Assembly (NCBI RefSeq): GCF_030362835.1
Contig: NZ_JAUCGQ010000001.1
Location: 2,397,461 to 2,461,460 of the forward strand
DNA length: 64,000 nt
Direction of reading: 5' to 3'
Source of the DNA: Cellulomonas alba
Lineage (GTDB): Bacteria > Actinomycetota > Actinomycetes > Actinomycetales > Cellulomonadaceae
Shown: one piece after another, positions 1 through 64,000 of the stretch
Numbering within the stretch: position 1 is the first letter of the stretch
Layout of the letters: the number at the start of each line of letters is the position of its first letter
Made by a program: the position numbers and the translations under genes
Notes under the pieces: model-generated
Database searches by the model: none
What the model saw: the letters and a program-made list of their open reading frames with translations, nothing else
What the model was told of the DNA's origin: nothing

Positions 1-30
1 GGTGCGACCACGGTGGGTAGTGCTTGCTCG

Positions 31-59
31 GTGTAACCGTTAGCCTTCACGTGTTACAC
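31..59. promoter_or_regulatory. Inverted repeat upstream of the first surface gene
   Basis: GTGTAAC (31-37) and GTTACAC (53-59) form 7-bp arms with a 15-base spacer, about 45 bases before the start of the surface-protein gene at 105. It could be an operator or the end of an upstream transcript. No regulator can be assigned. Confidence 0.25.
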
Positions 60-104
60 GAGTCGTCTCAACAATGACGATCGCCATTTCCCGGGGGGGA
101 CCCA

Positions 105-638
105 ATGAAGATCACGCGTATCGCTGCTGCCACCCTGGTGGCCGGCGGCCTCGTCCTGGGCCCCTCGGTCGCCGCCTTCGGTGCGACGTCCACGAGCTAC
201 GAGGCTCCCGGCGTCAGCGCCACCGTGTCGGTCATCGCGCCCACGGTCGGCCAGACCTTCGTCTTCGTCATCAACGCCAACGTGGCGAACGTGACGCTCA
301 CCATCAGCTCGCCCACCGCGCCGAGCTCCGCGATCACGATCGCGGGCACCAAGTCGCTCACCAAGGCGACCGCGAACGGCCAGGCGACCTTCGACGTGAC
401 GCTCAGCGCGGGCGGCACCTACACGCTCGTCGCGACGGACCCGGCGACCGGCGCGGTCCTCGCCTCGCAGGCGATCACCGTCAGCGCTGCGGGTGGCGGC
501 TCGAGCGCCTCCGGCAGCGGCGCCCTCGCCGGGACGGGCTCGAACGAGACGCCGATCATCGCCGGTGCGGCCGCGCTCGTGGTCCTCGGCGCCGGTGGCG
601 TGCTGCTGGCCCGCCGCCGCCACGCGCACCAGGGCTGA
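105..638 (+). CDS. Small sortase-anchored surface protein (LAGTG motif)
   Basis: A 177-residue secreted protein. Residues 1-27 are a signal peptide, 28-130 a Thr/Ser/Val-rich segment of likely beta-sandwich type, and 131-140 a Gly/Ser linker. The C-terminus has a sorting signal: LAGTGSN at 141-147, a hydrophobic helix at about 150-169 and an RRRHAHQG tail. LAxTG is the form typically used by class E sortases of high-GC Gram-positives, so covalent wall attachment is inferred. The ATG at 105 follows a GGGGGGACCC ribosome-binding region. The motif and tail recur in the proteins at 20897 and 60091. No sortase gene is in the window. The binding role is unknown. Confidence 0.8.
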   Translation: MKITRIAAATLVAGGLVLGPSVAAFGATSTSYEAPGVSATVSVIAPTVGQTFVFVINANVANVTLTISSPTAPSSAITIAGTKSLTKATANGQATFDVTLSAGGTYTLVATDPATGAVLASQAITVSAAGGGSSASGSGALAGTGSNETPIIAGAAALVVLGAGGVLLARRRHAHQG

Positions 639-661
639 TCCGCCCGGCGCACGCGACACGA

Positions 662-696
662 CGAAGAGCCCCGCACCGTTGGTGCGGGGCTCTTCG
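662..696. terminator. Bidirectional terminator hairpin
   Basis: A perfect 16-bp stem (662-677 with 681-696) encloses a GTT loop, between the surface-protein gene and the convergent tyrosine-kinase gene. It can serve both strands. Confidence 0.75.
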
Positions 697-841
697 CGTG
701 TGTCGGCGCACATCGCGAACGTGTGTCGAGCGCCAGGTGGAACCGCGGTCAGCAGGCTCGCCCGGCCGGGGGCGCCGGCCGTGCGTCGTCCCCGCGGCAG
801 CTCACCGCAGCCCAGGCGCGCAGGTGTCTTCCGGCACCCGC

Positions 842-2350
842 TCACGAGGAGTAGATCGACGACTCCGACGGGTCGTCGGCGGTCGACGGCTCGGCGGTCG
901 TCGCCGGTCCGCCGACCGGAGCGGTGCTCCGGGAGGTCCCGGCCGCCGGGCGGCGGCGACGCTTGCGGCCCGCGCCCTTGGTGTGGGACGGCGTCGTACC
1001 GCTGCCGGGTGCGTAGTCGTAGTACGTGTACGCGTCGCCCTGCTTGCGCGGCTGCCGGTTCAGCACGATGCCGAGGATGCGGGCGCCCACCGTGTGCAGG
1101 GCGCCGACGGACTCGTCGAGCTGGTTGCGGTGCAGCTTGTCCGCGCCGACGACCAGCAGGGCGCCGCCGGTGAGCTTCGCCAGGATCGCGGCGTCGGTCA
1201 CCGGCAGCAGCGGCGGCGTGTCGACGATCACCATGTCGTAGCTCTCGGTGAGCTCCTGAAGCAGCTGGGCCATCGACACCGAGCCGAGCAGCTCGCTCGG
1301 GTTGGGCGGCACCTGGCCGGAGGGCAGCACGTGCAGCTGCCCCGTGCCCCAGGGCTGGATGACGTCGTCGACGGTCGCCCGGCCGATCAGCACGGTCGTC
1401 AGGCCTGCCGAGCCTTCGATGCCCATGTACTTCGCGACGCTCGGACGGCGCAGGTCGGCGTCGACGAGAGCGACGCGCGAGCCGGCGTCCGCGAGCGTGA
1501 TCGCCACGTTGATCGCGGTCGTCGACTTGCCCTCGCCGGGCAGCGAGCTGGTGACGACGATCGAGTGCGGCCGGTCCGCGATGTCGAGGAACTGCAGGTT
1601 GGTGCGCAGCCGGCGGAACGCCTCGGAGCGCTGGCTGTGCGGGTTGGACTGCACGATCAGCGGGTGGCGCGGGGCGTCCTCGTCGTAGCCGATCGCGCCG
1701 ATCACCGAGGTGTCCGTGACGCGGGCGACGTCCTCGGAGTCGCGGACCCGCGTGTTGAGGAGCTCGCGCAGGACGGCGATGCCGATGCCGAGCACGAGCC
1801 CGACGAACAGCCCGACGACGACGTTCATCTTGAGGTTCGGCGACGAGGGCGCGGTCGGTGCGGTGGCGGGGCGCACGACGGAGACCTTCACGGCGGAGCT
1901 GGTGCCGTTGGTCGGGGTCTCGAGCTCGCCGATGACGTCCTTGAACTTCGCGGCGATGGCGTCCGCCGTCGCCGCGGCGATCGCCGGGTTCGCCGCCGTG
2001 ACGTTCACGTTGATGAGCGACGTGTTCAGCGGGGAGCTCGCGCTGACTTCCGCGGCGAGGTCCTCGGCCCGGCCACCGAGCCCGAGCTGGTCGATCACGG
2101 GATTGAGGACGAGCGGGCTCGTCACGATCCGGGTGTACGAGGTGACCTGCTTCTGCGTGAAGCTCGAGCCCTGGAGGAGGTCGTCGGTGGTCTGGCCGCC
2201 CTGGACGGAGACGTACAGCTGCGTCGTGGCGGTGTACCGCTCGGGCGCCGCGAGCGAGAAGCCGGCGGCGAGCGCGCCTCCCAGCACGGTCGTCAGCACG
2301 ATCGACAACCAGCGCTTGCGGAGGATCGTGATGTAGTCCTTCAGTTCCAC
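842..2350 (-). CDS. Wzc-like chain-length determinant / bacterial tyrosine kinase
   Basis: A 502-residue fusion of a Wzz-type chain-length domain and a BY-kinase. It controls polymer length and export of exopolysaccharide at the membrane. Membrane helices lie at about 15-34 and 175-194, flanking an extracytoplasmic loop. The cytoplasmic ATPase has Walker A (LPGEGKSTT, about 270-278), Walker A' (ALVDADLRRP, about 294-303) and Walker B (MVIVDTPP, about 373-380). A tyrosine cluster YTYYDY at 441-446 is the probable autophosphorylation site, followed by a Lys/Arg/Pro-rich tail. It is a single-chain arrangement, unlike the split CapA/CapB pairs of Firmicutes. It stands apart from the downstream polysaccharide genes by a 224-base gap with no recognised site. 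Confidence 0.9.
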   Translation of the reverse strand: MELKDYITILRKRWLSIVLTTVLGGALAAGFSLAAPERYTATTQLYVSVQGGQTTDDLLQGSSFTQKQVTSYTRIVTSPLVLNPVIDQLGLGGRAEDLAAEVSASSPLNTSLINVNVTAANPAIAAATADAIAAKFKDVIGELETPTNGTSSAVKVSVVRPATAPTAPSSPNLKMNVVVGLFVGLVLGIGIAVLRELLNTRVRDSEDVARVTDTSVIGAIGYDEDAPRHPLIVQSNPHSQRSEAFRRLRTNLQFLDIADRPHSIVVTSSLPGEGKSTTAINVAITLADAGSRVALVDADLRRPSVAKYMGIEGSAGLTTVLIGRATVDDVIQPWGTGQLHVLPSGQVPPNPSELLGSVSMAQLLQELTESYDMVIVDTPPLLPVTDAAILAKLTGGALLVVGADKLHRNQLDESVGALHTVGARILGIVLNRQPRKQGDAYTYYDYAPGSGTTPSHTKGAGRKRRRRPAAGTSRSTAPVGGPATTAEPSTADDPSESSIYSS

Positions 2351-2574
2351 GGCCGTGGGACCCCTCTCAGAGCGATTCTGCCGAGGATTCTCCCACGTCC
2401 ACTCGACACGCCGGCACCCGCGAGATGCGAGGGAATCCGGTTCCTCAGCGCATAGCGGCGAAGGGGCACGGACGGGAACAGAGCGGACGGACAGGCATAT
2501 TCGCCGCCCCGGTGGCCCAGAAAGCGATCTTCCGGTGAATTCTCTCGGCCGCTCGACGGCCGACGCCAGCAGCT

Positions 2575-3444
2575 TTAGAGCGCGCGGGCCGCGGCGCGGA
2601 GGTTCTCGGCCACACGCAACGACTCTTTCCTCAGCCGGGCGGCCGCCTCCTCGAGCGTCTCGGCGAACGCCAGGGCACGGCCGGCGTCGCTGACCAGCTC
2701 GAGCTCCACGCGGTCGGCCGTGTCGCCGAGCGCGCTGAGGTAGTCGTCGTACTTGAACCGCGGCTCGGCCCCTCGCACGTCCGGCATCGAGACGAGCGTC
2801 GCAGGGACGCCGAGAGCGTTCGCGAACACGAGGCCGTGCAGGCTCGTCGTGGCGACGAACGGCGCCCCTGCGAGGCGGCGAGCGATCTCGAGCGGCTCCG
2901 TGTTCGGGAGCGCGACCTCGTAGCCGTTCGCGCGCAGGGCGGCGACGGTGCGCGCGCCCTCTCGCGTCGCGAGAACTCCGAAGTGGGGCAGGAACACCGG
3001 CGCGCTCCCACGCCGCACGTCCCCGAGGCCCAGCTCGGCGACCACGACCCCGGGATCGCCCAGCGGGGTGTCCTCGGGCAGGCCCAGTGCGGACCGGGTG
3101 AGGACGCCGCGGACCGCGAGGAAGCTCTCGGCGCGCAGCGGCGCATCAGCGACGCGACCTGTCCGCAGGCCTGATCCGAACACGCGCGCCTGGCCACCGT
3201 TGGCCTGGTAGGTCTCCAGCAGCGACCCGATTCCGTAAACCGATGCGCGCCGCGCGGAGCGCCACCGCACACGCGAGCCCGTGAGCTCGCTCAGGGCCAG
3301 CGGGCTGAATTCATCGCCGAAATTCGAGACGCGTCGCGGGCCGTTTGCTGCCATGCGGTACCATGCTGCCCCGTGCTTCACGAGTTCGCCGGCGACTGCG
3401 CGTAAGGAATGCGTCGGACGCCACCAGTAAAGGTCGATGGTCAT
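2575..3444 (-). CDS. Polysaccharide pyruvyl transferase family protein
   Basis: A 289-residue protein of the PF04230 family, which adds ketal pyruvate to exopolysaccharide sugars. The family features are NFGDEFSPLAL (about 41-51), a GIGSLLE loop, the VFGSGLR segment and a later THAHGL-equivalent TSLHGLVFANALG, where the conserved His lies. Upstream in-frame Met and Arg codons read as Arg-rich non-coding sequence, so the ATG at 3444 (MTIDLYWWRP) is chosen. This start faces the flippase start on the other strand at the same base, so the two genes share a tiny divergent promoter region or are read from within each other. The sugar acceptor is unknown. Confidence 0.75.
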   Translation of the reverse strand: MTIDLYWWRPTHSLRAVAGELVKHGAAWYRMAANGPRRVSNFGDEFSPLALSELTGSRVRWRSARRASVYGIGSLLETYQANGGQARVFGSGLRTGRVADAPLRAESFLAVRGVLTRSALGLPEDTPLGDPGVVVAELGLGDVRRGSAPVFLPHFGVLATREGARTVAALRANGYEVALPNTEPLEIARRLAGAPFVATTSLHGLVFANALGVPATLVSMPDVRGAEPRFKYDDYLSALGDTADRVELELVSDAGRALAFAETLEEAAARLRKESLRVAENLRAAARAL

Positions 3445-4772
3445 TGCAGTATTCCTCTTCCACGAGACGCGTCGATCTCTTGCTGTCGCTCGAGCTTCCC
3501 GCCCTTCAAGTCGCCGGCGCGGTCGTCGCGCTCGGCGCCTGGTGGGCACTGGGTCACACTACTACCGCTGACTTCCAGTCCGTTGCCGTCAAGGCCTACG
3601 CGATCTCGTCGGTCGTGGCATTGCCGGTGACACTCGGGCTCCCCTACTTGATCCCGAATTCCTATCGCGGAGCCTCCGGCCAGGAAATACGCGGACGAGG
3701 ACCGTGGTCACCCTATGTCTCGCTGACGGTCGCTTCGGGACTCATTGCGTACGGTTGCGGGTTGGCCGGGCTGGTGATTCTGGCCTCGCGGCCCTCCGCA
3801 GGGCTCGCCGTCGTGGTGGCGACCTGCTTTGCGGCTGGATTCGTCGCGCTTTCTATTCTCGGTGCGCAGACGGCGCGCGTCATGAACCAGCGCGGCCTGA
3901 TGATCATGTCGAGCCTCGGCCAGGCGCTGCTCCCGCTCACGTGGCTCCTTGCCGGTTGGCTGGGTGCGTCCGCGCACGTCGCGAACGAGCTTCTCGCGGC
4001 CGGTGCGGCACTGGGCTGCGGCCTGCTCGTCTGGCACGAGCGTCGGCGTCTCGTCTCGCCCGTCGCAGCCATCCGGAGCGCCGAGGGCCGGACGATCCGG
4101 TCGGCGCTGCTGCTGATCCCGCACCTCGTGCTCTTCGCGGCGTTCACGCAGGGCATGCGACTGCAGGCGGTCGGCCACGCGAGTCCTGAGCGGGTCGCCG
4201 CGGCGCACGACGTCATGCTCATCATCACGATCGGCGCGACCCTCGCGGGGTCGATCCACGCCTTCATGACCGTGAAGATCCAGGCGGCGCCGGACGGGCT
4301 CGTCGACGAGCGGGTCCGCGTGAACGCGTTCGTGTACGGCGCGATGGCGGTCGTCTGCGCCGTCGGCACGGTCGTCGCGATGGCGTGGCTCGCGCCGCAT
4401 GCGATGTCGAACTTCCCCGACCTCGGACCGGCGAGCGTCGCGGCTCTCGCGCTGGTCCTTCCGTCGATCCTCACGTACTACGCGCTCAGCGGTCTGGCCA
4501 TGCGCGACTCGCGTGCGGTCGTCCTGCTCGTGACGTCGGCGACCACGGTCGCGGCCTACTACGTGACGGCCTCGATCTGGCCGACCACGTCGGCAGCGGA
4601 CGCGAGCATCGAGTACGGGTTGTCCTCGCTGGTGCTTCCTCTGGTGCTGTTCTCGATCCTCATGGCGACCGCGCGCGGGCAGGCCCGGGGCAGGATCGTG
4701 CGCCTGAGCCGCGCGTGCGCGGTCGGGTATGTTCCAGCACTCGCACTGGGGGTCGTGGCATGGGTGCGGTAG
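3444..4772 (+). CDS. Wzx/MATE-type polysaccharide flippase
   Basis: About 442 residues of almost continuous membrane helices (roughly 12-14), with an Arg-rich loop in the middle (HERRRL). The length and the position beside a polymerase and a glycosyltransferase fit a lipid-linked oligosaccharide flippase. The start is uncertain. TTG at 3444 has AAAGG at 3429-3433; TTG at 3480 would begin directly at helix 1. The ATGs at 3345 and 3363 would place an Arg-rich leader over the divergent pyruvyl-transferase gene and are disfavoured. The product acts in the plasma membrane. It starts a co-directional run with 4794 and 6137. Confidence 0.75.
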   Translation: MQYSSSTRRVDLLLSLELPALQVAGAVVALGAWWALGHTTTADFQSVAVKAYAISSVVALPVTLGLPYLIPNSYRGASGQEIRGRGPWSPYVSLTVASGLIAYGCGLAGLVILASRPSAGLAVVVATCFAAGFVALSILGAQTARVMNQRGLMIMSSLGQALLPLTWLLAGWLGASAHVANELLAAGAALGCGLLVWHERRRLVSPVAAIRSAEGRTIRSALLLIPHLVLFAAFTQGMRLQAVGHASPERVAAAHDVMLIITIGATLAGSIHAFMTVKIQAAPDGLVDERVRVNAFVYGAMAVVCAVGTVVAMAWLAPHAMSNFPDLGPASVAALALVLPSILTYYALSGLAMRDSRAVVLLVTSATTVAAYYVTASIWPTTSAADASIEYGLSSLVLPLVLFSILMATARGQARGRIVRLSRACAVGYVPALALGVVAWVR

Positions 4773-4793
4773 CGACGGCGCAGGGGAGCTCCG

Positions 4794-6140
4794 GTGCGCG
4801 CTGACCTCCTGATCGCGGCGGCGGCGGCTGCGACCGTCGCCGTGTTCCTGGTCTGCGCTGCGCGGGGCGTCCGTGCCGGCGTGTGGATCGCGATCCTCGT
4901 CGCGTCGACCATCGTCCCGCTGCTCCTGACGCACGGGACGGACATCTACCACGTGGGGATCGCGGACGCCGTGCCCGGCGTCCGGACGTACACCGTCCTG
5001 CTCGTGGCCCTGACGGCGATCGGGCTGGTCGCACTCAGGCACGCGCCGATGCCCTTGGCCCTCGTGGCCTTCGTGTGCGTCCTGGCGGTCCTGTACCTCG
5101 CCGTCTGGCCGCGGTCCTCGTTCATCGAGGCCGGCGTGCTCCAGCTCCTCATCGGCATCTGCGGGTGGTACGTCGGCAGTGCCTGGGGTGGCGGCTCGCC
5201 ATTGCGAGAACGCGAGGCCTCGGCGATCGCGACGACCGTCCTCGGGATTGTCGTGGCCCAGATCATTTTCGCAGCGGTGCAGCTGTCTGGACACCGCCCT
5301 TCGATTCTTACGCCGGTCGACGCGGCCCTTCTCGGGAACCGTGTCAACGGCACGGCGAATCACCCCGACACGCTCGGGAAGCTGCTTTTCATGGTGATGC
5401 TCGTGGGCCTGTGGCTCATCGGGTCGGGTTACCGCAGCGTGAGCAGAAAGGCGGCGTGGGCCGTCGGGCTCGCCTATATCCCGCTGCTGCTGTCCCAGGG
5501 GCGTGCAAACATTGTGGCCGCCATTGTTCTCACCGTCTTCTGGGGATATCTTCTCCCGCGCGACACACTTCCGAGAGCCCGGACGGCGGCGCTCTTCGGT
5601 GGCTGGATCGTCGGGATGATGTCGCTTGGTGTCCTGGCGTCACGTTTCGACGAGGATCCGACCGGTGGCGTGCGTGGCCAGCTCCTGACAAACGCCTATG
5701 GCCAACTGCACCGGACGTTCTGGCTGGGCACGGGGCCGAACAACTACACGAATGTGGTCGGACCGTTGACCGGGTCGTGGATCCCGGTGCACAACTCATT
5801 TCTTCTGCTGGTGGCCGAGGTCGGCGCTATCGGTGCGGCCGCGTTCTTCGTGGGGCTCGTGGTGATCTGGGCACGCGCGTGGGGCCGACGCCGCGCGACC
5901 ACGCCCCAGGGCGCGGCGGCCCGCGTGCTCATCGCCTCGATCCCCGGCGTCGTGCTCATCGGCATGACCGGCTGGGGCCTGTTCGGGACGTCCGTGCTCG
6001 CACTGTGGATGTTCGTCTACGGCGCGCTCTACAGCACGCTGCGCTGGAACGGGTCGGTCGGGCTGGTCGGCTCGAGCTTGGAGCTCGAGACCGCGCGCCG
6101 CGCGCCGAGCCTCGAGCTGCGGTCGGTGAAGCGCACATGA
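4794..6140 (+). CDS. O-antigen ligase/polymerase-like membrane protein (Wzy)
   Basis: A 448-residue protein with about 11-12 membrane helices and one larger external loop. It contains GNRVNGTANHPDTLGKL at about residues 181-197 and WLGTGPNNYTNVVGP later, both characteristic of Wzy_C/O-antigen ligase proteins. It probably joins flipped repeat units outside the membrane. The GTG at 4794 has GGGGAG seven bases upstream and sits 21 bases after the flippase stop. The stop overlaps the next start (ATGA at 6137-6140), which implies translational coupling with the glycosyltransferase. Confidence 0.8.
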   Translation: MRADLLIAAAAAATVAVFLVCAARGVRAGVWIAILVASTIVPLLLTHGTDIYHVGIADAVPGVRTYTVLLVALTAIGLVALRHAPMPLALVAFVCVLAVLYLAVWPRSSFIEAGVLQLLIGICGWYVGSAWGGGSPLREREASAIATTVLGIVVAQIIFAAVQLSGHRPSILTPVDAALLGNRVNGTANHPDTLGKLLFMVMLVGLWLIGSGYRSVSRKAAWAVGLAYIPLLLSQGRANIVAAIVLTVFWGYLLPRDTLPRARTAALFGGWIVGMMSLGVLASRFDEDPTGGVRGQLLTNAYGQLHRTFWLGTGPNNYTNVVGPLTGSWIPVHNSFLLLVAEVGAIGAAAFFVGLVVIWARAWGRRRATTPQGAAARVLIASIPGVVLIGMTGWGLFGTSVLALWMFVYGALYSTLRWNGSVGLVGSSLELETARRAPSLELRSVKRT

Positions 6141-7288
6141 GCGACCGTCGCCGTGTGCTCTTCGTGGCGCCGTGGGTCCCTGGGCGGCGTCGGCCACGGA
6201 GCCTCGCGCTCCTTCGTAGCCTGCAGGAGCGCGCCGACGTCCGTGCCCTGGTCCTGGTGTGGAACGACCACGACGCCGCCGACGCGCGGGAGCTCGACGG
6301 CGACGTCGTGGCCGTGCGGGGCCGTGCCGTCGAGGGCGTCTGGCGCGCGGGTCGGGCGTTGCTGACCCGCCGGTCGCTGCAACAGGCGTATGCCGACGCC
6401 GGCGCGATGCGCGAGGCCGTCCGGACGTCCGTGCGTGACTTCCGCCCGGATGCCGTGTTCTTCAACGTCATCAGGTCCGGGCAGTGGCTCCCTCTCGTCG
6501 GTGACCTGCCCGTGGCGTTCGACCTGGACGAGATCCGGTCGGAGTACTACGGCCAGGTCGCGGCCCGCGGGCGCGGCCCGGCTCGCTGGGTCGGACGCAT
6601 CGAGGCGCCGCGGATGGCGGCCGCGGAGGCGTTGGTCGTCGCACGGGCTCAGAGCGTCCTGGTCTCGTCGCCGCACGACGTCGCCGACCGTGCGACGTTC
6701 CACCTCGTCCGGAGCGTTCCGGTTCCCACGCCGTTCCGGTGGGACGAGTCGCGTGCCGTCGGCGGCCGGCTCCTGTTCGTGGGTCGGCTCGGGTACGCGG
6801 CGAACGTCGAGGCGCTCGAGTGGTTCGTCGAGCACGTCATGCCGCTGCTTCGCGCCCGCGGGGTCCCGGCAACCCTGCGCATCGTCGGTGCCGAGGTGTC
6901 CTCGCGCGTCTCGCGCCTTGCTGCACCCGACGTCGAGATCGTGGGGCCCGTCGCCGACGTCGGCGTCGAGTACGCCAGCGCGGCCGTGTCCGTCGTGCCG
7001 GTCAGGACCGCCACGGGCGTCCAGATGAAGCTGATCGAGTCGCTGGGCGTCGGGACTCCGACGGTGGCGACGAGGCTGTGCGTGGAGCTGGCGGGTTCGG
7101 CCGCCGAGGAGTCGTGCCGCACGGCCGACACCCCGCAGGAGTGGGCAGACCACATCGAGCAGCTGCTCGGGAGCGTACGAGCCCGCGAGGCCGCCTCGGC
7201 GAGCGGGCGCCGTTGGTTCGAGAGCAACTACGCGCCGGCAGCCGTCGAAGGGGCCGTCTCTCGCGCTTTGGACGCGGTCGACGTCTGA
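6137..7288 (+). CDS. Glycosyltransferase, GT4-like
   Basis: A 383-residue cytoplasmic enzyme with two Rossmann-like halves. The N-terminal acceptor domain starts RRRVLFVAPWVPG. The C-terminal half has LLFVGRLGYAANVEALEWF and the nucleotide-sugar binding segment GVQMKLIESLGVGTPTVAT (about 295-315), typical of GT4/group 1 enzymes. It probably builds the repeat unit of the exopolysaccharide made by this cluster; donor and acceptor cannot be read from the sequence. The ATG overlaps the polymerase stop by four bases. Confidence 0.85.
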   Translation: MSDRRRVLFVAPWVPGRRRPRSLALLRSLQERADVRALVLVWNDHDAADARELDGDVVAVRGRAVEGVWRAGRALLTRRSLQQAYADAGAMREAVRTSVRDFRPDAVFFNVIRSGQWLPLVGDLPVAFDLDEIRSEYYGQVAARGRGPARWVGRIEAPRMAAAEALVVARAQSVLVSSPHDVADRATFHLVRSVPVPTPFRWDESRAVGGRLLFVGRLGYAANVEALEWFVEHVMPLLRARGVPATLRIVGAEVSSRVSRLAAPDVEIVGPVADVGVEYASAAVSVVPVRTATGVQMKLIESLGVGTPTVATRLCVELAGSAAEESCRTADTPQEWADHIEQLLGSVRAREAASASGRRWFESNYAPAAVEGAVSRALDAVDV

Positions 7289-7353
7289 GACGCGACGAGC
7301 GCCCACGGGCCGCTCGTCTCAGGGTTGCGGACCGCCCCGCAGGGGGTCGAACC

Positions 7354-7412
7354 CGAGCGGGCACGAACGGCCGCCCGACCCCGTGGGTCAGGCGGCCGTT
7401 CGTGCCCGCTCG
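7354..7412. terminator. Long bidirectional terminator hairpin
   Basis: A perfect 22-bp stem (7354-7375 with 7391-7412) and a 15-base loop lie between convergent genes, the glycosyltransferase and an Ig-like secreted protein. Confidence 0.8.
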
Positions 7413-7422
7413 AGCTGTCAGA

Positions 7423-8349
7423 TCACTTGACGGTGACCGAGACCGACTTGCTCGAGTTCGCGTAGTTGTCGCTGCTCGGGTTGAGCGAGACCTTGACGCT
7501 GTACTTGCCCGCGGCCGTGACCGACTTCGCCACCGAGAAGGTGTACGAGTGGCCGGCCGTGATGCGGACCGTGCGCGACGAGCTGTAGCCGTTCGGGCCG
7601 GTCACCTTGAGCGTGACGTTGCCCGTGACCGACGGCTTGGCCGTGACGGTCGGGCGGTGGCCCTTGCGGACGCTGACGTTCGTCACCGAGACCGAGGTCT
7701 TCTTCGCGGCGACCTTGAGCGTCGTCTTGGCCGAGCTGCCGAGGACCGACGCCTTCGAGGAGGTGAAGGTCGCCGTCACGGTGTACGTGCCGACCGGCAG
7801 GCCCGAGACGGAGACCGCGGCGGCGCCGGCCGAGACCGTGCGGGTGTAGCCCTTGCCGTTGACCACGAACTTGACGCTGCCCGACGGGGCGGCACCGTTC
7901 GACGCCACGGAGGCCTTGAGGGTCGCCTTCGAGCCGACCGTGATGCCGGCGGCGGAGACCTTGGTGCTCGTCTTCGCCGCGACGACCTTGAGCGTCGTGC
8001 TGGCCGAGCTGGCCTTCCACTGCGAGCCCGACGTCGGCGCGTAGGAGACGGACACGGCGTACGAGCCGACCGCGAGGCCGGACACGGCGTACGACGCCTT
8101 GCCCGACTTCAGCGCGAGGCTGGCCGTGCGGCCCGAGACCTTGACGGTCGCGGTGCCGGTCGGGGTGCCGGCGCCCGACGAGACCGCGACGGACACGGTC
8201 GCGGCCGCACCGTAGGCGGCGCTCGGGGCGGAGACGGAGGTCACGGTCGGCACGCTGGCCGGGTAGGCCGCGAACGCGGGTGCCGCGATCGTGGCGCTGC
8301 CGGCCACGCCCACGGCGACCGCGAGAGCGGTCAGAGAACGTCGAAACAC
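7423..8349 (-). CDS. Secreted Ig-like repeat protein, paralogue A
   Basis: A 308-residue secreted protein. The GTG at 8349 follows GGAAAGGAAAAAGC and begins a signal peptide (VFRRSLTALAVAVG to about 28). Three Ig-like beta domains of the Big_3/PF16640 type follow. Each has a GTPTGTATVKV- or APSGSVKFVV-like strand, a G-L-x-V-G-S/T-Y turn and an SVLGSSAKTTLKV-like exit. There is no sorting signal or C-terminal helix, so it is probably released or non-covalently bound. It is closely similar in signal peptide, first two domains and leader sequence to the gene at 11962-12792, the product of a local duplication. The role, probably matrix or adhesion, is inferred from the neighbourhood. Confidence 0.8.
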   Translation of the reverse strand: MFRRSLTALAVAVGVAGSATIAAPAFAAYPASVPTVTSVSAPSAAYGAAATVSVAVSSGAGTPTGTATVKVSGRTASLALKSGKASYAVSGLAVGSYAVSVSYAPTSGSQWKASSASTTLKVVAAKTSTKVSAAGITVGSKATLKASVASNGAAPSGSVKFVVNGKGYTRTVSAGAAAVSVSGLPVGTYTVTATFTSSKASVLGSSAKTTLKVAAKKTSVSVTNVSVRKGHRPTVTAKPSVTGNVTLKVTGPNGYSSSRTVRITAGHSYTFSVAKSVTAAGKYSVKVSLNPSSDNYANSSKSVSVTVK

Positions 8350-8465
8350 GCTTTTTCCTTTCCAGGACTGCTGACGGGAATGCGCCGGCCGGGCCGATGC
8401 TCCGCGCACATAGTGCACGGAAAGTGGCGCAGATCCTAGGCGGTACCGAACCTTGGTCCGGACCG

Positions 8466-10277
8466 TTACTTTTGGGCGTCCGAATGGACCGAAATGTGCT
8501 GACCCCGCGCCGCCGGTGTGGCTCTGACGTGCGGTTTGCCCGAATACGAAGGATTCACCGACATGTGAGCCTCGACGGTCACCGATGCGCCGGGCGCGAG
8601 CTCCGCGGTCCATTCCGCGACATCCAGCCCGTGATACGTGGCGTGGAAGACGTCCGTCTTCTTGCCGTCGATCGTCACGGAGGTGACCTTCCCGCCGGTC
8701 GGGGCGTACAGGTCGTAGTTGGTCCGGACGTCCCCGGGCGTCAGCATCCCGCCCGTCATGTACGACGGGAGGCCCTTGCCGCCGGCCGGCGCGGTGTTCT
8801 TGAGCGTCAGCGTCGTGACGATCTCGTCGGCGGTCCGCCGCACCTCGATCGTCGAGTCGACGAACCACGACATCTTCGCCGCGCTCCCGTCGTCCAGGTA
8901 GACGCCGACGACCGGCGAGCTGCCGTCGTGGCCGACGAGGTCGCCCGAGATCACCGTGCCGGTCAGCTGCTTCTGGTCGTCCTCGTGCGCGGACCACACC
9001 ATGACCCGGCCCTCCCTGGCGGAGGCGGCGAGCGCGTCGACGACGCCGGTCTTCGGCGTTCCCGCGGCGAGCAGGTGGTCGAAGACGGCGCGCGCCGTGG
9101 CGGCGAAGAACGCGTCCTGCGCGGCCGGGTCGTTGGTCTTGAGGTAGATGTCGTGCAGCAGCACCTGCGCCGCGTTGGCGGACGTGAGCCGCTCGCCGGC
9201 GACGGCGACCGGTCCCGTGGCGCGCAGGACCTTCCCGAGCACGACGGGGTCCACGGACAGGACGCCATCGACCTGGGCCCCCGTCGCGCGCTTCCACAGC
9301 GCGCTCAGCAGCTGGCCCGAGCGCGGGAAGTCCGGGATCAGGTTCACGTCCTGAGCGAAGACCGCCGGCTGCGCGCCGAAGAGCGTGTTCTCCTCGTCGG
9401 TCAGCGTGCCCACCGGGGTCCCGTCGGGCGAGTTCAGCGAGCTCTCGCTGCGCTGCTCCTTGACGGACACCGCGCCGTGGTCGGCCTCGACCAGCAGGAC
9501 GGCGCCGGCAATCCCGCCGGTCGACCGGAACTCGGCGTTGTTCTGCACCATGACGAGGTACTTCCGCGGCCCGTCCGCGCCGAGCATCGGCGGCAGGAGC
9601 GCTGCCGCGCGCGCGGCCGTGCGGGTCTGCGCGCGGACCGAGGTCAGTGCGCGGTCGAGCCGGTCGACGGCGTCCGCGACGGGCGCGTGCAGGTCGCCGC
9701 GGCTCCGCTCGAGGCCCGCGAGGTCGCGCTGGGCCGCGACGATGCTCGCGTCGGCGGACCGGACGCCGGGCGCGACCTTCGCGAGCGCGTCGATGTCGAC
9801 CCGGCCTTGGTCGTCGAGCAGCCGGTCGGGGGAGACGACGCGCAGCGCGTCGACGAGCGGCGGCAGCGCGTCGGTGGTGAGCCCGTGCGCGGTCGACGCC
9901 ATCGCCGCGACCGCGGACAGGTCGGCGTGCACCGGCGGCAGCGCGCGTGCGAGGCGTAGCGGCACCGAGTGCGCCGCCGCGTCGGCCGTCGCCGCGTGCT
10001 CCTGCGCGCGCGGCAGCAGGGCCTGCGCGGCGTCGAGGTCGCCGGACGTCGCGTCGTCCCTGAGCTGCGTCAGGTCGTCGGCCGCGGAGGTCAGCGCGGA
10101 CCGCAGTCGCACCGCCTCCACCGCGGCCCAGCCGGCGAGCACGACGCCGACGAGCAGGACGCCGGCCACGCACAGGAGCGCGATCCGACGCCCGCGCGAC
10201 CGCTGCCGGCGGGGGTGCTCGGGGCCGTCGGCGCGCGCCTCGTCGGCGTCCGTGCGGACGTCGTCAGGGGTCGTCAC
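8466..10277 (-). CDS. DUF4012 membrane-anchored extracellular protein (copy 1)
   Basis: A 603-residue protein. It has a short cytoplasmic Arg-rich N-terminus, one membrane helix (about 36-57, IALLCVAGVLLVGVVLAGW) and a long extracellular part. The DUF4012 signature MLGADGPRKYLVMVQNNAEF is followed by RSTGGIAGA. The GTG at 10277 has GGGAGG seven bases upstream; in-frame codons further 5' would add a Cys/Arg-rich non-coding-looking stretch. DUF4012 genes are frequent in actinobacterial exopolysaccharide clusters and their biochemical role is not established. A second copy is at 18905. Confidence 0.8.
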   Translation of the reverse strand: MTTPDDVRTDADEARADGPEHPRRQRSRGRRIALLCVAGVLLVGVVLAGWAAVEAVRLRSALTSAADDLTQLRDDATSGDLDAAQALLPRAQEHAATADAAAHSVPLRLARALPPVHADLSAVAAMASTAHGLTTDALPPLVDALRVVSPDRLLDDQGRVDIDALAKVAPGVRSADASIVAAQRDLAGLERSRGDLHAPVADAVDRLDRALTSVRAQTRTAARAAALLPPMLGADGPRKYLVMVQNNAEFRSTGGIAGAVLLVEADHGAVSVKEQRSESSLNSPDGTPVGTLTDEENTLFGAQPAVFAQDVNLIPDFPRSGQLLSALWKRATGAQVDGVLSVDPVVLGKVLRATGPVAVAGERLTSANAAQVLLHDIYLKTNDPAAQDAFFAATARAVFDHLLAAGTPKTGVVDALAASAREGRVMVWSAHEDDQKQLTGTVISGDLVGHDGSSPVVGVYLDDGSAAKMSWFVDSTIEVRRTADEIVTTLTLKNTAPAGGKGLPSYMTGGMLTPGDVRTNYDLYAPTGGKVTSVTIDGKKTDVFHATYHGLDVAEWTAELAPGASVTVEAHMSVNPSYSGKPHVRATPAARGQHISVHSDAQK

Positions 10278-10387
10278 TGTGCCCTCCCGGGCGGCTCGGT
10301 CACGCCGGACCGTCCGGGCGAACGCCGCACAGGGTAAGTGACGCGCCCATGCGCACCGAAGCAACACCGTTCTGTCACACTGCGCGC

Positions 10388-11863
10388 ATGACTGCGACCT
10401 CGCAGGCCGAGGCCACACGCCCGGCCCCCACCCCTCAGAACCCGCTGGACCGGTTCTTCAAGATCAGCGAGCGCGGCTCGACGATCGGCACGGAGATCCG
10501 CGGCGGCCTCGTCACGTTCTTCACGATGTGCTACATCATCGTGCTCAACCCGCTGATCATCGGCACGGTCAAGGACGGCCAGGGCAACTTCCTGGCGAAC
10601 GGCGACCTCGCCGTCATCGCGGCCACGACGGCGCTCGTCGCGGGCGTCATGTCCATCCTCATGGGCGTCGTCGCGAACTTCCCGCTCGCGCTCGCCGCCG
10701 GCCTCGGCCTCAACGCCGTGGTCGCCTACTCGATCGCCGCGCTGCCGGGCATGAGCTGGCAGGACGCGATGGGCCTCGTCGTGCTCGAGGGCCTGTTCAT
10801 CCTCGTGCTCGTCCTGACCGGGTTCCGGGAGGCCGTGTTCAAGGCCGTCCCGATCGAGCTCAAGACGGCGATCAGTGTCGGCATCGGTCTGTTCATCGCC
10901 TTCATCGGGTTCGTCGACTCGGGCTTCGTGCGCGCCGGGGCCGGGACCCCCGTCCAGCTCGGCATCAACGGATCGCTCGGCAGCTGGCCCCTCCTCGTGT
11001 TCGTGGTCGGCCTGCTGCTGACGATCGTGCTGATGGTCCGCAAGGTGAAGGGCGCGATCCTCATCTCGATCATCGGCGTCACGGTGCTGGCGCTGATCGT
11101 CGAGGCCATCGGCGCGATCGGGGCGCACGGGGACAAGAACCCCGGCGGCTGGATGCTCAACGTCCCGAAGTTCCCCGGCTTCGGCCACCTCGTCCAGACC
11201 CCCGACTTCAGCATCGTCGGCCACTTCTCGCTGCTGGGCGGCATCCGTCAGATCGGCGTGCTCGCCGTCATCCTGCTCGTGTTCTCGCTGATGCTCGCCG
11301 ACTTCTTCGACACGATGGGCACGATGGTCGCCATCGGCGGCGAGGCCGGCCTGCTCGACAAGGACGGCAACCCGCCGCGGACGCGCCAGATCCTGATCGT
11401 CGACTCCGTCGCCGCGGCGGCTGGTGGTGCGGCGAGCGTCTCGTCCAACACCGCGTACATCGAGTCCGCCTCGGGCGTCGGAGACGGTGCGCGCACGGGC
11501 CTCGCGGCCGTGACGACCGGCATCTGCTTCCTGCTCGCGACGTTCCTCGCGCCGCTCGTGGAGCTCGTGCCCTCGGAGGCCGCGACGCCGGCCCTGGTCG
11601 TCGTCGGCTTCCTCATGGTCATGCAGGTGGCGGGCATCAACTGGCGCAACTACGAGGTCGCCATCCCGGCGTTCCTGACGATCGTGATCATGCCGTTCAC
11701 GTACTCGATCACGGCCGGCATGGGCGCGGGCATCATCACGTTCGTCGTGATCAAGCTGGCGCTCGGCAAGGCGAAGCTCGTGCACCCGCTGATGTGGATC
11801 ATCTCGGTGCTGTTCGTCGTGTACTTCCTGCTCGGTCCGATCAAGGACGCGCTCGGGATCTGA
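10388..11863 (+). CDS. NCS2-family purine permease (AzgA/PbuG-like)
   Basis: A 491-residue transporter with about 12-14 membrane helices, likely importing hypoxanthine, guanine or adenine with protons. It shows NPLDRFFKISERGSTIGTEI at the N-terminus and the YIIVLNPLI helix. The AzgA-branch signature LADFFDTMGTMVAIGGEAGL is at about residues 300-320, with SSNTAYIESASGV nearby, as in PbuG/AzgA. The ATG at 10388 begins the aligned N-terminus; an ATG 39 bases upstream is less likely. It is functionally unrelated to its surface-protein neighbours and splits a paralogue pair. Confidence 0.88.
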   Translation: MTATSQAEATRPAPTPQNPLDRFFKISERGSTIGTEIRGGLVTFFTMCYIIVLNPLIIGTVKDGQGNFLANGDLAVIAATTALVAGVMSILMGVVANFPLALAAGLGLNAVVAYSIAALPGMSWQDAMGLVVLEGLFILVLVLTGFREAVFKAVPIELKTAISVGIGLFIAFIGFVDSGFVRAGAGTPVQLGINGSLGSWPLLVFVVGLLLTIVLMVRKVKGAILISIIGVTVLALIVEAIGAIGAHGDKNPGGWMLNVPKFPGFGHLVQTPDFSIVGHFSLLGGIRQIGVLAVILLVFSLMLADFFDTMGTMVAIGGEAGLLDKDGNPPRTRQILIVDSVAAAAGGAASVSSNTAYIESASGVGDGARTGLAAVTTGICFLLATFLAPLVELVPSEAATPALVVVGFLMVMQVAGINWRNYEVAIPAFLTIVIMPFTYSITAGMGAGIITFVVIKLALGKAKLVHPLMWIISVLFVVYFLLGPIKDALGI

Positions 11864-11883
11864 CGCGCCGAGCGCACGCGACA

Positions 11884-11926
11884 ACGGCGAGGCCCCGTCC
11901 CTGTGGAGCGGACGGGGCCTCGCCGT
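11884..11926. terminator. Bidirectional terminator hairpin
   Basis: A perfect 17-bp stem (11884-11900 with 11910-11926) lies after the purine permease and before the convergent Ig-like gene. Confidence 0.8.
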
Positions 11927-11961
11927 CGTGTGCATCGGTCAGACGCGTCGGACGGGCGCGG

Positions 11962-12792
11962 TCAGGCGAACCAGACGTAGCCCGAGCGGCCGCCGAGACC
12001 CCAGCCGAGGGCGGAGTGCCACGAGCCAGGGCGGAAGCTCACGCCGTGCGGGCCCCCGGAGTGCTGACGGACGGTGAGCGTCGTCTGGTCGGAGCTCCCG
12101 AGCAGCCCGGTGCTCGACGGGGTGAACGTCGCGGTGACGAGGTAGGTGCCGGCGCGCAGGCCCGGTACCGAGACGGTGGCGGCGCCGTGGTGGAGCGTCG
12201 CGACGAGCGTTCGACCGCCGACCGTGAACCTGACGGAGCCCTCGGGCCTCGCCGGTCCCTGCGCGGTGACGCGGGCGGTGATCGCGGCGACCTGACCGAC
12301 CCGGATGGGCGGCGCGTTCACGTGCGTGCGGGTCTGCGTCGCGAGCACGAACAGCGTCGCCGAGCCGGAGCTCGCCTTCCACCGCGAGCCCGCGGTCGGC
12401 GTGTAGCGGACGCTCACCGGGTACGTCCCGGGCGCGAGGCCGCGGATGCGTGCCGTCGCCCCGCCGTGGTGGAGCGCGAGCGTCTGCGTCCGACCGGCGA
12501 CGGTGATCGTGACGAGGCCGCTCGGCGTCCCCGCGCCCGAGAAGACGGAGACGAACACCTGCGCCGGTCTGTTGCCCGAGGTGGGCGGGGCCCACACCGC
12601 CGTGAAGGTCGGCACGCTCGCCGGGTACGGCGGACGCGGGTGCGGATGGTGGTGGTGATGGTGGTGGTGCGCGGGAGTCGCGCTGGACTGCGTGACGACG
12701 GGCGGTCCCGCCGCGAGGGCAGGAGTCGCGAGGGTGGCGCCGGCGGCGACGCCGACAGCGACCGCGAGGGCGGTCAGGGTGCGTCGAAACAT
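11962..12792 (-). CDS. Secreted Ig-like repeat protein, paralogue B, with His tract
   Basis: A 276-residue secreted protein that begins MFRRTLTALAVAVG, nearly identical to the signal peptide of the protein at 7423. After the signal come a run of eight histidines (about 45-52) and a Pro-rich PHPRPPYP link. Two Ig-like domains matching the first two of its paralogue follow, then a Gly/Trp-rich tail (SALGWGLGGRSGYVWFA) in place of the third domain. The His tract could bind metal ions or simply reflect repeat expansion of CAC codons. No anchor is seen. It probably contributes to the cell envelope or matrix. Confidence 0.78.
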   Translation of the reverse strand: MFRRTLTALAVAVGVAAGATLATPALAAGPPVVTQSSATPAHHHHHHHHPHPRPPYPASVPTFTAVWAPPTSGNRPAQVFVSVFSGAGTPSGLVTITVAGRTQTLALHHGGATARIRGLAPGTYPVSVRYTPTAGSRWKASSGSATLFVLATQTRTHVNAPPIRVGQVAAITARVTAQGPARPEGSVRFTVGGRTLVATLHHGAATVSVPGLRAGTYLVTATFTPSSTGLLGSSDQTTLTVRQHSGGPHGVSFRPGSWHSALGWGLGGRSGYVWFA

Positions 12793-13406
12793 GCGGGCTC
12801 CCGTGTCCGTAGGTTCAGGGAATGCTCCGGTTTGACCGATGCGTCACCGATCGTGCTCCGCACCCGGAGGTGGACGCCAGGTGCGGACCAAATGCTGGTC
12901 ACAATCGTTTCTTACTGGACAATCACACGGGTGTGACCTGGCCAAATGGCGCCTGGAACTGCGTCTCGAGGGCGGCCCATTGCCTGGACAATTGCCCAAC
13001 TATGCCCGCGTTCTGCTCGGCGGCTGGCGCCGATGGCCGCTCCGCGACCTGGGCGTTTGCCCAACTCCAGGCCTGCGACACCCGACCGGAGGGCAGCTGG
13101 CGAGCGTGCCGAGCCGCCTTTCGACCGCCCTGCGAACGTCGTCCACGGCGGGATCCCCGGCCGACGGAGCAGGTGGCCGTCGGCCGTTCGCTCGACCGGG
13201 GTGGCCGACCGCGCGGCTCGTGGCGAGGCCGCGCGGGGCAGTGAGGGGCAAGGCGTCTCACGCCTCGAACATCGATTTCCCCCATTTTGGTGCAGCGTTA
13301 CGCAATTCCCACCCCGAGGTCGTGGCGAGCCATTGGTTATCGGTACCCTGCGTTCATCGGCGACAGTCAGGGGAGGGCGGCCGCCGGCACTTCGAGGGGC
13401 ACTCGC
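12793..13406. other. 614-base gene-free stretch before the exopolysaccharide transferase
   Basis: No frame in this interval shows convincing coding character. It holds a relatively A/T-rich zone (12895-12960) with ACACGGGTGTG and a pair of TTGCCCAACT-like repeats near 12993 and 13056. A second less GC-rich zone at 13270-13350 precedes the transferase start. It presumably contains the promoters of both flanking genes. The leader of the Ig-like gene (about 12800-12850) resembles that of its paralogue near 8370-8410. Confidence 0.4.
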
Positions 13407-14891
13407 ATGACCCAGGTCCACCACGACCACGACACGATCGTGACGTCGGGCGCACGACGACCCGCTGGGGCGTCCTGGGCGTCGTCCTACGCCAGCCGGA
13501 TCGCTGTGAGCGATGCCGTCTGCGTCGTGTTCGCGATGGTGGTCGCGTACGTCGTGCGGTTCGACCCGAGCCGCGGCACCGTGGTCGCGGGCGACTTCGC
13601 GCCGTCCTACCTGTCGCTCTCGGTCGGCCTCGCGGTCGCCTGGCTCGTGGCGTTGGCGGTCGTGCGCAGCCGCGATCGTCGCGTCGTCGGCGCAGGTCCC
13701 GGCGAGTACCAGCGGGTGTTCACGGCGACGTGGCGGCTCTTCGCGCTCGTCGCGATCGCGGCGTACATGCTCAAGATGCAGATCGGGCGCGGGTACCTCG
13801 CGATCGCCGCACCGCTCGGCCTCGCACTGCTCCTCACCGGCCGCGCGGCCTGGCGTCGGTGGCTCCGGCGCATGCGCGACCAGGGAGAGTTCCGGTCGGG
13901 CATCGTCGTCATCGGCCATCGTGCCAAGGCCGCTCGGCTCATCGAGGAGCTCAACCACGCCCCCCACTCCGGGTACACGGTGGTCGGCGTGTGCGTGCCC
14001 GAAGGTGAGGTCGCACCCAACGAGCGCATCCACGGCGTCCCTGTCCTCGGGTCGATGAACGACGCGGCGCACGCCGCCGTCGACGTCGGCGCAGCGGCCG
14101 TCGCCGTCAGCGGCTCGGACGCGGTGACGTCCGAGGCGGTGCGCCAGCTCGGCTGGGACCTCGAGGGCACCGGGATCGACCTGGCGCTGACGCTCGCGCT
14201 CCTCGACGTGGCCGGCCCCCGCGTGATGCTGTCCCCCGTCAACGACCTGCCGCTGATGTACGTCGACGAGCCGCGGTTCTCCGGCGGCCGCTACGTGCTG
14301 AAGTCAGCCTTCGACTGGGTCACGGCCCTGGCGATCACGGTCGTGATCTCTCCGTTGCTGATCACGATCGCCGTGCTGGTCAAGGCCACGAGCCCGGGTC
14401 CGGTCTTCTACCGCCAGGAGCGGGTCGGCAAGGACGGCCGCCACTTCGGCATGGTGAAGTTCCGCTCGATGCGCCGCGACGCGCACTCGATGCTCGAGGC
14501 GGTGCTTGCCGCCGAAGGCGCGGACAGCCTCGGCCTGTTCTACAAGCCCAAGAACGACCCGCGCGTGACGAAGGTCGGGCGCGTCCTGCGCCGCTACTCG
14601 CTCGACGAGCTCCCGCAGCTCCTCAACGTGCTCAACGGCACGATGAGCCTCGTCGGCCCGCGGCCGCAGATCGACGCCGAGGTCGCGCTCTACGACCGCC
14701 GCGCGTCCCGCCGCCTGCTCGTCAAGCCGGGCCTCACGGGCCTGTGGCAGGTCTCGGGCCGCAGCGACCTGCCGCCCGACGAGGCGATCCGCCTCGACGT
14801 GCGCTACGTCGAGAACTGGACGCTCTTCGGCGACCTCCTGATCATGGCGCGGACCGTGAAGGCGATGTTCGCGGCCGAAGGCGCGTACTGA
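13407..14891 (+). CDS. Polyprenyl glycosyl-phosphotransferase (priming enzyme of exopolysaccharide)
   Basis: A 494-residue enzyme that transfers a sugar-1-phosphate to undecaprenyl phosphate, the first step of repeat-unit assembly. The N-terminal half has four membrane helices and a CoA-binding-like Rossmann segment (GIVVIGHRAKAARLIEELN). A further helix at about 300-325 precedes the bacterial sugar transferase domain, with SPGPVFYRQERVGKDG, FRSMRRDA, YSLDELPQLLNVLNGTMSLV, GPRP and KPGLTGLWQVSGRS. The ATG at 13407 follows GAGGGG. The domain layout is of the WbaP/CpsE type; the sugar (Glc or Gal) is not determinable. Confidence 0.9.
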   Translation: MTQVHHDHDTIVTSGARRPAGASWASSYASRIAVSDAVCVVFAMVVAYVVRFDPSRGTVVAGDFAPSYLSLSVGLAVAWLVALAVVRSRDRRVVGAGPGEYQRVFTATWRLFALVAIAAYMLKMQIGRGYLAIAAPLGLALLLTGRAAWRRWLRRMRDQGEFRSGIVVIGHRAKAARLIEELNHAPHSGYTVVGVCVPEGEVAPNERIHGVPVLGSMNDAAHAAVDVGAAAVAVSGSDAVTSEAVRQLGWDLEGTGIDLALTLALLDVAGPRVMLSPVNDLPLMYVDEPRFSGGRYVLKSAFDWVTALAITVVISPLLITIAVLVKATSPGPVFYRQERVGKDGRHFGMVKFRSMRRDAHSMLEAVLAAEGADSLGLFYKPKNDPRVTKVGRVLRRYSLDELPQLLNVLNGTMSLVGPRPQIDAEVALYDRRASRRLLVKPGLTGLWQVSGRSDLPPDEAIRLDVRYVENWTLFGDLLIMARTVKAMFAAEGAY

Positions 14892-15062
14892 CCCGTCCTC
14901 CGGACGGCAGCAGCGCTGGGCTTGACGTTCGCCCCGTGCCGGCGACGAGTCGCGCGCCGGCGCACCGGAAGAGTTCCGTCCCGCCCCTCAGCCTCCCGAC
15001 CCGCCTCGGCCTGGGAGCACGCCGGTAGGCTCGCGGCGTCTCGACCAGCGAAGGAGTCAGTC

Positions 15063-16388
15063 GTGCGCGTCAGCGTGATCGGGTGCGGGTACCTGGGTGC
15101 GGTCCACGCCGCGGCGATGGCGTCGCTCGGCCACGACGTGGTCGGCATCGACGTCGACGCCGCGAAGGTCGAGGCGTTGGCCGCCGGTCGCGCGCCGTTC
15201 TACGAGCCCGGCCTGCCCGAGCTCCTCGTCGAGGTCGGCGCGACGGGCCGGCTGACGTTCAGCACCGACCTCGCCGACGCGGCGGGCGCGGACGTCCACT
15301 TCATCTGCGTCGGGACGCCGCAGATGCACGGCGAGTTCCGGGCGGACCTCACGTACGTCGAGGCGGCGACGGCGGGCCTCCTGCCGCACCTGCGGCCCGG
15401 CGACGTCGTGGCCGGCAAGTCGACGGTGCCGGTCGGCACGGCGGAGCGGCTCGCCGAGCAGCTCACGTCGACGGGCGCGACGCTCGTCTGGAACCCCGAG
15501 TTCCTCCGCGAGGGCTTCGCGGTGCAGGACACGCTGCACCCCGACCGCCTCGTGTACGGGCTGCCGACGGACGACCTCGGCGTCGCGACACCCGAGGGCG
15601 AGGCCGCGCGCAAGGTGCTCGACGAGGTGTACGCGGCCCCGCTCGCGGACGACACGCCGCTGGTCGTGACGGACTACGCGACCGCGCAGCTCGTCAAGGT
15701 CGCGGCCAACTCGTTCCTTGCCACCAAGATCAGCTTCATCAACGCGATGGCCGAGCTGTGCGAGGCGACCGGCGCCGACGTGACGCGGCTCGCCGACGCG
15801 ATCGGCTACGACGCGCGCATCGGCCGGCGGTTCCTCAACGCCGGGCTCGGGTTCGGCGGCGGCTGCCTGCCGAAGGACATCCGGGCGTTCATGGCGCGCG
15901 CGGGCGAGCTGGGCGTCAGCGACGCGCTCGGCTTCCTGCGCGAGATCGACTCGATCAACCTGCGCCGTCGCGTGCGCGTCGTCGACCTGGCCCGCGAGGT
16001 GTGCGACGGCTCGATCGTCGGGCGCCGCATCGCGGTGCTGGGGGCGGCGTTCAAGCCGGACTCGGACGACATCCGCGACTCGCCGGCGCTGTCGGTGGCG
16101 GCGCAGATGCAGCTGCAGGGCGCCCACGTGACCGTGACGGACCCGCAGGCGATCGAGAACGCGCGCGCCAAGTGGCCGGACCTGCGGTTCGCGTCGTCGG
16201 CCGTCGAGGCGGCGCGGGACGCCGACGTGGTTCTCCTCGCGACCGAGTGGCCGGAGTACCGCGAGCTCGACCCGGCTGCCCTGGGCGAGGTCGTCGCGCA
16301 CCGCCGGATGCTCGACGGCCGCAACGTGCTCGACCCGGCGGCGTGGCGCGCGGCGGGCTGGACGTACCGGGCGCTCGGCCGTCCGTGA
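15063..16388 (+). CDS. UDP-glucose 6-dehydrogenase
   Basis: A 441-residue NAD-dependent enzyme oxidising UDP-glucose to UDP-glucuronate for polysaccharide synthesis. The N-terminal Rossmann motif is VIGCGYLG (about 4-11), with FICVGTPQ and KSTVPVGT after it. The catalytic cysteine lies in GFGGGCLPKDIRAF (near 262-275) and the C-terminal NAD/UDP domain has LGAAFKPDSDDIRDSPAL. The GTG at 15063 has AAGGAG upstream and starts exactly at the fold. It follows the priming transferase on the same strand after 171 bases. Confidence 0.92.
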   Translation: MRVSVIGCGYLGAVHAAAMASLGHDVVGIDVDAAKVEALAAGRAPFYEPGLPELLVEVGATGRLTFSTDLADAAGADVHFICVGTPQMHGEFRADLTYVEAATAGLLPHLRPGDVVAGKSTVPVGTAERLAEQLTSTGATLVWNPEFLREGFAVQDTLHPDRLVYGLPTDDLGVATPEGEAARKVLDEVYAAPLADDTPLVVTDYATAQLVKVAANSFLATKISFINAMAELCEATGADVTRLADAIGYDARIGRRFLNAGLGFGGGCLPKDIRAFMARAGELGVSDALGFLREIDSINLRRRVRVVDLAREVCDGSIVGRRIAVLGAAFKPDSDDIRDSPALSVAAQMQLQGAHVTVTDPQAIENARAKWPDLRFASSAVEAARDADVVLLATEWPEYRELDPAALGEVVAHRRMLDGRNVLDPAAWRAAGWTYRALGRP

Positions 16389-16404
16389 GCCGCGGGCGGC
16401 GGCG

Positions 16405-16983
16405 GTGACGGACGGCGCGGTCCGCGGGGGGGCGGCGGACGCCGGGCCGCCGGAGCCCGTGCATCCGCCGCGGCGCCGGTCGCGCCTGTTCGGCGTCGGC
16501 CTGCTCGTCGTCGGCGCAGCGCTCGCCGTGCTCGCCCTCGCGCTCGCGTTCGTCGACCGCTCGCACCCCGACGCCGCCGCCTCGCCGAGCCTGACGCCGT
16601 GGTCGACCGCGGGCGCGGACCCGGTGCGTTACGCCGCCCGCCTGGTCGCGCTGACGAACGCCGAGCGCGCCCGCGAGGGGGTGGCAGCCCTGCCGATCTC
16701 CGCGTGCGCCACCGTCCAGGCGGACGTCCGTGCCGACGCGCTCGCGGGCGGCAAGCCGCTGGAGCACGCGCCCATGGAGCCGGTCATGACGGCGTGCGGC
16801 GTCGCGGAGGCGGGCGAGAACCTCGCGCGCGCGGCCGCGACGCCGGACGACGTCGTGAAGGCGTGGCTGCAGTCGCCCGGCCACCGGTCGAACCTCCTCG
16901 ACCCGACGTACCACGAGATCGGAGTCGGCTGCCGCCTGGACGGCGACCAGATGCTCTGCTCGCAGGTGTTCCTCGGGCCTTGA
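16405..16983 (+). CDS. Membrane-anchored CAP-domain (SCP-like) protein
   Basis: 192 residues: a Pro/Arg-rich cytoplasmic start, one membrane helix (about 28-52, LFGVGLLVVGAALAVLALAL) and an extracellular CAP domain. CAP features are LVALTNAERAREGVAALPIS, GENLARAA, WLQSPGHRSNLLDPTYHEIG and the closing CSQVFLG. Bacterial CAP proteins are secreted and of mostly unknown activity. The GTG start lies 16 bases after the dehydrogenase stop, so co-transcription is likely. A second CAP protein is encoded at 26918. Confidence 0.85.
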   Translation: MTDGAVRGGAADAGPPEPVHPPRRRSRLFGVGLLVVGAALAVLALALAFVDRSHPDAAASPSLTPWSTAGADPVRYAARLVALTNAERAREGVAALPISACATVQADVRADALAGGKPLEHAPMEPVMTACGVAEAGENLARAAATPDDVVKAWLQSPGHRSNLLDPTYHEIGVGCRLDGDQMLCSQVFLGP

Positions 16984-17017
16984 CGCGTGCCCGCGACCAG
17001 CACGCGGAACCCGGAAT

Positions 17018-17034
17018 CATTACGCAAGGTAATG
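17018..17034. promoter_or_regulatory. Palindromic operator upstream of marR-like gene
   Basis: CATTAC-GCAAG-GTAATG is a perfect 6-bp inverted repeat lying 16 bases before the regulator's start codon. Size and A/T-rich arms fit a MarR dimer site, so autoregulation of the MarR-MFS pair is inferred. Confidence 0.65.
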
Positions 17035-17050
17035 AGTTAGGGTCAGTGTC

Positions 17051-17473
17051 ATGACCACTCGACCCGCTCTCGCCGGCGAGCTGCGCGCGGCGATCATGCT
17101 GGCCGCGCGGCGCATCCGGTCGCAGCGCGGAGACGTGGGGCTGTCGGACCCGCAGTACACGGTCCTCGTCTGGCTGACGAAGCGGGGCCCTATGACCCCC
17201 GGCCAGCTGGCCGACCTCGAGCGGATCCAGCCGCCGTCCATGACGCGCACGGTCAACGGCCTCGTCGAGCTGGGCCTCGTCGCCAAGGACGAGCACCCGA
17301 CCGACGGCCGCCAGGTTGTCGTCAGCCTCACCGAGGCCGGCAAGGCCGAGGTCCGCGAGACGCGGCGCCGCCGCGACGCCTGGCTGACCAAGCAGCTGTC
17401 CACCATGACCCCCGACGAACGCGCGACGCTCGCCGAGGCCACCGAGCTCCTCCGGAGGATCGCCGACTCGTGA
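17051..17473 (+). CDS. MarR-family transcriptional regulator
   Basis: A 140-residue winged-helix repressor. The DNA-binding core runs from QYTVLVWLTKRGPMTPGQLA through PPSMTRTVNGLVELGLV, with the wing DPTDGRQVVVSLTEAG-like (about 85-100) and C-terminal dimerisation helices. It overlaps the following transporter start (GTGA at 17470-17473), the usual repressor-exporter arrangement. A palindrome just upstream is the likely operator. The ligand is unknown. Confidence 0.88.
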   Translation: MTTRPALAGELRAAIMLAARRIRSQRGDVGLSDPQYTVLVWLTKRGPMTPGQLADLERIQPPSMTRTVNGLVELGLVAKDEHPTDGRQVVVSLTEAGKAEVRETRRRRDAWLTKQLSTMTPDERATLAEATELLRRIADS

Positions 17474-18807
17474 GTCCCACCTTCTCGTCGTTGCAGTACC
17501 GGAACTACCGCCTCTGGTTCGCCGGTGCACTCGTGGCCAACGTCGGGACGTGGATGCAGCGTGTCGCGCAGGACTGGCTGGTCCTGACGCAGCTCACGCA
17601 CGGGTCGGGGGTCGCCGTCGGCGTCACCACCGCGCTGCAGTTCGCGCCGGTGCTGTTCCTGTCGGCGTGGGCGGGCCTGCTCGCGGACCGGTTCGACCGG
17701 CGCAAGCTCCTGATGCTGACGCAGGTCGCGCAGGGTGTGCTGGCGGCTGGCCTCGGCGTGCTCGTGCTGGCCGGGCACGCGCAGCTCTGGCAGGTCTACG
17801 TGTTCGCCGGCCTGCTCGGCTGCGTCACCGCGATCGACGCGCCGGTCCGGCAGACGTTCGTCGCGGAGCTCGTGCCCGCCGGCAAGCTCTCGAACGCCGT
17901 CGGCCTCAACAGCGCGTCGTTCAACGCCGCGCGCCTCATCGGTCCCGCGGTCGCGGGCGTGCTCATCGCCGCGGTCGGCACCGGCTGGCTGTTCGTCATC
18001 AACGCCCTCAGCTTCGGCGCGACCATCTTCTCGCTGACGCGGATGCGCAGCTCCGAGCTGAACCGCATGCCGCACGCGCCGCGCCGCAAGCGGCAGATCC
18101 GCGAGGGCGTCGCGTACGTGCGCCGCCGCAGCGACATCGTCGTGATCATGGTGGTCGTCGGCGTCGTGTCGACGTTCGGCCTCAACTTCCAGCTGACGAG
18201 CGCCATGATGGCGAGCCAGGTGTTCGGCCGCGGCGCGGGGGAGTACGGGCTGCTCGGCTCCGTGATGGCGATCGGCTCGCTCGCGGGCGCGCTGCTGGCG
18301 GCGCGGCGCGAGCGCCCGCGGGTGCGGCTCGTCATCGGGGCGGCCGCCGCGTTCGGCGTCACGAGCGGCGTGATGGCGCTGATGCCGAGCTTCCAGTCGT
18401 ACGCGGCGGCGAGCATCCTCGTCGGCCTGTCGTCGCTGACGATGATGACGGCCGCCAACTCGACCATCCAGATGAGCACCGACCCCGCGGTGCGCGGGCG
18501 CGTGATGGCGCTGTACATGATCGTGTTCCAGGGCGCGACGCCGATCGGTTCCCCGATCGTCGGCTGGATCGGCTCGCAGTTCGGTCCGCGCTGGGCGGTC
18601 GGCATCGGCTCGATCACCGCGCTGCTCGTGGCCGCCGGTGCCGGGCTGTGGGCGCAGCGCCGGTGGAACGTGCGGGTCCGGTACCACGTGGCGAGCCGGC
18701 CCTACATCGAGGTCGTGCACCTGACGCCGGGCCTCGGCTCGGCGCGCGTCCAGACCGCCGGCCGGCTGGGCGCGCAGGAGGCGGCGGACACGCAGTCCGC
18801 TGCCTGA
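17470..18807 (+). CDS. MFS exporter (MFS_3/enterobactin-exporter-like)
   Basis: A 445-residue transporter with about 12 helices. It begins SPTFSSLQYRNYRLWFAGAL, followed by NVGTWMQRVAQDWLVL, the hallmark of the MFS_3 exporter group, and has the loop motif GLLADRFDRRKLL between helices 2 and 3. It is translationally coupled to the MarR gene and presumably exports a compound that the regulator senses. The C-terminal 40 residues are soluble and non-conserved. Confidence 0.88.
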   Translation: MSPTFSSLQYRNYRLWFAGALVANVGTWMQRVAQDWLVLTQLTHGSGVAVGVTTALQFAPVLFLSAWAGLLADRFDRRKLLMLTQVAQGVLAAGLGVLVLAGHAQLWQVYVFAGLLGCVTAIDAPVRQTFVAELVPAGKLSNAVGLNSASFNAARLIGPAVAGVLIAAVGTGWLFVINALSFGATIFSLTRMRSSELNRMPHAPRRKRQIREGVAYVRRRSDIVVIMVVVGVVSTFGLNFQLTSAMMASQVFGRGAGEYGLLGSVMAIGSLAGALLAARRERPRVRLVIGAAAAFGVTSGVMALMPSFQSYAAASILVGLSSLTMMTAANSTIQMSTDPAVRGRVMALYMIVFQGATPIGSPIVGWIGSQFGPRWAVGIGSITALLVAAGAGLWAQRRWNVRVRYHVASRPYIEVVHLTPGLGSARVQTAGRLGAQEAADTQSAA

Positions 18808-18904
18808 CGCCGGACGGAGCGCGTCACCCGGCCGAGCGCGACCACCCGGGTGAATCCGGTCGACCTCGTGCCGCACCCGGTGTCCGAGATGTCACGATCG
18901 TCCG

Positions 18905-20788
18905 ATGAGCGCCCCCGTCGAGCCGACCACGTCGGGCCACCCCGATGGCGCGCACGAGCGCGCCGCCGAGCCCGACGCGGCGGCCGGCCAGGACGCCGCC
19001 CGCGGACGACCACGCGCGACCCGCGCCGGCCAGGACGCCGCCGCCGCGCGTCGCCCCCACCGCACGGGCCGCATCGTCGTCCGCACGCTGCTCGTCACGG
19101 TCCTCGTGGTCGTCGCCGCGGGCTGCTGGCTCGCGTTCCGCGCGTGGCAGGCGAGCACCGCGCTGCTCGACGCGCGGTCGGTCGTCAAGCACGTGCAGGC
19201 CGAGGCGGGCACGGGCGGCACGGCGCAGGTGCGGGCCGAGCTGCCGGCCGCCCAGGCGTCGCTGGACAAGGCCCGTCGCGCCACCGCGGACCCCGTCTGG
19301 GCGCTCGCCGGCCACCTGCCGTGGATCGGGGACGACCTGCGCGCGGTGCGCACGACGTCGGTCGCGCTCGACGACCTGGCGCGCTCGGCGATCCCCGCGG
19401 TGAACCGGATCGACGACATCGCCGCGGCCCAGCGCGAGCCCGGCGCCGACGGACGGATCGCGCTCGGCCCGATCGAGGCGGCCGCGCCGGACGTGCACGC
19501 GGCGGCGGTCGGCGCGGCACGCGCGGACGCGACGCTCGCGACGATCGACACGGGCAGGCTCCTCTCGCCGCTCGCGAGTCCGGTCGACGAGGCGCGGGAC
19601 GCGGTGCACAAGGTCGCGCGCCAGCTCGCCACGGGCGACCAGGTCATCACGCTCGTGCCCGCGATGCTCGGCGCCGACGGGCCGCGCAGCTACCTGCTCG
19701 TCTCGCTGAACTCGGCCGAGCTCCGGACGCCCGGCGGCATCCCCGGTGCGTTCGCGCTGCTGCACGCGAACGACGGTGCGCTCGACCTCACGGACCAGCG
19801 CTCGACGATCGACCTGCCGCACCTCGCGACGCCGGTCCTGCCGCTGACCGCCGAGGAGCTCACGCTCCACACGGACCTGCTGGGCCGCTACGTGCAGGAC
19901 GCGCTGCTGACGCCCGACTTCCCGCGGGCCGCGCAGCTGCTCGTCGCGCGGTGGGAGCTCGCGGCCGGCAGCAAGGTCGACGGCGTCATCGCGACCGACC
20001 CCGTGGCGGCCAAGTACCTGCTGGACGTCATCGGCGCGGTGCACGTCAAGAAGGGACCGACGCTGACGGCGGGCACCCTCCTGCCGGCCGTGCTTCACGA
20101 CTCGTACCTGACGACACCCGACCCCGCCGCCAACGACCGGTTCTACGCGAAGGTCGCGACCGCGATCTTCCGCGCGGTCGGCGCGGGCCAGGGCGGCGAC
20201 CAGCGTGGCGTCGTCGACGCCCTGGGACGCGCGGGCTCCGAGGGGCGTCTGCGCATCTGGTCGGCGCACGCCGACGAGCAGCGCCGCCTGGTCGGCACCA
20301 CCGTCGGTGCCGCGTTCCTCACCGGCCCGCACGGCGACGACGCGGGCGTGTTCCTCGACGACGCCACCGCGGGCAAGCTCGACTACTACCTGACGACGCG
20401 CTACTCGATCACCGACCTGAGGTGCACCGGCGCCGACCCCGGCGCGACGGTGCGCGTCTCGCTCGACTACCACCCGCCGGCGAACGTGACGACGTTCCCG
20501 GAGTACGTGACCGGCCCGCACGTGGTGCCCGTGGGGGACCTGGCGACGCGGGTCAGCGTGTACGCACCGCAGGGCGCGCCGCGCCCGGAGCTGCGCGTCG
20601 GCGACGGGTTCGTCTCCGGCGTCACCGGCACGGCGAACGGCCGCCAGGTGCAGAGCGCGTCGTCCCTGCTCAAGCCGGGTGGCAGCGCGGTCTACACGTT
20701 CACCGTCCCCGTCCGGAACGGCGCCGTCGACGTGTGGACCACCCCGACGCTCACGAGCCCGGGCCACGTGCACGCCACGTGCGGCTGA
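18905..20788 (+). CDS. DUF4012 membrane-anchored extracellular protein (copy 2)
   Basis: A 627-residue paralogue of the protein at 8466. It has an Ala/Asp/Arg-rich cytoplasmic segment, one membrane helix at about 60-82 and a large extracellular part. The DUF4012 signature MLGADGPRSYLLVSLNSAEL is followed by RTPGGIPGAFALL; the homologous PDFPRAAQLLVARWELAAGSKVDGVIATDP region also occurs in both copies in pieces. The upstream region 18820-18880 has TCACCCG elements including the palindrome CACCCGGGTG at 18843-18852. The function is unknown; context points to the exopolysaccharide or cell surface. Confidence 0.8.
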   Translation: MSAPVEPTTSGHPDGAHERAAEPDAAAGQDAARGRPRATRAGQDAAAARRPHRTGRIVVRTLLVTVLVVVAAGCWLAFRAWQASTALLDARSVVKHVQAEAGTGGTAQVRAELPAAQASLDKARRATADPVWALAGHLPWIGDDLRAVRTTSVALDDLARSAIPAVNRIDDIAAAQREPGADGRIALGPIEAAAPDVHAAAVGAARADATLATIDTGRLLSPLASPVDEARDAVHKVARQLATGDQVITLVPAMLGADGPRSYLLVSLNSAELRTPGGIPGAFALLHANDGALDLTDQRSTIDLPHLATPVLPLTAEELTLHTDLLGRYVQDALLTPDFPRAAQLLVARWELAAGSKVDGVIATDPVAAKYLLDVIGAVHVKKGPTLTAGTLLPAVLHDSYLTTPDPAANDRFYAKVATAIFRAVGAGQGGDQRGVVDALGRAGSEGRLRIWSAHADEQRRLVGTTVGAAFLTGPHGDDAGVFLDDATAGKLDYYLTTRYSITDLRCTGADPGATVRVSLDYHPPANVTTFPEYVTGPHVVPVGDLATRVSVYAPQGAPRPELRVGDGFVSGVTGTANGRQVQSASSLLKPGGSAVYTFTVPVRNGAVDVWTTPTLTSPGHVHATCG

Positions 20789-20896
20789 AACCGGCTGAGA
20801 CCCGCGAAATCACCCGGCTGGACGCACCGAGCGCGTCGCCCGATAAGGGATGATCGTGGGGAAATGTCCGACTTCTGATCACGCAAGGAGCTCATC

Positions 20897-21628
20897 ATGG
20901 CCAGATTCCGGCGGGGCGCGCTCGCCGCGCTGGTCACCGTTCTCGTTGGCTTGTTCGTCGCGGCGCCCTCGCTCGCGGCCGACAGCTCGGACGGCTCGAC
21001 CCAGGGTGCGACCGTGTCAGCGACGTCCGAGCCGCAGTTCGGCTGCCTCGGCGCGACGGACAGCTACGGGGCACCGCTGCCCTGCCAGCTGAGCGTCAAC
21101 GTGCTCGAGCCCATCTGCGACAACGACGTCCCCTACCTCTCGTACGCCGTGACGGCGACCGGCTCGCCGAACACGACCGTCACGATCACGTGGATCAACC
21201 CGACCGGCCAGAGCGTCGTGTACGCCAACCTGCCGCTGACGGGCCGGGTGCTGTGGCCCGGAGCCGTGGTCGACGCGCAGGGCAACCCGCTCGACTGGCC
21301 CGGCTGGCGTCAGCTGTCGGACGGCACGTGGGTGCAGGGCGACGAGTTCGACTGGGTCCGCCCGAGCGTCCAGGTCCTGTTCAAGGTGAACCCGGAGGCG
21401 ACCGTGACGGTCGGCTACCCGCCCGCCACGCCGACCTGCAGCGCCAACCCGCCGGGGAGCCAGGTGCTCGACGACAACCCGACCGACGGGCCGACGAGCG
21501 GCGTGCTCGCCGCGACCGGCTCGAACGACGCCAAGCCGATCACCCTCGCGGCCCTCGGGCTCGTGCTGGCCGGTGCGGTCGCCGTGACGCTGGCCGTCGT
21601 CACCCGCCGTCGTCACCACACGCGCTGA
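20897..21628 (+). CDS. Sortase-anchored surface protein (LAATG motif)
   Basis: 243 residues: a signal peptide (cleavage near 28, SLAADSS), a secreted domain with four cysteines (FGC, PCQ, IC, TCS), then a sorting signal LAATGSND at about 206-213, a hydrophobic helix and the RRRHHTR tail. The Cys pattern suggests one or two disulfides. The ATG at 20897 follows AAGGAG. It sits directly after the DUF4012 gene on the same strand, with its own upstream TCACCCG element near 20811. Confidence 0.8.
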   Translation: MARFRRGALAALVTVLVGLFVAAPSLAADSSDGSTQGATVSATSEPQFGCLGATDSYGAPLPCQLSVNVLEPICDNDVPYLSYAVTATGSPNTTVTITWINPTGQSVVYANLPLTGRVLWPGAVVDAQGNPLDWPGWRQLSDGTWVQGDEFDWVRPSVQVLFKVNPEATVTVGYPPATPTCSANPPGSQVLDDNPTDGPTSGVLAATGSNDAKPITLAALGLVLAGAVAVTLAVVTRRRHHTR

Positions 21629-21650
21629 CGCCGACACCTCCCGCAGACCA

Positions 21651-21688
21651 GGACGCCCGGTGCCCCACCCTGGGGGCACCGGGCGTCC
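21651..21688. terminator. Bidirectional terminator hairpin
   Basis: A perfect 16-bp stem (21651-21666 with 21673-21688) and a 6-base loop lie between convergent genes. Confidence 0.8.
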
Positions 21689-21709
21689 GGCCGTCGTCGC
21701 GCTCGCGGA

Positions 21710-22888
<1,179 letters not shown>

Positions 22889-22934
22889 TCACCGCCCGCG
22901 CCGCGGCGGACGCGGACAGTAGTGGAGGACGGCA

Positions 22935-23627
22935 GTGAGCGACCTGATCGATACGACGGAGATGTACCTCAAGACGATCTACGAGCTCACCGAAGAGGGC
23001 ATCACGCCGCTGCGTGCCCGGATCGCGGAGCGTCTCGGTCACTCCGGCCCCACGGTCAGCCAGACCGTCGCCCGGATGGAGCGCGACGGGCTCGTGGTCG
23101 TCACCGGCGACCGCCACCTCGAGCTCACCGACGTCGGGTACGCCAAGGCGACCCGCGTCATGCGCAAGCACCGCCTCGCCGAGCGGCTCCTCACCGACGT
23201 CGTCGGCCTCGAGTGGCCGTACGTCCACGAGGAGGCGTGCCGGTGGGAGCACGTGATGAGCGAGCGCGTCGAGAAGCGCCTCGCGGCCCTGCTCGACCAC
23301 CCGCACTTCGACCCGTACGGCAACCCGATCCCCGGCCTCTCGGAGCTCGGCGAGGAGACGACGCGGGTCGGGTTCCTCGACGGCGTCGTGCCGCTGGTCA
23401 CTGAGGGCCGCGCCGTGCCGGACGGCAAGGTGACCGTGGTCCGCATCGCCGAGCCGCTCCAGGTGGACGTCGAGCTGCTGACGCGCCTCGCCGAGGTCGG
23501 CGTCCGGCCGGGCGGCGAGCTCGTGGTCGAGCGCGGCGACGGGCAGATGACGATCGGCGTGCCGGGCGGGGAGTCCGTGCTCGACCTGCCCGACGAGGTC
23601 GCGCGGCACATCTTCGTCGCGGTCTGA
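22935..23627 (+). CDS. Iron-dependent repressor, DtxR/IdeR family
   Basis: A 230-residue metalloregulator. The N-terminus DLIDTTEMYLKTIYELTEEG matches IdeR closely. The HTH is GHSGPTVSQTVARMERDGLV; metal-site residues are in VHEEACRWEHVMSERVE and HPHFDPYGNPIPG. A C-terminal SH3-like domain (about 150-230) is present, as in IdeR/DtxR rather than MntR. Its expected role is Fe(II)-dependent repression of iron uptake. The GTG at 22935 has GGAGGA upstream. No recognisable iron box is seen next to it. Confidence 0.9.
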   Translation: MSDLIDTTEMYLKTIYELTEEGITPLRARIAERLGHSGPTVSQTVARMERDGLVVVTGDRHLELTDVGYAKATRVMRKHRLAERLLTDVVGLEWPYVHEEACRWEHVMSERVEKRLAALLDHPHFDPYGNPIPGLSELGEETTRVGFLDGVVPLVTEGRAVPDGKVTVVRIAEPLQVDVELLTRLAEVGVRPGGELVVERGDGQMTIGVPGGESVLDLPDEVARHIFVAV

Positions 23628-23678
23628 GCACGCCTGCCGCCATCTGAGCAGCCTGCTGCCACCTGAGCAGTTTGCCGC
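23622..23678. repeat. Three tandem copies of a 19-20-base unit
   Basis: The unit (t)CTGAGCAnnnTGCYGCC is repeated three times immediately at and after the regulator's stop codon; the first copy contains the TGA. Copies differ at a few bases. No protein product is implied. Confidence 0.6.
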
Positions 23679-23931
23679 CGTCCAGGCTCGCAGGTGTCGT
23701 CCGGGTGCCGCCCAGGTGGCGCCCCGGCCTCGTCCGGGGTCCTTCCCGACGACTTCCCGGCGTCTTCCCGGCGATCCGGACACGCGGCCGTGACCTTCGC
23801 CATGGCCGCCGGGTGAACCGCTCGACACCGTTATCGGGCCCAGGACCAGCATCGCCGCAGGTCACACGACGGCGCCTCGTCGGTCTGCAAGTCGCTTGTC
23901 CAACACGAGGGATCCGCGTCGTGATCGGAGC

Positions 23932-23961
23932 GTGACAATGGTCCTGGGGGTCGGGTACGGT
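23932..23961 (+). promoter_or_regulatory. Predicted sigma-70-type promoter of riboswitch transcript
   Basis: GTGACA (23932-23937) and TACGGT (23956-23961), spaced 18 bases, lie a few bases before the first hairpin of the c-di-AMP riboswitch leader. They match vegetative -35 and -10 elements reasonably well. Confidence 0.5.
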
Positions 23962-23968
23962 CGGCCTT

Positions 23969-24172
23969 GCTTCTCGGAACCCTCAGCTGAGAAGCCCTCG
24001 AGCGGAACGCCGAACCCTGCCGCCGCGAGAGGCCGTTGACACCGCCGGCAGGGGCGGGGGACCCAATTTCGGGCACCGAAAGGTGCCCTTGGGGTGAAGT
24101 CGGAACGGCTCGTCCGTCCCGGCCGGGTGTTCTCCCACCCGAACCCGACAGCTCACCTCGTAGGCGACCGGA
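23969..24172 (+). promoter_or_regulatory. c-di-AMP riboswitch (ydaO/yuaA class)
   Basis: The leader carries the conserved ydaO-class blocks in order: GAACCCTGCCGCC (near 24011), GGGGGACCCAATTT (24056-24069), a variable hairpin (GGGCACC/GGTGCCC), TTGGGGTGAAGTCGG (24089 on) and the 3' block ACCCGAACCCGACAGCTCAC then CTCGTAGGCG (24137-24166). A 7-bp outer stem GCTTCTC/GAGAAGC (23969-23995) precedes it. In actinobacteria this class usually controls secreted cell-wall hydrolases, which is what follows here. High c-di-AMP would normally turn the gene off. Confidence 0.92.
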
Positions 24173-24183
24173 GAGGCCCTGCG

Positions 24184-24993
24184 TTGACCGTGAGCACCAC
24201 TCGCGCCCGCCATCGCGCCGCACGACGACCCTCGACGCCGCTGTCGGGGTTCGCCCAGGCGGCGACCGATCAGCTGGGCACCGTCGGACGTCGTACCGCC
24301 GTCGTCGCCGCATCGTCGGGACTCGTCGTCTCGATGCTGAGCACCCCCGCCGGGGCCACGAGTGGCAGCGATGCCACCGGCCCGCTGGCCGACGTCGACA
24401 CCGCGTCCCTGGCCGCGTCCGCCCTGGCGCTGCTCGACACCGCCCCCGTCGTCACGTCGCCGGCCGATGCCGCGTGGACGTTCGACGCGCCGGCCGTCAA
24501 GGCCGTGAAGGCGAAGGCCGAGGTCAAGGCTGACCCGACGCCGACCCGCTCGGCCCTCCGCGCCGCGTCGCGCAGCGTCTCCCGCGTCGCGGACGACAAC
24601 GGCAACGACGACAACGGCGGCAGCTCGTCGGCGCACAACAACCCGATCCCGCAGTCCGTCTCGGGCAACAAGGTGCTCGAGATCGCGGCGCGCTACGTCG
24701 GCGTCCCGTACGTGTACGGCGGCTCGACGCCGTCCGGCTTCGACTGCTCCGGCTTCGTCGACTACGTGTACGCGCAGCTCGGCGTCGACCTGCCGCGCAG
24801 CTCGGGCGGCATCCGCAGCGCGCTCAAGGTCGTCTCGCGCGCCGACGCCAAGCCGGGCGACATCATCTGGACGCCGGGCCACGTCGCGATCTACGCGGGC
24901 GGCAACCAGCAGATCGACGCGCCGCGACCCGGCAAGACGATCCAGTTCCGCGCGATCTGGCAGAGCTCGCCCGTGTTCCTGCGGGTCGGCTGA
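24184..24993 (+). CDS. NlpC/P60 (C40) cell-wall peptidase under c-di-AMP control
   Basis: A 269-residue secreted peptidoglycan endopeptidase. A long N-terminal export region has its hydrophobic core at about 37-57. A low-complexity Ala/Lys/Asp linker runs to about 160, then the C40 domain. It has the catalytic Cys in FDCSGFVDYVYAQLGV (C188), the LPRSSGG loop and the catalytic His in TPGHVAIYAGG (H233). TTG at 24184 has GGAGAGG seven bases upstream and is preferred over GTG at 24190. The ATG at 24094 lies inside the riboswitch and cannot be the start. Confidence 0.9.
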   Translation: MTVSTTRARHRAARRPSTPLSGFAQAATDQLGTVGRRTAVVAASSGLVVSMLSTPAGATSGSDATGPLADVDTASLAASALALLDTAPVVTSPADAAWTFDAPAVKAVKAKAEVKADPTPTRSALRAASRSVSRVADDNGNDDNGGSSSAHNNPIPQSVSGNKVLEIAARYVGVPYVYGGSTPSGFDCSGFVDYVYAQLGVDLPRSSGGIRSALKVVSRADAKPGDIIWTPGHVAIYAGGNQQIDAPRPGKTIQFRAIWQSSPVFLRVG

Positions 24994-25011
24994 CCGACAG
25001 ACCCCCCCCGG

Positions 25012-25050
25012 AGGCCCGGCGACCACGTGTCGCCGGGCCTTCGTGCTTTT
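25012..25050 (+). terminator. Rho-independent terminator with T tail
   Basis: A perfect 12-bp stem (25012-25023 with 25029-25040) is followed by TCGTGCTTTT, directly after the peptidase gene. Confidence 0.8.
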
Positions 25051-25144
25051 CCGCTGGGGTCGGCGGTTACTCTGGTCGCGCACCACGCTGTTGCCTCGCG
25101 GTCCGGCAGCCAGCCGGTCCGAACCCGTACATCGGGAGGACGCC

Positions 25145-25690
25145 GTGCTCACGAACGCCCCGGAGGTCGTCGGCCCGACCAGGTCGCCGCTCGCGTCGAG
25201 CGCTCGCACCCTGCTGCTGAACGCCAGCATGGAACCGTTGTGCATCCTGCCGCTCAAGCGTGCGGTGATGCTCGTGATGAGCGGCAAGGCCACCGTGCTC
25301 GAGACGGACGGGCGGCAGCTGCACGCCGAGCACGTCTCGGTGCCGTTGCCCGTGGTCCTCTGCCTGACGCGGTACGTGCACGTGCCGGTGCGTCGGCCCG
25401 TCCCGCCGACCAGACGCACGGTGCTCGCACGCGACAGCCACCGGTGCGCGTACTGCGGCGGCGGCGCCGACACGGTCGACCACGTGCACCCGCGCTCGCG
25501 CGGCGGCCGGCACGAGTGGTCGAACGTCGTGGCGGCGTGCGTGCGGTGCAACCACCGCAAGGCGGATCGGCTGCTGCACGAGATCGGCTGGGAGCTGTCG
25601 TTCACGCCGCGGGCTCCGCGGTGGTCCGTCGCGTTCGGCACCGCCGCGACGCGCGCCGAGCCCCTGTGGAGCCAGTACCTCGTCGCGTAG
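25145..25690 (+). CDS. HNH endonuclease family protein
   Basis: A 181-residue protein of the widespread actinobacterial HNH type. An N-terminal beta region (LLLNASMEPLCILPLKRAV) precedes the HNH zinc fold: CAYCGGGADTVDHVHPRSRG, then W-NVVAACVRCNHRKADR. The two CxxC pairs bind zinc and DH/N/H form the active site. The GTG at 25145 has GGGAGG upstream. It is a stand-alone gene, not beside a recognisable restriction system or integrase. The cellular role of this subfamily is not established. Confidence 0.85.
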   Translation: MLTNAPEVVGPTRSPLASSARTLLLNASMEPLCILPLKRAVMLVMSGKATVLETDGRQLHAEHVSVPLPVVLCLTRYVHVPVRRPVPPTRRTVLARDSHRCAYCGGGADTVDHVHPRSRGGRHEWSNVVAACVRCNHRKADRLLHEIGWELSFTPRAPRWSVAFGTAATRAEPLWSQYLVA

Positions 25691-25761
25691 CCGTCACCCG
25701 GCGCGAGTGGACCGGGCCCACGGTCGCGTCAGTCGGTGCGCGTCGTGCCAGGCTAGAGGGC

Positions 25762-26685
25762 ATGACGCGAGACGACGTGGTCCTCGTCGGGGTCGACGGC
25801 TCGACGCCGAGCCTGCACGCGCTCGACTGGGCGGCCGCGCACGCCGCCCAGCACCACTGGGGACTGCGTCTCGTCACGAGCTACGCGCTGCCGTCGTTCA
25901 CGGCCGCCTCCCTCGACGGCGGCTACGCCGCGCTCGACGACAGCTCGATCCGCCAGGGCGCGCGGGCGGTGCTCGACGAGGCGGTCGCCCGTGTCGCGGG
26001 CATCGGCGTGCCGGTGACGGCGCAGGTGCACACCGGCGACGCGGCCGGCGTGCTCGTCGAGCTGTCGCGCGAGGTCCGGCTGGCCGTCGTCGGGACGCGG
26101 GGGCGCGGTGGTTTCGCGGACCGGCTGCTCGGCACGGTCTCGTCGGCGCTGCCCGCGCACGCGCAGTGCCCGACCGTCGTCGTGCCGCTGCGCGCCGACG
26201 GGCACCCGCTGCCGGACGACGCGCCGGTGCCGGACGTGCGGCCCGTGCGGCGCGTCGTGGTCGGTGTCGACGGCTCACCGCAGGCGGAGCTCGCGCTGCG
26301 GCAGGCCATCGCGGAGGCCGCCGTGTGGGGTGCCGAGGTCACCGCGGTGTCGGGCGTGCCCGTGGGATCGATGACGGGCCTGCTGGCCTGGCTGCCGTCG
26401 GCGGTGGACCACGAGCAGGTGCTGCGCGACGTCGAGGAGGGCCTCGGCGTGGTGGTCGAGCGCGCCCTCGAGGACCACCCGGACGTGCCCGTCAAGAAGT
26501 ACGCGCTGGACGGCGGCGGCGCCGAGCTGCTGACCGAGTTCTCCGTCGCCACGGACCTGATCGTGGTGGGCTCGCGGGGTCGTGGCGGGTTCGCCGGGCT
26601 GCTGCTGGGCTCGACGAGCCAGGCGGTGCTGCATCACTCGAACTGCCCCGTGATGATCGTGACCCAGCGGGCCGCCGACCGCTGA
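25762..26685 (+). CDS. Universal stress protein, tandem UspA
   Basis: 307 residues comprising two UspA domains. Domain 1 (about 4-140) has VLVGVDGSTPSLHAL and VVGTRGRGGFADRLLGTVSS. Domain 2 (about 155-300) has VVVGVDGSPQAELAL and VVGSRGRGGFAGLLLGSTSQ. The GxRGxGG-x9-GS motif for ATP binding is intact in both. The expected role is in dormancy or stress adaptation as an ATP-binding cytosolic protein. Confidence 0.92.
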   Translation: MTRDDVVLVGVDGSTPSLHALDWAAAHAAQHHWGLRLVTSYALPSFTAASLDGGYAALDDSSIRQGARAVLDEAVARVAGIGVPVTAQVHTGDAAGVLVELSREVRLAVVGTRGRGGFADRLLGTVSSALPAHAQCPTVVVPLRADGHPLPDDAPVPDVRPVRRVVVGVDGSPQAELALRQAIAEAAVWGAEVTAVSGVPVGSMTGLLAWLPSAVDHEQVLRDVEEGLGVVVERALEDHPDVPVKKYALDGGGAELLTEFSVATDLIVVGSRGRGGFAGLLLGSTSQAVLHHSNCPVMIVTQRAADR

Positions 26686-26691
26686 CGCGAG

Positions 26692-26720
26692 TGTGATCTA
26701 CGTCACACGTGACGTGTGAC
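26692..26720. promoter_or_regulatory. CRP/GlxR-type site overlapped by a second palindrome
   Basis: TGTGATCTACGTCACA (26692-26707) matches the actinobacterial CRP/GlxR consensus TGTGA-NN-TA-NN-TCACA exactly. It overlaps a second perfect inverted repeat, GTCACACGT-G-ACGTGTGAC (26702-26720). The pair lies six bases after the universal-stress stop and about 200 bases before the CAP-domain gene, so cAMP-type control of the latter is inferred. Confidence 0.7.
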
Positions 26721-26770
26721 CGGCGTCCTAGGGCGCCTTCTCGACGCGCACCTACCGTTGACCTGCGCTA

Positions 26771-26786
26771 TCACTCGTACGAGTGA
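26771..26786. promoter_or_regulatory. 16-bp perfect palindrome upstream of CAP-domain gene
   Basis: TCACTCGTACGAGTGA is self-complementary over all 16 bases and lies about 130 bases upstream of the start at 26918. It is a likely operator for a dimeric regulator of unknown identity. A short hairpin (CCGGTT/AACCGG) follows near 26816. Confidence 0.5.
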
Positions 26787-26917
26787 CCGGATTGTGCCAG
26801 CACATCCGAAGTATCCCCGGTTACTGAACCGGCGTGTCGCCTCAAGTCGGGCGTTCCGGATGCCGATCCGTGCGTGAGATCCCCGGTGGGTCAGGGGACG
26901 ACGGAGGGAAGAACACC

Positions 26918-28144
26918 ATGTCGACTGCCAGTCGTGAGGGGTCGTCGCGCAGCGCCGCGACCCAGACGGAGAGCGATCCCACCACCGGCGAGACGCCCGG
27001 CGCCGCCCCCGCGGTCCAGGATCAGGGGGTCGGCGCATCACCTCGCAAGCGCCTCTCGTGGGTGCCGAGCCAGCGCGGTGCCTCCGCCGCCGAGCAGCCC
27101 GCCGCCACCGCCCGGCACCGCCGGCGTGTCGCGGTCCTCGTGGCCGCCGTGACCGTGGTCGCCACCGCGGGCGTCGCCTTCGGTGACGACGCGATCGCCT
27201 CGCTCGGGCACGACAGCCCGTCGAGCGACCAGAGCGTCGCGGCCGGCGAGCTGCCGGACGCCACGGCGCATGCGCAGGCGGTCGACGCCGCGCGGCTCGC
27301 GCTCGCCCACGCCCAGCAGACACTCGCCGCGGCGACCCACGTGAAGGCCGGCCAGTCCGACGCCCTCCAGGCGTCCGCGGCGTCGCTGCAGTCACTCGTC
27401 GACGACGCGACGTCGACGGCCGCGGCGCTGACGGCGGCGACGTCGCAGCTGGCCGCGGACGACGCCGCGCTCGGGGACGCCGAGAGCACGGCAGTCGCCG
27501 AGCAGGTCGCGGCCGACAACGCCGCCAAGGCTGCCGCGGCCGCGCACAACGCCGCCGCGCAGCACGCCGCAGCCCAGAAGGCCGCCGCGCAGAAGGCGGC
27601 CGCGCAGAAGGCGGCGGCGCAGAAGGCCGCGACCCAGCACGCCGCGGCGCAGAAGGCCGCCGCGCAGCGGGCCGCGGCGCAGAAGGCCACCACGACGACG
27701 CACTCGACCACGAAGGCGCCCGTCAAGACGACCACCACGACGACCGTCCGGTCGACGAGCGGGACCGCTGCGCTGTCGCGCGTGCCCTCGGGCGGGCTCG
27801 CGTGCACGTCGCGGGGCTCGGGCGCACACGCGGCGAGCGCGGCGTCGCTCGGTGCGGCGATCAACTCCTACCGCGCCAGGCACGGCCTCAAGAAGCTGCG
27901 GATCGTCACGTCGTCGTCGCTGGTGCGGCACTCGCTGCAGATGGCGAACACCGGCGGCATCTGGCACTCCGGCCACGACAACATCGTCGGCTGCGTCTCG
28001 AACGCCAGCTACAGCTACCTGGTGCAGGCGTGGGACCACTCCGCCCCGCACCGCGCGCAGATGCGCCGGACCGGCATCTCGACGATGTACATCGGCGACG
28101 CCGAGCGCGGCAGCTGGCTGTACGGGGCGGTGTTCTTCTCCTGA
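26918..28144 (+). CDS. CAP-domain protein with coiled repeat stalk
   Basis: A 408-residue envelope protein. The cytoplasmic part is 1-65, with a membrane helix at about 67-89 (RRVAVLVAAVTVVATAGVAF). A helical Ala/Gln/Asp-rich stalk follows, with about nine AAAQK-like pentapeptides (about 210-258), then a Lys/Thr-rich linker (TTTTHSTTKAPVKTTTTTT). The C-terminal CAP domain (about 305-408) has LGAAINSYRARHGLKKLRI, the HSGHDNIVGC segment and SAPHRAQMRRTGISTMYIG. The stalk probably spans the wall and displays the CAP domain outside. The ATG at 26918 has GGAGGGAAG upstream; in-frame sequence before it is not protein-like. Confidence 0.82.
   Translation: MSTASREGSSRSAATQTESDPTTGETPGAAPAVQDQGVGASPRKRLSWVPSQRGASAAEQPAATARHRRRVAVLVAAVTVVATAGVAFGDDAIASLGHDSPSSDQSVAAGELPDATAHAQAVDAARLALAHAQQTLAAATHVKAGQSDALQASAASLQSLVDDATSTAAALTAATSQLAADDAALGDAESTAVAEQVAADNAAKAAAAAHNAAAQHAAAQKAAAQKAAAQKAAAQKAATQHAAAQKAAAQRAAAQKATTTTHSTTKAPVKTTTTTTVRSTSGTAALSRVPSGGLACTSRGSGAHAASAASLGAAINSYRARHGLKKLRIVTSSSLVRHSLQMANTGGIWHSGHDNIVGCVSNASYSYLVQAWDHSAPHRAQMRRTGISTMYIGDAERGSWLYGAVFFS
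27549..27690 (+). repeat. Coding tandem repeat (AAAQK units)
   Basis: About nine 15-base units encode A-A-A/T-Q-K/H/R within the stalk of the CAP-domain protein. Copies vary mainly at third positions and by K to H or R changes. The number of copies is likely to vary between strains. Confidence 0.7.
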
Positions 28145-28176
28145 CGGCGCACTGACGGGATCCGACCCGGAACGAC

Positions 28177-28225
28177 GCCGCGGCGCGGCCGGCCGTCCTC
28201 ACGGACGAGCGGGCCGCGCCGCGGC
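28177..28225. terminator. Bidirectional terminator hairpin
   Basis: A perfect 14-bp outer stem (28177-28190 with 28212-28225), with an internal CGTCC/GGACG stem, lies between convergent genes. Confidence 0.7.
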
Positions 28226-28239
28226 ACGTCGGTGGCTCG

Positions 28240-29070
28240 TCAGGCCGAGCGGATCTCCAGCGTGCAGCACTTGGCGCCGCCACCGCCCTTGAGCAGCTCG
28301 GTCGTGTCGACCGGGATCGGCTCGTAGCCGCGCTCGCGGAGCGCCGCCGCGAGGTCCCGTGCGCCGGGCGCGACGACCACGTGCTCGCCGTCGGAGACGG
28401 CGTTGAGGCCGAGCGCGGCGGCGTCCTCGTCGGTCGCGACGATCGCGTCGGGGAACAGCTGCCCGAGCACGGCGCGCGACGCGGGCGAGAACGCCGGCGG
28501 GTAGTACGCGACCTGCGTCGAGGCGGGGTCGCTCGAGATGATCGCGAGCGCGGTGTCGAGGTGGTAGTAGCGCGCGTCGACGAGCTCGAGCGTGACGACG
28601 GGCCGGTTGAACAGCGCCTGCGCCTCGGCGTGCGCGTCGCGCGTCGTGCGGAAGCCGGTTCCCGCGAGCAGCAGGTTGCCGGCGACCAGCATGTCGCCCT
28701 CGCCCTCGTTGACGGACGACGCCGTGTGCGTGACGAAGCCCCGGTCGGCGAACCACTTCTGGTACGCGGGGCCCTCGGGGCCGCGCTCGGGGTAGCGGAA
28801 CTTGGCCGAGTACACGATGCCGTCGACGACCGTCGCACCGTTCGCCGCGTAGACCATGTCGGGCAGGCCCGGGATCGGCTCGATCGTCTCGACCGTGTGG
28901 CCGAGGTCGAGGTAGACGTCTCGCAGGCGGCGCCACTGGCTCACGGCGAGGTCCGTGTCGGTGAACCGGGTCTGGTCCATCCACGGGTTGATCTCGTACG
29001 ACACCGTGTAATGGAGCGGCTCGCACATCAGGTAGTGGCGGGGCGTCGCGCCAGGGGCGGTGGGCGTCAT
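28240..29070 (-). CDS. Dimethylargininase-like amidinohydrolase (DDAH family)
   Basis: A 276-residue enzyme of the arginine deiminase/amidinotransferase fold, expected to hydrolyse N-methylated arginines or a similar guanidino compound. The guanidine-modifying signature residues are present: NGATVVDG early, NEGEGDML (acidic residues near 122-126), the catalytic His in VDARYYHLDTAL (H170) and the nucleophilic Cys in GGGGAKCCTLEIR (C268 or C269). The length matches bacterial DDAH. It lacks the usual ornithine aminotransferase neighbour, so the exact substrate is open. Confidence 0.82.
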   Translation of the reverse strand: MTPTAPGATPRHYLMCEPLHYTVSYEINPWMDQTRFTDTDLAVSQWRRLRDVYLDLGHTVETIEPIPGLPDMVYAANGATVVDGIVYSAKFRYPERGPEGPAYQKWFADRGFVTHTASSVNEGEGDMLVAGNLLLAGTGFRTTRDAHAEAQALFNRPVVTLELVDARYYHLDTALAIISSDPASTQVAYYPPAFSPASRAVLGQLFPDAIVATDEDAAALGLNAVSDGEHVVVAPGARDLAAALRERGYEPIPVDTTELLKGGGGAKCCTLEIRSA

Positions 29071-29185
29071 GCGGCTCCTCGGGCTCGGCGGCCGGGGGTC
29101 GGGCCGCTGCGCTGACCGGTCCGTGGTCCGGACCGTTCGTCGACGAGCCTACGTTCCCCGCGCCGCGGCGCCCGGCAGCGCCGCC

Positions 29186-29689
29186 TCAGGCGTGTGCGGA
29201 ACGCGCGGCGCCGCGCAGCGCGACCCGGATGACGAGGGCCAGCGCGGGGCCGATCAGCCGGGCGGTGAGCGCCCGGGGCAGCGGGCCGACGAGCGCCGCC
29301 TCCTCGGCCCAGACGACGAGCGAGCCGCCGCCCGGCTCGTCCCGCACGACGATGTGTGCCCACCCGTGCATCACGGGCCCCTCGCGGACGAAGTGCGCGA
29401 CGCCCGGGTGCCCGTCGGCAGGCGGGTCCAGGCGCGTGACGCGCATCGAGTCGACCAGGCCGGGAGCGCCGTCGCGGGCGCCGGGACCCGAGACCGCGCG
29501 GAACCGGCTGCCCACGTGGAGCGGGCCGTCGACGTCGACGCGCGTCAGCGGGATCCAGTCGGCGTGGTGGCGTACGTCGGTGACCAGCGCGAACGCGTCG
29601 GCGGCGGGGAGGGACAGCGGGTGGGCGGCGATGACGGCGCCGGGCCGCGGGGGAGGGGTCACCGGTCGAGCGTCGCGCGTCCGCGCCAC
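29186..29689 (-). CDS. SRPBCC-family protein
   Basis: A 167-residue START/polyketide-cyclase-like fold. It shows the typical opening AADAFALVTDVRHHADWIPL and later MRVTRLDPP and MHGWAHIVVRDEPGGGSLVVWAEEA strands with a C-terminal helix. It probably binds a hydrophobic ligand; no activity can be named. GTG codons at 29689 and 29662 are both possible starts and neither has a good ribosome-binding site. Confidence 0.6.
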   Translation of the reverse strand: MARTRDARPVTPPPRPGAVIAAHPLSLPAADAFALVTDVRHHADWIPLTRVDVDGPLHVGSRFRAVSGPGARDGAPGLVDSMRVTRLDPPADGHPGVAHFVREGPVMHGWAHIVVRDEPGGGSLVVWAEEAALVGPLPRALTARLIGPALALVIRVALRGAARSAHA

Positions 29690-29946
29690 GTCGGCGACCC
29701 GAGCCCTCGTGGGACGCCCGTCGCCGCGCGTGCTCCGCCGGGTCCGCGAGTTCCGCTCAGGTCAGCGGGTTCCACCACGTCCGAGGGTTCGGCTGCTGTG
29801 CGTGAGTTTCTCCAGCCGGCGCGAGTCGTGATCCGCGGATTCGTCCACGAACTCACGGCCTCGACGTGGACTCACGGTCGCGAGGTACTCCGACCGGGTG
29901 CCGCGCGCGGTCGGGGGCGGGTCTGGCGGACGGTAGCGTCGGCGGC

Positions 29947-30933
29947 ATGGAGCAGCGGGTGCTGGGGCGGACGGGTCGGTCGGTGGGTGTCGTGGGGCTG
30001 GGCTGCTGGCAGCTCGGCGGCGACTGGGGCAGCGTGCCGGACGACGACGCGTTCGCGGTGCTCGACGCCGCGGTCGGTGCGGGCGTCACGTTCCTCGACA
30101 CGGCCGACGTCTACGGCGACGGACGGTCGGAGCGGCTCGTCGGTCGGTACCTCGCCGCCCACCCCGACGCGGACCTGACGGTCGCCACGAAGATGGGCCG
30201 GCGCGCCGACCCGCACGTCGCCGAGGCGTACACCCTCGACGCGTTCCGCGCGTGGAACGACCGGTCGCGGCAGAACCTCGGCGTCGACACGATCGACCTG
30301 GTCCAGCTGCACTGCCCGCCGACGCCCGTCTACTCGCGCGACGACGTGTACGACGCGCTCGACACCCTCGTCGACGAGGGCCGCATCGCGGCGTACGGCG
30401 TCTCGGTCGAGACCGTCGACGAGGCGCTCACCGCGATCGCGCGGCCGAACGTCGCGAGCATCCAGATCATCCTCAACATCTTCCGGCGCAAGCCGCTCGA
30501 GCGCGTGCTGCCCGCGGCGGCCGAGGCCGGTGTCGGGATCATCGCGCGCGTGCCGCTCGCGTCGGGGCTGCTGTCGGGCAAGTACGACGAGCACACGACG
30601 TTCGCGGCGGACGACCACCGCACGTACAACCGCCACGGCGAGGCGTTCGACGTCGGGGAGACGTTCGCGGGCGTGCCGTTCGACGCGGGCGTCGCCGCGG
30701 CGCGCGAGGTCGCGGCCCTCACCCCGGCCGGGGCGACCACCGCGCAGCTGGCGCTGCGGTGGATCATCGACCAGCCGGGCGTCTCCGTCGTCATCCCCGG
30801 CGCGCGCAACGCCGACCAGGCGCGGGCCAACGCGGCCGCCGCCGACCTCGCGCCGATCGACGGGCGCACGCAGGACGCCCTCGCGGCCATCTACGACGAG
30901 CGCATCCGGGAGCACGTGCACGACCGTTGGTGA
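29947..30933 (+). CDS. Aldo/keto reductase
   Basis: A 328-residue NADPH-dependent oxidoreductase with a TIM-barrel fold. The signature FLDTADVYGDGRSERLVG carries the Asp and Tyr of the catalytic tetrad, VATKMGRR the Lys, and LVQLHCPP the His. The C-terminal cofactor region is SVVIPGARNADQARAN. It resembles the AKR11/AKR12-type general aldehyde reductases. The substrate is unknown and it is alone on its strand. Confidence 0.9.
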   Translation: MEQRVLGRTGRSVGVVGLGCWQLGGDWGSVPDDDAFAVLDAAVGAGVTFLDTADVYGDGRSERLVGRYLAAHPDADLTVATKMGRRADPHVAEAYTLDAFRAWNDRSRQNLGVDTIDLVQLHCPPTPVYSRDDVYDALDTLVDEGRIAAYGVSVETVDEALTAIARPNVASIQIILNIFRRKPLERVLPAAAEAGVGIIARVPLASGLLSGKYDEHTTFAADDHRTYNRHGEAFDVGETFAGVPFDAGVAAAREVAALTPAGATTAQLALRWIIDQPGVSVVIPGARNADQARANAAAADLAPIDGRTQDALAAIYDERIREHVHDRW

Positions 30934-30995
30934 CGGCGGCCGCGCCCGGGGCAGGGCGCGGCCCGGCGCCGCACCGAGGCGCGGTCGCTCAGGCA

Positions 30996-31020
30996 GCCCG
31001 CCGCCTCGCGGCCGGCGGGC
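30996..31020. terminator. Probable bidirectional terminator
   Basis: An 8-bp stem GCCCGCCG/CGGCGGGC (30996-31003 with 31013-31020) lies between the aldo/keto reductase and a convergent gene. It is short, and there is no T tract. Confidence 0.4.
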
Positions 31021-31029
31021 CCGACCGCG

Positions 31030-31788
31030 CTACCGGCCGGGCTCGCGGTGCGGCGTCGGGAACGGCGCGAGCGAGTCCGGCGCCGGCAGCTCGCCGGGCA
31101 CGCCGCGCGGCAGCGTCGTCGGAGCCGCGACCGAGCCGAGCTCGATCGTGTGCGCGTACGTGGCGGGCGGCGGCCCGAACGCGGCGCGGGCGCCGCGGAT
31201 CACCTGCCGGCCGAGCGCGCGCCCACCCGCCCAGCCGATCACGGCGCCGATGCCGTACGGCACCATGCGGCCGAAGAACAGGCCCGTCTGGCGCCCGAGC
31301 TGATGGCGCACGAGCTGGCGCGTCAGCGTCAGGTTCACCTTCTTGACGGTGCCCATCGGCAGCCGCGTCAGCAGCGCGCGCGCCGCCGACACGTTCCGCA
31401 GCTCGACCACGTCGGCCACGGCCTTCGCGCCGGACTCGCCGAGGATGCTCGTCATCAGCAGCGCGCGGCGCCGCTCGACGTCCTCGATCTCGATGCCGTG
31501 CACGCTCGCGACGGCCAGCGTGAACGCCGCGGACGCCCCGAAGAACGTCGCGATGTCGCTCGCGGTCAGCGCGAGCGCGACGCCCGTGCCGACCGCCGGT
31601 GCCGCCGCCGCGACGCCGACCGCGCCGCCCGTGGTCCCGACGACCCGGAGGTACTCCTTCTCGAGAAGGTGCACGATCCGCTCGGGGCTCGCCTCGGGGT
31701 TCCGGCGCCGCAGGCTCTCGACGTGCGCGTGCACCGTCGCCGAGGGGATCGTGACGGCCTTGACGAGGGCCTCGTCGACGACCCGCAC
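31030..31788 (-). CDS. Uncharacterised protein, weakly EcsC-like
   Basis: A 252-residue protein. A soluble helical start (EALVKAVTIPSATVHAHVES) is followed by a Gly/Ala-rich hydrophobic segment (about 52-95, TGGAVGVAAAAPAVGTGVAL) that could insert in the membrane. A charged helical middle, a second hydrophobic patch (FFGRMVPYGIGAVIGWAGG) and a Pro-rich tail complete it. The layout recalls EcsC-type proteins, but no diagnostic motif is visible. It starts five bases after the OsmC gene's stop, so the two are probably co-transcribed. Confidence 0.55.
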   Translation of the reverse strand: MRVVDEALVKAVTIPSATVHAHVESLRRRNPEASPERIVHLLEKEYLRVVGTTGGAVGVAAAAPAVGTGVALALTASDIATFFGASAAFTLAVASVHGIEIEDVERRRALLMTSILGESGAKAVADVVELRNVSAARALLTRLPMGTVKKVNLTLTRQLVRHQLGRQTGLFFGRMVPYGIGAVIGWAGGRALGRQVIRGARAAFGPPPATYAHTIELGSVAAPTTLPRGVPGELPAPDSLAPFPTPHREPGR

Positions 31789-31792
31789 GACC

Positions 31793-32254
31793 TCAGCGCT
31801 CCCCGGTCACCGTCAGCTCGACGCTCGCCCCGTGCTGGAGCGTGCGGCCGACGGTGCAGTGCTGGTCGATCGCGCGGTGCAGCACGGTGAGCAGCCGCTC
31901 GCGCGCGGTGTCGTCGAGGCTCGAGAGGTCGACCACGAGCTCCTCCGCCAGGGCCGGGTAACGGTCCTCGACCTCGTCGCCCATGCCCGAGACCGAGATG
32001 CTGACCTCGACATCATCACCCAGGCGGTGCCGGAGTGCCGCGTCGGCGGCGAGCCCGCTGCAGCCTGCCAGCGCGATCTTCATCAGCTCGCCGGGTGTGA
32101 AGACGCCCTCGTCCTCGACCGAGCCGATCAGTACCTCGGCGCCCCTCGAGCTCCGGCCGGTGTAGCGCCTGATGCCCGTGCGGTCGACCCACAGGCGGGT
32201 GTCACCCGCGTTGGCGTGGATGTCCGGGGACGCGATGTCCGCGTTCGTCGTCAT
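31793..32254 (-). CDS. OsmC/Ohr-family protein
   Basis: A 153-residue thiol protein. The two redox cysteines of the family are present, C65 in LALAGCSGLAAD (ALAGC context) and C133 in HCTVGRTLQHG. Family members reduce organic hydroperoxides or act in osmotic stress. The ATG at 32254 is chosen; an upstream in-frame Met would add a Cys/Pro-rich stretch. It precedes the 31030 gene in a likely two-gene operon. Confidence 0.85.
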   Translation of the reverse strand: MTTNADIASPDIHANAGDTRLWVDRTGIRRYTGRSSRGAEVLIGSVEDEGVFTPGELMKIALAGCSGLAADAALRHRLGDDVEVSISVSGMGDEVEDRYPALAEELVVDLSSLDDTARERLLTVLHRAIDQHCTVGRTLQHGASVELTVTGER

Positions 32255-32333
32255 GAACGGATCCTGCCACGCCGGGCGTGACTGCGGTGCCGGAGCCGCG
32301 CACAACGGGCGGTCCGCGGCGCCGCTCGGCGGC

Positions 32334-32870
32334 TCACGGGCGCTGGGGGTAGATGCCCTGCAGCGCGATGATGAAGGTCACGGCCAGGTACGGCGCCAGG
32401 TTGTTGTGCGGCTGGCCGTTGCCCGTCGGCGCCACGGCCGTTGGCGCGAGCTGCGCGCTCGGCGTGGCGGTCGCGTACTGCGCCTCGACGACGCGGCCCT
32501 GGCGGGACTGCGCCCACGACGCGCCGCTCGGGTTGCCCGTCGTGCCGGACGTGCCCGCGGCGACGGTGCGCACCTGGTGCGTGTGCGCCGGCATCTCCGA
32601 GGCCAGCAGCGTCACCGTCGGCACGCCGACCTGCTCGCCCCACGTCACGTCCGAGAGGCCGGGGCCGGAGCCCACGCCGAGCGGGCTGCGGCCAATGAGG
32701 TCGGGCAGCGCGAAGTTCGAGGTGCCGTTGCCGCCGTAGTTGACGCCCAGCAACGAGAAGAGCGCGGTGTTCTGGCTGATGGGCAGCAGCTGCCCGTCGC
32801 ACGTGGCCCAGCCCTGCGGGGCGAAGTTGCCGGCGAAGATGCGGATCTCGCCGAGAAACTGGTCGGACAT
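32334..32870 (-). CDS. Phage tail collar domain protein (collar protein 3)
   Basis: A 178-residue protein of the tail-collar/microcystin-dependent-protein family. The N-terminal collar domain reads GEIRIFAGNFAPQGWATCDG, then LLPISQNTALFSLLGVNYGG and NFALPDLIGRSPLG. The second half has MPAHTHQV, a variable Ser/Thr/Ala loop and the closing PHNNLAPYLAVTFIIALQGI. It is last in a six-gene operon and separated by one base from the previous collar gene. No other phage gene is nearby, so this is a cellular use of a tail-fibre tip fold; its partner is unknown. Confidence 0.85.
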   Translation of the reverse strand: MSDQFLGEIRIFAGNFAPQGWATCDGQLLPISQNTALFSLLGVNYGGNGTSNFALPDLIGRSPLGVGSGPGLSDVTWGEQVGVPTVTLLASEMPAHTHQVRTVAAGTSGTTGNPSGASWAQSRQGRVVEAQYATATPSAQLAPTAVAPTGNGQPHNNLAPYLAVTFIIALQGIYPQRP

Positions 32871-32871
32871 G

Positions 32872-33369
32872 TCAGTTCCTGCTCGGGTAGATGCCCTGGA
32901 GGCTGATGGCGAAGCTCACCGTGAGGTACGGCGGCATGTTGGGGTGCGGCTGCGTGCCGCCGACGGGAGCGACCGCGGACGCGGCCATGACGGACTGCGC
33001 GCCCGCCGCGTAGTGCGGGGCCGCGGTCGCGGCCCACACGGCGTTCGTCGGGTCGGCCGTCGTCGCCTGCGCCGGGACGGCCTGCGCGGCGTGCGTGTGC
33101 GGGGGCAGCTCGTTCTGCGTCAGCGTCACCTGCTCGGTGCCGCCGACCTGCCCGAGCGTGAACTGGCCGGACGCGTGGACCGGGACGCGGCCGCGCAGGT
33201 CGGGCAGCGCGAACGTCGTCTGCCCGTTGCCGCCGTACGTGGTGCCGAGCAGCGAGAAGAGCGCCTGGTTCTGCTGGATCGACAGGATCGCGCCGTTGCA
33301 GAACGCCCAGCCCTTCGGCGGGAAGTTGAAGGCCATCAGGCGGATCTCGCCCAGGTACTGCTCGGACAC
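32872..33369 (-). CDS. Phage tail collar domain protein (collar protein 2)
   Basis: A 165-residue paralogue of its neighbours. It shares GEIRLMAFNFPPKGWAFCNG, ILSIQQNQALFSLLGTTYGG, TFALPDLRGRVPVH, LPPHTHAAQ and PHPNMPPYLTVSFAISLQGI. The insert between the HTH and the PH-N-PYL motifs differs from the other copies, as expected for a variable binding loop. The start overlaps nothing and lies ten bases after the preceding collar gene. Confidence 0.85.
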   Translation of the reverse strand: MSEQYLGEIRLMAFNFPPKGWAFCNGAILSIQQNQALFSLLGTTYGGNGQTTFALPDLRGRVPVHASGQFTLGQVGGTEQVTLTQNELPPHTHAAQAVPAQATTADPTNAVWAATAAPHYAAGAQSVMAASAVAPVGGTQPHPNMPPYLTVSFAISLQGIYPSRN

Positions 33370-33379
33370 GGCGGGCTCC

Positions 33380-33895
33380 CTACGCCTGGCTCGGGAAGAT
33401 GCCCTCGGTGGCGATGATGAAGCTCACCCCGAGGCTCGGCACGCGGTTCTCGTGCGGCTGGCTGCCTCCGGCCGGCGCGAGCGCCGCGGGCGACATCGTG
33501 TTGGTGGTCGAGCCGGTCGTGTACGACGGCGCCGACGTGGCGGCCCAGGTCGCGCCGGCGGGCGAGCCCGTGGTCGCGGGGACGAGCGCGGCGACGACCG
33601 CGTGCGTGTGGCTCGGCAGCTGGGTCGTCGTCAGCGTCACGGACTCGGTGCCCGCGCGCTCGCCGATGGTCCGCGCCGACAGGCCCGGCCCCTGGCCCTG
33701 GTGGATCGGGACGCGGCCCCGCAGGTCGGGCAGCGCGAAGGTGCTGAGGCCGTCGCCGCCGTACGTCGTGCCGAGCAACGCGTACAGCGTGTCGTTCTGC
33801 GAGATCGGGATCAGCGACCCGTCGCAGAAGGCCCAGCCGACCGGGGCGAAGGTGCCGGCGAACATGCGGATCTCGCCGATGTAGGGCGTGCTCAC
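33380..33895 (-). CDS. Phage tail collar domain protein (collar protein 1)
   Basis: A 171-residue paralogue of the next two genes, with GEIRMFAGTFAPVGWAFCDG, LIPISQNDTLYALLGTTYGG, TFALPDLRGRVPIH, LPSHTHAVV and PHENRVPSLGVSFIIATEGI. The GTG at 33895 overlaps the stop of the small upstream gene (GTGA). Longer readings at the 5' end are Arg-rich and non-coding. Three non-identical copies in a row suggest a hetero-oligomer. Confidence 0.85.
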   Translation of the reverse strand: MSTPYIGEIRMFAGTFAPVGWAFCDGSLIPISQNDTLYALLGTTYGGDGLSTFALPDLRGRVPIHQGQGPGLSARTIGERAGTESVTLTTTQLPSHTHAVVAALVPATTGSPAGATWAATSAPSYTTGSTTNTMSPAALAPAGGSQPHENRVPSLGVSFIIATEGIFPSQA

Positions 33896-34191
33896 GACGC
33901 TCCGTCCGTGTCGGGATCTGGCTCGATGGGGGTGGTGAAGCTCGCGACGAGCGTGGTGCCTTCGGCGTCGCGGGCGGACGGGACGACGAAGACCGGCTCC
34001 GGCTCGACGCCCGGCAGGTGGATCGCCGCGGTGGTCTGGTCGACCGCCTCGGGGGAGCGCAGCGTGACGGACCAGCTGCGCCACCCCGCGGCGTCGGTGG
34101 CGGGCGAGCACGCTATGACGGCCCACGGCGCGTGGCCGTCGACCTCGAGCGTCGCGCCGACTGCCGACGCCCAGTCGTCGTAGGTGCTCAC
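33892..34191 (-). CDS. Small DUF6916-like protein
   Basis: A 99-residue protein with no signal or helix. TYDDWASAVGATLEV opens it, then SWSVTLRSPEA, an IHLPGVEPEPVFVVPSA strand pair and LVASFTTPI. The order of these elements resembles the longer protein at 34675, so it is probably a second member of the same small beta-rich family; the similarity is modest. It is coupled by four-base overlaps to the genes on either side. Confidence 0.55.
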   Translation of the reverse strand: MSTYDDWASAVGATLEVDGHAPWAVIACSPATDAAGWRSWSVTLRSPEAVDQTTAAIHLPGVEPEPVFVVPSARDAEGTTLVASFTTPIEPDPDTDGAS

Positions 34192-34670
34192 GGCGTCTCC
34201 AGCAGCAGGTCGAGCTCGGTGCTGCCGACCTCGCGGAACCCGAGGCCCTCGTAGAGCCGGCGCGCGGGGTTGTCGCGGCGGACGACGAGCCGCACCGGGC
34301 GGCCGGTCGCCGAGGCCTCGTCGACCAGCGAGCGCAGCAGGTGCGTGCCGACGCCGTGGCCGCGTTCGGCCGCGAGCAGGGCGAGGTCGACGACGTGGGT
34401 CGCGTCGGCGGCCCGGTCGAGCAGGAGCCGGCCCGCGGGCCGGCCGTCGACCAGCACGACCGCGTCGTCCGCCGCCGGGTGGGCCGCGCGGTAGGCGCGC
34501 TCGCGGATGCCGTGCTGACCGTCGACGAACGCGCGGACGGTGGCGGCGTCCCAGCCGAGCGCGGCGAGCTCGGGGCCGCGGACGTCGGCGTGCAGGTCGG
34601 CGAGGAACGCGGCGTCGTCCGGCCCGGCGGGGCGGAGCGCGACGGTGGGTGCGGGGGTGGCGACGGGCAT
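34188..34670 (-). CDS. GNAT-family acetyltransferase
   Basis: A 160-residue GNAT fold with the beta4-alpha3 acetyl-CoA site LALLAAERGHGVGTHLLRSL (the R/Q-x-x-G-x-G/A motif, about 105-124), VRLVVRRDNPARRLYEGLGF and a C-terminal LDLLLETP strand. The ATG at 34670 starts just after the preceding stop. It lies inside the collar operon, so it may modify a collar or surface protein; the target is inference. Confidence 0.8.
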   Translation of the reverse strand: MPVATPAPTVALRPAGPDDAAFLADLHADVRGPELAALGWDAATVRAFVDGQHGIRERAYRAAHPAADDAVVLVDGRPAGRLLLDRAADATHVVDLALLAAERGHGVGTHLLRSLVDEASATGRPVRLVVRRDNPARRLYEGLGFREVGSTELDLLLETP

Positions 34671-34674
34671 CGCG

Positions 34675-35049
34675 TCAGACGGTCCTGTCGACGACGGCCT
34701 CGAGGTGGCCGTCCGCCTCGACCGGGCCGAGGTACAGCTCGAGGCGCCCCGAGCCGTGCTCGAGCGTGTGGATCGCGGCCGGCAGCGGACCGCCCTGCGG
34801 GGCGGTGAACTCGAGCGTGAACCGGTCGGCGGTCGCCGTCGTGCCGTGCGGGCCGCTGATGGCGCGCAGCGTGACCGTGCGCGTGCCGTCGTCGGACCGG
34901 ACGCGGAACCGCTCGCCCACGAGCGGGCGCAGGTCGGCGAGCTCGAGCGGGACGCGCGTGTGGCGCAGCTCGAACCCGACCGCGCTCGCGACGGCACCGG
35001 CCGCGACGACGCCGGAGCCCGCGAGCAGGACGGTGCGGCGTGTGAGCAC
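34675..35049 (-). CDS. DUF6916-like protein with Tat-like signal
   Basis: 124 residues. The N-terminus LTRRTVLLAGSGVVAAGAVA has twin arginines followed by a hydrophobic run, so export or membrane anchoring by the Tat route is possible. The mature part (LADLRPLVGERFRVRS, FTLEFTAPQGGPLPAAIHTL, GRLELYLGPVEADG) fits the DUF6916 pattern as I remember it. It is the first gene of the six-gene collar operon, four bases before the GNAT. Confidence 0.55.
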   Translation of the reverse strand: MLTRRTVLLAGSGVVAAGAVASAVGFELRHTRVPLELADLRPLVGERFRVRSDDGTRTVTLRAISGPHGTTATADRFTLEFTAPQGGPLPAAIHTLEHGSGRLELYLGPVEADGHLEAVVDRTV

Positions 35050-35084
35050 GGAGGACCCTTCGACGAGCGGACGGGCGCGAGCCT

Positions 35085-35132
35085 ACGAGAGTTCACCCGG
35101 GACGTTGGTCCGGCCGCGCGGGTGAAACTCGT
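35085..35132. promoter_or_regulatory. Inverted repeat in the divergent promoter region
   Basis: ACGAGAGTTCACCCG (35085-35099) faces CGGGTGAAACTCGT (35119-35132), arms matching except for a one-base slip. It lies centrally between the start codons of the collar operon and the large surface protein, so one regulator could control both. TCACCCG also recurs upstream of the genes at 18905 and 20897. Confidence 0.55.
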
Positions 35133-35144
35133 ACTCTGGCGCGC

Positions 35145-38100
35145 GTGCTGCGCCCCCGACGCCTCGCCGCGTCCGTTATCGCCATGACCTGCGCATTCGT
35201 CGGGTTCTCCGGAGCCGCCGCGAGCGGTGCTGCGCCCGTCGTGCACGCCGTGACGAGCACCGGCGACGCGCCCTTCACGTCCGGCTGCGAGGACGGCGTG
35301 CCGGGCGAGACGCTCCGCCAGGCGCTGTGCCGCGCGCAGTCCGACGCGACCGCCGAGGTCGACGTGCCCGCAGGGACGTACGCGCTGACGGCCGGCCCGC
35401 TCCAGTACTGGCCGACGCAGGCCGCGTCGCTCCGCGTCGTCGGCTCCGGCACGGTCGTCATCGACGCGCAGCACGCGTCGCACGCGCTCGACCTCGACGG
35501 CAACCTCGTGGGCGGCGTCGACGTCACGCTCGAGAACCTGACGGTCCGCAACGGGGTGGGCGACGGCATCGGCGGCGGTGGCGTGCTCGCGGGGTCGGCG
35601 AACCCCGGTAGCCCCGACTCCCTGACGATCCTGAGCAGCACGTTCTCCGGCAACGCGGCCGCGCCGGCCACGAGCACGGACGCCGGCTCGGTCGGCGGCG
35701 CGGTGCAGATGAGCGGCGGCTCGCTCGTCGTCCAGGACTCGAGGTTCACAGGGAACCTCAGCTACGACGCGGCGGGTGCCGCGATCGCGTTCGTCGGCGT
35801 CTCGGGGTCCGACAGCGTGCAGGTGACGCGCTCGACGTTCGGCGGCGACCAGGTGACCGGCAGCAGCGGCGCGGGCGCGATCGGCGGCGCCGGCCTCTAC
35901 GTGGGCGGCGCGGGCGCCGCGGTGACCGTGACCGGGTCGACGTTCGCGTCGGAGGCCGTGATGTCGACCTCGGGCGTAGGCCCGCGGGGCGCGGCGATCC
36001 TGGTCGAGGCGGGTTCGCTGGTCGTCACGGGCTCGTCCGTCACCGGCAACACCGTCACGGCGCCGGCGGGAGTTCCCGGCTCGGTCGGTGGCGCGATCGC
36101 CGTCGGCGGAACCGTCACGAGCGCCTCGGTCAGCGCGTCGCGGCTCGCCGGGAACACGACGACCCTGGGTGCGACCACCGCGCGCACCGCCGTGCTGGGC
36201 GCCGTCAGCGCGCCGGGTAACTGGTGGGGCTGCGCGGGTGCCGCGACCGGCACCGGCTGCGACACCGCACCGGGCGCGACGACCACCACCCCCTACGCGA
36301 AGCTCGCGCTCACGGCCTCGCCGTCGCAGGCCCTCACCGGCGCGACGTCGACGCTGACCGCCGCGCTCGCGATGTCGGACGGCTCGGCCGTGCCGCCCGC
36401 GCTCGTGGGTGCGATGTCAGGCGCGCCGGTGACGTGGACGAAGGACTCGGGCAGCCTGTCGGGCGCGGCCGCGACGCTGGGCGCGGACGGCACGGCGACC
36501 GCCTCGGCGACGCTCGGCGCGAGCGACCTGCAGGCGTCGGCGCAGGTGGACGCGGTCGTCGCGTCGACCACCGTCTCGCTGGTGACGCCGCCGTCGTTCA
36601 CCTCGGTGCCGCCGTCGATCGTGTCGGTCGCGGAGAACGGCACGCTGACGCTGTCCGTCACGACCGCCGGAACGCCGGCGCCGACGGTCCGGTGGCAGAG
36701 CGCCCCGGCGGGCTCCTCGACCTTCACCGACGTCTCTGGTGCGACGTCCGCGACGCTCTCCGTGCCGGGCGTGACGCGCGCCGACCAGGGCCGGCAGTAC
36801 CGCGCGGTCGCGACGAACACGAACGGCTCGGCGACGTCGTCGGTCACGACGCTCGACGTGACGTGGGGCCCGGAGATCGGCACGCAGCCGACGAGCAGCA
36901 CCGTGCTCGCGGGTGACGTCGCGAGCTTCACGGTCGCCGCCACCGGCAACCCCGCGCCGAGCTACCAGTGGCAGGCGTACGTCGGCGGCACCTGGACCGA
37001 CGTCGCCACCGGCGCGATCTACACGCGCACGGCCACGCTCGCGGACGACGGCCTGCGCGTCCGGGTGCGGGTCGACGGCTCGACCCCGCTCCTCTCGGAC
37101 GAGGCGACGCTGACGGTCCACGCGTTGCCGACGCTCAGCGGCCCGACCGACCAGACCGTCGCCACCGGCGATACCGCGACGTTCCAGGTCGCCGCCTCGG
37201 GCGGCAACCCCGCGCCGACGTACCAGTGGCAGGTCCGCGCGCCGGGCGGCTCCACCTGGGCCGACGTGCCGAGCGCGACGAGCGCGTCGCTCGACGTGAC
37301 CGCGACCCCGGCGCTCGACGGCGCGGCGTACCGCGTCGTGACGCACACCGCGGTCGTCTCCGGGCCGACCGACGTCACGAGCTCCGCCGCGACGCTCCAC
37401 GTGCTCTACGGCCCGGTGGTCGACACCTCGCCGTCCGACGCCGCGGGCCTCGCGGGTGACGCCGTGGCGTTCACCGCGGCCGGCCACGGCAACCCGGCGC
37501 CGACGATCGAGTGGCAGACCTCGCCCGACGGCTCGACGTGGACCACGGTCCCCGGCGAGACGTCCGGCACGTACCTCCGGACGCTGACGGCAGGCGACGA
37601 CGGCCTGCAGGTGCGCGCGGTCCTGACGGGCCACGGCGTCGCGACGACGACCGCCGCCACCGTGACGCTCGAGTCGGTGCCGGCGTTCACCACCCCGCCC
37701 GCGGACGTGACGGCCGACGCGGGGACGGCCGCCGTCTTCGTCGCGGTGGCGAGCGGGCAGCCCGCGCCGACGCTGCAGTGGCAGCGGCTGGACGGGTCGA
37801 CGTGGACGGACCTTTCGGGATCGAGCGGTTCGTCGCTGACGCTTTCCTCTGTGACCGCCGCCTTGGACGGGACGCAGTACCGGGTGGTCGCGACGTCGTC
37901 GCGCGGGACCGTGCCGAGCTCGGCCGCCACCCTCACCGTGCTGAGCGCGCCGACCGTCTCCGCTCCCTTGGACGCGGTGAGCGCCCCCGGCCACGCGGTG
38001 ACGTTCTCGGTCGCCGCCACCGGCAAGCCCGCGCCGACGCTGAGCTGGGAGACGTCGCCCGACGGGGTGACGTGGACGACGGTCGCGGGGGCCTCCGGGT

Positions 38101-38873
38101 CGTCGCTGACGCTGACGCCGGCGCTCGCGGACGACGGGTTGCTGGTGCGGGCCGTCGCGCACGCGACGCTCGTCGCCGGGCCGGTGGACGTGCCGAGCGC
38201 GGCCGCTTCGTTGACGGTGGTGGCTCTGCCGTCGCTCGTCTCCGGGCCGCCGTCGACAGTGGCGGCGACCGTCGGGGTCGCGACGACGCTCTCGTGGCGC
38301 GTGCTCTCGTCCGGCGGTTCGCCGACGTGGGAGGTGTCGCGCGACGGTGGCGCCCACTGGGGCGCGCTGCCGGGTGGGGCGACGACGAGCGTGTCCTCGC
38401 TGGCACGCCGCGCTTCGGTGGGTGGCGTCCGGGCCGCCGGGCTCCTGCCTGCGGCCGCGCCTGCGGCGACCACGTCGACCTACTCCGTGACGCTGCGGCC
38501 GGCGCTGGCCGACGACGGGCTGATGGTGCGACTGACGGTGACGAACGGCGGCGGGGCGAGCGCGTTCGCGCCGGTGACGCTGGACGTGACGGCCGCGCCG
38601 ACCGGGGGCGGGTCGGGGTCTGGGTCGGGCTCGGGCTCTGGGTCGTCTGGTTCGGGGTCGAACGGGTCCGGCTCGAACGGCTCGGGGTCGCACGGGTCCG
38701 GCTCGAACGGCTCTGGGTCGAACGGCTCCGGCTTGAGCGACCCGGGTAGCGGCCACGGCGTGCTCGGCTCGACCGGCTGGGACGTCTGGCCGGTCGTCGG
38801 CCTCGCGCTGCTGCTCGTCGCGCTCGGCACGGCGTTCGTGACGTCGGTCCGCCGGCGGTCCGCGACGCGCTGA
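35145..38873 (+). CDS. Giant surface protein: beta-helix plus seven Ig-like domains
   Basis: 1242 residues with a signal peptide (1-30). A CSLREA-like start (TSTGDAPFTSGCEDG, TLRQALCRAQ) and a right-handed parallel beta-helix with repeated inner strands run to about 370. Seven Ig-like domains (about 480-1090) follow, each with a NPAPTYQWQ- or KPAPTLSWE-like strand and an ADDGLxVR turn. A Gly/Ser/Asn linker and a C-terminal VLGSTGWD, hydrophobic helix and RRRSATR tail resemble a sorting signal, though the motif is not canonical LPxTG. It is a probable adhesin. It diverges from the collar operon over a shared inverted repeat, suggesting a common function. Confidence 0.85.
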   Translation: MLRPRRLAASVIAMTCAFVGFSGAAASGAAPVVHAVTSTGDAPFTSGCEDGVPGETLRQALCRAQSDATAEVDVPAGTYALTAGPLQYWPTQAASLRVVGSGTVVIDAQHASHALDLDGNLVGGVDVTLENLTVRNGVGDGIGGGGVLAGSANPGSPDSLTILSSTFSGNAAAPATSTDAGSVGGAVQMSGGSLVVQDSRFTGNLSYDAAGAAIAFVGVSGSDSVQVTRSTFGGDQVTGSSGAGAIGGAGLYVGGAGAAVTVTGSTFASEAVMSTSGVGPRGAAILVEAGSLVVTGSSVTGNTVTAPAGVPGSVGGAIAVGGTVTSASVSASRLAGNTTTLGATTARTAVLGAVSAPGNWWGCAGAATGTGCDTAPGATTTTPYAKLALTASPSQALTGATSTLTAALAMSDGSAVPPALVGAMSGAPVTWTKDSGSLSGAAATLGADGTATASATLGASDLQASAQVDAVVASTTVSLVTPPSFTSVPPSIVSVAENGTLTLSVTTAGTPAPTVRWQSAPAGSSTFTDVSGATSATLSVPGVTRADQGRQYRAVATNTNGSATSSVTTLDVTWGPEIGTQPTSSTVLAGDVASFTVAATGNPAPSYQWQAYVGGTWTDVATGAIYTRTATLADDGLRVRVRVDGSTPLLSDEATLTVHALPTLSGPTDQTVATGDTATFQVAASGGNPAPTYQWQVRAPGGSTWADVPSATSASLDVTATPALDGAAYRVVTHTAVVSGPTDVTSSAATLHVLYGPVVDTSPSDAAGLAGDAVAFTAAGHGNPAPTIEWQTSPDGSTWTTVPGETSGTYLRTLTAGDDGLQVRAVLTGHGVATTTAATVTLESVPAFTTPPADVTADAGTAAVFVAVASGQPAPTLQWQRLDGSTWTDLSGSSGSSLTLSSVTAALDGTQYRVVATSSRGTVPSSAATLTVLSAPTVSAPLDAVSAPGHAVTFSVAATGKPAPTLSWETSPDGVTWTTVAGASGSSLTLTPALADDGLLVRAVAHATLVAGPVDVPSAAASLTVVALPSLVSGPPSTVAATVGVATTLSWRVLSSGGSPTWEVSRDGGAHWGALPGGATTSVSSLARRASVGGVRAAGLLPAAAPAATTSTYSVTLRPALADDGLMVRLTVTNGGGASAFAPVTLDVTAAPTGGGSGSGSGSGSGSSGSGSNGSGSNGSGSHGSGSNGSGSNGSGLSDPGSGHGVLGSTGWDVWPVVGLALLLVALGTAFVTSVRRRSATR

Positions 38874-38943
38874 TCCTCAGCCGGCGATGCGGGTCACCGC
38901 GTTCGTCGGCGTCCCGGGGGCTGGCCGCGCGCCGCGGATGTCG

Positions 38944-39861
38944 TCACGGGCGGACGCGGATGACCGTCTTCCCGTTGCGTCGCCCGGTCGGGTTGAGCGC
39001 CGCGATGGCATCGGCGAGCTCCGCGACCGTGTCGACGTTCGGGCGCAACCGTCCGTCCCGCACGCGCTGGACGATCTCGACGAGCTGCGCACGGTCGGAC
39101 TCGACCACGAAGTCGACCGCGAGCCCGCCGGCGGGCCGCGCCTCGGCCAGTCCGACGACCGTCACGAGCGTCCCTCCGGGCCGGACGACGGCGGCAGACC
39201 GCCGCTGGACGTCCCCGCCGATGACGTCGAAGACGAGGTCGACGCCGGCGACGTCGTCGAGCGAGTCGTGCTCCAGATCGAGGAACTCGTGCGCGCCGAA
39301 GTCGAGCGCCTTCTCCCGGTCCGCGGCCCGTCCGGTGCCGATGACGTAGGCGCCCGCCTCGCGCGCCAGCTGCGTCACCATCGTCCCGACGGCGCCCGCC
39401 GCCCCGTGCGCGAGCACGGACTGCCCGGCACGGAGACGACCGTGCTCGAACAGCCCTTGCCACGCCGTCAGACCGGAGATCGGCAGGCTGGCGGCCACCG
39501 TGAAGTCGACGTCACCGGGCAGCGGCGCGAGGTTGCGCGCCTCGACCGCGACGTACTCGGCCAGCGTCCCGTCGCGGTGCCAGTCGGTCAGCCCGAACAC
39601 CCGCTGGCCCGGTGACAGCCCGGTCGTCCCATACCCCAGGGCGGTGACGACCCCTGCGACCTCGTGCCCGAGGACCGAGGGCGCGCGTTCCCGGCCGCTG
39701 CGGTCGGCCCAGGTGGATGGCCAGTCGAGCTCGGTCGGGACGAACCCCGCGGCGTGCACCTCGATGACGACGTCGTTGATCGCCGCGTGCGGCTCGGGGT
39801 GCTCGGCCAGGGTCATCCCGGCGAGCCCAGCGCTCTGATCGGTCACCACGATCGCCTTCAC
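38944..39861 (-). CDS. Zinc-independent NADP-dependent alcohol dehydrogenase / quinone oxidoreductase
   Basis: A 305-residue MDR-superfamily enzyme. GHEVAGVVTALG and a Rossmann motif VLAHGAAGAVGTMVTQLA (about 145-162) bind NADPH. The zinc-ligand cysteines are absent, placing it near quinone oxidoreductase (QOR)-type enzymes. The C-terminal half has FDVIGGDVQRRSAAVVRPGG. The GTG at 39861 has GAGGGG six bases upstream; a GTG two codons earlier overlaps that site. The substrate is unknown. Confidence 0.85.
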   Translation of the reverse strand: MKAIVVTDQSAGLAGMTLAEHPEPHAAINDVVIEVHAAGFVPTELDWPSTWADRSGRERAPSVLGHEVAGVVTALGYGTTGLSPGQRVFGLTDWHRDGTLAEYVAVEARNLAPLPGDVDFTVAASLPISGLTAWQGLFEHGRLRAGQSVLAHGAAGAVGTMVTQLAREAGAYVIGTGRAADREKALDFGAHEFLDLEHDSLDDVAGVDLVFDVIGGDVQRRSAAVVRPGGTLVTVVGLAEARPAGGLAVDFVVESDRAQLVEIVQRVRDGRLRPNVDTVAELADAIAALNPTGRRNGKTVIRVRP

Positions 39862-40152
39862 GTGCACCCCTCGTTGTCGGCCGCTCGCTGGTGGGACGCC
39901 CACCGGCCCGGCGGCGCCCTCCCCGCCATTCCTACACGCGATCCAGCGCGGCGTAGACGTCACTCCGGCTGGTCCACAGGCACGTTCCACGGCGGCGCCC
40001 AGGTGGCGGGCCCTCCTCCTGTAACCTGGCCAACGGCCGCGACACCGCTGATCCCCTTGGCGATCGTGGCCTCCGGACCGGGCTGATCGCCACCCACGGC
40101 ACCAACGACCGAACCCCTCGGAGCTGGTGCTCAGATCGCCGCTCGGTGCCAT

Positions 40153-40225
40153 GCGCCTGTAGCTCAGGGGATAGAGCACCGCTCTCCTAAAGCGGGTGTC
40201 GGCAGTTCGAATCTGCCCAGGCGCA
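40153..40225 (+). tRNA. tRNA-Arg (anticodon CCT)
   Basis: A perfect cloverleaf: acceptor stem GCGCCTG/CAGGCGC, D stem GCTC/GAGC, anticodon stem CCGCT/AGCGG with loop CTCCTAA (anticodon CCT, reading AGG), and T stem GGCAG/CTGCC with TTCGAAT. The discriminator is A; CCA is not encoded. Its 3' part, from the anticodon loop onward, is duplicated at 46420, marking it as the integration site of the downstream element. Confidence 0.97.
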
Positions 40226-40226
40226 C
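40184..40226 (+). repeat. Left attachment site (inside tRNA-Arg)
   Basis: 43 bases from the anticodon loop through the tRNA 3' end. The first 30 (40184-40213) are identical to the right copy at 46420; of the last 13 bases, two differ. Confidence 0.88.
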
Positions 40227-40297
40227 AGTGTGTTGATGCAGGTCAGGCGCTCTGCAACTGCAACCCGTGAGTCCGGCGCGATGCCCCCTAGGGCCTC

Positions 40298-40318
40298 GTG
40301 GTCAGCATGTGGTCAGCA
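40298..40318 (+). repeat. Left arm-type repeats
   Basis: Two direct copies of GTGGTCAGCA (40298-40307, 40309-40318), 11 bases apart. The right end of the element has GTGGTCAGCA at 46318 and GTCAGCA at 46331. Such paired direct repeats inside the ends are typical of tyrosine-integrase arm sites. Confidence 0.6.
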
Positions 40319-40443
40319 GGGTGGTTTCCCGCGGCGCGTTCGTGGCCTGAGCCGGACGCGCGAGCGTCGACGTATGAGCCCCTATGCCGCGTTGGCCGTC
40401 AGCGGGCCGCGACTCGACGACTGAAGCGAGCTCGGACACACGA

Positions 40444-40475
40444 CGAGGGGCGCACCCCGTGGGATGCGCCCCTCG
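40444..40475. terminator. Terminator hairpin after the RHH gene
   Basis: An 11-bp stem CGAGGGGCGCA/TGCGCCCCTCG (40444-40454 with 40465-40475) lies just past the end of the leftward ribbon-helix-helix gene, insulating the tRNA from it. Confidence 0.7.
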
Positions 40476-40490
40476 CTTTGCGTGGCTGCG

Positions 40491-40766
40491 CTAGATCAGG
40501 ACGATCTCGCGGAACGTCGCGGAGTCGCCTTGACCCTCAACGATCATGACCTTGCGGCCCGCTGCCTGCTCGTCAACGACGAGCTTCCAGACGGCGATGG
40601 CGTGGCGGATCGCTTCGGTGATGCTCAGGCCCTTCTTCGCCGCCGTGCTCTTGAGGGCGGCGGCGACAGTCGGCGCCAGATTCACGGACAGGCGGACGAC
40701 TCGGCTCTCGCCGGCGTCCGACGCGGTCCCGGCAGCGGGCCGCGCGTCGTCGGTAGTGGCGATCAT
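40491..40766 (-). CDS. Ribbon-helix-helix (CopG/Arc-like) protein
   Basis: A 91-residue small DNA-binding protein. The RHH core is VVRLSVNLAPTVAAALKSTA followed by AKKGLSITEAIRHAIAVW: a beta strand, helix A, turn and helix B. A C-terminal extension (EGQGDSATFREIVLI) follows. The ATG at 40766 has AGAAGGA upstream, better than the ATG at 40784. It is the only regulator in the element and diverges from the cargo, so it may control the 40785-41123 promoters. No toxin partner is adjacent. Confidence 0.75.
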   Translation of the reverse strand: MIATTDDARPAAGTASDAGESRVVRLSVNLAPTVAAALKSTAAKKGLSITEAIRHAIAVWKLVVDEQAAGRKVMIVEGQGDSATFREIVLI

Positions 40767-40784
40767 CTTGAGTCCTTCTCTCAT

Positions 40785-41123
40785 CCCCGCGTACGCCGAG
40801 ATTGATGCGCCGATCGGATCGGCGCATCAGGAGCGGTGCTTGCGGGAGTCGGGGTGACGTTGGTCGTTCGTCGGGTTGTTCGCCCTCGGGCGGTTGGACT
40901 GCTCTGCAGTCGAGATGCGGCTGGGTCTAGATGCTCTCTCTATCGGCACCCGGATGCACATCCTTAACGCATCTCATGTTGAGGAGTGTAGCCAGATACT
41001 TCCCTATATGCCACATGGCACACACACCGAATGTACATCGTGTGTGGATCATGTGCGTCTCGCACGCTATGCTGTGTGAGCCAGACCATTCCGGTCGGCC
41101 CTGTCGATGCGAAGGAGAGAGCC
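40785..41123. promoter_or_regulatory. A/T-richer divergent control region of the element
   Basis: 339 bases without a gene. Several inverted repeats occur: TGCCA-CA-TGGCA near 41009, an imperfect CACACAC...GTGTGTG pair across 41020-41046 and GTGCG-TCT-CGCAC near 41053. A TATGCT at about 41068 could be a -10 element for rightward transcription. These are candidate operators for the RHH protein. Confidence 0.4.
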
Positions 41124-41189
41124 ATGGCGCTACTGACACCGACCCCGACCCGAATGGACCTGACCCATGACGAGCACTGCCAGGGCTGA
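41124..41189 (+). CDS. Leader peptide ORF, 21 residues
   Basis: MALLTPTPTRMDLTHDEHCQG, preceded by a very good ribosome-binding site (AAGGAGAG, seven bases upstream). It ends 23 bases inside the next gene, in another frame. The next gene has no comparable site, so its translation may depend on this leader (reinitiation or coupling). The peptide has no recognisable function. Confidence 0.5.
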   Translation: MALLTPTPTRMDLTHDEHCQG

Positions 41190-41442
41190 ACTTCACCCAC
41201 AGGCGTCCTCCGACGACCTCCTGGACGCTGCGACACTCGCGGCGCAGCGACAGACGCAGGGGACAGTCATGTTCGAACTCATCGAGGACGAGGCGCCGGC
41301 CTTGCTCGATGGGTCCGCCCACTTCGCGCCGCTGGCGCTCGTCGAGCACTGGGACGTCACCAATGAGGATGTTCCCGTCTGCGAGCTCTACTGGCCGCTC
41401 GTCGTCGAACTTGGCCCCCACATGCTCAAGGGGGACCTGTGA
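41167..41442 (+). CDS. Unknown acidic 91-residue protein
   Basis: A soluble, acidic protein with no family I recognise: a helical start (SSDDLLDAATLAAQRQTQG) then FELIEDEAPALL and VCELYWPLVVELGPHML. It overlaps the leader ORF upstream and the membrane protein downstream (GTGA at 41439-41442), so the three are one translation unit. It could be a partner or inhibitor of the membrane protein; this is inference from coupling only. Confidence 0.5.
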   Translation: MTSTARAELHPQASSDDLLDAATLAAQRQTQGTVMFELIEDEAPALLDGSAHFAPLALVEHWDVTNEDVPVCELYWPLVVELGPHMLKGDL

Positions 41443-41798
41443 GCACGGGCGGCGCCTTTGCCGACCCGGCGAACGAGTTGTCGGAGGATTCTGAACCGTT
41501 CGAACTCGACGGGCGCCCGACGGCGCCCACGGCCGACCCCGCAGGGCCTTCGATCGCGCCGAACCTCGAGTCGGCAGCACTGATCAAGGCCGAGCACCAG
41601 AAGCAGCAGATACGCGTCACGACCTGGCTGCTGGTCATGGTTGCCGTCAGCGGTCTATGCACGTTCCTTGCCGCGGTGTTCGCTCCAGCAAGCGCCTGGG
41701 AGCGTGTTGACCGCGCAGCGACCCTCATCCTCGTGCCCTTGCTCACCCTCCTCGGGACCGCCGTGGGGTGGTACTTCAGCGAGAAGCGCCGCGACTAG
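41439..41798 (+). CDS. Unknown two-TM small membrane protein
   Basis: 119 residues: an acidic soluble N-terminus (1-55), a KAEHQKQQIRV amphipathic stretch, then two membrane helices (about 60-82, TTWLLVMVAVSGLCTFLAAV; about 93-113, AATLILVPLLTLLGTAVGWY) and a short SEKRRD tail. The layout resembles small effector or sensor proteins of defence modules, but no family motif is visible. The GTG start overlaps the preceding stop. Confidence 0.55.
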   Translation: MSTGGAFADPANELSEDSEPFELDGRPTAPTADPAGPSIAPNLESAALIKAEHQKQQIRVTTWLLVMVAVSGLCTFLAAVFAPASAWERVDRAATLILVPLLTLLGTAVGWYFSEKRRD

Positions 41799-41981
41799 CG
41801 CGGGCCGACGTCCGTCAGCGTGCGTCGAGCGTCGAGAGCCGCACGCCCAGCACTGGGGAGCGCCGCTGGTGGGCTCAGCTCGACGAGCACCTCCTGGCCG
41901 CACGAGGACGTTGGTTTCGAGTGCGCAGGCGCGTCATCCGGCATTCTGTGCTGCGGGAATCGCATCGAGACAGGAGAGCCG

Positions 41982-42986
41982 ATGTCGATCGAACGAGCGC
42001 TGGCCCGCTTCGAGAGCGTCATCGGCGCGGCATGGCCGGAGCCATTCGGCAGCCTGCGGCCAGGGCTGGCCGACGCGGAGATCGAGGAGCTGAGCGCGGC
42101 TGTCCGACCGTTCGTGCTTCCACGCCAAGTTGAAGCGCTGTACCGGTGGCGCGGAGGCGGAGACGCCGGGGTCTTCGGTGGATGGCGTATGCGAAGCCCG
42201 AAAGAGCTGATCTCCTGGTATCGGTTCACGACCAGCAAGTTGGAGCAACCGCGCACCTGGTTGCCGGTGTTTGACGACCAGATCGTCAACGTCGTCACGC
42301 TGGACACCGCGGGCGAGGAGCCATCGGACCCGTCGGTCTGGTACGGCCACACTCACGATGCATACGTGAGTCGGCTCTTCGATTCCGTCGAGGCCCTGCT
42401 CGACGTCGTTTGCGATGCTGCCGAAGCCGGTGTACTCAGCGAGACCCAGCCGGGCTCGCTCAGGCTGGCCGAGGTCGAATCCCTCGACGGACGGGCCTGG
42501 ACCGAACTTCGGCTGCGGCGATGTCCGGGAGCCTTTCGCTGGCCCGACCCACCACCGGGCACATATCTGGGCAGGTTCACCGAACCGGCTTGGCCGCGCC
42601 CATGGCTCGCCGCAGTTGGCATCACTGACGAGAGCCTGACGCTGCGCGGAAGGACACATACGATCGCCGAACTGATCGCGGCAGCTGCATCGGGTCCGGT
42701 CACAGGAACCATTCGGGGCCAAGTGGTAACCGGCTCAGGTGGCCTCGGGTGGTGGAGTCCGGTCGTCACAGACGGAAGCGCAGAGTTGATTGTCTACTGC
42801 GACACGAAGCTCGTGCCCATCGCTCCAACAGTGGGTCAAGAGGCAGAGTTTGACGTCTTGCTCTCCTCCGCGGAGAAGCCCGAGCCATCCGCGGACGACG
42901 ATCCACAGATCGCCGCGATCGCCAACCGGTTCCGCCCCTCGCTACCGACTGCTGTCGCAAACGCAGCACGACCGGCCCGCCCGTGA
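41982..42986 (+). CDS. SMI1/KNR4 (SUKH)-like protein
   Basis: 334 residues. The N-terminal about 150 residues fit the SUKH fold: LADAEIEELSAAVRPFVLPR, ALYRWRGGGDAGVFGGWRM, WLPVFDD, the VVTLDTAG strand and DSVEALLDVV near its end. The remainder has no assignment. SUKH proteins are often immunity proteins for polymorphic toxins, but no toxin is adjacent. The ATG at 41982 has CAGGAGAG upstream; a longer reading from 41820 begins with Ser/Arg-rich non-coding-like sequence. Confidence 0.65.
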   Translation: MSIERALARFESVIGAAWPEPFGSLRPGLADAEIEELSAAVRPFVLPRQVEALYRWRGGGDAGVFGGWRMRSPKELISWYRFTTSKLEQPRTWLPVFDDQIVNVVTLDTAGEEPSDPSVWYGHTHDAYVSRLFDSVEALLDVVCDAAEAGVLSETQPGSLRLAEVESLDGRAWTELRLRRCPGAFRWPDPPPGTYLGRFTEPAWPRPWLAAVGITDESLTLRGRTHTIAELIAAAASGPVTGTIRGQVVTGSGGLGWWSPVVTDGSAELIVYCDTKLVPIAPTVGQEAEFDVLLSSAEKPEPSADDDPQIAAIANRFRPSLPTAVANAARPARP

Positions 42987-43406
42987 ACGGCATGCACGAA
43001 GCAGCGCCAAGGTGCCGAAACCGCGCTCCCTCGACTTGAAGTAGCGACGCAACTCGGACGTGCTCTGAGTCGTCTGGCTCAATGGGATCCGCATCCGACG
43101 CAACGCGTCGCTGGTGCGTCGGCCAGCTTCGACCCCGAGATGACGACGACACTCTTCTTGCATCTCCCAAGAGCGGTCCAACCGACACGTGCCGCCGCCG
43201 CAGGGACGGTGACTGCGTCAATCCTGTGACCGCGCCATCGGGGCCAGGCCAGCCTCGGCAGGGGGGACCACGAAGGTCGGCGCGGGAATCCGCGAACGTG
43301 GTGCTGGAACCCGCTCGACGGGACGAGTCAGGGTTCGCTGGCGCTTGACGGGTGAAGATGTTCGATCCGCGATCTACGGGCTGGCCGCGACTGGGAGCAT
43401 CGGGGC
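42987..43406. other. 420-base gap in the element with no clear gene
   Basis: Short open frames on both strands here, such as a TTG-started 79-codon leftward frame ending at 42942, lack ribosome-binding sites and protein-like composition. The stretch may hold a decayed gene or the promoter of the downstream membrane-protein operon. Confidence 0.4.
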
Positions 43407-43601
43407 GTGACCTACGTCGCCTCCGTATTCGAACGGGCATGCCTCGCGACTGCCGAGAACCGATTGTGGGCAGTCCAGCACGAGGTCGAGGCGCATGCAA
43501 CGACCCGTAACGACTTCTCGGCCCGTATCCACGCCGAGCCTGCGTTCGCTGCCGATGACGCGGCGCAACTGGACGCGACTGTAGGTGATCCAGCAAAGTG
43601 A
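43407..43601 (+). CDS. Possible small protein coupled to the large membrane protein
   Basis: 64 residues from a GTG, mostly helical and charged (SVFERACLATAENRLWAVQH). It has no recognised domain and a poor ribosome-binding site. The only support is its four-base overlap with the start of the 894-residue gene (GTGA at 43598-43601). It could be a leader, a remnant of a longer gene, or chance. Confidence 0.35.
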   Translation: MTYVASVFERACLATAENRLWAVQHEVEAHATTRNDFSARIHAEPAFAADDAAQLDATVGDPAK

Positions 43602-46282
43602 AGTCGCGGCACATCCTGTTGTTGGCCGCCAGTTTCATACTGAGCGTGTCGTTGCTGGCGGTGATTCACCACACGGGGGATCCGGCTTGGCTCAAGTCGA
43701 GCCTTCCCGCCGTAGCCGGGGCCGACGGGATTATGTGGCAAGTGCAGACGACGTTCCTGTCGGTGGGATTCGCGGGGTTGGCCATTGCTGCGCAGCTATT
43801 TGCTGAGGCGCCCTTGGCGATCGGTGCCTCCAGGGGAAGGGTTCTCAGCTTCATTGGGGCAGGCTGGTTTGTCGGCGTCGGCCTCGTTGCCAACGCAGTC
43901 ATTGCTATCGAGACAATTTGGCTGCCCAGCGACCTCGGCATGATCGGTATCGCGTTCGCCTGGTTCGCCCCGTCGGTCGTCTTGCTGGTGGTTTCGACGG
44001 TCAAGCTAATGCAGCTCTTCGGGCACCCGTCCCTTCTGGATGAAGTAGTGCGCTCGTCGTTGGTGGACTCGCTTTCCAGTCGCTTGAGCGAGGTGTCGCG
44101 CAAATATGCCGACGCCAGGGAACGACTGGAAGGCCTGTTCGCGTCGGAAGGACTCATGGGAGTGCCCAAGGCCTCGGCTGTCACGCTGAGAGTGCCGGTT
44201 CCTGCTGGTGGCAGGGTCATCAGAGCCATTAATCCCAAGATCGCGCGCCAGGCGATCGACTCCCTCGGGCTGCGCGCCACCGAGGGCAGCCCGACGAACA
44301 GCGCCGCGGCCGAGGTGTTCCTGTCGCCACAGGTCACGCTTGATATTGAACCGGGTGATCGCACCCGACTTGGTGAATCGGCTTTTCGTGTCATTACATC
44401 AAATGCGCTCGACGCGGCGACGACTGGCCGGATTGTCCGACTCCTCCAATCCAGCATCGAGTTCGAGCCCTCGGGCTCGGTCACACCAGACGAAGAGACC
44501 GATCGTGAGATCGCCACCCTGAAAGACGCGATCGGCACGAACCTTCGATCCGGCGCGCTAGCGACCGCCGAACGGGCCTTGGAGTTACTTGGCCACGTCG
44601 TTCGAGGAGTGTGGATGGCCGAGCGCGAGAGCCCGGACTCATCACGCCGGGCGTCGTTCACACGACGTGACTGGTTGTTCCGCAGCGTTGGCGAAGTGGA
44701 ACAGGATGTCTTGCTGTCACCTCGTGTGGCCGACGTCTTCGTCGGGGCAGCGATGACCCGTGCTATCGAAGCTCCTCGCACCGGCTCGACGGAGTACGTC
44801 GATGAGTGCCTTCGAAGTTTCACGAGGTTGTGGTTCGACGTGCTGCGCCACGGAGATCCTGACTTCGATTCGGTGGTGTCGCGTATCACCACGTGCGTCC
44901 AGAATTTGGCCGCGTACTCCTACTCGGCGGCCGAGGAGAGCGACGACCTTCAAGCGCGGGGAACCTGGGCCATGGTCGAACTCGTAAAGCTGGCTCTGGA
45001 CGCCAAGAAGCCGGCGGCCGCCAAGATCGCGGCGCTGGAGTTGAGCGCCCTATTTGAGTTCGATCGAGGAGGCTCCAGCCGATCTCACGTCCGGGGTGGC
45101 CAACTGGTCCTTTCCGGATGGCTCGACTACCTCGCCGACAAGCACGACGATCGTGATCCAGCTGACGCGAGCCTTCGGGCACTGGTGACGCCCCGTGGTA
45201 CGTGGTCAGAGATCCTCGGTGCGCGTGCCGCGGCAGAGCGGGGAGCCGTGCCCTTCAGTCGCTGGGACTGGTGGGAGATGAAGTCAACAACATCAAGCGG
45301 TGTGCAGGCCCTCCAGCTTTCCCATTACATCGACCGTGCTCTGTTGTCCGCGCTCGCGTCGTCTTACGGCCCCCTGCCACCTGCCGACGATCAGGAAACA
45401 GCGTCCGAGTACAAGCGTTTCCTAAGTATCTTGACGGACGGTGATCGCGAACTGAATGCCCAGGAAGACGGACTTAAGCGGAGGTTCGCTGAGGCGATTG
45501 CAAAATGGGACGCGGCCGAAGACGGGCGCCTGGCCGTGGAGCCCTTGTCTCAGACGCGAATTGACGCGCTAGGAACTGCGCTCCGTGAGACGTTGGATCA
45601 GCGGTCGCGGCTTGCTGCCGAAATTCCCGTCGTCGAGGACGTGCCTGCCTCGGCGAACACGTCGCACCCCATTCTCGGAATGAACTTCCGAGTCCCGAGG
45701 CTTTACCTGGTCGAAAAGATCTTCAACCAAACCTTTGCTGACCCCACAGAACTTGGTCGAATGATCGCGCAGGGTTTCGCGGAAGGTGAGGAGCAGAGGA
45801 TCGTTCGTGAGCTTCGCTCACTGCGAGACGACGTCCTGGAACCGGCGGCCTCCGCGATCCGGAGTCAGATCGAGGCCCTCGCAAGTGAAGCTGAGTACTA
45901 CATCTTGCTCGCTCCGTACGGTGGCCTGGACATCCACGAGTGGTACTCCGTGGAGTTCAGGGAAGTGTTGGAAAGTGTGACCCACATCGAGACCGGCGTC
46001 CTTGACGGCGAAGCGATCCTCTTTGATCGGCGTACGACGCTCACGTCCTGCCGCAAGCCCGAAGAGAAGGAGGGTCTCTCGCCCGTCGACGGCACATCTA
46101 TCGCCATGGGCGTGTTCGAGGACGTTCAAGGCGGTGACGAGCCGCAAGTGCGTGTTGAGACGGGGGAGTACTTCGCGGTCTGGCCGGGTGACGCTCCGCG
46201 CGTGTTCCGTTTCGGCGCCGGGGCTGTGGCCACTGAGGGCGCCCATGCTGATGAGGAGTCCACGGATCCCGCGGAGGGCTGA
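43598..46282 (+). CDS. Large four-TM protein of unknown function, element cargo
   Basis: 894 residues. Four membrane helices lie at about 5-23, 50-69, 82-105 and 113-135. A charged linker with likely coiled-coil (SLSSRLSEVSRKYADARERL, about 156-175) follows. The rest, about 700 residues, is cytosolic, mainly helical and without NTPase, nuclease or protease motifs that I can find. A beta-rich end (about 800-894, GVLDGEAILFDRRTTLTSC) is followed by an acidic tail. Codon use is less GC-rich than in chromosomal neighbours. Being the largest cargo gene of an island at a tRNA, a defence or niche function is plausible but unproven. Confidence 0.6.
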   Translation: MKSRHILLLAASFILSVSLLAVIHHTGDPAWLKSSLPAVAGADGIMWQVQTTFLSVGFAGLAIAAQLFAEAPLAIGASRGRVLSFIGAGWFVGVGLVANAVIAIETIWLPSDLGMIGIAFAWFAPSVVLLVVSTVKLMQLFGHPSLLDEVVRSSLVDSLSSRLSEVSRKYADARERLEGLFASEGLMGVPKASAVTLRVPVPAGGRVIRAINPKIARQAIDSLGLRATEGSPTNSAAAEVFLSPQVTLDIEPGDRTRLGESAFRVITSNALDAATTGRIVRLLQSSIEFEPSGSVTPDEETDREIATLKDAIGTNLRSGALATAERALELLGHVVRGVWMAERESPDSSRRASFTRRDWLFRSVGEVEQDVLLSPRVADVFVGAAMTRAIEAPRTGSTEYVDECLRSFTRLWFDVLRHGDPDFDSVVSRITTCVQNLAAYSYSAAEESDDLQARGTWAMVELVKLALDAKKPAAAKIAALELSALFEFDRGGSSRSHVRGGQLVLSGWLDYLADKHDDRDPADASLRALVTPRGTWSEILGARAAAERGAVPFSRWDWWEMKSTTSSGVQALQLSHYIDRALLSALASSYGPLPPADDQETASEYKRFLSILTDGDRELNAQEDGLKRRFAEAIAKWDAAEDGRLAVEPLSQTRIDALGTALRETLDQRSRLAAEIPVVEDVPASANTSHPILGMNFRVPRLYLVEKIFNQTFADPTELGRMIAQGFAEGEEQRIVRELRSLRDDVLEPAASAIRSQIEALASEAEYYILLAPYGGLDIHEWYSVEFREVLESVTHIETGVLDGEAILFDRRTTLTSCRKPEEKEGLSPVDGTSIAMGVFEDVQGGDEPQVRVETGEYFAVWPGDAPRVFRFGAGAVATEGAHADEESTDPAEG

Positions 46283-46317
46283 CTCGGCAGGGCGGTAGTG
46301 CCTTGGCGAGCCGCGGC

Positions 46318-46337
46318 GTGGTCAGCAAATGTCAGCA
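46318..46337 (+). repeat. Right arm-type repeats
   Basis: GTGGTCAGCA (46318-46327) and GTCAGCA (46331-46337) occur in the same orientation as the pair at 40298, about 80 bases inside the right attachment copy. Confidence 0.55.
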
Positions 46338-46419
46338 GACCGATCGGATGAGGCGCAGTCAACGAACTACTCGCATGTATTTCCGCAGTTCAGAGCCTTG
46401 TGGCCGCTCCCGGATCGAA

Positions 46420-46462
46420 CTCCTAAAGCGGGTGTCGGCAGTTCGAATCGGCCCAGTCGCAC
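46420..46462 (+). repeat. Right attachment site (tRNA 3' fragment)
   Basis: A 43-base copy of the tRNA-Arg 3' end with two mismatches. It lacks the tRNA 5' half, so it is not a gene. Confidence 0.88.
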
Positions 46463-46527
46463 AAGGTTGAGGTTCGGTGTGCGTTGGAGCTAGCGCCTCG
46501 GCCGAGACCGTGGGGCCACGCGGACCG

Positions 46528-47331
46528 TCAAGGGCTGACCGTGAGCCCGTCCAGCCACTCCCGCCAGACCGGCTCCTCGCGCCGGGCGTAGTCCGCGGCG
46601 TCCGCCGAGAACAGGTACGCCCGCAGCGTCGCCATGGCCGCACCCGCGGGCAGCCCCTCGCCCTCGCCATAGACGACCACGTTGAGCATCCCCGGCACGG
46701 GCCCGGTGAGCCGGAGCAACGCGTGCCGGTCGCCGATGCGCTCGACTGTGCCAGTGGTGCCGTGCAGCTCGACGGTCGCGCCCTCGTCGGTCAGCCCGAG
46801 CGCGGCTCGCACGGCCGACCAGAGCGAGGCGACGTCGCCGGGGTGCGACGCGCTGACCTCCAGGTGGGTGGCCCGCTGCCCCGCGAAGTGCGCGAGGTAG
46901 GTGCGGAGGTTGTCGAAGAACGGCAGCCACCCCGGCGCGAGCGTGTCCCACCACTCCTGCTCCCAGTCGGCGCCGGTGCCGAACCCGCTGCTCGTGACCC
47001 GGACGACGCACGTGCCGCCGGACCGTGCCTCGACGACGAACTCCGACGTGAGCGGACTGAGCGTGTCCGGGTCCTTGCCCATCAGGGCGGCCCAGTCCTC
47101 CTCGTAGACGAGGCGGCGCGGCGGGTCCCAGCCGGTGACCTGGCCGTCTGAGCCCATCTCCGGGCCCATGGTGAAGTGCAGGGAGCCGCCCTCGCGCTCC
47201 TCCAGCTGCGTCGGCGTGAACCAGGCGCTCATGCCCTTCGCAGTGGCGATCGCTTCCCAGACCTGCTCCGGGGTGCCCGGCACCTCGACGGCGAACTCCA
47301 GGCGGTACGGGACGTTCGTGGTGGTGCTCAT
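46528..47331 (-). CDS. SRPBCC/AHSA1-type protein, tandem START-like
   Basis: 267 residues. The AHSA1-like first domain (FAVEVPGTPEQVWEAIATAK, MSAWFTPTQLEEREGGSLHF, VTGWDPPRRLVYEEDW) ends near residue 165 with WDTLAPGWLPFFDNLRTYL. A second, less conserved segment follows. Family members bind small hydrophobic ligands. The start overlaps the upstream ArsR-type gene by four bases, the usual ArsR-SRPBCC pairing. Confidence 0.82.
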   Translation of the reverse strand: MSTTTNVPYRLEFAVEVPGTPEQVWEAIATAKGMSAWFTPTQLEEREGGSLHFTMGPEMGSDGQVTGWDPPRRLVYEEDWAALMGKDPDTLSPLTSEFVVEARSGGTCVVRVTSSGFGTGADWEQEWWDTLAPGWLPFFDNLRTYLAHFAGQRATHLEVSASHPGDVASLWSAVRAALGLTDEGATVELHGTTGTVERIGDRHALLRLTGPVPGMLNVVVYGEGEGLPAGAAMATLRAYLFSADAADYARREEPVWREWLDGLTVSP

Positions 47332-47906
47332 GACTCCTCCTCCGGGACGGGGTGGGCGGCGACGACGAGCCGGTACGGGTCCCCGTCGTCGTGGTGGTAG
47401 CGGGCGGCCAGCTCAAGCACGGCCGCCGTGAGGTCGTCGGCGAACGCCGCGCGATCGGCGGCAGAACGGAAGCCGATCCGGGTGTCGACGGTCAGGGTGG
47501 GAAGTCGCTCGCCCGACGATCCGGCCCGGCGGGCCAGGGCGCCGACCTCGCGCACGACGCGGGACGCGAGTGCGACGAGGTAGCCCGCGGAGAGGCGGTC
47601 CGGGTTCGCCGCCGGGTCGGCTGCCGACGCGCTCACCGCGGCCGGCGACACCACGTACGACGACGCCGTGGCCCGCAGCACGCGCTCGGTGAGCCCGCCG
47701 TGCCGGCGTTCCTCAGCGAGCTCGACCAGGCCGTGCGCCTCGAGCGCCTTGAGGTGGTAGTTGATCTTCTGGCGGGCGATGCCCACCCGGGCGGCGAGCC
47801 CCGCGGCCGACGCCGGGACGGTCAGCTCGCCGAGCAGCCGCGCCCGGACGGGGTCCAAGGCGACGGCTGCCGCCTCCGCGCTCTCGATGACCTCGACGTC
47901 GTGCAT
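47328..47906 (-). CDS. ArsR-type winged-helix regulator
   Basis: 192 residues. The HTH is ALDPVRARLLGELTVPASAA, AARVGIARQKINYHLKALEA and LVELAEERRHGGLTERVLRA. A longer C-terminal domain than in classical ArsR probably senses a ligand. No metal-binding Cys box is present. It is co-transcribed with the SRPBCC gene and likely represses the pair through the palindrome just upstream. Confidence 0.82.
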   Translation of the reverse strand: MHDVEVIESAEAAAVALDPVRARLLGELTVPASAAGLAARVGIARQKINYHLKALEAHGLVELAEERRHGGLTERVLRATASSYVVSPAAVSASAADPAANPDRLSAGYLVALASRVVREVGALARRAGSSGERLPTLTVDTRIGFRSAADRAAFADDLTAAVLELAARYHHDDGDPYRLVVAAHPVPEEES

Positions 47907-47920
47907 GGCTCTACCGTGAC

Positions 47921-47942
47921 CTTGACAATGAAAGTTGTCAAG
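47921..47942. promoter_or_regulatory. Palindromic operator of the ArsR-SRPBCC operon
   Basis: CTTGACAA-TGAAAG-TTGTCAAG: perfect 8-bp arms and a 6-base spacer, ending 15 bases before the regulator start codon. It is a typical position for autorepression. Confidence 0.75.
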
Positions 47943-48017
47943 AGGTCCTGAACGCGTCGTCGGCCGGGACCGTCGGCGCCGGGAGTCGGCGTCAGACGGC
48001 GAGGCCTCGCGGTGCGG

Positions 48018-48656
48018 TCAGCGTGGATCCTTCGGCTCCGCCGGTGCCCAGGCCCGCTCGAACCACCCGCCGGCTGCGACCTCGGGCACGGCCGGCTCGG
48101 GGAGCGCGTGATCCCGATCCGGCTCGCGCGGCCACAGGACCTCGACTCGGCCGGCCGCGGCCCGGAGCGCTTCGCCGTCCACGGTGAAGCTCGACTCGTC
48201 CACGCCAAGGGCCGGGTGCGCGACGACGAGAACCAGGTCACCCGGCGGCGGCGCGGGGGACAGCCACAGGTTCGTCGACCACTCCCGGCCACCGCCGCCA
48301 CCGCTCTGGTGAGTGAGCAGCGGCTCGTCGGCCGAGAGGCCGTCGTCCCAGCGGAAACGCCCGGCGACCGCGGTGCGTCCGTCGGCGAGCTGGACCCCGG
48401 CCAGCAACCCGCCGTCGAGGGTCGAGTACGTCAGGTCGGCGGGGTCGAGGTCGAGACGGCATCGGATGGCGAGCTCGACCTGCAGGCCCGTGGTGTAGCG
48501 GGCCAGACCCATCAGCAGGATCGCAGCGTCGATGGAGCGCCCGATCACCCCGCTCACGCCGACGGCGGCGGGGGCTTCGTTGTCCGGCGGGCCGAGTCGC
48601 GCACGCGCGCGGGCGATGTCGTCCGCATCGCCCGAGAACGCCATCGCCGAGTGCAT
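48018..48656 (-). CDS. Uncharacterised protein
   Basis: 212 residues and no recognised family. It starts MHSAMAFSGDADDIARARAR and has a beta-rich middle (LQVELAIRCRLDLDPADLTY, LLAGVQLADGRTAVAGRFRW), a Gly5 run, then WLSPAPPPGDLVLVVAHPAL and VEVLWPRE. The strands and the ending (PALGVDESSFTVDG) suggest a soluble beta-sandwich. The ATG at 48656 is preferred over the GTG/ATG further upstream. It is followed upstream by another unknown gene on the same strand. Confidence 0.55.
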   Translation of the reverse strand: MHSAMAFSGDADDIARARARLGPPDNEAPAAVGVSGVIGRSIDAAILLMGLARYTTGLQVELAIRCRLDLDPADLTYSTLDGGLLAGVQLADGRTAVAGRFRWDDGLSADEPLLTHQSGGGGGREWSTNLWLSPAPPPGDLVLVVAHPALGVDESSFTVDGEALRAAAGRVEVLWPREPDRDHALPEPAVPEVAAGGWFERAWAPAEPKDPR

Positions 48657-48704
48657 GGGCCTGACCTTTGTCCCCGTGCAGCGGCGGGTCAACGGCGTTG
48701 GCCG

Positions 48705-49196
48705 CTACAGCAGGGGCCCCCGTCGCTCGACGAGCACGGCGCTGCCGATCGGCTCCGCCGAGCCGGGGGCGTCGTGGTACCGGTGCGCGAGCACGACGCT
48801 CGGCAACCCGCGGTCGGAGACCTCGACGAACACGGCGTCCTGCCGCTGGCCGTCCATCGTCAGGTAGCCGTCCCACGCGACCGCGGCGCGCGCGGCCTGC
48901 GGCGGTGCGGAGCGGATCGCGTCCCTGGCGCGCTGCTGCGCTGCCGACAGCTCGTCGACGAACCGTTGCAGCGAGCGGTCACCACCGACGGTCTCGACGA
49001 TCGCGAACGGGATGAGCGGTCCACCTTCAGGCACGACGGACGTGACCGCGTGGGTCAGAGCCAGCTCGGCGAGGGCCTTCACCTCGTCGGACGGCTCCTC
49101 GTTCGCGTGCGCCGCGGCTGCGCCGGACGGGCCGCCGGGAAGGAAGGTCGGAGAGGGAGCAGGTGCGGGGGCGGACCGGCGGCGGAAGAGGCTCAT
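48705..49196 (-). CDS. Uncharacterised protein
   Basis: 163 residues: a Pro/Ala-rich start (RRRSAPAPAPSPTFLPGG), a helix (SDEVKALAELALTHAVTSV), then a beta segment IPFAIVETVGG and another ending VFVEVSDRGLPSVVLAHRY. No family recognised. It lies 48 bases upstream of the other unknown gene on the same strand, so the two may be a unit. Confidence 0.5.
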   Translation of the reverse strand: MSLFRRRSAPAPAPSPTFLPGGPSGAAAAHANEEPSDEVKALAELALTHAVTSVVPEGGPLIPFAIVETVGGDRSLQRFVDELSAAQQRARDAIRSAPPQAARAAVAWDGYLTMDGQRQDAVFVEVSDRGLPSVVLAHRYHDAPGSAEPIGSAVLVERRGPLL

Positions 49197-49352
49197 GGCG
49201 CCCTGTCGGCTGGTGACGTACGGGCCTTGAGCGTGGGCGCACCGAACCCCTCGTCAGGGGGCGTCGTGCGGCACGCGGCCGCCTGACATCCCCGGCGCCT
49301 ACGTCGTCAAACGGCTGTGCAGACGCCACAGCCACCAGATGGGGAGGCCACC

Positions 49353-49835
49353 ATGCCGACACCAGCCGAGAACCGGCTCGCGCACGTCGCGGACCGGGTC
49401 GAGATCGAAGCGCTCCGGGGCGAGTTCTCCGACGCCGCCATGATGAACGACTACGACCGGCTCGCCTCGTTGTTCACACCGGAGGGTGCGCTGCGCATGC
49501 CGGACGTCCCCGCCGAGCTCGTCGGTCAGGAGCAGATCCGCGCCTTCGGGCCGCAGCGCCCGGCGGAGTTCCTGGTGCAGACCTCGCACCCGGGCTGGAT
49601 CGAGATCGACGGCGACACCGCCGCGGGGCGGACGTACATGCACGAGCTCGGGCGTTCCCGTGACGGTCGTTCGGTGACGAACTTCGCCATCTACCACGAC
49701 CGGTACCAGAGGACTCCGGACGGCTGGCGGTTCAGCGAGCGCGTCTACGAGCTCACGTACCTCGACACGACTGACCTGACAGGCTCGCCGGCGGCGTCCT
49801 GGCGGGCCGCGCAGGCGTCCGGAGGCCGGGCGTGA
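49353..49835 (+). CDS. SnoaL-like (NTF2-fold) protein
   Basis: 160 residues of the SnoaL_4 type: VEIEALRGEFSDAAMMNDYD, LASLFTPEGALRMPD, GQEQIRAFGPQRP, GDTAAGRTYMHEL and the DRYQRTPDGWRFSERVYELTYL closing sheet. The ATG has GGGGAGG upstream. It starts a cluster with a remnant, a VOC protein and an ECF41-type sigma factor whose own C-terminus is also SnoaL-like. Confidence 0.85.
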   Translation: MPTPAENRLAHVADRVEIEALRGEFSDAAMMNDYDRLASLFTPEGALRMPDVPAELVGQEQIRAFGPQRPAEFLVQTSHPGWIEIDGDTAAGRTYMHELGRSRDGRSVTNFAIYHDRYQRTPDGWRFSERVYELTYLDTTDLTGSPAASWRAAQASGGRA

Positions 49836-50006
49836 CCGCGATCGATCGCGATCATCCTCGGCAGCACACGTCTGGCGACGGAGTTCGTCGACGGCTACAG
49901 CCGCTTCGAGCCGAGCGCGAGCTCCGAGGCCTCTCTGGACCTGCTGCTCGACCAGGTGGTCCGCTGGGCGGCGGCACTCGCCCCGCTGCGTTCCCTCGCC
50001 TCGTGA
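49832..50006 (+). pseudogene. Probable frameshifted small gene
   Basis: A GTG at 49832 overlaps the SnoaL stop (GTGA), but its frame becomes Arg/Pro/Gly-rich nonsense after eight codons. One frame over, from about 49845, the sequence reads IILGSTRLATEFVDGYSRFE, SEASLDLLLDQVVRWAAALA and stops at 50006, which looks like real protein. The GATCGATCGCGATC run at 49840-49853 is a natural slippage site. A short gene of about 57 codons broken by a frameshift, or a sequencing error, explains this. Confidence 0.4.
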
Positions 50007-50035
50007 TCGTCGCCCCTGACCGGAAGGATCGGCCC

Positions 50036-50491
50036 ATGCCCGTCACTGCCCACACCATCCATCTCACGGTCCGAGGCGCGGCTGCGGCGGCCCGGTGGTA
50101 CGCCGACGCGTTCGGCGCCGCCGAGCGCACGCGCATCGTGGTGCCGGGCGACCGGCTCATCCACGTCCAGCTCGTGATCGGCGACCTGCACGTGACGCTG
50201 GCCGACGAGTTCCCCGAGCTGGAGTCCTACGGGCCGCAGCACCTCGGCGGCACCTACGGCGCCATCTACCTGCACGTGGACGACGTCGACACCGCATGGA
50301 ACCGCGCCGTCGACGCCGGCGCGACGATCCTGCGGCCGCTCGCCGACGCGTTCTGGGGTGAGCGCGAGGGCCAGGTCCTCGACCCGTTCGGGCACCGGTG
50401 GGGCCTGACGCAGCACCTGCAGGACGTCTCGCTCGACGAGCTGCAGGAGCGCGCGAGCGCGGCCTTCGCGACGCCCGACCCCCACGCCTGA
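50036..50491 (+). CDS. VOC-family (glyoxalase/bleomycin-resistance-like) protein
   Basis: 151 residues, one betaalphabetabetabeta pair of modules: HTIHLTVRGAAAAARWYADA, RIVVPGDRLIHVQLVIGD, then IYLHVDDVDTAWNRAVDAGA and VLDPFGHRWGLTQHLQDVS. It resembles the PhnB/YdcJ-like branch. The ATG at 50036 has GGAAGGA upstream. The stop overlaps the sigma-factor start by one base (TGATG). Confidence 0.87.
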   Translation: MPVTAHTIHLTVRGAAAAARWYADAFGAAERTRIVVPGDRLIHVQLVIGDLHVTLADEFPELESYGPQHLGGTYGAIYLHVDDVDTAWNRAVDAGATILRPLADAFWGEREGQVLDPFGHRWGLTQHLQDVSLDELQERASAAFATPDPHA

Positions 50492-51498
50492 TGAAGCCGG
50501 ACGACGAGGCGGACGCACCGGGCGGTCGCGGATCCATGACGACGCCCGACGGCGACGCGCCGACCAACCCCCGGGGGTCGCAGCTGAGCGACCAGCCGCG
50601 CCTCATCAACGTCGCCTACCGGCTGCTCGGGTCACTGAGCGAGGCGGAGGACGTCGTCCAGGAGGCCTACGTCCGCTGGTACCGGCTCTCGCCGCAGGAC
50701 CGCGCCGCGATCGCCTCGCCCAGCGCGTGGTTGACGACCGTCACGAGCCGGCTCTGCCTGGACCTGCTCGGCTCGGCCAGGGTGCGACGGGAGCAGTACG
50801 TCGGCGCGTGGGTCCCCGAGCCGATCCGCGAACCGACGGAGTGGCCGCGGGCCGGTGGCGCGGTCGATCCCGCCGAACGGATCACCCTCGACGAGTCGGT
50901 CCACATGGCGTTCCTCGTCGTCCTCGAGACGATGACCCCGGCGGAGCGCGTCGCCTTCATCCTGCACGACGTCTACCGCTACCCGTTCGCCGAGGTCGCG
51001 GAGATCGTCGGCCGGACGCCTGCGGCCTGCCGGCAGCTCGCCTCGTCGGCGCGAGCCCGGGTCCGTGCGGCGAGGACGCCCCCGTCCCCGACCGCCGAGC
51101 AGGCCGACGTGGTCCGGAGGTTCGCCGCGGCGTTCGAGTCCTCGGACATCGCGTCGCTCATCGCGCTCCTGGACCCCGACGCCACCGTCATCCCCGACGG
51201 CGGGGGCCGCGTCGCCGCTCGGACGCACCCGCTCGAGGGGGCCGAGACGATCGCCCGGTACCTCGTCGGGCTGCTGGCTCATGCGCCGTCGGGCGTGCGG
51301 TTCCGCCTGCGGACGGTCAACGGTCGGCCCGGGCTCGTCGGCGAGCAGGACGGCGTCGTGGCGACGGTGTTCTCGTTCGATGTCGCGGGCGGTCGGATCC
51401 GCCGCATCTGGGCGACGCGGAACCCCGACAAGCTGCGCGGCTGGCGCGACGTCGCCGGCACCGCAGCGGAGCAGGCGCCGACCGGGCCGCCGACGTAG
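50491..51498 (+). CDS. ECF sigma factor, ECF41/SigJ type with SnoaL-like tail
   Basis: 335 residues. Sigma region 2 has PRLINVAYRLLGSLSEAEDV, VVQEAYVRWYRL and WLTTVTSRLCLDLLGSARVR; region 4 has LVVLETMTPAERVAFILHDV and FAEVAEIVGRTPAACRQLAS. The C-terminal SnoaL-like extension carries the family's DGGGR (in VIPDGGGRV) and NPDKL motifs, which in ECF41 tune sigma activity without an anti-sigma factor. The partner genes here, SnoaL and VOC proteins, are probable targets or co-transcribed. I found no clear TGTCACA/CGTC promoter upstream. Confidence 0.87.
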   Translation: MKPDDEADAPGGRGSMTTPDGDAPTNPRGSQLSDQPRLINVAYRLLGSLSEAEDVVQEAYVRWYRLSPQDRAAIASPSAWLTTVTSRLCLDLLGSARVRREQYVGAWVPEPIREPTEWPRAGGAVDPAERITLDESVHMAFLVVLETMTPAERVAFILHDVYRYPFAEVAEIVGRTPAACRQLASSARARVRAARTPPSPTAEQADVVRRFAAAFESSDIASLIALLDPDATVIPDGGGRVAARTHPLEGAETIARYLVGLLAHAPSGVRFRLRTVNGRPGLVGEQDGVVATVFSFDVAGGRIRRIWATRNPDKLRGWRDVAGTAAEQAPTGPPT

Positions 51499-51921
51499 TC
51501 ACGGGTGCAGCCGCGCCCCCTTCACCACCTTGTCCACCGCGTTGCGCGGCCCGTGCACCGCGAGCCCGACGAGGTCGAGCTCGTCGGGCGGCACGGCCGC
51601 GACCGCCGCGCGGTTGTCGCGGTCGTTCCCCGTCGCGAACATCTCGCGGATGTAGACCGCCTGCGCCAACCCGCGCCCGACGGCGCGGCCGTGCACGGTC
51701 CGGAGCGTGTCGAGGTCGCCCGTCAGCACCACGATCGGCTGGCCGACGAGCGGCAGGTACGTCGTCCCGTCGGCGTCGCGGTACGTCTCGCCCATCAGCT
51801 CGGGGTGGGCGCCGACGACGCCGCTGGTGAGGAACGCGGTCACGTTCAGGGCCTGCCAGGGCTGCAGGTCGTCGCGCACGAGCACGGCGACCTTCGTCTC
51901 GAAGCGCACGGGATCGTCCAT
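51499..51921 (-). CDS. DUF2000 family protein
   Basis: 140 residues matching the DUF2000 pattern: FETKVAVLVRDDLQPWQALN, VTAFLTSGVVGAHPELMGE, YIREMFATGNDRDNRAAV and LDLVGLAVHGPRNAVDKVVKG. The family has a peptidyl-tRNA-hydrolase-2-like fold and no proven activity. The ATG at 51921 is right after a 49-base divergent gap from the AraC gene, an arrangement that suggests that AraC regulates it. Confidence 0.82.
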   Translation of the reverse strand: MDDPVRFETKVAVLVRDDLQPWQALNVTAFLTSGVVGAHPELMGETYRDADGTTYLPLVGQPIVVLTGDLDTLRTVHGRAVGRGLAQAVYIREMFATGNDRDNRAAVAAVPPDELDLVGLAVHGPRNAVDKVVKGARLHP

Positions 51922-51970
51922 GGCACCAGGCTGCGGGGGCGGTGTCGGCCCGGTCTTGTACGTTCCTGAC

Positions 51971-52768
51971 ATGGACCGGCGCATGGAGCGGCCCGAGCGC
52001 GTGCGCGCGTGGCGGCCCGCGGTGCCCGGCGTCGACGAGGTGCTGCACGCGCACTTCACGCACCACGCCTACCCGACGCACGTGCACGACGACTGGACGA
52101 TCCTGCTGGTCGACTCCGGTGGCGTCGAGTACGCGCTCGACCGCGGCACGCACCACGCGCCGCCGGGCTCGGTGACGGTGCTGCCGCCCGGCGTCCCGCA
52201 CGACGGGCACGCCGTCGCGGCGGGCGGGTTCGACAAGCGCGTCGTCTACGTCGACGACCGATGGCTGCCGCCCGCACTGATCGGTGCCGCGGCCTCGGAG
52301 CCGTTCCTCGCCGACCGCGCGCTCGCGGCCGAGGCCGGGGGCCTGCACCGCGCGTTCGTCATGCGGGACGACCTCGAGGCCGAGTCGCGGCTCGCGTTCG
52401 TCGCCGAGCGCATCGGGCGGCACCTCGACCGGCGCACACCCGCGCCCCGCGCCAACCGAGACCGCGGGCTCGCGCGGTACGTCCGCGAGCGCCTCGACGA
52501 CGACGACGCCGTGACGCTCGACGCGCTCGCGCGCGAGCTCGGCACCCACCCCACGCACCTGGTGCGCCTGTTCCGCGAGGAGTTCGGCCTGCCGCCGCAC
52601 CGGTTCGTGACGAGCCGCCGCGTCGACCGGGCGCGCCGGCTGCTGCTCGCGGGCGTCCCGGTCGCGCAGGCCGCCGTCGACGCGGGCTTCCACGACCAGT
52701 CGCACCTGACCCGGCACTTCCGCAGGGTGCTCGGCGTGACGCCGGGGGAGTTCCGCGCCGTGGCGTGA
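51971..52768 (+). CDS. AraC-family transcriptional regulator
   Basis: 265 residues. The N-terminal cupin (HAHFTHHAYPTHVHDDWTIL, VLPPGVPHDGHA) senses a ligand. The C-terminal double HTH (about 165-265) has DALARELGTHPTHLVRLFRE, LPPHRFVTSRRVDRARRLLL and VPVAQAAVDAGFHDQSHLTR. The DUF2000 gene on the other strand is the likely target. Confidence 0.9.
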   Translation: MDRRMERPERVRAWRPAVPGVDEVLHAHFTHHAYPTHVHDDWTILLVDSGGVEYALDRGTHHAPPGSVTVLPPGVPHDGHAVAAGGFDKRVVYVDDRWLPPALIGAAASEPFLADRALAAEAGGLHRAFVMRDDLEAESRLAFVAERIGRHLDRRTPAPRANRDRGLARYVRERLDDDDAVTLDALARELGTHPTHLVRLFREEFGLPPHRFVTSRRVDRARRLLLAGVPVAQAAVDAGFHDQSHLTRHFRRVLGVTPGEFRAVA

Positions 52769-52855
52769 CGGGCCACCGCCGGGCCGACCACCTGGACGCG
52801 CGACCGGTGGAGCAACGGCGCCCGTCGCTCCACGAGACCGCGCCGGCGCGGAAGG

Positions 52856-53821
52856 ATGCGAGTCGTGAAGGCTGTCGTGCACGAGCGGTACGGAGGCCCG
52901 GAGGTCCTGCGTGTCGCCGACGTCCCGACGCCGCAACCCGCCGCCGGGCAGGTCCTCGTCCGGGTGGAGGCGACATCGATCAACCTCAGCGACTGGGAGG
53001 GGTTGTGTGGCTCGCCGGGCTACGCCCGGCTGGGCGGCCTCCGTGCGCCGCGGCGACGGACGCTGGGGTCGGACATCGCGGGCACCGTCGAGGCGGTCGG
53101 GGCGGGAGTCACCCGGTTCGCGCCTGGCGACGAGGTCTACGGCGACAACCTCGAGCTGAAGGGCGGCTTCGCGGAGCACGCGGTCGTCCGTGAGTCGGCT
53201 CTGGCGCTCAAGCCGACCGAGCTGACGTTCGTCCAGGCGTCGGCGATCCCGCAGGCGGGTGCCATCGCCCTGCAGGGAACGGCGCGCGCCACCGCGGGCG
53301 ACCGCGTGCTCGTCAACGGCGCCGGCGGGGGGTCCGGATCCTTCGCCCTCCAGCTCGCCAAGCGCCTCGGCGCGCACGTCACCGGCGTCGACAACGAGCA
53401 CAAGCTCGAGTTCATGCAGTCCCTGGGAGCCGATGACGTGGTCGACTACCGCCGCGAGGACTTCAGCCGTGACCGGGAGCCCTTCGACCTCGTGCTCGAC
53501 CTCGTTGCCCACCGGTCCGTCTTCGCCTACCGGCGGGCGCTGGCGCCGGGAGGCCGCTACCGGTGCGTCGGAGGGTCGGTCCGCGCGCTCCTTCGGGTCC
53601 TGACCGTGGGCGCGGTCGCGGGACGGCTCACCGGCCGTTCTCTCGGGGTGCTGGCCGTCAGGCAAGGTCCCGCGCACTTCCAGCCGCTCGCCGATCTCTG
53701 CGTCGCCGGCGACATCGGGATTCGCATCGACCGCACGTTCGCGCTCGAGGAGGTGCCCGAGGCGCTCGCGCACGTGGGCGAAGGCCGGGCGCTCGGCAAG
53801 GTCGTCGTCACGCCGCGGTGA
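52856..53821 (+). CDS. NAD(P)-dependent alcohol dehydrogenase / quinone oxidoreductase
   Basis: 321 residues of the MDR superfamily: VVHERYGGPEVLRVADVPTP, GSDIAGTVEAVGAGVTRFAP, the Rossmann VLVNGAGGGSGSFALQLAKR and FDLVLDLVAHRSVFAYRRAL. Zinc ligands are absent. It resembles bacterial QOR/ZADH-type enzymes and is a distant relative of the one at 38944. ATG at 52856 or GTG at 52865 are both possible starts. Confidence 0.87.
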   Translation: MRVVKAVVHERYGGPEVLRVADVPTPQPAAGQVLVRVEATSINLSDWEGLCGSPGYARLGGLRAPRRRTLGSDIAGTVEAVGAGVTRFAPGDEVYGDNLELKGGFAEHAVVRESALALKPTELTFVQASAIPQAGAIALQGTARATAGDRVLVNGAGGGSGSFALQLAKRLGAHVTGVDNEHKLEFMQSLGADDVVDYRREDFSRDREPFDLVLDLVAHRSVFAYRRALAPGGRYRCVGGSVRALLRVLTVGAVAGRLTGRSLGVLAVRQGPAHFQPLADLCVAGDIGIRIDRTFALEEVPEALAHVGEGRALGKVVVTPR

Positions 53822-53877
53822 CCTGGGTGGGTTGGCGTCGTGCCGCGGTGACCCGGGTGGGTTGGCGCCGCGCCGCG
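53818..53877. repeat. Two tandem 30-base repeats
   Basis: GTGACCTGGGTGGGTTGGCG-type unit copied at 53818-53847 and 53848-53877 with three base differences, starting within the oxidoreductase stop codon. A partial third GTGAC follows at 53880. Confidence 0.75.
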
Positions 53878-54216
53878 GCGTGACAGGACCCACGGCACGT
53901 GGTGCCCGGCGCCGTCGGCGCGCGCGGATTTCGCCCGCTGCGCGAGATCCCGGGTGCACGACGCGCCTCGGACATGTCGGGCTGGGCCCGCGTTCGGCGT
54001 ATCGTCAGGGGCGTTGTTTCGCGCTCGCGATGGTGGAACCGCCTCGTGAGCGGACCGCCGACGCCCGCCTGGCTGGACGACCGACTCCCGTCGCCGTCGT
54101 CGACGCGGACAGGCGCGCGCAGGGCCGGTCTAGGCGCGTCGTGACGCGGCCGCCGCCGGCCCCGAGCTCCCGTCGGCGCGCTGCGTCACGGTGCCGTGCT
54201 GTCTGAAGGAGGAGTC
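53878..54216. other. 339-base gap without a gene
   Basis: Open frames here are short and of shadow-like composition. The only useful feature is AAGGAGG at 54207-54213, the ribosome-binding site of the helicase gene. Confidence 0.4.
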
Positions 54217-56370
54217 GTGGCAGGACCAGGCCAACGAGGGTCCGGTCGCGCGCGCTCCGGCACGAACACGCAGCGCCGACCGGCCGCGCGCCCGGCCGAG
54301 CAGGGCATGATCCCGGTGCTCGCCGACGTCGCCCGCGAGGTCGACCGCATCGTCCAGCGCCCGCCGACCAAGCCCGTCATGCGGACGAAGTTCCAGGTCG
54401 TGGCGCTGCTCGTCCGTGAGGAGAAGGCGCGCGTCATGGCGGACGCCACCCTGTCCGCGTCGCGCCGGACCGAGCAGCTGAAGCGGCTCGACGGGATCGC
54501 GACGCAGCTGGCCCGCACGGCCGCGCGCGACACCTCGCTGCTCGCGCTGCTCGCCGAGGACGCGCGCGTGTCCGACGCGGCCCGCCAGTTCAAGGCGACG
54601 CTGATGCGCGAGGGCGGCCTCGAGGTCCCCGACGAGCCGGAGCCCGAGCCGGTCGCGGCGCCCACCCCCGTGCTCACGACGACGACGCAGGTGGTGCCGC
54701 AGTCGGTGCGGGCGCGTCAGCTCGCGAACCCGTTCCTGGCGCCCGACTACGAGGCCGCGGCCGAGCGCGCCGCGGCGCGCGCCCGTCGGCTCGCCGGCTG
54801 GGAGCTGCTCGAGCCGCTGTTCAACTCGTTCGAGCGCGCCGCCACCGGCCAGCCCGCGTGCATGGACCTGCCCGAGCCGCGCTCGTTCTTCGCGCCCCTC
54901 GGCCGGGAGCTGATGCACCACCAGGCGCAGGTCGTCGAGGCCGCGGCGCGCGGCCACCGCACCTTCCTGCTCGCCGACGAGCCCGGCCTCGGCAAGACGG
55001 CGCAGGCGCTGCTCGCGGCCCAGGCGGCGAACGCGTTCCCGCTGCTCGTCGTGGTCCCCAACGTCGTCAAGACGAACTGGGCGCGCGAGGTCGGGCTGTG
55101 GACGCCGCTGCGGCGCGCGACGGTCGTGCACGGCGACGGTGACGAGGTCGACGCGTTCGCGGACGTCGTCATCGTCAACTACGAGATCCTCGACCGGCAC
55201 GTCGGCTGGCTCGGCAACCACGGGTTCCGCGGCATGGTGGTCGACGAGGCGCACTTCATCAAGAACAAGACGTCGCAGCGCTCGCAGCACGTCCTGCGGC
55301 TCTCGGACCGCATCCGCGAGCGCACCGCGCGGCCGCTGATGATGGCCCTGACGGGCACCCCGCTGATCAACGACATCGACGACTTCCGGGCGATCTGGGA
55401 GTTCCTCGGCTGGATCGACGACACGAAGCCCGTCGGCAAGCTGATGACGGCCCTCGAGGACACGGGCCTGACGCCGGCCGACCCGGGCTTCTACTCCGCC
55501 GCGCGGTCCGCCGTGATCGACATGGGCATCGTGCGTCGCCGCAAGATCGACGTCGTCGCCGACATCCCCGCGCGCCGCGTCGCCGACCTGCCGGTCGAGC
55601 TGGACGGGGCGGTCGGGCGTTCGATCCGGGCCGCGGAGGCGGCGCTCGCCGCGCGGCTGGTGCGGCGGTACCGGGCGGCACTCGAGGCCCGGGGCGACAC
55701 CTCGACCGGTGGCGCGATCGACCTCGAGCTCGCGCGTCGCGTCGCGGCCGGCGAGCTCAAGGACTCGAGCGACAAGGCCGGCGGCGAGAACGTCTTCACG
55801 ATGGTCCGGCGCATCGGCCAGGCCAAGGCCGGGCTGGCCGCCGATTACACCGCGCAGCTCGTGCGCAACGTCGGCAAGGTCGTGTTCTTCGCCCGGCACG
55901 TCGACGTGATGGACCAGGCCGAGCAGAACTTCGCCGACCGCGGCCTGAAGTACGTGTCGATCCGCGGCGACCAGACCACCCGGACGCGCAACAAGAGCAT
56001 CGACGCGTTCACCAACGACCCGGACGTGTCGATCGCGGTGTGCTCGCTGATGGCGGCCGGTGTCGGGATCAACCTGCAGGTCGCGTCCAACCTGGTGCTC
56101 GCCGAGCTGTCGTGGACCGACGCCGAGCAGACGCAGGCGATCGACCGGATCCACCGCATCGGCCAGGACGAGCCGGTGACGGCCTGGCGGATCATCGCGG
56201 CGCAGACGATCGACTCGAAGATCGCGGAGCTGATCGACTCGAAGTCGGCGCTCGCGGCACGGGCGCTCGATGGCGCCGGGGACGAGGAAGGGGCGTCGTC
56301 GGTGGACGTGCAGCTCGAGGCGCTGGTGGGGCTGCTGACGGACGCGCTGGCGGCGGAGGGCGTGGGCTGA
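54217..56370 (+). CDS. SNF2-family DEAD/DEAH-box helicase-like ATPase
   Basis: 717 residues. The N-terminal about 240 residues are helical and unassigned. The SNF2 core follows: motif I DEPGLGKTAQALLA (254-267), Ia VVVPNVVKTNWAREV, motif II DEAH in MVVDEAHFIKN (near 342), III LTGTPLIND, then helicase C with VVFFARHVDVM, VCSLMAAGVGINLQVASNLV and the QTQAIDRIHRIGQDEPV motif VI. It probably acts on protein-DNA complexes or in repair. It stands alone, without an adjacent DndD, Ssp, DISARM-like or nuclease partner that would define a defence system. Confidence 0.88.
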   Translation: MAGPGQRGSGRARSGTNTQRRPAARPAEQGMIPVLADVAREVDRIVQRPPTKPVMRTKFQVVALLVREEKARVMADATLSASRRTEQLKRLDGIATQLARTAARDTSLLALLAEDARVSDAARQFKATLMREGGLEVPDEPEPEPVAAPTPVLTTTTQVVPQSVRARQLANPFLAPDYEAAAERAAARARRLAGWELLEPLFNSFERAATGQPACMDLPEPRSFFAPLGRELMHHQAQVVEAAARGHRTFLLADEPGLGKTAQALLAAQAANAFPLLVVVPNVVKTNWAREVGLWTPLRRATVVHGDGDEVDAFADVVIVNYEILDRHVGWLGNHGFRGMVVDEAHFIKNKTSQRSQHVLRLSDRIRERTARPLMMALTGTPLINDIDDFRAIWEFLGWIDDTKPVGKLMTALEDTGLTPADPGFYSAARSAVIDMGIVRRRKIDVVADIPARRVADLPVELDGAVGRSIRAAEAALAARLVRRYRAALEARGDTSTGGAIDLELARRVAAGELKDSSDKAGGENVFTMVRRIGQAKAGLAADYTAQLVRNVGKVVFFARHVDVMDQAEQNFADRGLKYVSIRGDQTTRTRNKSIDAFTNDPDVSIAVCSLMAAGVGINLQVASNLVLAELSWTDAEQTQAIDRIHRIGQDEPVTAWRIIAAQTIDSKIAELIDSKSALAARALDGAGDEEGASSVDVQLEALVGLLTDALAAEGVG

Positions 56371-56379
56371 GCGCGGTGC

Positions 56380-56841
56380 TCAGAGAGCGAGCCGTGCGTC
56401 GAACGGCGGCATGAGCGTGCAGCGAGACGTCGGAGCGTCCGGCTCGCCGTGCGCGATCTCGTAGGCGCACTCGGAGCAGCAGCCCTCCTGCATCAGGTGC
56501 TCCCTCCAGGAGTGCCCGCACGCAGGGCAGTCACGGAGCCGCGGCGCCGGCTTCCAGCGTCTCCACCACGGCACGCGGTCCGGTCGCCACGATGTCGGCG
56601 AAAACGAGATCTCGAGTCGCTCAATCTGCGCCGGAGCGTCCCGTGGTGTCCACGGGAGCCCGAGGTCGTCGACCATCTCGAACCTTGGCTCCTCGATCTT
56701 GAAGATCTCGCGAATGGTTCGGCGGACGTCCTCCTCGAGACCTGCGGCCGTGGTCGCCTCGGCCGCAACGGTGTCGATCACGGCAATCCACCGGTACGGC
56801 TCCACGGGGAAGACCTCGACCCGTCGGGGATGTGCGGCCAC
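56380..56841 (-). CDS. Uncharacterised protein with zinc-ribbon
   Basis: 153 residues. The first 90 form a beta-rich unit (EVFPVEPYRWIAVIDTVAAE, IFKIEEPRFEMVDDLGLPW); the C-terminus has CPACGHSWREH then GCCSECAYE, a four-cysteine zinc-binding motif. Family unknown. It is convergent with the helicase gene. Confidence 0.6.
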   Translation of the reverse strand: MAAHPRRVEVFPVEPYRWIAVIDTVAAEATTAAGLEEDVRRTIREIFKIEEPRFEMVDDLGLPWTPRDAPAQIERLEISFSPTSWRPDRVPWWRRWKPAPRLRDCPACGHSWREHLMQEGCCSECAYEIAHGEPDAPTSRCTLMPPFDARLAL

Positions 56842-56941
56842 GCGCGGAGACTACCGACGGAGTGATCGGCGCTGTCGGCGCGCTGGTGCGCATCCCACGG
56901 CTCTGACCCGGCCCCGCCGCGTACCGACATAAGGTGCGGGC

Positions 56942-57205
56942 ATGAGCGCCTGCCCGACGTGTCGTGGGAAGGGCGCGCCCACGCTCTTCGGGCTTCCTAT
57001 GGAGGCTGCGCGGGCGGCTGGCGAGGCTGGAGACCTCGCACTGATGGGCTGCCTGCTGCCGGAAAGTGCGCCGCACTACCGATGTGGCCGCGGGCACCTC
57101 TGGCGCATCGAGGACGAGGCACTATGGCTCGCCGACGTGACCTCGGTCCTGCGGGCGCATGGCTACGACGAATCCATAGACGACGAGGAGCTCGAGCCGC
57201 GATAG
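56942..57205 (+). CDS. Small zinc-ribbon-like protein
   Basis: 87 residues: CPTCRGKG at the N-terminus and YRCGRGHLWRIED near the middle make a likely four-ligand zinc site (two Cys pairs, one His). The rest is acidic and helical. No function recognised. The preceding and following genes are also small unknown proteins, perhaps one community of cargo-like genes. Confidence 0.55.
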   Translation: MSACPTCRGKGAPTLFGLPMEAARAAGEAGDLALMGCLLPESAPHYRCGRGHLWRIEDEALWLADVTSVLRAHGYDESIDDEELEPR

Positions 57206-57237
57206 GCGATCGGATCGTGCCGCGGCGTGGCGACGGT

Positions 57238-57651
57238 CTACCGCGCGTCCGCCCGCAGCCAGCCCACCTCGCGCGCTACATCGTCGGCGGCCCCGGACAG
57301 CTGCGCTCCGGCGTCCAGGCGCAGGACCATCTCGGCGAACCAACGGCGATCGCTTGCCGGGTCGAAGCCTGCCAGCGCGACCGTCAGCGCGACGTGGCTG
57401 CCGGCGTGCCGCGCAACCACGCGAAGCTCGCCCTCGAGCGATCGCCACTCCCGCTCGCCCTCCCACCCGCGCCACGAGGCCTCCAGCGAGGTGAAGTACT
57501 TGGCCAGGTCACCGAACCCGTCGTCGGCGTAGTGGCGGCGGACGGTGTGGCTTGCCCGGATGTGGGGCCCGACGAGCGTCACCTCGATATCGCCGGATGG
57601 CAGGCGCGACACCTCGAGGAGGTCCGGGGCGGTGCCGATGCGGATCACCAC
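57238..57651 (-). CDS. DUF6228-like protein
   Basis: 137 residues: VIRIGTAPDLLEVSRL, HYADDGFGDLAKYFTSLEA then GWEGEREWRSLEGELRVVAR and HVALTVALAGFDP match my recollection of DUF6228, which has no known function. Proteins of this type often occur in actinobacterial accessory regions. The gap to the zinc-ribbon gene is 32 bases, with converging transcription. Confidence 0.6.
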   Translation of the reverse strand: MVIRIGTAPDLLEVSRLPSGDIEVTLVGPHIRASHTVRRHYADDGFGDLAKYFTSLEASWRGWEGEREWRSLEGELRVVARHAGSHVALTVALAGFDPASDRRWFAEMVLRLDAGAQLSGAADDVAREVGWLRADAR

Positions 57652-57790
57652 TGCACCCTAGGGTCCGCTCCTCGCGGGTGGGCGCGACAGCCCGCGGGTG
57701 CTCGCGCCCTGGCCCACGCGCAGGCGCCGGACTAGCGTCATCGCCCGCCACCGTCGGCACGGGCCGGCGAATGGGCAGCCGGAGGTTGCC

Positions 57791-58633
57791 GTGGACGACG
57801 CGCCAGTCCCGCGCGACGACCGCGTGCTGCGCCTGACGTCCGGCGTGAGCTGGGCGATCGTGCCGTTCCTGCTGCTGGCGTTCGCCGTCCTGTACCCGGA
57901 CCCCGCCGGGACGCGCCACCTCTTCGCCTGGGACATCGCATCGCGCATGACGGCGATGACGCTCGCGTCCGCCTACCTCGGCGGCGCGTACTACTTCGTC
58001 CGCGCTGGGCTGGCGCGCCGGTGGCACACCATCAAGGCCGGCTTCCCGCCGGTCGCGCTGTTCGCCACGATCCTCGGCGTCACGACCTTCGTCCGGTGGG
58101 ACACGTTCGCGCACGGGCGGGTCGCGTTCTGGCTGTGGGTGCTGCTGTACGTGGTCGCGCCGTTCCTGATCGCGGTCGTGTGGTGGCGTAACCGGCGCTT
58201 CGACGTGCCTGCGGCGCCAGGGGAGCCCGTGCTCCCGGAGGCCGCGGCGCTCTTCATCGGCGCCGTCGGTGTGCTGGCGGTCGTCACCGGCGGGGTGCTG
58301 GTGCTGTTCCCGCGGTACGCCGCGAGCGTCTGGCCGTGGCCGTTGACGCCGCTGACGTCGCCCGTCATGGGTGCTGTGCTCTGCCTCGGGTCCGCCGCCA
58401 CGGGTGCGTTCGTCGAGCGGCGCTGGTCGAGCGCGCGGCTGCCGTTCCAGGTCGCGGGCGTGATGCTCGCGCTCATGGTGGTTGCCGCCTTTCGCGCTCG
58501 AGACGAGTGGCGTGGTGACCGTCCGCTCAGCTGGCTGTTCGCCGTGGGGTTCGTCGCGACGCTCGTGCTCGGTGCGGCGCTCTACCTGCGGATGGAGCGG
58601 GTGAGCCGGCAGCCGGTCGAGGTTCCGGCGTGA
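57791..58633 (+). CDS. Polytopic membrane protein of unknown function
   Basis: 280 residues with about eight membrane helices (for example VSWAIVPFLLLAFAVLYPDP, FWLWVLLYVVAPFLIAVVW, FIGAVGVLAVVTGGVLVLF, WLFAVGFVATLVLGAALYL). There is no transporter signature. The GTG at 57791 has GGAGG upstream. Its stop overlaps the next start (GTGA), so it is coupled to the DUF5995 gene. Confidence 0.7.
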   Translation: MDDAPVPRDDRVLRLTSGVSWAIVPFLLLAFAVLYPDPAGTRHLFAWDIASRMTAMTLASAYLGGAYYFVRAGLARRWHTIKAGFPPVALFATILGVTTFVRWDTFAHGRVAFWLWVLLYVVAPFLIAVVWWRNRRFDVPAAPGEPVLPEAAALFIGAVGVLAVVTGGVLVLFPRYAASVWPWPLTPLTSPVMGAVLCLGSAATGAFVERRWSSARLPFQVAGVMLALMVVAAFRARDEWRGDRPLSWLFAVGFVATLVLGAALYLRMERVSRQPVEVPA

Positions 58634-59412
58634 CGACCGGCGACGCGGGGACCATCGCGTCGGTGATCGCCCGCATGGAGGCGGACCTGGCGCGGCTGAC
58701 GGCCGCCGACGATCCGCGCCGGTACTTCCACGGCGTCTACCTGCGGACGACCCGCGCGGTCGCCGAGGAGGTCGCCGACGGCGGCTTCGCCGATCCGGAG
58801 TGGGTGCTGCGCTGGGACGTCGCGTTCGCAGACCTCTACCTCGACGCGCTCGCGGCCGCCCGCCAGCCGGGGGTCGAGCCGGTGGACGCTGAGACGGCCG
58901 AGCGGACCGTCAGCGGCCCGTGGCGCGTCGCGTTCGGCGCGCCACGCGACCTGCCGCCGCTGCGGCACGTCCTGCTCGGGCTCAACGCGCACATCAACTA
59001 CGACCTGCCGCAGGCGCTGCTCGCCGTCATCCCGGCCGCCGACTTCGCCTCGCCGGCGGTCAGGGCACGGCGCGAGGCCGACCACCGGCACGTCGACACG
59101 GTGCTGAGCGGGCGGGTCGCCGCCGAGGACGACGAGCTGACGGCCGTCTCGCGCGTCGGCGTCCTCGATCGGCTGCTCCGGCCGGCGAACCGCGCCGCAA
59201 GTCGGCGCTTCCTCGCCGAGGCGCGCGAGAAGGTCTGGCACAACGCCACCGCTCTGGACGAGGCCCGCGCGGCGGGGCCGGACGCGCTCGCGGCGCGACT
59301 CGCAGAGCTCGAACGGCTGTGCGCGGCGCGGGTCCAGGACCTGGTGAGCTCGCGGCAGGTGCTGCTGTCTCTCGCGGTGCACGGGTTCGGGGTGCGGCTC
59401 ACCGGTGCCTGA
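58630..59412 (+). CDS. DUF5995 family protein
   Basis: 260 residues, helical. The core LLGLNAHINYDLPQALLAVI, with DFASPAVRARREADHRHVDT and RFLAEAREKVWHNATALDEA, matches DUF5995 as I know it. The invariant-looking His/Asn/Asp pattern (NAHINYDLP, HRHVD, VWHN) suggests a metal or phosphate site. The role is unknown. Coupled to the membrane protein before it. Confidence 0.72.
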   Translation: MTTGDAGTIASVIARMEADLARLTAADDPRRYFHGVYLRTTRAVAEEVADGGFADPEWVLRWDVAFADLYLDALAAARQPGVEPVDAETAERTVSGPWRVAFGAPRDLPPLRHVLLGLNAHINYDLPQALLAVIPAADFASPAVRARREADHRHVDTVLSGRVAAEDDELTAVSRVGVLDRLLRPANRAASRRFLAEAREKVWHNATALDEARAAGPDALAARLAELERLCAARVQDLVSSRQVLLSLAVHGFGVRLTGA

Positions 59413-59453
59413 GACACGGCAGACGTGCCCGCTCCGCGTACTACGGTCACCCC

Positions 59454-59942
59454 GTGACGACGCCCCCTGAGCCGCAGTCGGCCCCCGCGGACCTCGATGA
59501 CGAGGCCGCGCTGGTCCGCCCGCTGTCCCGCATCGCCTACGCGTTCTGCGCCGCGCTCGTGGCCATCGGTCTGCTGGGCGCCTTCGTCCTGGTGCCCGAC
59601 CCCGTCGTGACCCTCGGTGGACTCGCCCTGGGGCTCGGGCTCGGGCTGGTGTCGCTGGTCGTGCCGCCGCTCCTGATCCGCGGCGGCCTGCGGCGCGGGA
59701 CGGGCCGGACGGCCGACCCGGCGAGCGAGCACGCCGTGGTCCGGACCGCCGTCTTCATAGGCCTGGCGTTCGCCGAGCTGCCCGCGCTCGTCGCACTCTC
59801 GCTCGTGGCGAGCGACGGCAACCACGACGTCGGGGCGCTGCTGATCTCCGTGCCGTTCGCGATCGTCTCGCTCCTCGTGAACGTGGCCGGAGCGGGCGCC
59901 GTGCGCCGGCACCTGCGGCGGATCCGCGGAGGAGTTGCCTGA
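59454..59942 (+). CDS. Small membrane protein of unknown function
   Basis: 162 residues and four membrane helices: IAYAFCAALVAIGLLGAFVL, LGLGLGLVSLVVPPLLIRGG, TAVFIGLAFAELPALVALSL and LLISVPFAIVSLLVNVAGAG. The helix pattern superficially resembles ATP-synthase subunit c but the length and ends do not. The GTG at 59454 follows the DUF5995 gene by 42 bases. Confidence 0.6.
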   Translation: MTTPPEPQSAPADLDDEAALVRPLSRIAYAFCAALVAIGLLGAFVLVPDPVVTLGGLALGLGLGLVSLVVPPLLIRGGLRRGTGRTADPASEHAVVRTAVFIGLAFAELPALVALSLVASDGNHDVGALLISVPFAIVSLLVNVAGAGAVRRHLRRIRGGVA

Positions 59943-60090
59943 CCGGGCACGTCGGCAGTGTGACCACGGTCCCAGCCTGCCCGTGTCAAGGCCGCACCTC
60001 GCGTTGCCGATAATTCTCCCGGCTGCTCCCACCGGAGCGTCGCCGCCACGTCGAGCGCGACCCGCTCCCCGAAGAGCCCCGAGGCCCTCC

Positions 60091-61590
60091 ATGCATCACC
60101 TCGTCCGCCGTTCCTCCGCCACGCTGGGCGCGCTCGCGCTCGTCGCGATCGGCGCGCTCGCCGGCGCGCAGTCCGCGTCCGCCGTGGCCGGCGACCCTAC
60201 CGACACGACGCTGACCGTGGCCGGCACGGTCGCCACGGGGCACAACCTCGCGGGAACGGTCTCAGTTACCGGTTTCGTCGCCGCGCTGCCCGACGCCGTC
60301 GTCGACCTGAGCGTCGACGGTGGCACCGCGACCGAGGTCCCGCTGACGGTCGACATGCCGTCCACGGGAACGGGGACCGGCAGCGCGTCGATCTCGGTGC
60401 CGACCACGGGGCTGGCGCTGGGCGACCACACGCTGACCGCGAGCTTCGCGGCGCAGGGCACGCTCGCCGCGTCGCAGGACGTCGCCACGTTCACGGTGCT
60501 GCCCGCGAGCGTCGCGTGGCAGCTGCGCTACGCCGACGGCTCGAAGGTGGGCGCGACGCTGACGCAGTTCGTCGTGCACGCGGTCGGCTCCGACCAGATC
60601 CCAGGCGCGGCCGTGTCGCTGATGGCCGGCATGGACGGGCTCCTCGACGGGGAGGAGATCGGGCACGGCACGGTCAAGGCAGACGGCTCGTTCGACGTGT
60701 CGGCCAACGTGTTCGACGCCGACGTCGTCCTGCCGGGCACTTCGACCGACTACTGGGTGGTCGTGACGCCGTCGGGCCAGCCCGCGATCGCCGGCGCAAA
60801 GGTGAGCGTCGCCGCGCCGCTGCTCTCGTTCAAGATCGCCCTCGAGACCCCGGCGAACCCCAAGCGCGGCATCGCGCGCGTCTCGTTCACCACGTCGATA
60901 GCGACGGTCTGGCTCGACGAGGTCCTCGCCGACCCCGCCGACACGATCGACGCCGCGGGCCTCAAGGAGGGGTTCAAGGAGGGCGGTGTCTTCCTGCTCG
61001 TCGACGGCAAGCCGGTCGACCCCGCCACCATCAAGCTCGCCGACGGCGCCGCGGGCATCGTCAAGGGTTCGTTCCCCGCGCCTGCGGTGGGCAAGCACAC
61101 CGCGCAGCTCGTCGTCCCGGGCTTCGAGGGCATCCTCGAGGACTCCGCCTCGCCGGTGCGTAGCTTCACGATCCGTGCGCGCGTGCTGACTCCGGTCGTC
61201 CACCACCACGGCGACGTGCACCCCGGCGACTCGATCACCGTGACGGGCACGGGCGTGCAGCCGCACGCCACCGTGAAGATCGTGCTGCACTCGACGCCCG
61301 TCACGCTCGGGACGGTCAAGGCCGACGCGTCCGGCGCCTTCTCGGCGACCGTGGTGATCCCCGGCAGCACGCCGGCCGGTGCGCACACGATCGTCGTGAC
61401 GGCCACGGCGGCCGGCACCGCGAAGGTCACGGGTTCGACGCCGCTGACGGTCGTCGCGGTGGACCCGAGCAGCGAGCTGGCCACCACCGGTAGCAACGAC
61501 GCGGGCCTCGGCGGCATCGCCGGCGCGCTCGTGCTCGCGGGCGCCGGCGCCGTGGTGCTCGCCCGCCGCGCCACCCGCTCGCACTCCTGA
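60091..61590 (+). CDS. Sortase-anchored surface protein with Ig-like domains (LATTG motif)
   Basis: 499 residues: signal peptide 1-31 (ALAGAQSASA), four or five beta-sandwich domains without clear catalytic residues, and a HHHGDVHPGDSITVTGTGVQ segment beginning the last Ig-like/IPT domain. The C-terminus has LATTGSNDAG (about 463-472), a hydrophobic helix and ARRATRSHS. The sorting motif and tail match the proteins at 105 and 20897. Adhesion or wall structure is inferred. Confidence 0.8.
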   Translation: MHHLVRRSSATLGALALVAIGALAGAQSASAVAGDPTDTTLTVAGTVATGHNLAGTVSVTGFVAALPDAVVDLSVDGGTATEVPLTVDMPSTGTGTGSASISVPTTGLALGDHTLTASFAAQGTLAASQDVATFTVLPASVAWQLRYADGSKVGATLTQFVVHAVGSDQIPGAAVSLMAGMDGLLDGEEIGHGTVKADGSFDVSANVFDADVVLPGTSTDYWVVVTPSGQPAIAGAKVSVAAPLLSFKIALETPANPKRGIARVSFTTSIATVWLDEVLADPADTIDAAGLKEGFKEGGVFLLVDGKPVDPATIKLADGAAGIVKGSFPAPAVGKHTAQLVVPGFEGILEDSASPVRSFTIRARVLTPVVHHHGDVHPGDSITVTGTGVQPHATVKIVLHSTPVTLGTVKADASGAFSATVVIPGSTPAGAHTIVVTATAAGTAKVTGSTPLTVVAVDPSSELATTGSNDAGLGGIAGALVLAGAGAVVLARRATRSHS

Positions 61591-61598
61591 GCTGACGA

Positions 61599-61635
61599 GG
61601 CCGGGGCGCGGTCCTGCGGGATCCGCGCCCCGGCC
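61599..61635. terminator. Terminator hairpin
   Basis: A perfect 13-bp stem (61599-61611 with 61623-61635) follows the surface-protein stop. Confidence 0.75.
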
Positions 61636-61705
61636 GTCGGCGTCTCCGGGGTCGACTCGGGGCGTGCCTCCCGCCGTCGGGCCGCGGGTGGCGCAAGATC
61701 GCGGG

Positions 61706-62248
61706 ATGGCTGTGCCGCACCTGATGGAGATCCACGGCCCGGAGTTCCAGGCGATGGCGGCCCGCGTCCTCGAGGTCACCGCGCTCACCTCGCGCCTGAA
61801 CGCGCTGCCCTTCGACGACGAGCCCGGGAAGGCCGCTCTGCTCGAGCAGATCCTCGGCCGCCCGCTCGCGCCGCGCGTCACGATCTACCCGCCCTTCTAC
61901 ACGGACCACGGGCTCAACCTCGAGCTGGGCGAGCGGGTGTTCGTCGACCAGGGCTGCACGTTCCTCGACTACGCCGGGATCCGGCTCGCCGAACGCGTGA
62001 TGGTCGGGCCGCGCGTCACGTTCATCACGAGCGGCCACCCGGTCGATCCCGCCGAGCGGAAGCGCTACCTGACGGGCGCGCCGATCGACGTCGCGGAGAA
62101 CGTCTGGATCGGCGCCGGCGCGACGATCCTGCCGGGCGTGAGCATCGGGCGGGACGCGGTGGTCGCCGCGGGTGCGGTGGTCGCCGACGACGTGCCGGCC
62201 GCGTCCCTGGTGGCGGGGCCGAAGGCGACGGTCCGCCGCACCTGGTGA
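61706..62248 (+). CDS. Left-handed beta-helix O-acetyltransferase (maltose/galactoside type)
   Basis: 180 residues. The N-terminal helical cap (ARVLEVTALTSRLNALPFDD) and the LbH repeats (NLELGERVFVDQGCTFLDYA, IRLAERVMVGPRVTFITSGH, APIDVAENVWIGAGATILPG, GVSIGRDAVVAAGAVVADDV) match the acetyl-CoA-dependent sugar O-acetyltransferases. The catalytic His is in ITSGHPVDP. The substrate is unknown. Confidence 0.9.
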   Translation: MAVPHLMEIHGPEFQAMAARVLEVTALTSRLNALPFDDEPGKAALLEQILGRPLAPRVTIYPPFYTDHGLNLELGERVFVDQGCTFLDYAGIRLAERVMVGPRVTFITSGHPVDPAERKRYLTGAPIDVAENVWIGAGATILPGVSIGRDAVVAAGAVVADDVPAASLVAGPKATVRRTW

Positions 62249-62277
62249 CTCGCTGTCAGCGGCCGGGCGGGGGTCGG

Positions 62278-63588
62278 CTACCCGACGACCGTCAGCGTGT
62301 CGGGGTCGACCGTGAACAGGGTGTCGAGCACCGCCTCGGCGGCTGCGATGTCGTCCGCGGCAACCGCGGCCCGCACCTCACGCAGCGTGGCGACCGTCCC
62401 GGGCCCGAGGATCGCGGGTTCGTGCATCGCGTACCACCGGACGCGCGTCGACAGCCGCGCCAGCGTCTCCGCCAGTACCGCGTTCCCGGAGATGGGTGCG
62501 ATCTCGTCGCCGGTGCGCCCCACCAGCCCGAGGAGCCCGTGCCGGCCAGAGCCCTGCGCGTCGATCGCCTCCGTGAACACGGCGAGCACCGCCTCGCGGT
62601 CTCGGGCGCAGGCGAGGCGCAGCGACAGGCGGCGGAGCGCCCCGACGGCACGGAGCGCGGCGACGACGCCGGCCCGGTCGAGCGTCGCCACGCGTGCCGG
62701 CTGGTGGTAGCGCTGGACGACGAGGCCGAGCGCCGTCAGCGTCCGGAGCGCGTTCCGCACCGGTGTGCGTGAGATGCCGAGCCAGCGCATCAGCTCGGAC
62801 TCGCGGAGCGGCTCGCCGGGGACGAGCGTGCCGTCGAGCAGCGCGTCCCGGATCGCGTCGGTCGCGCGGTCGCGGATCAGCGGGGAGCGTGGCAGGGCAT
62901 CCGTCGGGTCGTCGGGGGTACGGGGTGACGTCGCAGCCTCGTGCTCGAGGTGGAGCACGGTCGCCCGGAACGCGGTGGCCGCCGCCTGGCCGTCGCCTGC
63001 GAGAGCGGCGCGGATGGTCGCCCGCTGGTTGCGGCGCGTGGCCTCGACGTCGACGCGATCCGTGTGCAGGCGGCCGAACCGCGCCATCGTCGGTGAGAGC
63101 CACGTGCGGACCCGGTCGAGGTCCGGGTTGCCCGCACGCGCATAGAAGACGTCGTAGAGCTCGCGCTGGCGGCTCTCGCGCAGCGCCCGGCGCAGCTGGT
63201 CGGTCGAGCCCAGCGCGTCCGCGCGGTACGCGCGCAGGCGCTCACGGTCGCCGTCCGTGAGCCGCGGGGTGGCCTCGAGGATCGCCTCCGTCGCGATCTC
63301 ACCGATGACGACCGCTGTCTGCGCCACGTGCTCGGGGTCGACCGGCGCGACGTACGTCGCGCGGCGCGGCTCGACCACCGCCAGGCCCAGGAGCGCGAGC
63401 TTCGCGATCGCGTCGCGGATCGCGGCGAGCGGGGCGTCGAACTGGCGGCAGAGCTCGGCCTCGACGAGGCGTGCGCCCGGCGCGAGATCGCCCGCGACGA
63501 CGGCGTCGACGAGGCGTCGTTCGACGTCTGCGCGCTGCGGCGTGCCGCTCAGGTCGAGGGTTCCGCCCGGGATCGGCACGCCGCCCAC
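62278..63588 (-). CDS. Tandem-fused GntR/FadR-type regulator
   Basis: 436 residues made of two FadR-like units in one chain. Unit 1 (about 20-215) has a winged helix (VVAGDLAPGARLVEAELCRQ, APLAAIRDAIAKLALLGLAV) and an FCD-like helical domain. Unit 2 (about 235-430) repeats this (LLDGTLVPGEPLRESELMRW, ISRTPVRNALRTLTALGLVV). Normal GntR regulators have one unit of about 220 residues, so this is an unusual covalent dimer. It diverges from the surface-protein gene at 63686, a likely target. Confidence 0.85.
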   Translation of the reverse strand: MGGVPIPGGTLDLSGTPQRADVERRLVDAVVAGDLAPGARLVEAELCRQFDAPLAAIRDAIAKLALLGLAVVEPRRATYVAPVDPEHVAQTAVVIGEIATEAILEATPRLTDGDRERLRAYRADALGSTDQLRRALRESRQRELYDVFYARAGNPDLDRVRTWLSPTMARFGRLHTDRVDVEATRRNQRATIRAALAGDGQAAATAFRATVLHLEHEAATSPRTPDDPTDALPRSPLIRDRATDAIRDALLDGTLVPGEPLRESELMRWLGISRTPVRNALRTLTALGLVVQRYHQPARVATLDRAGVVAALRAVGALRRLSLRLACARDREAVLAVFTEAIDAQGSGRHGLLGLVGRTGDEIAPISGNAVLAETLARLSTRVRWYAMHEPAILGPGTVATLREVRAAVAADDIAAAEAVLDTLFTVDPDTLTVVG

Positions 63589-63593
63589 CCTAC

Positions 63594-63645
63594 TGCTGAA
63601 AGTTGAGACGTTCGTCCTGAAACTGGACAGTGCACGCTGAAATAC
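63594..63645. promoter_or_regulatory. Divergent promoter region with CTGAAA repeats
   Basis: An A/T-rich intergenic stretch with three CTGAAA(N) elements at about 63595, 63618 and 63640, spaced roughly two DNA turns apart. It is a plausible operator for the tandem GntR protein and the promoter for the genes on both sides. Confidence 0.45.
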
Positions 63646-63685
63646 ATTTGGGAGGTCAGTTCAGCGCCTCACACCGGGGGACCCC

Positions 63686-64000
63686 ATGCGCACCGTTCGT
63701 ATCGCGACGGCGGCCGGACTCGCCGCCGTCCTCGCAGGCGGCGCGGCGACAGCCGCCGCCGCCGATCCGGGAACGCCGGGCCAGCCGCAGGCCGGCCGCG
63801 TCGTGTTCCACGAAGACTTCCAGAACGCGCCCGCGACCGGCCTGCGCACCATGCTCAGCGCGTACGTCGGCGCGAACGGCGAGACGTACACCGCCGACCC
63901 GTACTGGATGAACGCGGTCAAGGCCAACGGCATGGTGCTGTCGTTCAAGAGCACGCCCGCCGCGAAGGACGCGACCGGCGCCGGGAACGGCACCGAGACC
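63686..64000 (+). CDS. Secreted protein, 5' end only
   Basis: 105 residues are visible before the window ends. A signal peptide (MRTVRIATAAGLAAVLAGGA, cleavage near 26) is followed by RVVFHEDFQNAPATGLRTML and WMNAVKANGMVLSFKSTPAA, the sort of start seen in large Actinobacterial adhesins and extracellular enzymes. The ribosome-binding region GGGGGACCCC resembles that before the surface gene at 105. The full domain content cannot be told. Confidence 0.7.
   Translation, partial: MRTVRIATAAGLAAVLAGGAATAAAADPGTPGQPQAGRVVFHEDFQNAPATGLRTMLSAYVGANGETYTADPYWMNAVKANGMVLSFKSTPAAKDATGAGNGTET

Follow-up and report, generated by a model that had tools for sequence, protein, structure and literature searches.

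HK97 folds are known from the capsids of tailed phages and herpesvirus-type viruses and from encapsulins, and families with this fold commonly escape detection of kinship by sequence profiles. The fold occurs together with transmembrane (TM) helices in Family 3 encapsulins of Mesorhizobium, which have an MFS-like C-terminal extension of four to five predicted TM helices and are encoded in natural-product clusters (PMC8346489). A phage capsid protein triggers the CapRel defense, and the authors of that work recognized the SECphi27 capsid protein from its AlphaFold model (DALI Z about 17); the same paper also cites Lit/Gol (PMC9712102). We found no relevant report of an encapsulin or HK97 fold in phage defense in the open-access, peer-reviewed literature. 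For the membrane protein family DUF2254 we found neither a described function nor a solved structure, a predicted knot alone being discussed (PMC11184937).

Here we describe an 894-residue protein encoded in a window of 64,000 nucleotides of the Cellulomonas alba genome, in which a DUF2254-like membrane module and a capsid-like domain are predicted within one chain. Taking all of the evidence together, we read it tentatively, with a little less than even confidence, as a stand-alone mobile anti-phage protein, that is, a membrane-anchored capsid-fold protein that would engage the phage capsid.

The gene, its relatives and its island

The open reading frame runs from 43598 to 46282 on the forward strand, exactly as an earlier note on this DNA had placed it, and full-length relatives occur in other genera. 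It starts with GTG at 43598, 5' of which lies a ribosome-binding-site-like sequence (AGGTGAT). Compared with the copy in Humibacillus, identity at codon positions 1, 2 and 3 was 81, 85 and 49%, a pattern indicating that this is a real gene under purifying selection. The gene had also been described as preceded by a coupled small ORF. A 64-residue frame (43407-43601) does overlap its start (GTGA), but no relative of that frame was found at any homologous locus; it was rejected as a coupled partner for want of conservation, and is probably not a gene.

Searches of Pfam, PADLOC, NCBIfam and PHROGs with the 894-residue protein gave no usable match. One member out of eight matched CitMHS (1.3e-3), which was dismissed as noise from TM composition, PDB sequence matches to FliM, CAM1, lectins and MotA (E 0.03-1) were rejected, and PDB sequence searches were otherwise empty. 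The protein showed no recognizable signature of catalysis or of a pore. Nor did it match any transporter, chaperone or metabolic protein of known kind, which left the earlier view of a sensor or effector at the membrane unrefuted.

Ten further actinobacterial genomes encode full-length relatives (22-73% identity). Six loci with the gene came from a pattern scan that covered 84,980 species genomes; they lie in Humibacillus (73% identity), Actinopolyspora righensis (64%), Nocardia (64%), Microbacterium sp. EST19A (58%), and Cellulomonas chitinilytica and Nocardioides gilvus (about 23% each). Surveys of the genus and family (149 and 222 genomes) showed it in three genomes, the window's own included, and samples of the order, class and phylum (396, 395 and 396 genomes, ignoring matches below 21 bits) gave four real further matches. 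Copies in genomes G425, G436, G621 and G034 share 64, 63, 40 and 26% identity with the window protein. The closer relatives thus stand at 73, 64, 64, 64, 63, 58 and 40%, and a diverged group at 22-26% over full length. The match in G670 and locus L009 are one record, counted once, and the resulting alignment (A3) holds 11 proteins, window protein included. The same-genus copies are 23-26% identical to the window protein, whereas the Humibacillus copy is 73% identical; since the window gene is nearer to another family's copy than to the two of its own genus, these comparisons indicate that the gene has moved horizontally. It is also rare and sporadic. No copies were found in phage, plasmid and viral-contig collections; the phage and viral-contig sets gave only chance-level matches at E 5.

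The gene had been called the largest cargo of an island, and island status was borne out by lower GC content (62-66%, against about 73%) and by a duplicated tRNA 3' end. The integration site is a tRNA-Arg(CCT) gene (40153-40226, forward strand; ARAGORN), whose 3' end forms a left attachment repeat of 44 nt (40184-40227), with a 95% identical direct copy on the right (46420-46463), giving an island of 6.2 kb. All three same-genus genomes with the gene carry it on an island that occupies tRNA-Arg(CCT) and has its attachment site in duplicate. In the C. chitinilytica island a tyrosine integrase adjoins the tRNA and relaxase-like ORFs are present in the same element, the G034 island has integrase fragments only, and in the window island tblastn with the integrase of C. 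chitinilytica as query detected none. Integrase arm-like repeats (GTGGTCAGCATGTGGTCAGCAG, 40295-40320) are common to the window island and the element that C. chitinilytica has at this tRNA; in blastn of the island against locus L008 they matched L008:15619-15711 and L008:9609-9636, where they form a repeat pair. These common repeats next to the attachment site suggest that the window island is probably a derivative, mobilized by an integrase related to that of C. chitinilytica.

Other genes of the window island are a candidate CopG/Arc-like repressor of 97 residues (40491-40784, reverse strand; PHROGs E 0.01, weak), a small membrane protein of 119 residues with weak DUF2157 similarity (41439-41798, forward; Pfam 4.7e-5, below the gathering cut-off), and a 334-residue SUKH-1 (SMI1/KNR4) domain protein (41982-42986, forward; Pfam 7.2e-6, above the gathering cut-off). 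No recognized toxin partner accompanies the SUKH-1 protein in this island. When the window island was compared with the other loci by blastn, only the 894-residue gene and the attachment ends matched, and a conserved operon of the SUKH and small membrane genes with the 894-residue gene was rejected.

Predicted domains of the protein

AlphaFold modeling of the whole protein on A3 gave a mean pLDDT of 76.5 and a pTM of 0.58. The model comprises TM helices within residues 2-142, one long helix (144-182), a domain of beta structure (195-290), further helices (297-648), and an alpha/beta domain (649-872, taken below as about 649-876). The TM module was modeled at low confidence (pLDDT about 50-70), and the count of four helices, as the earlier note had it, rests also on hydropathy, with peaks above 1.4 at residues 5-24, 51-69, 86-104 and 114-132 that coincide with the four predicted helices. 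About 700 cytosolic residues without recognizable catalytic motifs had been proposed to follow as a large helical domain. The region does contain the helical stretch from 297 to 648, but it is not a single featureless helical domain, as it includes a beta domain and, in the last quarter of the protein, a capsid-fold domain.

Residues 1-394 (43598-44779, forward), with the four TM helices, the long helix and the beta domain, resemble DUF2254. By hhalign against eight DUF2254 proteins, residues 2-394 aligned end to end over 347 columns with a global P of 2.7e-7, which as a single-comparison value is not a database E-value, and a score of 39.0, compared with 8.4 for a reversed profile and 12.9 for the best of 20 block-shuffled profiles. 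The local score was 40.5 (at most 27.4 in controls) and came from the beta domain rather than from the hydrophobic helices. None of eight members gave a Pfam match to DUF2254 (PF10011), and residues 1-394 are probably a distant relative of DUF2254, not a member by the Pfam criterion. Residues 395-648 (44780-45541, forward) form the modeled helical stretch, with weak Foldseek similarity to helical-repeat proteins.

The C-terminal domain (residues 649-876; 45542-46225, forward) is predicted to have the HK97 capsid/encapsulin fold by AlphaFold, Foldseek and VIA-align. With the whole-protein model, the best Foldseek match was the Pyrococcus furiosus encapsulin 2e0z (E 6e-5; VIA Z 14.3). Folded alone on its own alignment, the domain reached a pLDDT of 87.3 and a pTM of 0.82, and gave 81 PDB matches with E at or below 1e-3, the best 50 of which were all encapsulins, engineered forms of them, or HK97-fold capsids. 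Against 2e0z the lone domain aligned over 195 residues at 3.1 A and 15% identity (VIA Z 14.5), and Z values of 13-14 to many encapsulins extended over chain residues of about 10-265. In BFVD, where E values reached 1e-8, named matches were mostly phage capsid proteins and the rest were uncharacterized.

Comparison by hhalign with five actinobacterial encapsulins showed no sequence relation (probability 0.1%), and none of eight members matched Linocin_M18 (PF04454), which defines Family 1 only. We infer homology of the domain to HK97-fold proteins from the fold only. This lack of sequence-level encapsulin similarity, together with an alignment of only 11 sequences, would suit the view that the structure predictor created a spurious match and that this is just an ordinary helical membrane protein. 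We consider that very improbable: the whole-protein and lone-domain predictions agree, the lone domain has the high pLDDT and pTM given above, its five models lie within pLDDT 84.5-87.3 with no templates used, and the matches listed are HK97-fold throughout. We regard the predicted architecture, a four-TM and beta module followed by a scaffold of helices and ending in the complete HK97 fold, as very probably correct.

Integration sites and neighboring genes

At tRNA-Arg(CCT), a second attachment copy was found 3-15 kb away in at least 17 of the 37 same-genus genomes searched. Thirteen islands at this site (L036-L048) were retrieved and the main cargo of eight was run against PADLOC, giving strong matches in five. 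These were a Septu system (PtuA 4e-123 with PtuB 1e-53), Dsr1 (5e-47), HEC-06 (2e-64), NsnB (1e-54) and HEC-03B (2e-46). From these matches, tRNA-Arg(CCT) is a defense-island hotspot in this genus. Cargo at this site that had no PADLOC match comprised proteins of 1084, 399 and 381 residues (L041:1344-4598, L043:1693-2892 and L047:1768-2913).

A. righensis, G425 and G436 carry the gene directly after ychF. In the last two genomes, repeats of the ychF end split the DNA into short cassettes; one cassette of G436 (L022) contains the 894-residue-type gene alone and the neighboring one AbiH alone, and in G425 (L021) AbiTii and ApeA-like genes follow the gene. In G621 (L024) a CBASS cyclase (1e-122) and NucC (8e-78) lie less than 4 kb from the gene, and locus L006 has an LmuA-like neighbor (1e-6). 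The Microbacterium gene (L007) stands alone beside tRNA-Leu, and no defense match was found among the neighbors tested at L004. The neighbor test took in L004, L006, L021, L022 and L024, and excluded L005 and L009.

The 3' end of ychF is itself a hotspot for insertions in G425's family (L021:9639-17531, L022:7467-11987, L076, L078, L079), where short cassettes, often with a single gene, are set apart by repeats of the ychF end plus AGGTTATTCGGCTACGGAACGTGGTGGAGTTCCG. The joint motif was present in 21 of 60 genomes of that family, and gave no match in a reversed control. Cassette contents include AbiH, AbiTii/ApeA, an OLD nuclease (7e-94), a HigBA-like pair and a 1273-residue protein, and a large serine recombinase adjoins the motif in L078. 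The 1273-residue protein (L079:3823-7644) is alone in its cassette, has no Pfam or PADLOC match, and is a candidate defense gene. In A. righensis (L005:9690-9735), where SGLASGGKK comes after VVEFR, the insertion seems to have taken the place of the normal C-terminal residues of YchF, and so to have altered the end of this conserved GTPase.

No neighbor of the gene was conserved across the 11 loci, and no phage head genes were recognized in the neighborhoods. The gene had been proposed as the centre of any novel system here, an expectation that had to be given up: there is no conserved multi-gene system and the gene travels alone. Judged from its surroundings, it is stand-alone cargo where defense genes gather, and genes of this type either accompany known defense genes or take their place. 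The hotspot location, and the AbiH, AbiTii/ApeA and CBASS/NucC genes adjoining relatives, give indirect support to a membrane sensor or effector in a defense context. No known defense model of PADLOC or NCBIfam matched the protein. Cargo of integration islands is not always defense; on this genomic context, we nevertheless regard a defense role for the 894-residue protein as reasonably likely.

These surroundings also bear on two readings in which the protein would not defend its host against phage. The first is that it serves the mobile element, as a superinfection- or transfer-exclusion factor or as an island-stabilization factor. The gene is mostly at or near integration sites and the C. 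chitinilytica element has its integrase and relaxase-like ORFs, which would fit, but the gene occurs in unrelated elements (tyrosine-integrase islands at tRNA-Arg, ychF cassettes, and beside tRNA-Leu) and is kept where an integrase is undetectable, leaving this reading quite improbable. The second is a membrane-tethered encapsulin, whose C-terminal domains would form a shell or part-shell at the membrane, storing or enclosing cargo. Among the matches listed the closest solved structures are encapsulins, and Mesorhizobium Family 3 proteins with four to five predicted TM helices set a precedent, although their TM helices are C-terminal and their genes lie in biosynthetic clusters (PMC8346489). 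No conserved neighboring gene encodes a cargo enzyme, which makes the tethered encapsulin less likely; the gene is moreover stand-alone and sporadic on integration islands, and about 650 extra N-terminal residues would overfill a closed shell. We rate this reading, too, as improbable.

Proposed function and comparison with known systems

In the anti-phage reading that we prefer, the four-TM module would anchor the protein at the membrane with its HK97-fold end in the cytosol. During infection, this domain may bind or co-assemble with newly made phage major capsid protein. Capsid assembly might then be poisoned at the membrane, or the helical scaffold might switch the four-TM module so that the membrane is permeabilized and the infected cell stopped. 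Capsid engagement is in keeping with the known role of major capsid proteins in triggering bacterial immunity (PMC9712102); on the predicted fold, such engagement by the HK97-fold domain is conceivable but doubtful. Membrane permeabilization as the output is somewhat unlikely, and so is the broader idea that the HK97 fold was recruited to immunity, with a membrane-anchored capsid mimic recognizing phage capsid subunits and poisoning their assembly or damaging the membrane. In that case the protein described here would be a bacterial counterpart of capsid-derived restriction factors such as mouse Fv1.

Within the close clade, the HK97-fold domain is 61% conserved, compared with 52-72% elsewhere in the protein. 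A hypervariable domain as the signature of a sensor was therefore rejected; as the domain is no more variable than the rest, nothing in the alignment points to an arms-race surface. Conservation within the protein is highest in the TM2 region (residues 51-75), at 98%. Both observations suit a different reading, the main rival, in which the domain is an oligomerization module, a five- or six-fold ring, of a DUF2254-like channel, and sensing takes place elsewhere, for example in the helical region. HK97-fold proteins form pentamers and hexamers, and this reading fits the same defense context of neighbors and hotspot; the entire HK97 fold has been retained, however, beyond the needs of a ring, and we think it rather unlikely.

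An HK97 fold joined to a membrane module and carried as stand-alone cargo of defense hotspots would put the fold to a new use, and it suggests a mechanism in which a virus would be recognized by means of a copy of one of its own structural units. The protein also adds a gene family that has no library match, and the two integration sites, tRNA-Arg(CCT) and the ychF 3' end, are places to seek further unnamed defense genes. In the resources searched, the predicted architecture of this protein has no counterpart, and the mechanism is put forward as a hypothesis.

Known proteins resemble the 894-residue protein in part. The DUF2254 proteins share four TM helices, a beta domain with a PGxxxxxGxxxxxV-like motif and then helices, in the same order, but those compared are of about 420-480 residues and have neither the helical extension nor the HK97-fold domain. 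CapRel-SJ46 is similar in proposed logic only, being one protein with a phage capsid protein as trigger; it binds the capsid via a C-terminal antitoxin domain and modifies tRNA, and has no TM module or capsid fold (PMC9712102). HK97-fold phage capsids share the predicted fold (HK97 prohead, Z about 12; phage HRP29, Z 12.5), but no sequence kinship of phage major capsid proteins with the 894-residue protein was detected and its gene lies outside a prophage. Family 1 encapsulins (P. furiosus, Thermotoga maritima and Mycobacterium tuberculosis) likewise share the predicted fold, along almost the entire encapsulin chain (Z 12-14.5, 3.1-4.2 A); they differ in that the 894-residue protein adds an N-terminal membrane and helical part of 650 residues and is not accompanied by a cargo gene. 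The nearest published fusion, with an HK97 fold and TM helices in one protein, is the Mesorhizobium Family 3 encapsulin, whose TM part is C-terminal and which is not found on defense-type islands, unlike the protein described here.

Follow-up and report, generated by a model that had tools for sequence, protein, structure and literature searches.

Towards one end of the window, the 64,000-nucleotide stretch of Cellulomonas alba DNA that was analysed, an uninterrupted minus-strand open reading frame (ORF) at 62278-63588 encodes 436 residues, a single chain with two GntR-FCD units. A sequence-only reading of the window had recorded this ORF; its existence was confirmed, and its extent required correction. 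Because 17 of 17 fused homologues begin with (M/V)PIP, the true start is most likely the GTG at 63577-63579, three codons further in, so that the predicted gene spans 62278-63579 on the minus strand and encodes 433 aa. A candidate -10 hexamer of the regulator, TAGGGT (63587-63592, minus strand), was found by eye 7 nt before this GTG, and 13 of the 17 loci show a hexamer of the form T(A/T)NNNT 5-7 nt 5′ of the start (by eye). With a putative -10 hexamer so near the start, the regulator mRNA may be leaderless. On the other side of this promoter region a divergent surface-protein gene starts at 63686 on the plus strand and is cut by the window end at 64000; it would end at 65824 and encode 712 aa (L039, 6147-8285). 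On its downstream side the regulator gene converges with 61664-62248, a gene that looks acetyltransferase-like by eye.

Each half of the chain consists of a GntR winged helix-turn-helix (HTH) followed by an FCD domain and belongs to the FadR/FCD subfamily. The first GntR winged HTH (63349-63531, minus strand; residues 20-80 of the 436-aa ORF) and the second, better conserved one, which carries SRTPVR (62698-62871, minus strand; residues 240-297), matched Pfam GntR at 37.4 and 53.8 bits, both above the cut-off of 27 bits. The first FCD domain (62962-63297, minus strand; residues 98-209) passed the Pfam FCD cut-off of 24.3 bits with 28.7 bits, and the second (62320-62643, minus strand; residues 316-423) was weak and fell short of it at 19.6 bits. 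Across the fused homologues, the GntR winged HTH (PF00392) was matched at E 0.01 by 17/17 N halves and 17/17 C halves, and FCD (PF07729) at the same E value by 7/17 N halves and 11/17 C halves. The N-half family profile (positions 12-216 of 225) aligned to the solved FadR-type GntR 7u5q and the C-half profile (positions 24-194 of 209) to the solved FadR-type GntR 3ihu, both profiles extending into the FCD of the solved structures. Single-sequence AlphaFold2 structure prediction gave a mean pLDDT of 40, too low for the model to be informative. The description of the protein as two complete HTH-FCD units is right for the fold and wrong for the key residue of the first HTH, which has Leu for Arg.

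A search for double-length GntR proteins, the check that had been proposed for this locus, showed that 16 of the 221 genomes of the family (3 of 25 genera) carry full-length fused homologues, 17 in total; in the genus of the source organism the fused regulator was present in 12 of 81 genomes, as counted from the match listings. Outside the family, only one unit was covered among the matches listed for a sample of the order (396 genomes, E up to 1e-18) and among those listed, best scores first, for a sample of the class (394 genomes). Plasmid records gave 59 matches, none of which spanned 80% of the query at a single site, and a further contig search gave a single weak match, limited to regulator residues 14-107. 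No second full-length fused copy was present among the four other matches in the source genome, where two long open frames (L004 and L005) contain one GntR unit each and the frames at L002 and L003 measure 281 and 261 aa. We also considered that an assembly or sequencing error had merged two genes. This possibility is next to nil and was rejected, because the full-length homologues are spread over 16 genomes and each is one open frame without an internal stop.

That a regulator had been duplicated and fused into one chain, as first supposed from the window sequence, was borne out by these homologues and by comparison of the halves. The N-half and C-half profiles matched as homologues, at 99.7% over 194 columns, and a tree was built from the 17 N and 17 C halves together with 35 single-unit GntRs. 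In it one branch (99/98) set the N halves apart and another (82/64) the C halves, the latter values becoming 98/99 once the single L040 joins the C halves. Because the tree was midpoint-rooted and contains several long branches, its deep joins are unsure. Apparently, one old duplication and fusion of a complete wHTH-FCD unit took place before the members compared here diverged. Genome G292, from another family of the order, carries two adjoining unfused GntR genes (L040, 741-1385 and 1462-2109). The products of this pair (L040, L123) begin MPVP... and MPIP..., the product of the second gene is the single protein that joins the C halves in the tree (98/99), and a divergent gene encodes a secreted protein (signal by eye). 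The pair thus resembles the fused regulator in having two neighbouring MPVP/MPIP GntR copies and a divergent secreted protein, and differs in that the genes are separate and the secreted protein is not the MucBP protein. At L123, the region at 3240-5944 near the unfused pair also encodes an HTH-less FCD-like fragment and secreted proteins whose signals look Tat-like (by eye). An MP(I/V/L)P start was shared by 27 of the 29 single-unit loci (L094-L122) that the class search had supplied, a likeness that comes partly from selection since these singles were picked by the fused-family profile. The N halves retain the MP(I/V/L)P-type start, and the C halves retain the DGTL-PGE...WLGVSRTPVR stretch. 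As single, tandem pair and fusion are each found among the relatives, all three states exist, and we infer that a tandem pair such as that of G292 was the ancestor of the fusion.

The proposal of two different DNA-binding halves holds as divergence, the N and C halves separating in the tree. Over the 17 members, mean pairwise identity was 0.597 for the second HTH, 0.501 for the first HTH and 0.323 for the first FCD domain (FCD1), and the first HTH of the window copy, which reads APLAAIRDAI, averaged 0.421 identity with the other members. An excerpt of PMC4494728 describes the main base-specific contact as a bond of the recognition-helix Arg to G. At the position of FadR Arg45, the first HTH has Arg in 16 of 17 members, with Leu in the window copy alone, and the second HTH has Arg in 15 of 17 members, the window copy included, with His in L012 and L017. 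In L006 and L007 the first HTH carries Gly in place of the Arg49 equivalent; beyond the Arg position, P71, R72, T75 and V77 of the first HTH are invariant.

The companion proposal of two ligand-binding halves was not supported for ligands of the usual FCD type. The Asp-x3-His motif and one more His (columns 305, 309 and 355), which we take to be the metal-ligand site of FCD domains, were present in 31, 32 and 32 of the 35 single-unit proteins, and were found in 1, 1 and 0 of 17 N halves and in 0, 0 and 0 of 17 C halves. The loss of these residues in both halves, a difference from the single relatives, makes a simple metabolite switch of the type common among FCD proteins less likely. The metal-ligand site is absent from some FadR-type proteins, and the FCD halves could still accept a ligand of another kind.

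The divergent surface protein contains DUF7933 and three MucBP stretches (Pfam), together with a signal peptide and an LAxTG-type C-terminal anchor recognised by eye, and its N domain, the first ~250 residues (VVFHEDFQNAP...FDDIEVVDVTPQ), matched no Pfam family at E 0.01. The N domain recurs in 28 of the 221 family genomes; at 59% identity or more (59-100%) it is found in nine genomes, which are exactly the nine that carry the divergent fused regulator. The divergent pair of regulator and MucBP surface gene accounts for 9 of the 17 fused loci, all in the same genus as the source organism. The fused regulators of the other 8 loci have other neighbours and not this surface gene; at L018, a different secreted protein is encoded divergently from the regulator (by eye). 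No fused-regulator match was detected (E 1e-4) in the flanks examined at 12 loci, which represent 12 of the 19 genomes with weaker N-domain matches.

Between the divergent genes, a block of ~53 bp is kept in register in the nine paired loci, being one base shorter in L010. With the L006/L007 pair left out, mean pairwise identity was 0.655 in the block and 0.314 and 0.356 in its flanks; without the last 14 columns the block value was 0.578, whereas the highest of 500 shuffles gave 0.298. The last bases of the block read (C/G)TGAAATACATT in 8 of 9 loci and CTGAAATACGCT in L010. GCTGAAATACATT is single in the source genome even when one mismatch is allowed, and CTGAAATACATT was found in 7 of the 221 genomes, six times at the regulator/surface-gene divergon and the seventh time within an open frame. 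Three CTGAAA repeats had been noted in this promoter. All three are present on the plus strand (63596, 63617 and 63637), where the whole 64-kb window contains five copies. The middle one (63617-63622) is at that place in none of the 8 other loci and was rejected as a conserved third site. The most conserved element is the proximal GCTGAAA with TACATT, a candidate surface-gene -10 (63636-63648, plus strand); its repeat reads (C/G)TGAAA in 9/9 loci. At the distal place (GCTGAAA, 63595-63601, plus strand), CTGAAA itself recurs in 2 of the 8 other surface-gene loci (L014 and L015), and (C/G)TGAA(A/C) is found in 6 of 9 loci, the repeat being missing in L010, L013 and L016.

The pair at 63595 and 63636, 41 bp apart, was the best direct repeat of the block and was reached by none of 60 column shuffles. 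In larger sets, it was reached by 3 of 1500 shuffles with an 8-base window, 12 of 600 with a 6-base window and 19 of 600 with a 10-base window. When L007, a near-copy of L006, was left out, it was reached by 9 of 1500 and 37 of 600 shuffles, and with a 10-base window an offset of 19 beat that of 41. The best inverted repeat of the block was equalled by 40 of 60 column shuffles. The inverted repeat GGAC-N4-GTCC, convincing by eye, scored 0.50 against a 95% limit of 0.54 in column shuffles and was rejected; because it failed this control, the notion of a joint decay of its left arm and the first HTH was dropped as well. No consistent GT..AC box of the TKGT-N2/3-ACMA type was seen by eye across the nine loci. 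For the asymmetric operator suggested from the window sequence, the direct repeat, which beat column shuffles as no inverted repeat did, is at most a candidate site.

Sequences of the same kind were found at related surface genes without the regulator. Of the 12 regulator-free genes, 6 have (C/G)TGAAA in the 420 nt that precede them (L081, L083-L086 and L091, four of them from one genus), with 0.043 expected per locus; in the same six loci a GGGTGAAA element lies 320-395 nt before the N domain, and that of L091 reads GGTGAAAGTCGG, as in L006 and L007. This speaks against a regulator-specific motif, and (C/G)TGAAA may be older than, or independent of, the fused regulator. The longer box TGAAATA was present in 9/9 paired loci and absent from the 420 nt upstream of the surface gene in all 12 regulator-free loci. 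L018 and L019, where the regulator has other neighbours, have CTGAAATA upstream of it. These two loci, from another genus, share GGGAC(T/C)AAAGTCCC and CTGAAATATAGACT, 144 and 136 nt from the regulator start.

We tentatively propose, as a possibility that falls short of being probable, that the fused protein is a local regulator that holds down both divergent promoters, that of its own gene and that of the surface protein. Each HTH would dock on one CTGAAA half-site, one beside the regulator's own -10 and the other at the -10 of the surface gene. In the window copy, the proximal repeat touches the surface-gene -10 and the distal one is just upstream of the regulator's own candidate -10. The half-sites, about four helical turns apart, would lie on the same DNA face, so that a single molecule could repress both promoters at once, combining autorepression with repression of the surface protein. 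The one-chain fusion would keep the HTHs together and leave each free to drift, the first HTH of the window copy having drifted further; release might come from an unusual ligand, a partner protein or a change in concentration. Several observations weigh against a repressor of two promoters. The proximal repeat, which shares bases with the -10-like TACATT, may be nothing more than promoter; 41 bp is a long span for a 433-aa chain to bridge with its two HTHs unless the DNA is bent; and the 8 of 17 fused regulators that stand away from the surface gene count against it. So do the occurrence of (C/G)TGAAA at regulator-free surface genes, the loss of the distal repeat from three loci and the weaker repeat test without L007. 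FadR-type dimers mostly read palindromes, according to an excerpt of PMC4494728, which counts against the reading of a direct repeat. In its full form, the proposal would be of a fused pseudo-dimer without the usual ligand sensing that sits on a direct repeat rather than a palindrome, one chain bridging divergent promoters about four helical turns apart and switching surface protein and regulator together, with HTHs free to evolve apart; we consider this whole picture rather unlikely. If it were true, the window copy would show two HTHs caught in the course of evolving apart.

A different and somewhat unlikely arrangement is that the protein activates the surface gene, binding mid-block ~31 bp upstream of TACATT and recruiting polymerase, perhaps while also repressing itself. 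The promoter has a -10 and no recognisable -35 before TACATT (by eye), 25 nt separate the GTCC core (GTCA in L015) from TACATT in 8 of 9 loci, and 24 nt in L010 (hand count), and E. coli FadR, as stated in an excerpt of PMC4259882, is both repressor and activator. The site that such an activator would use, however, is GGAC-N4-GTCC, which stayed within column shuffles, as did the best inverted repeat of the block, matched by 40 of 60. Repression of both promoters, as proposed, would make use of both HTHs, and the unequal conservation of the two allows an account, on balance unlikely, in which the second HTH alone reads DNA, the first unit is becoming a structural or partner-binding module and the fused chains dimerise as usual. 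Consistent with this are the higher conservation of the second HTH (0.597 versus 0.501), the divergence of the window copy's first HTH (0.421), which has lost the Arg45 equivalent, and the Gly at the first-HTH Arg49 equivalent in L006 and L007. Yet the first HTH keeps its Arg in 16 of 17 members and its invariant P71, R72, T75 and V77, its conservation is far above that of FCD1 (0.323), and the HTH altered in L012 and L017, to His, is the second.

More clearly improbable is that the block serves the promoters themselves or some other factor, with the fused regulator acting in trans on other genes. The surface gene is missing at 8 of 17 loci, the strongest element of the block overlaps a -10, and (C/G)TGAAA precedes 6 of 12 related surface genes that have no regulator, all of which would fit such a separation. 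It is opposed by the distribution of TGAAATA, in 9/9 paired loci and 0/12 regulator-free ones, and by CTGAAATA, which L018 and L019 still have upstream of the regulator despite their other neighbours.

Compared with known systems, the regulator resembles the FadR subfamily (E. coli FadR, LldR, TM0439 and McbR) in the GntR winged HTH and FCD of each half and in having its gene divergent from the likely target. In contrast to these homodimers, with one HTH per subunit, the fused protein has two units and two HTHs per chain, and the TKGT-N2/3-ACMA palindrome is without support in its promoter. With actinobacterial MP(I/V/L)P single GntRs it shares the N-terminal motif and the DGTL-PGE-L...WLGVSRTPVR stretch of the HTH; these singles differ in being one unit of about 214-235 aa and in keeping the ligand residues in most cases. 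The M-P-(I/V/L)-P of these single-unit proteins precedes the HTH. NanR, FarR and NagQ are single-unit proteins. Direct-repeat operators are described for these three members of the GntR superfamily in an excerpt of PMC4494728; the fused regulator would be like them in this respect, and the motifs differ. Among the matches listed in a search of the open-licence literature, titles and abstract openings mention no fused double GntR. The parts of the protein are ordinary. Its distinguishing features are that two units are fused, that the fusion is kept in 16 genomes and that the ligand site is gone; some actinobacteria thus carry a genuine, if narrow, variant of a very common regulator family.

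Many GntR regulators are homodimers on palindromes, which ties their half-sites together. A one-chain double regulator, with single relatives and an unfused pair for comparison, offers a test case for the loss of operator symmetry after fusion. It is also a candidate regulator for the large MucBP surface protein of these actinobacteria. At the same locus, the second gene downstream of the regulator (59935-61590, plus strand) encodes another secreted protein, with a C-terminal LATTG-type cell-wall anchor (by eye).
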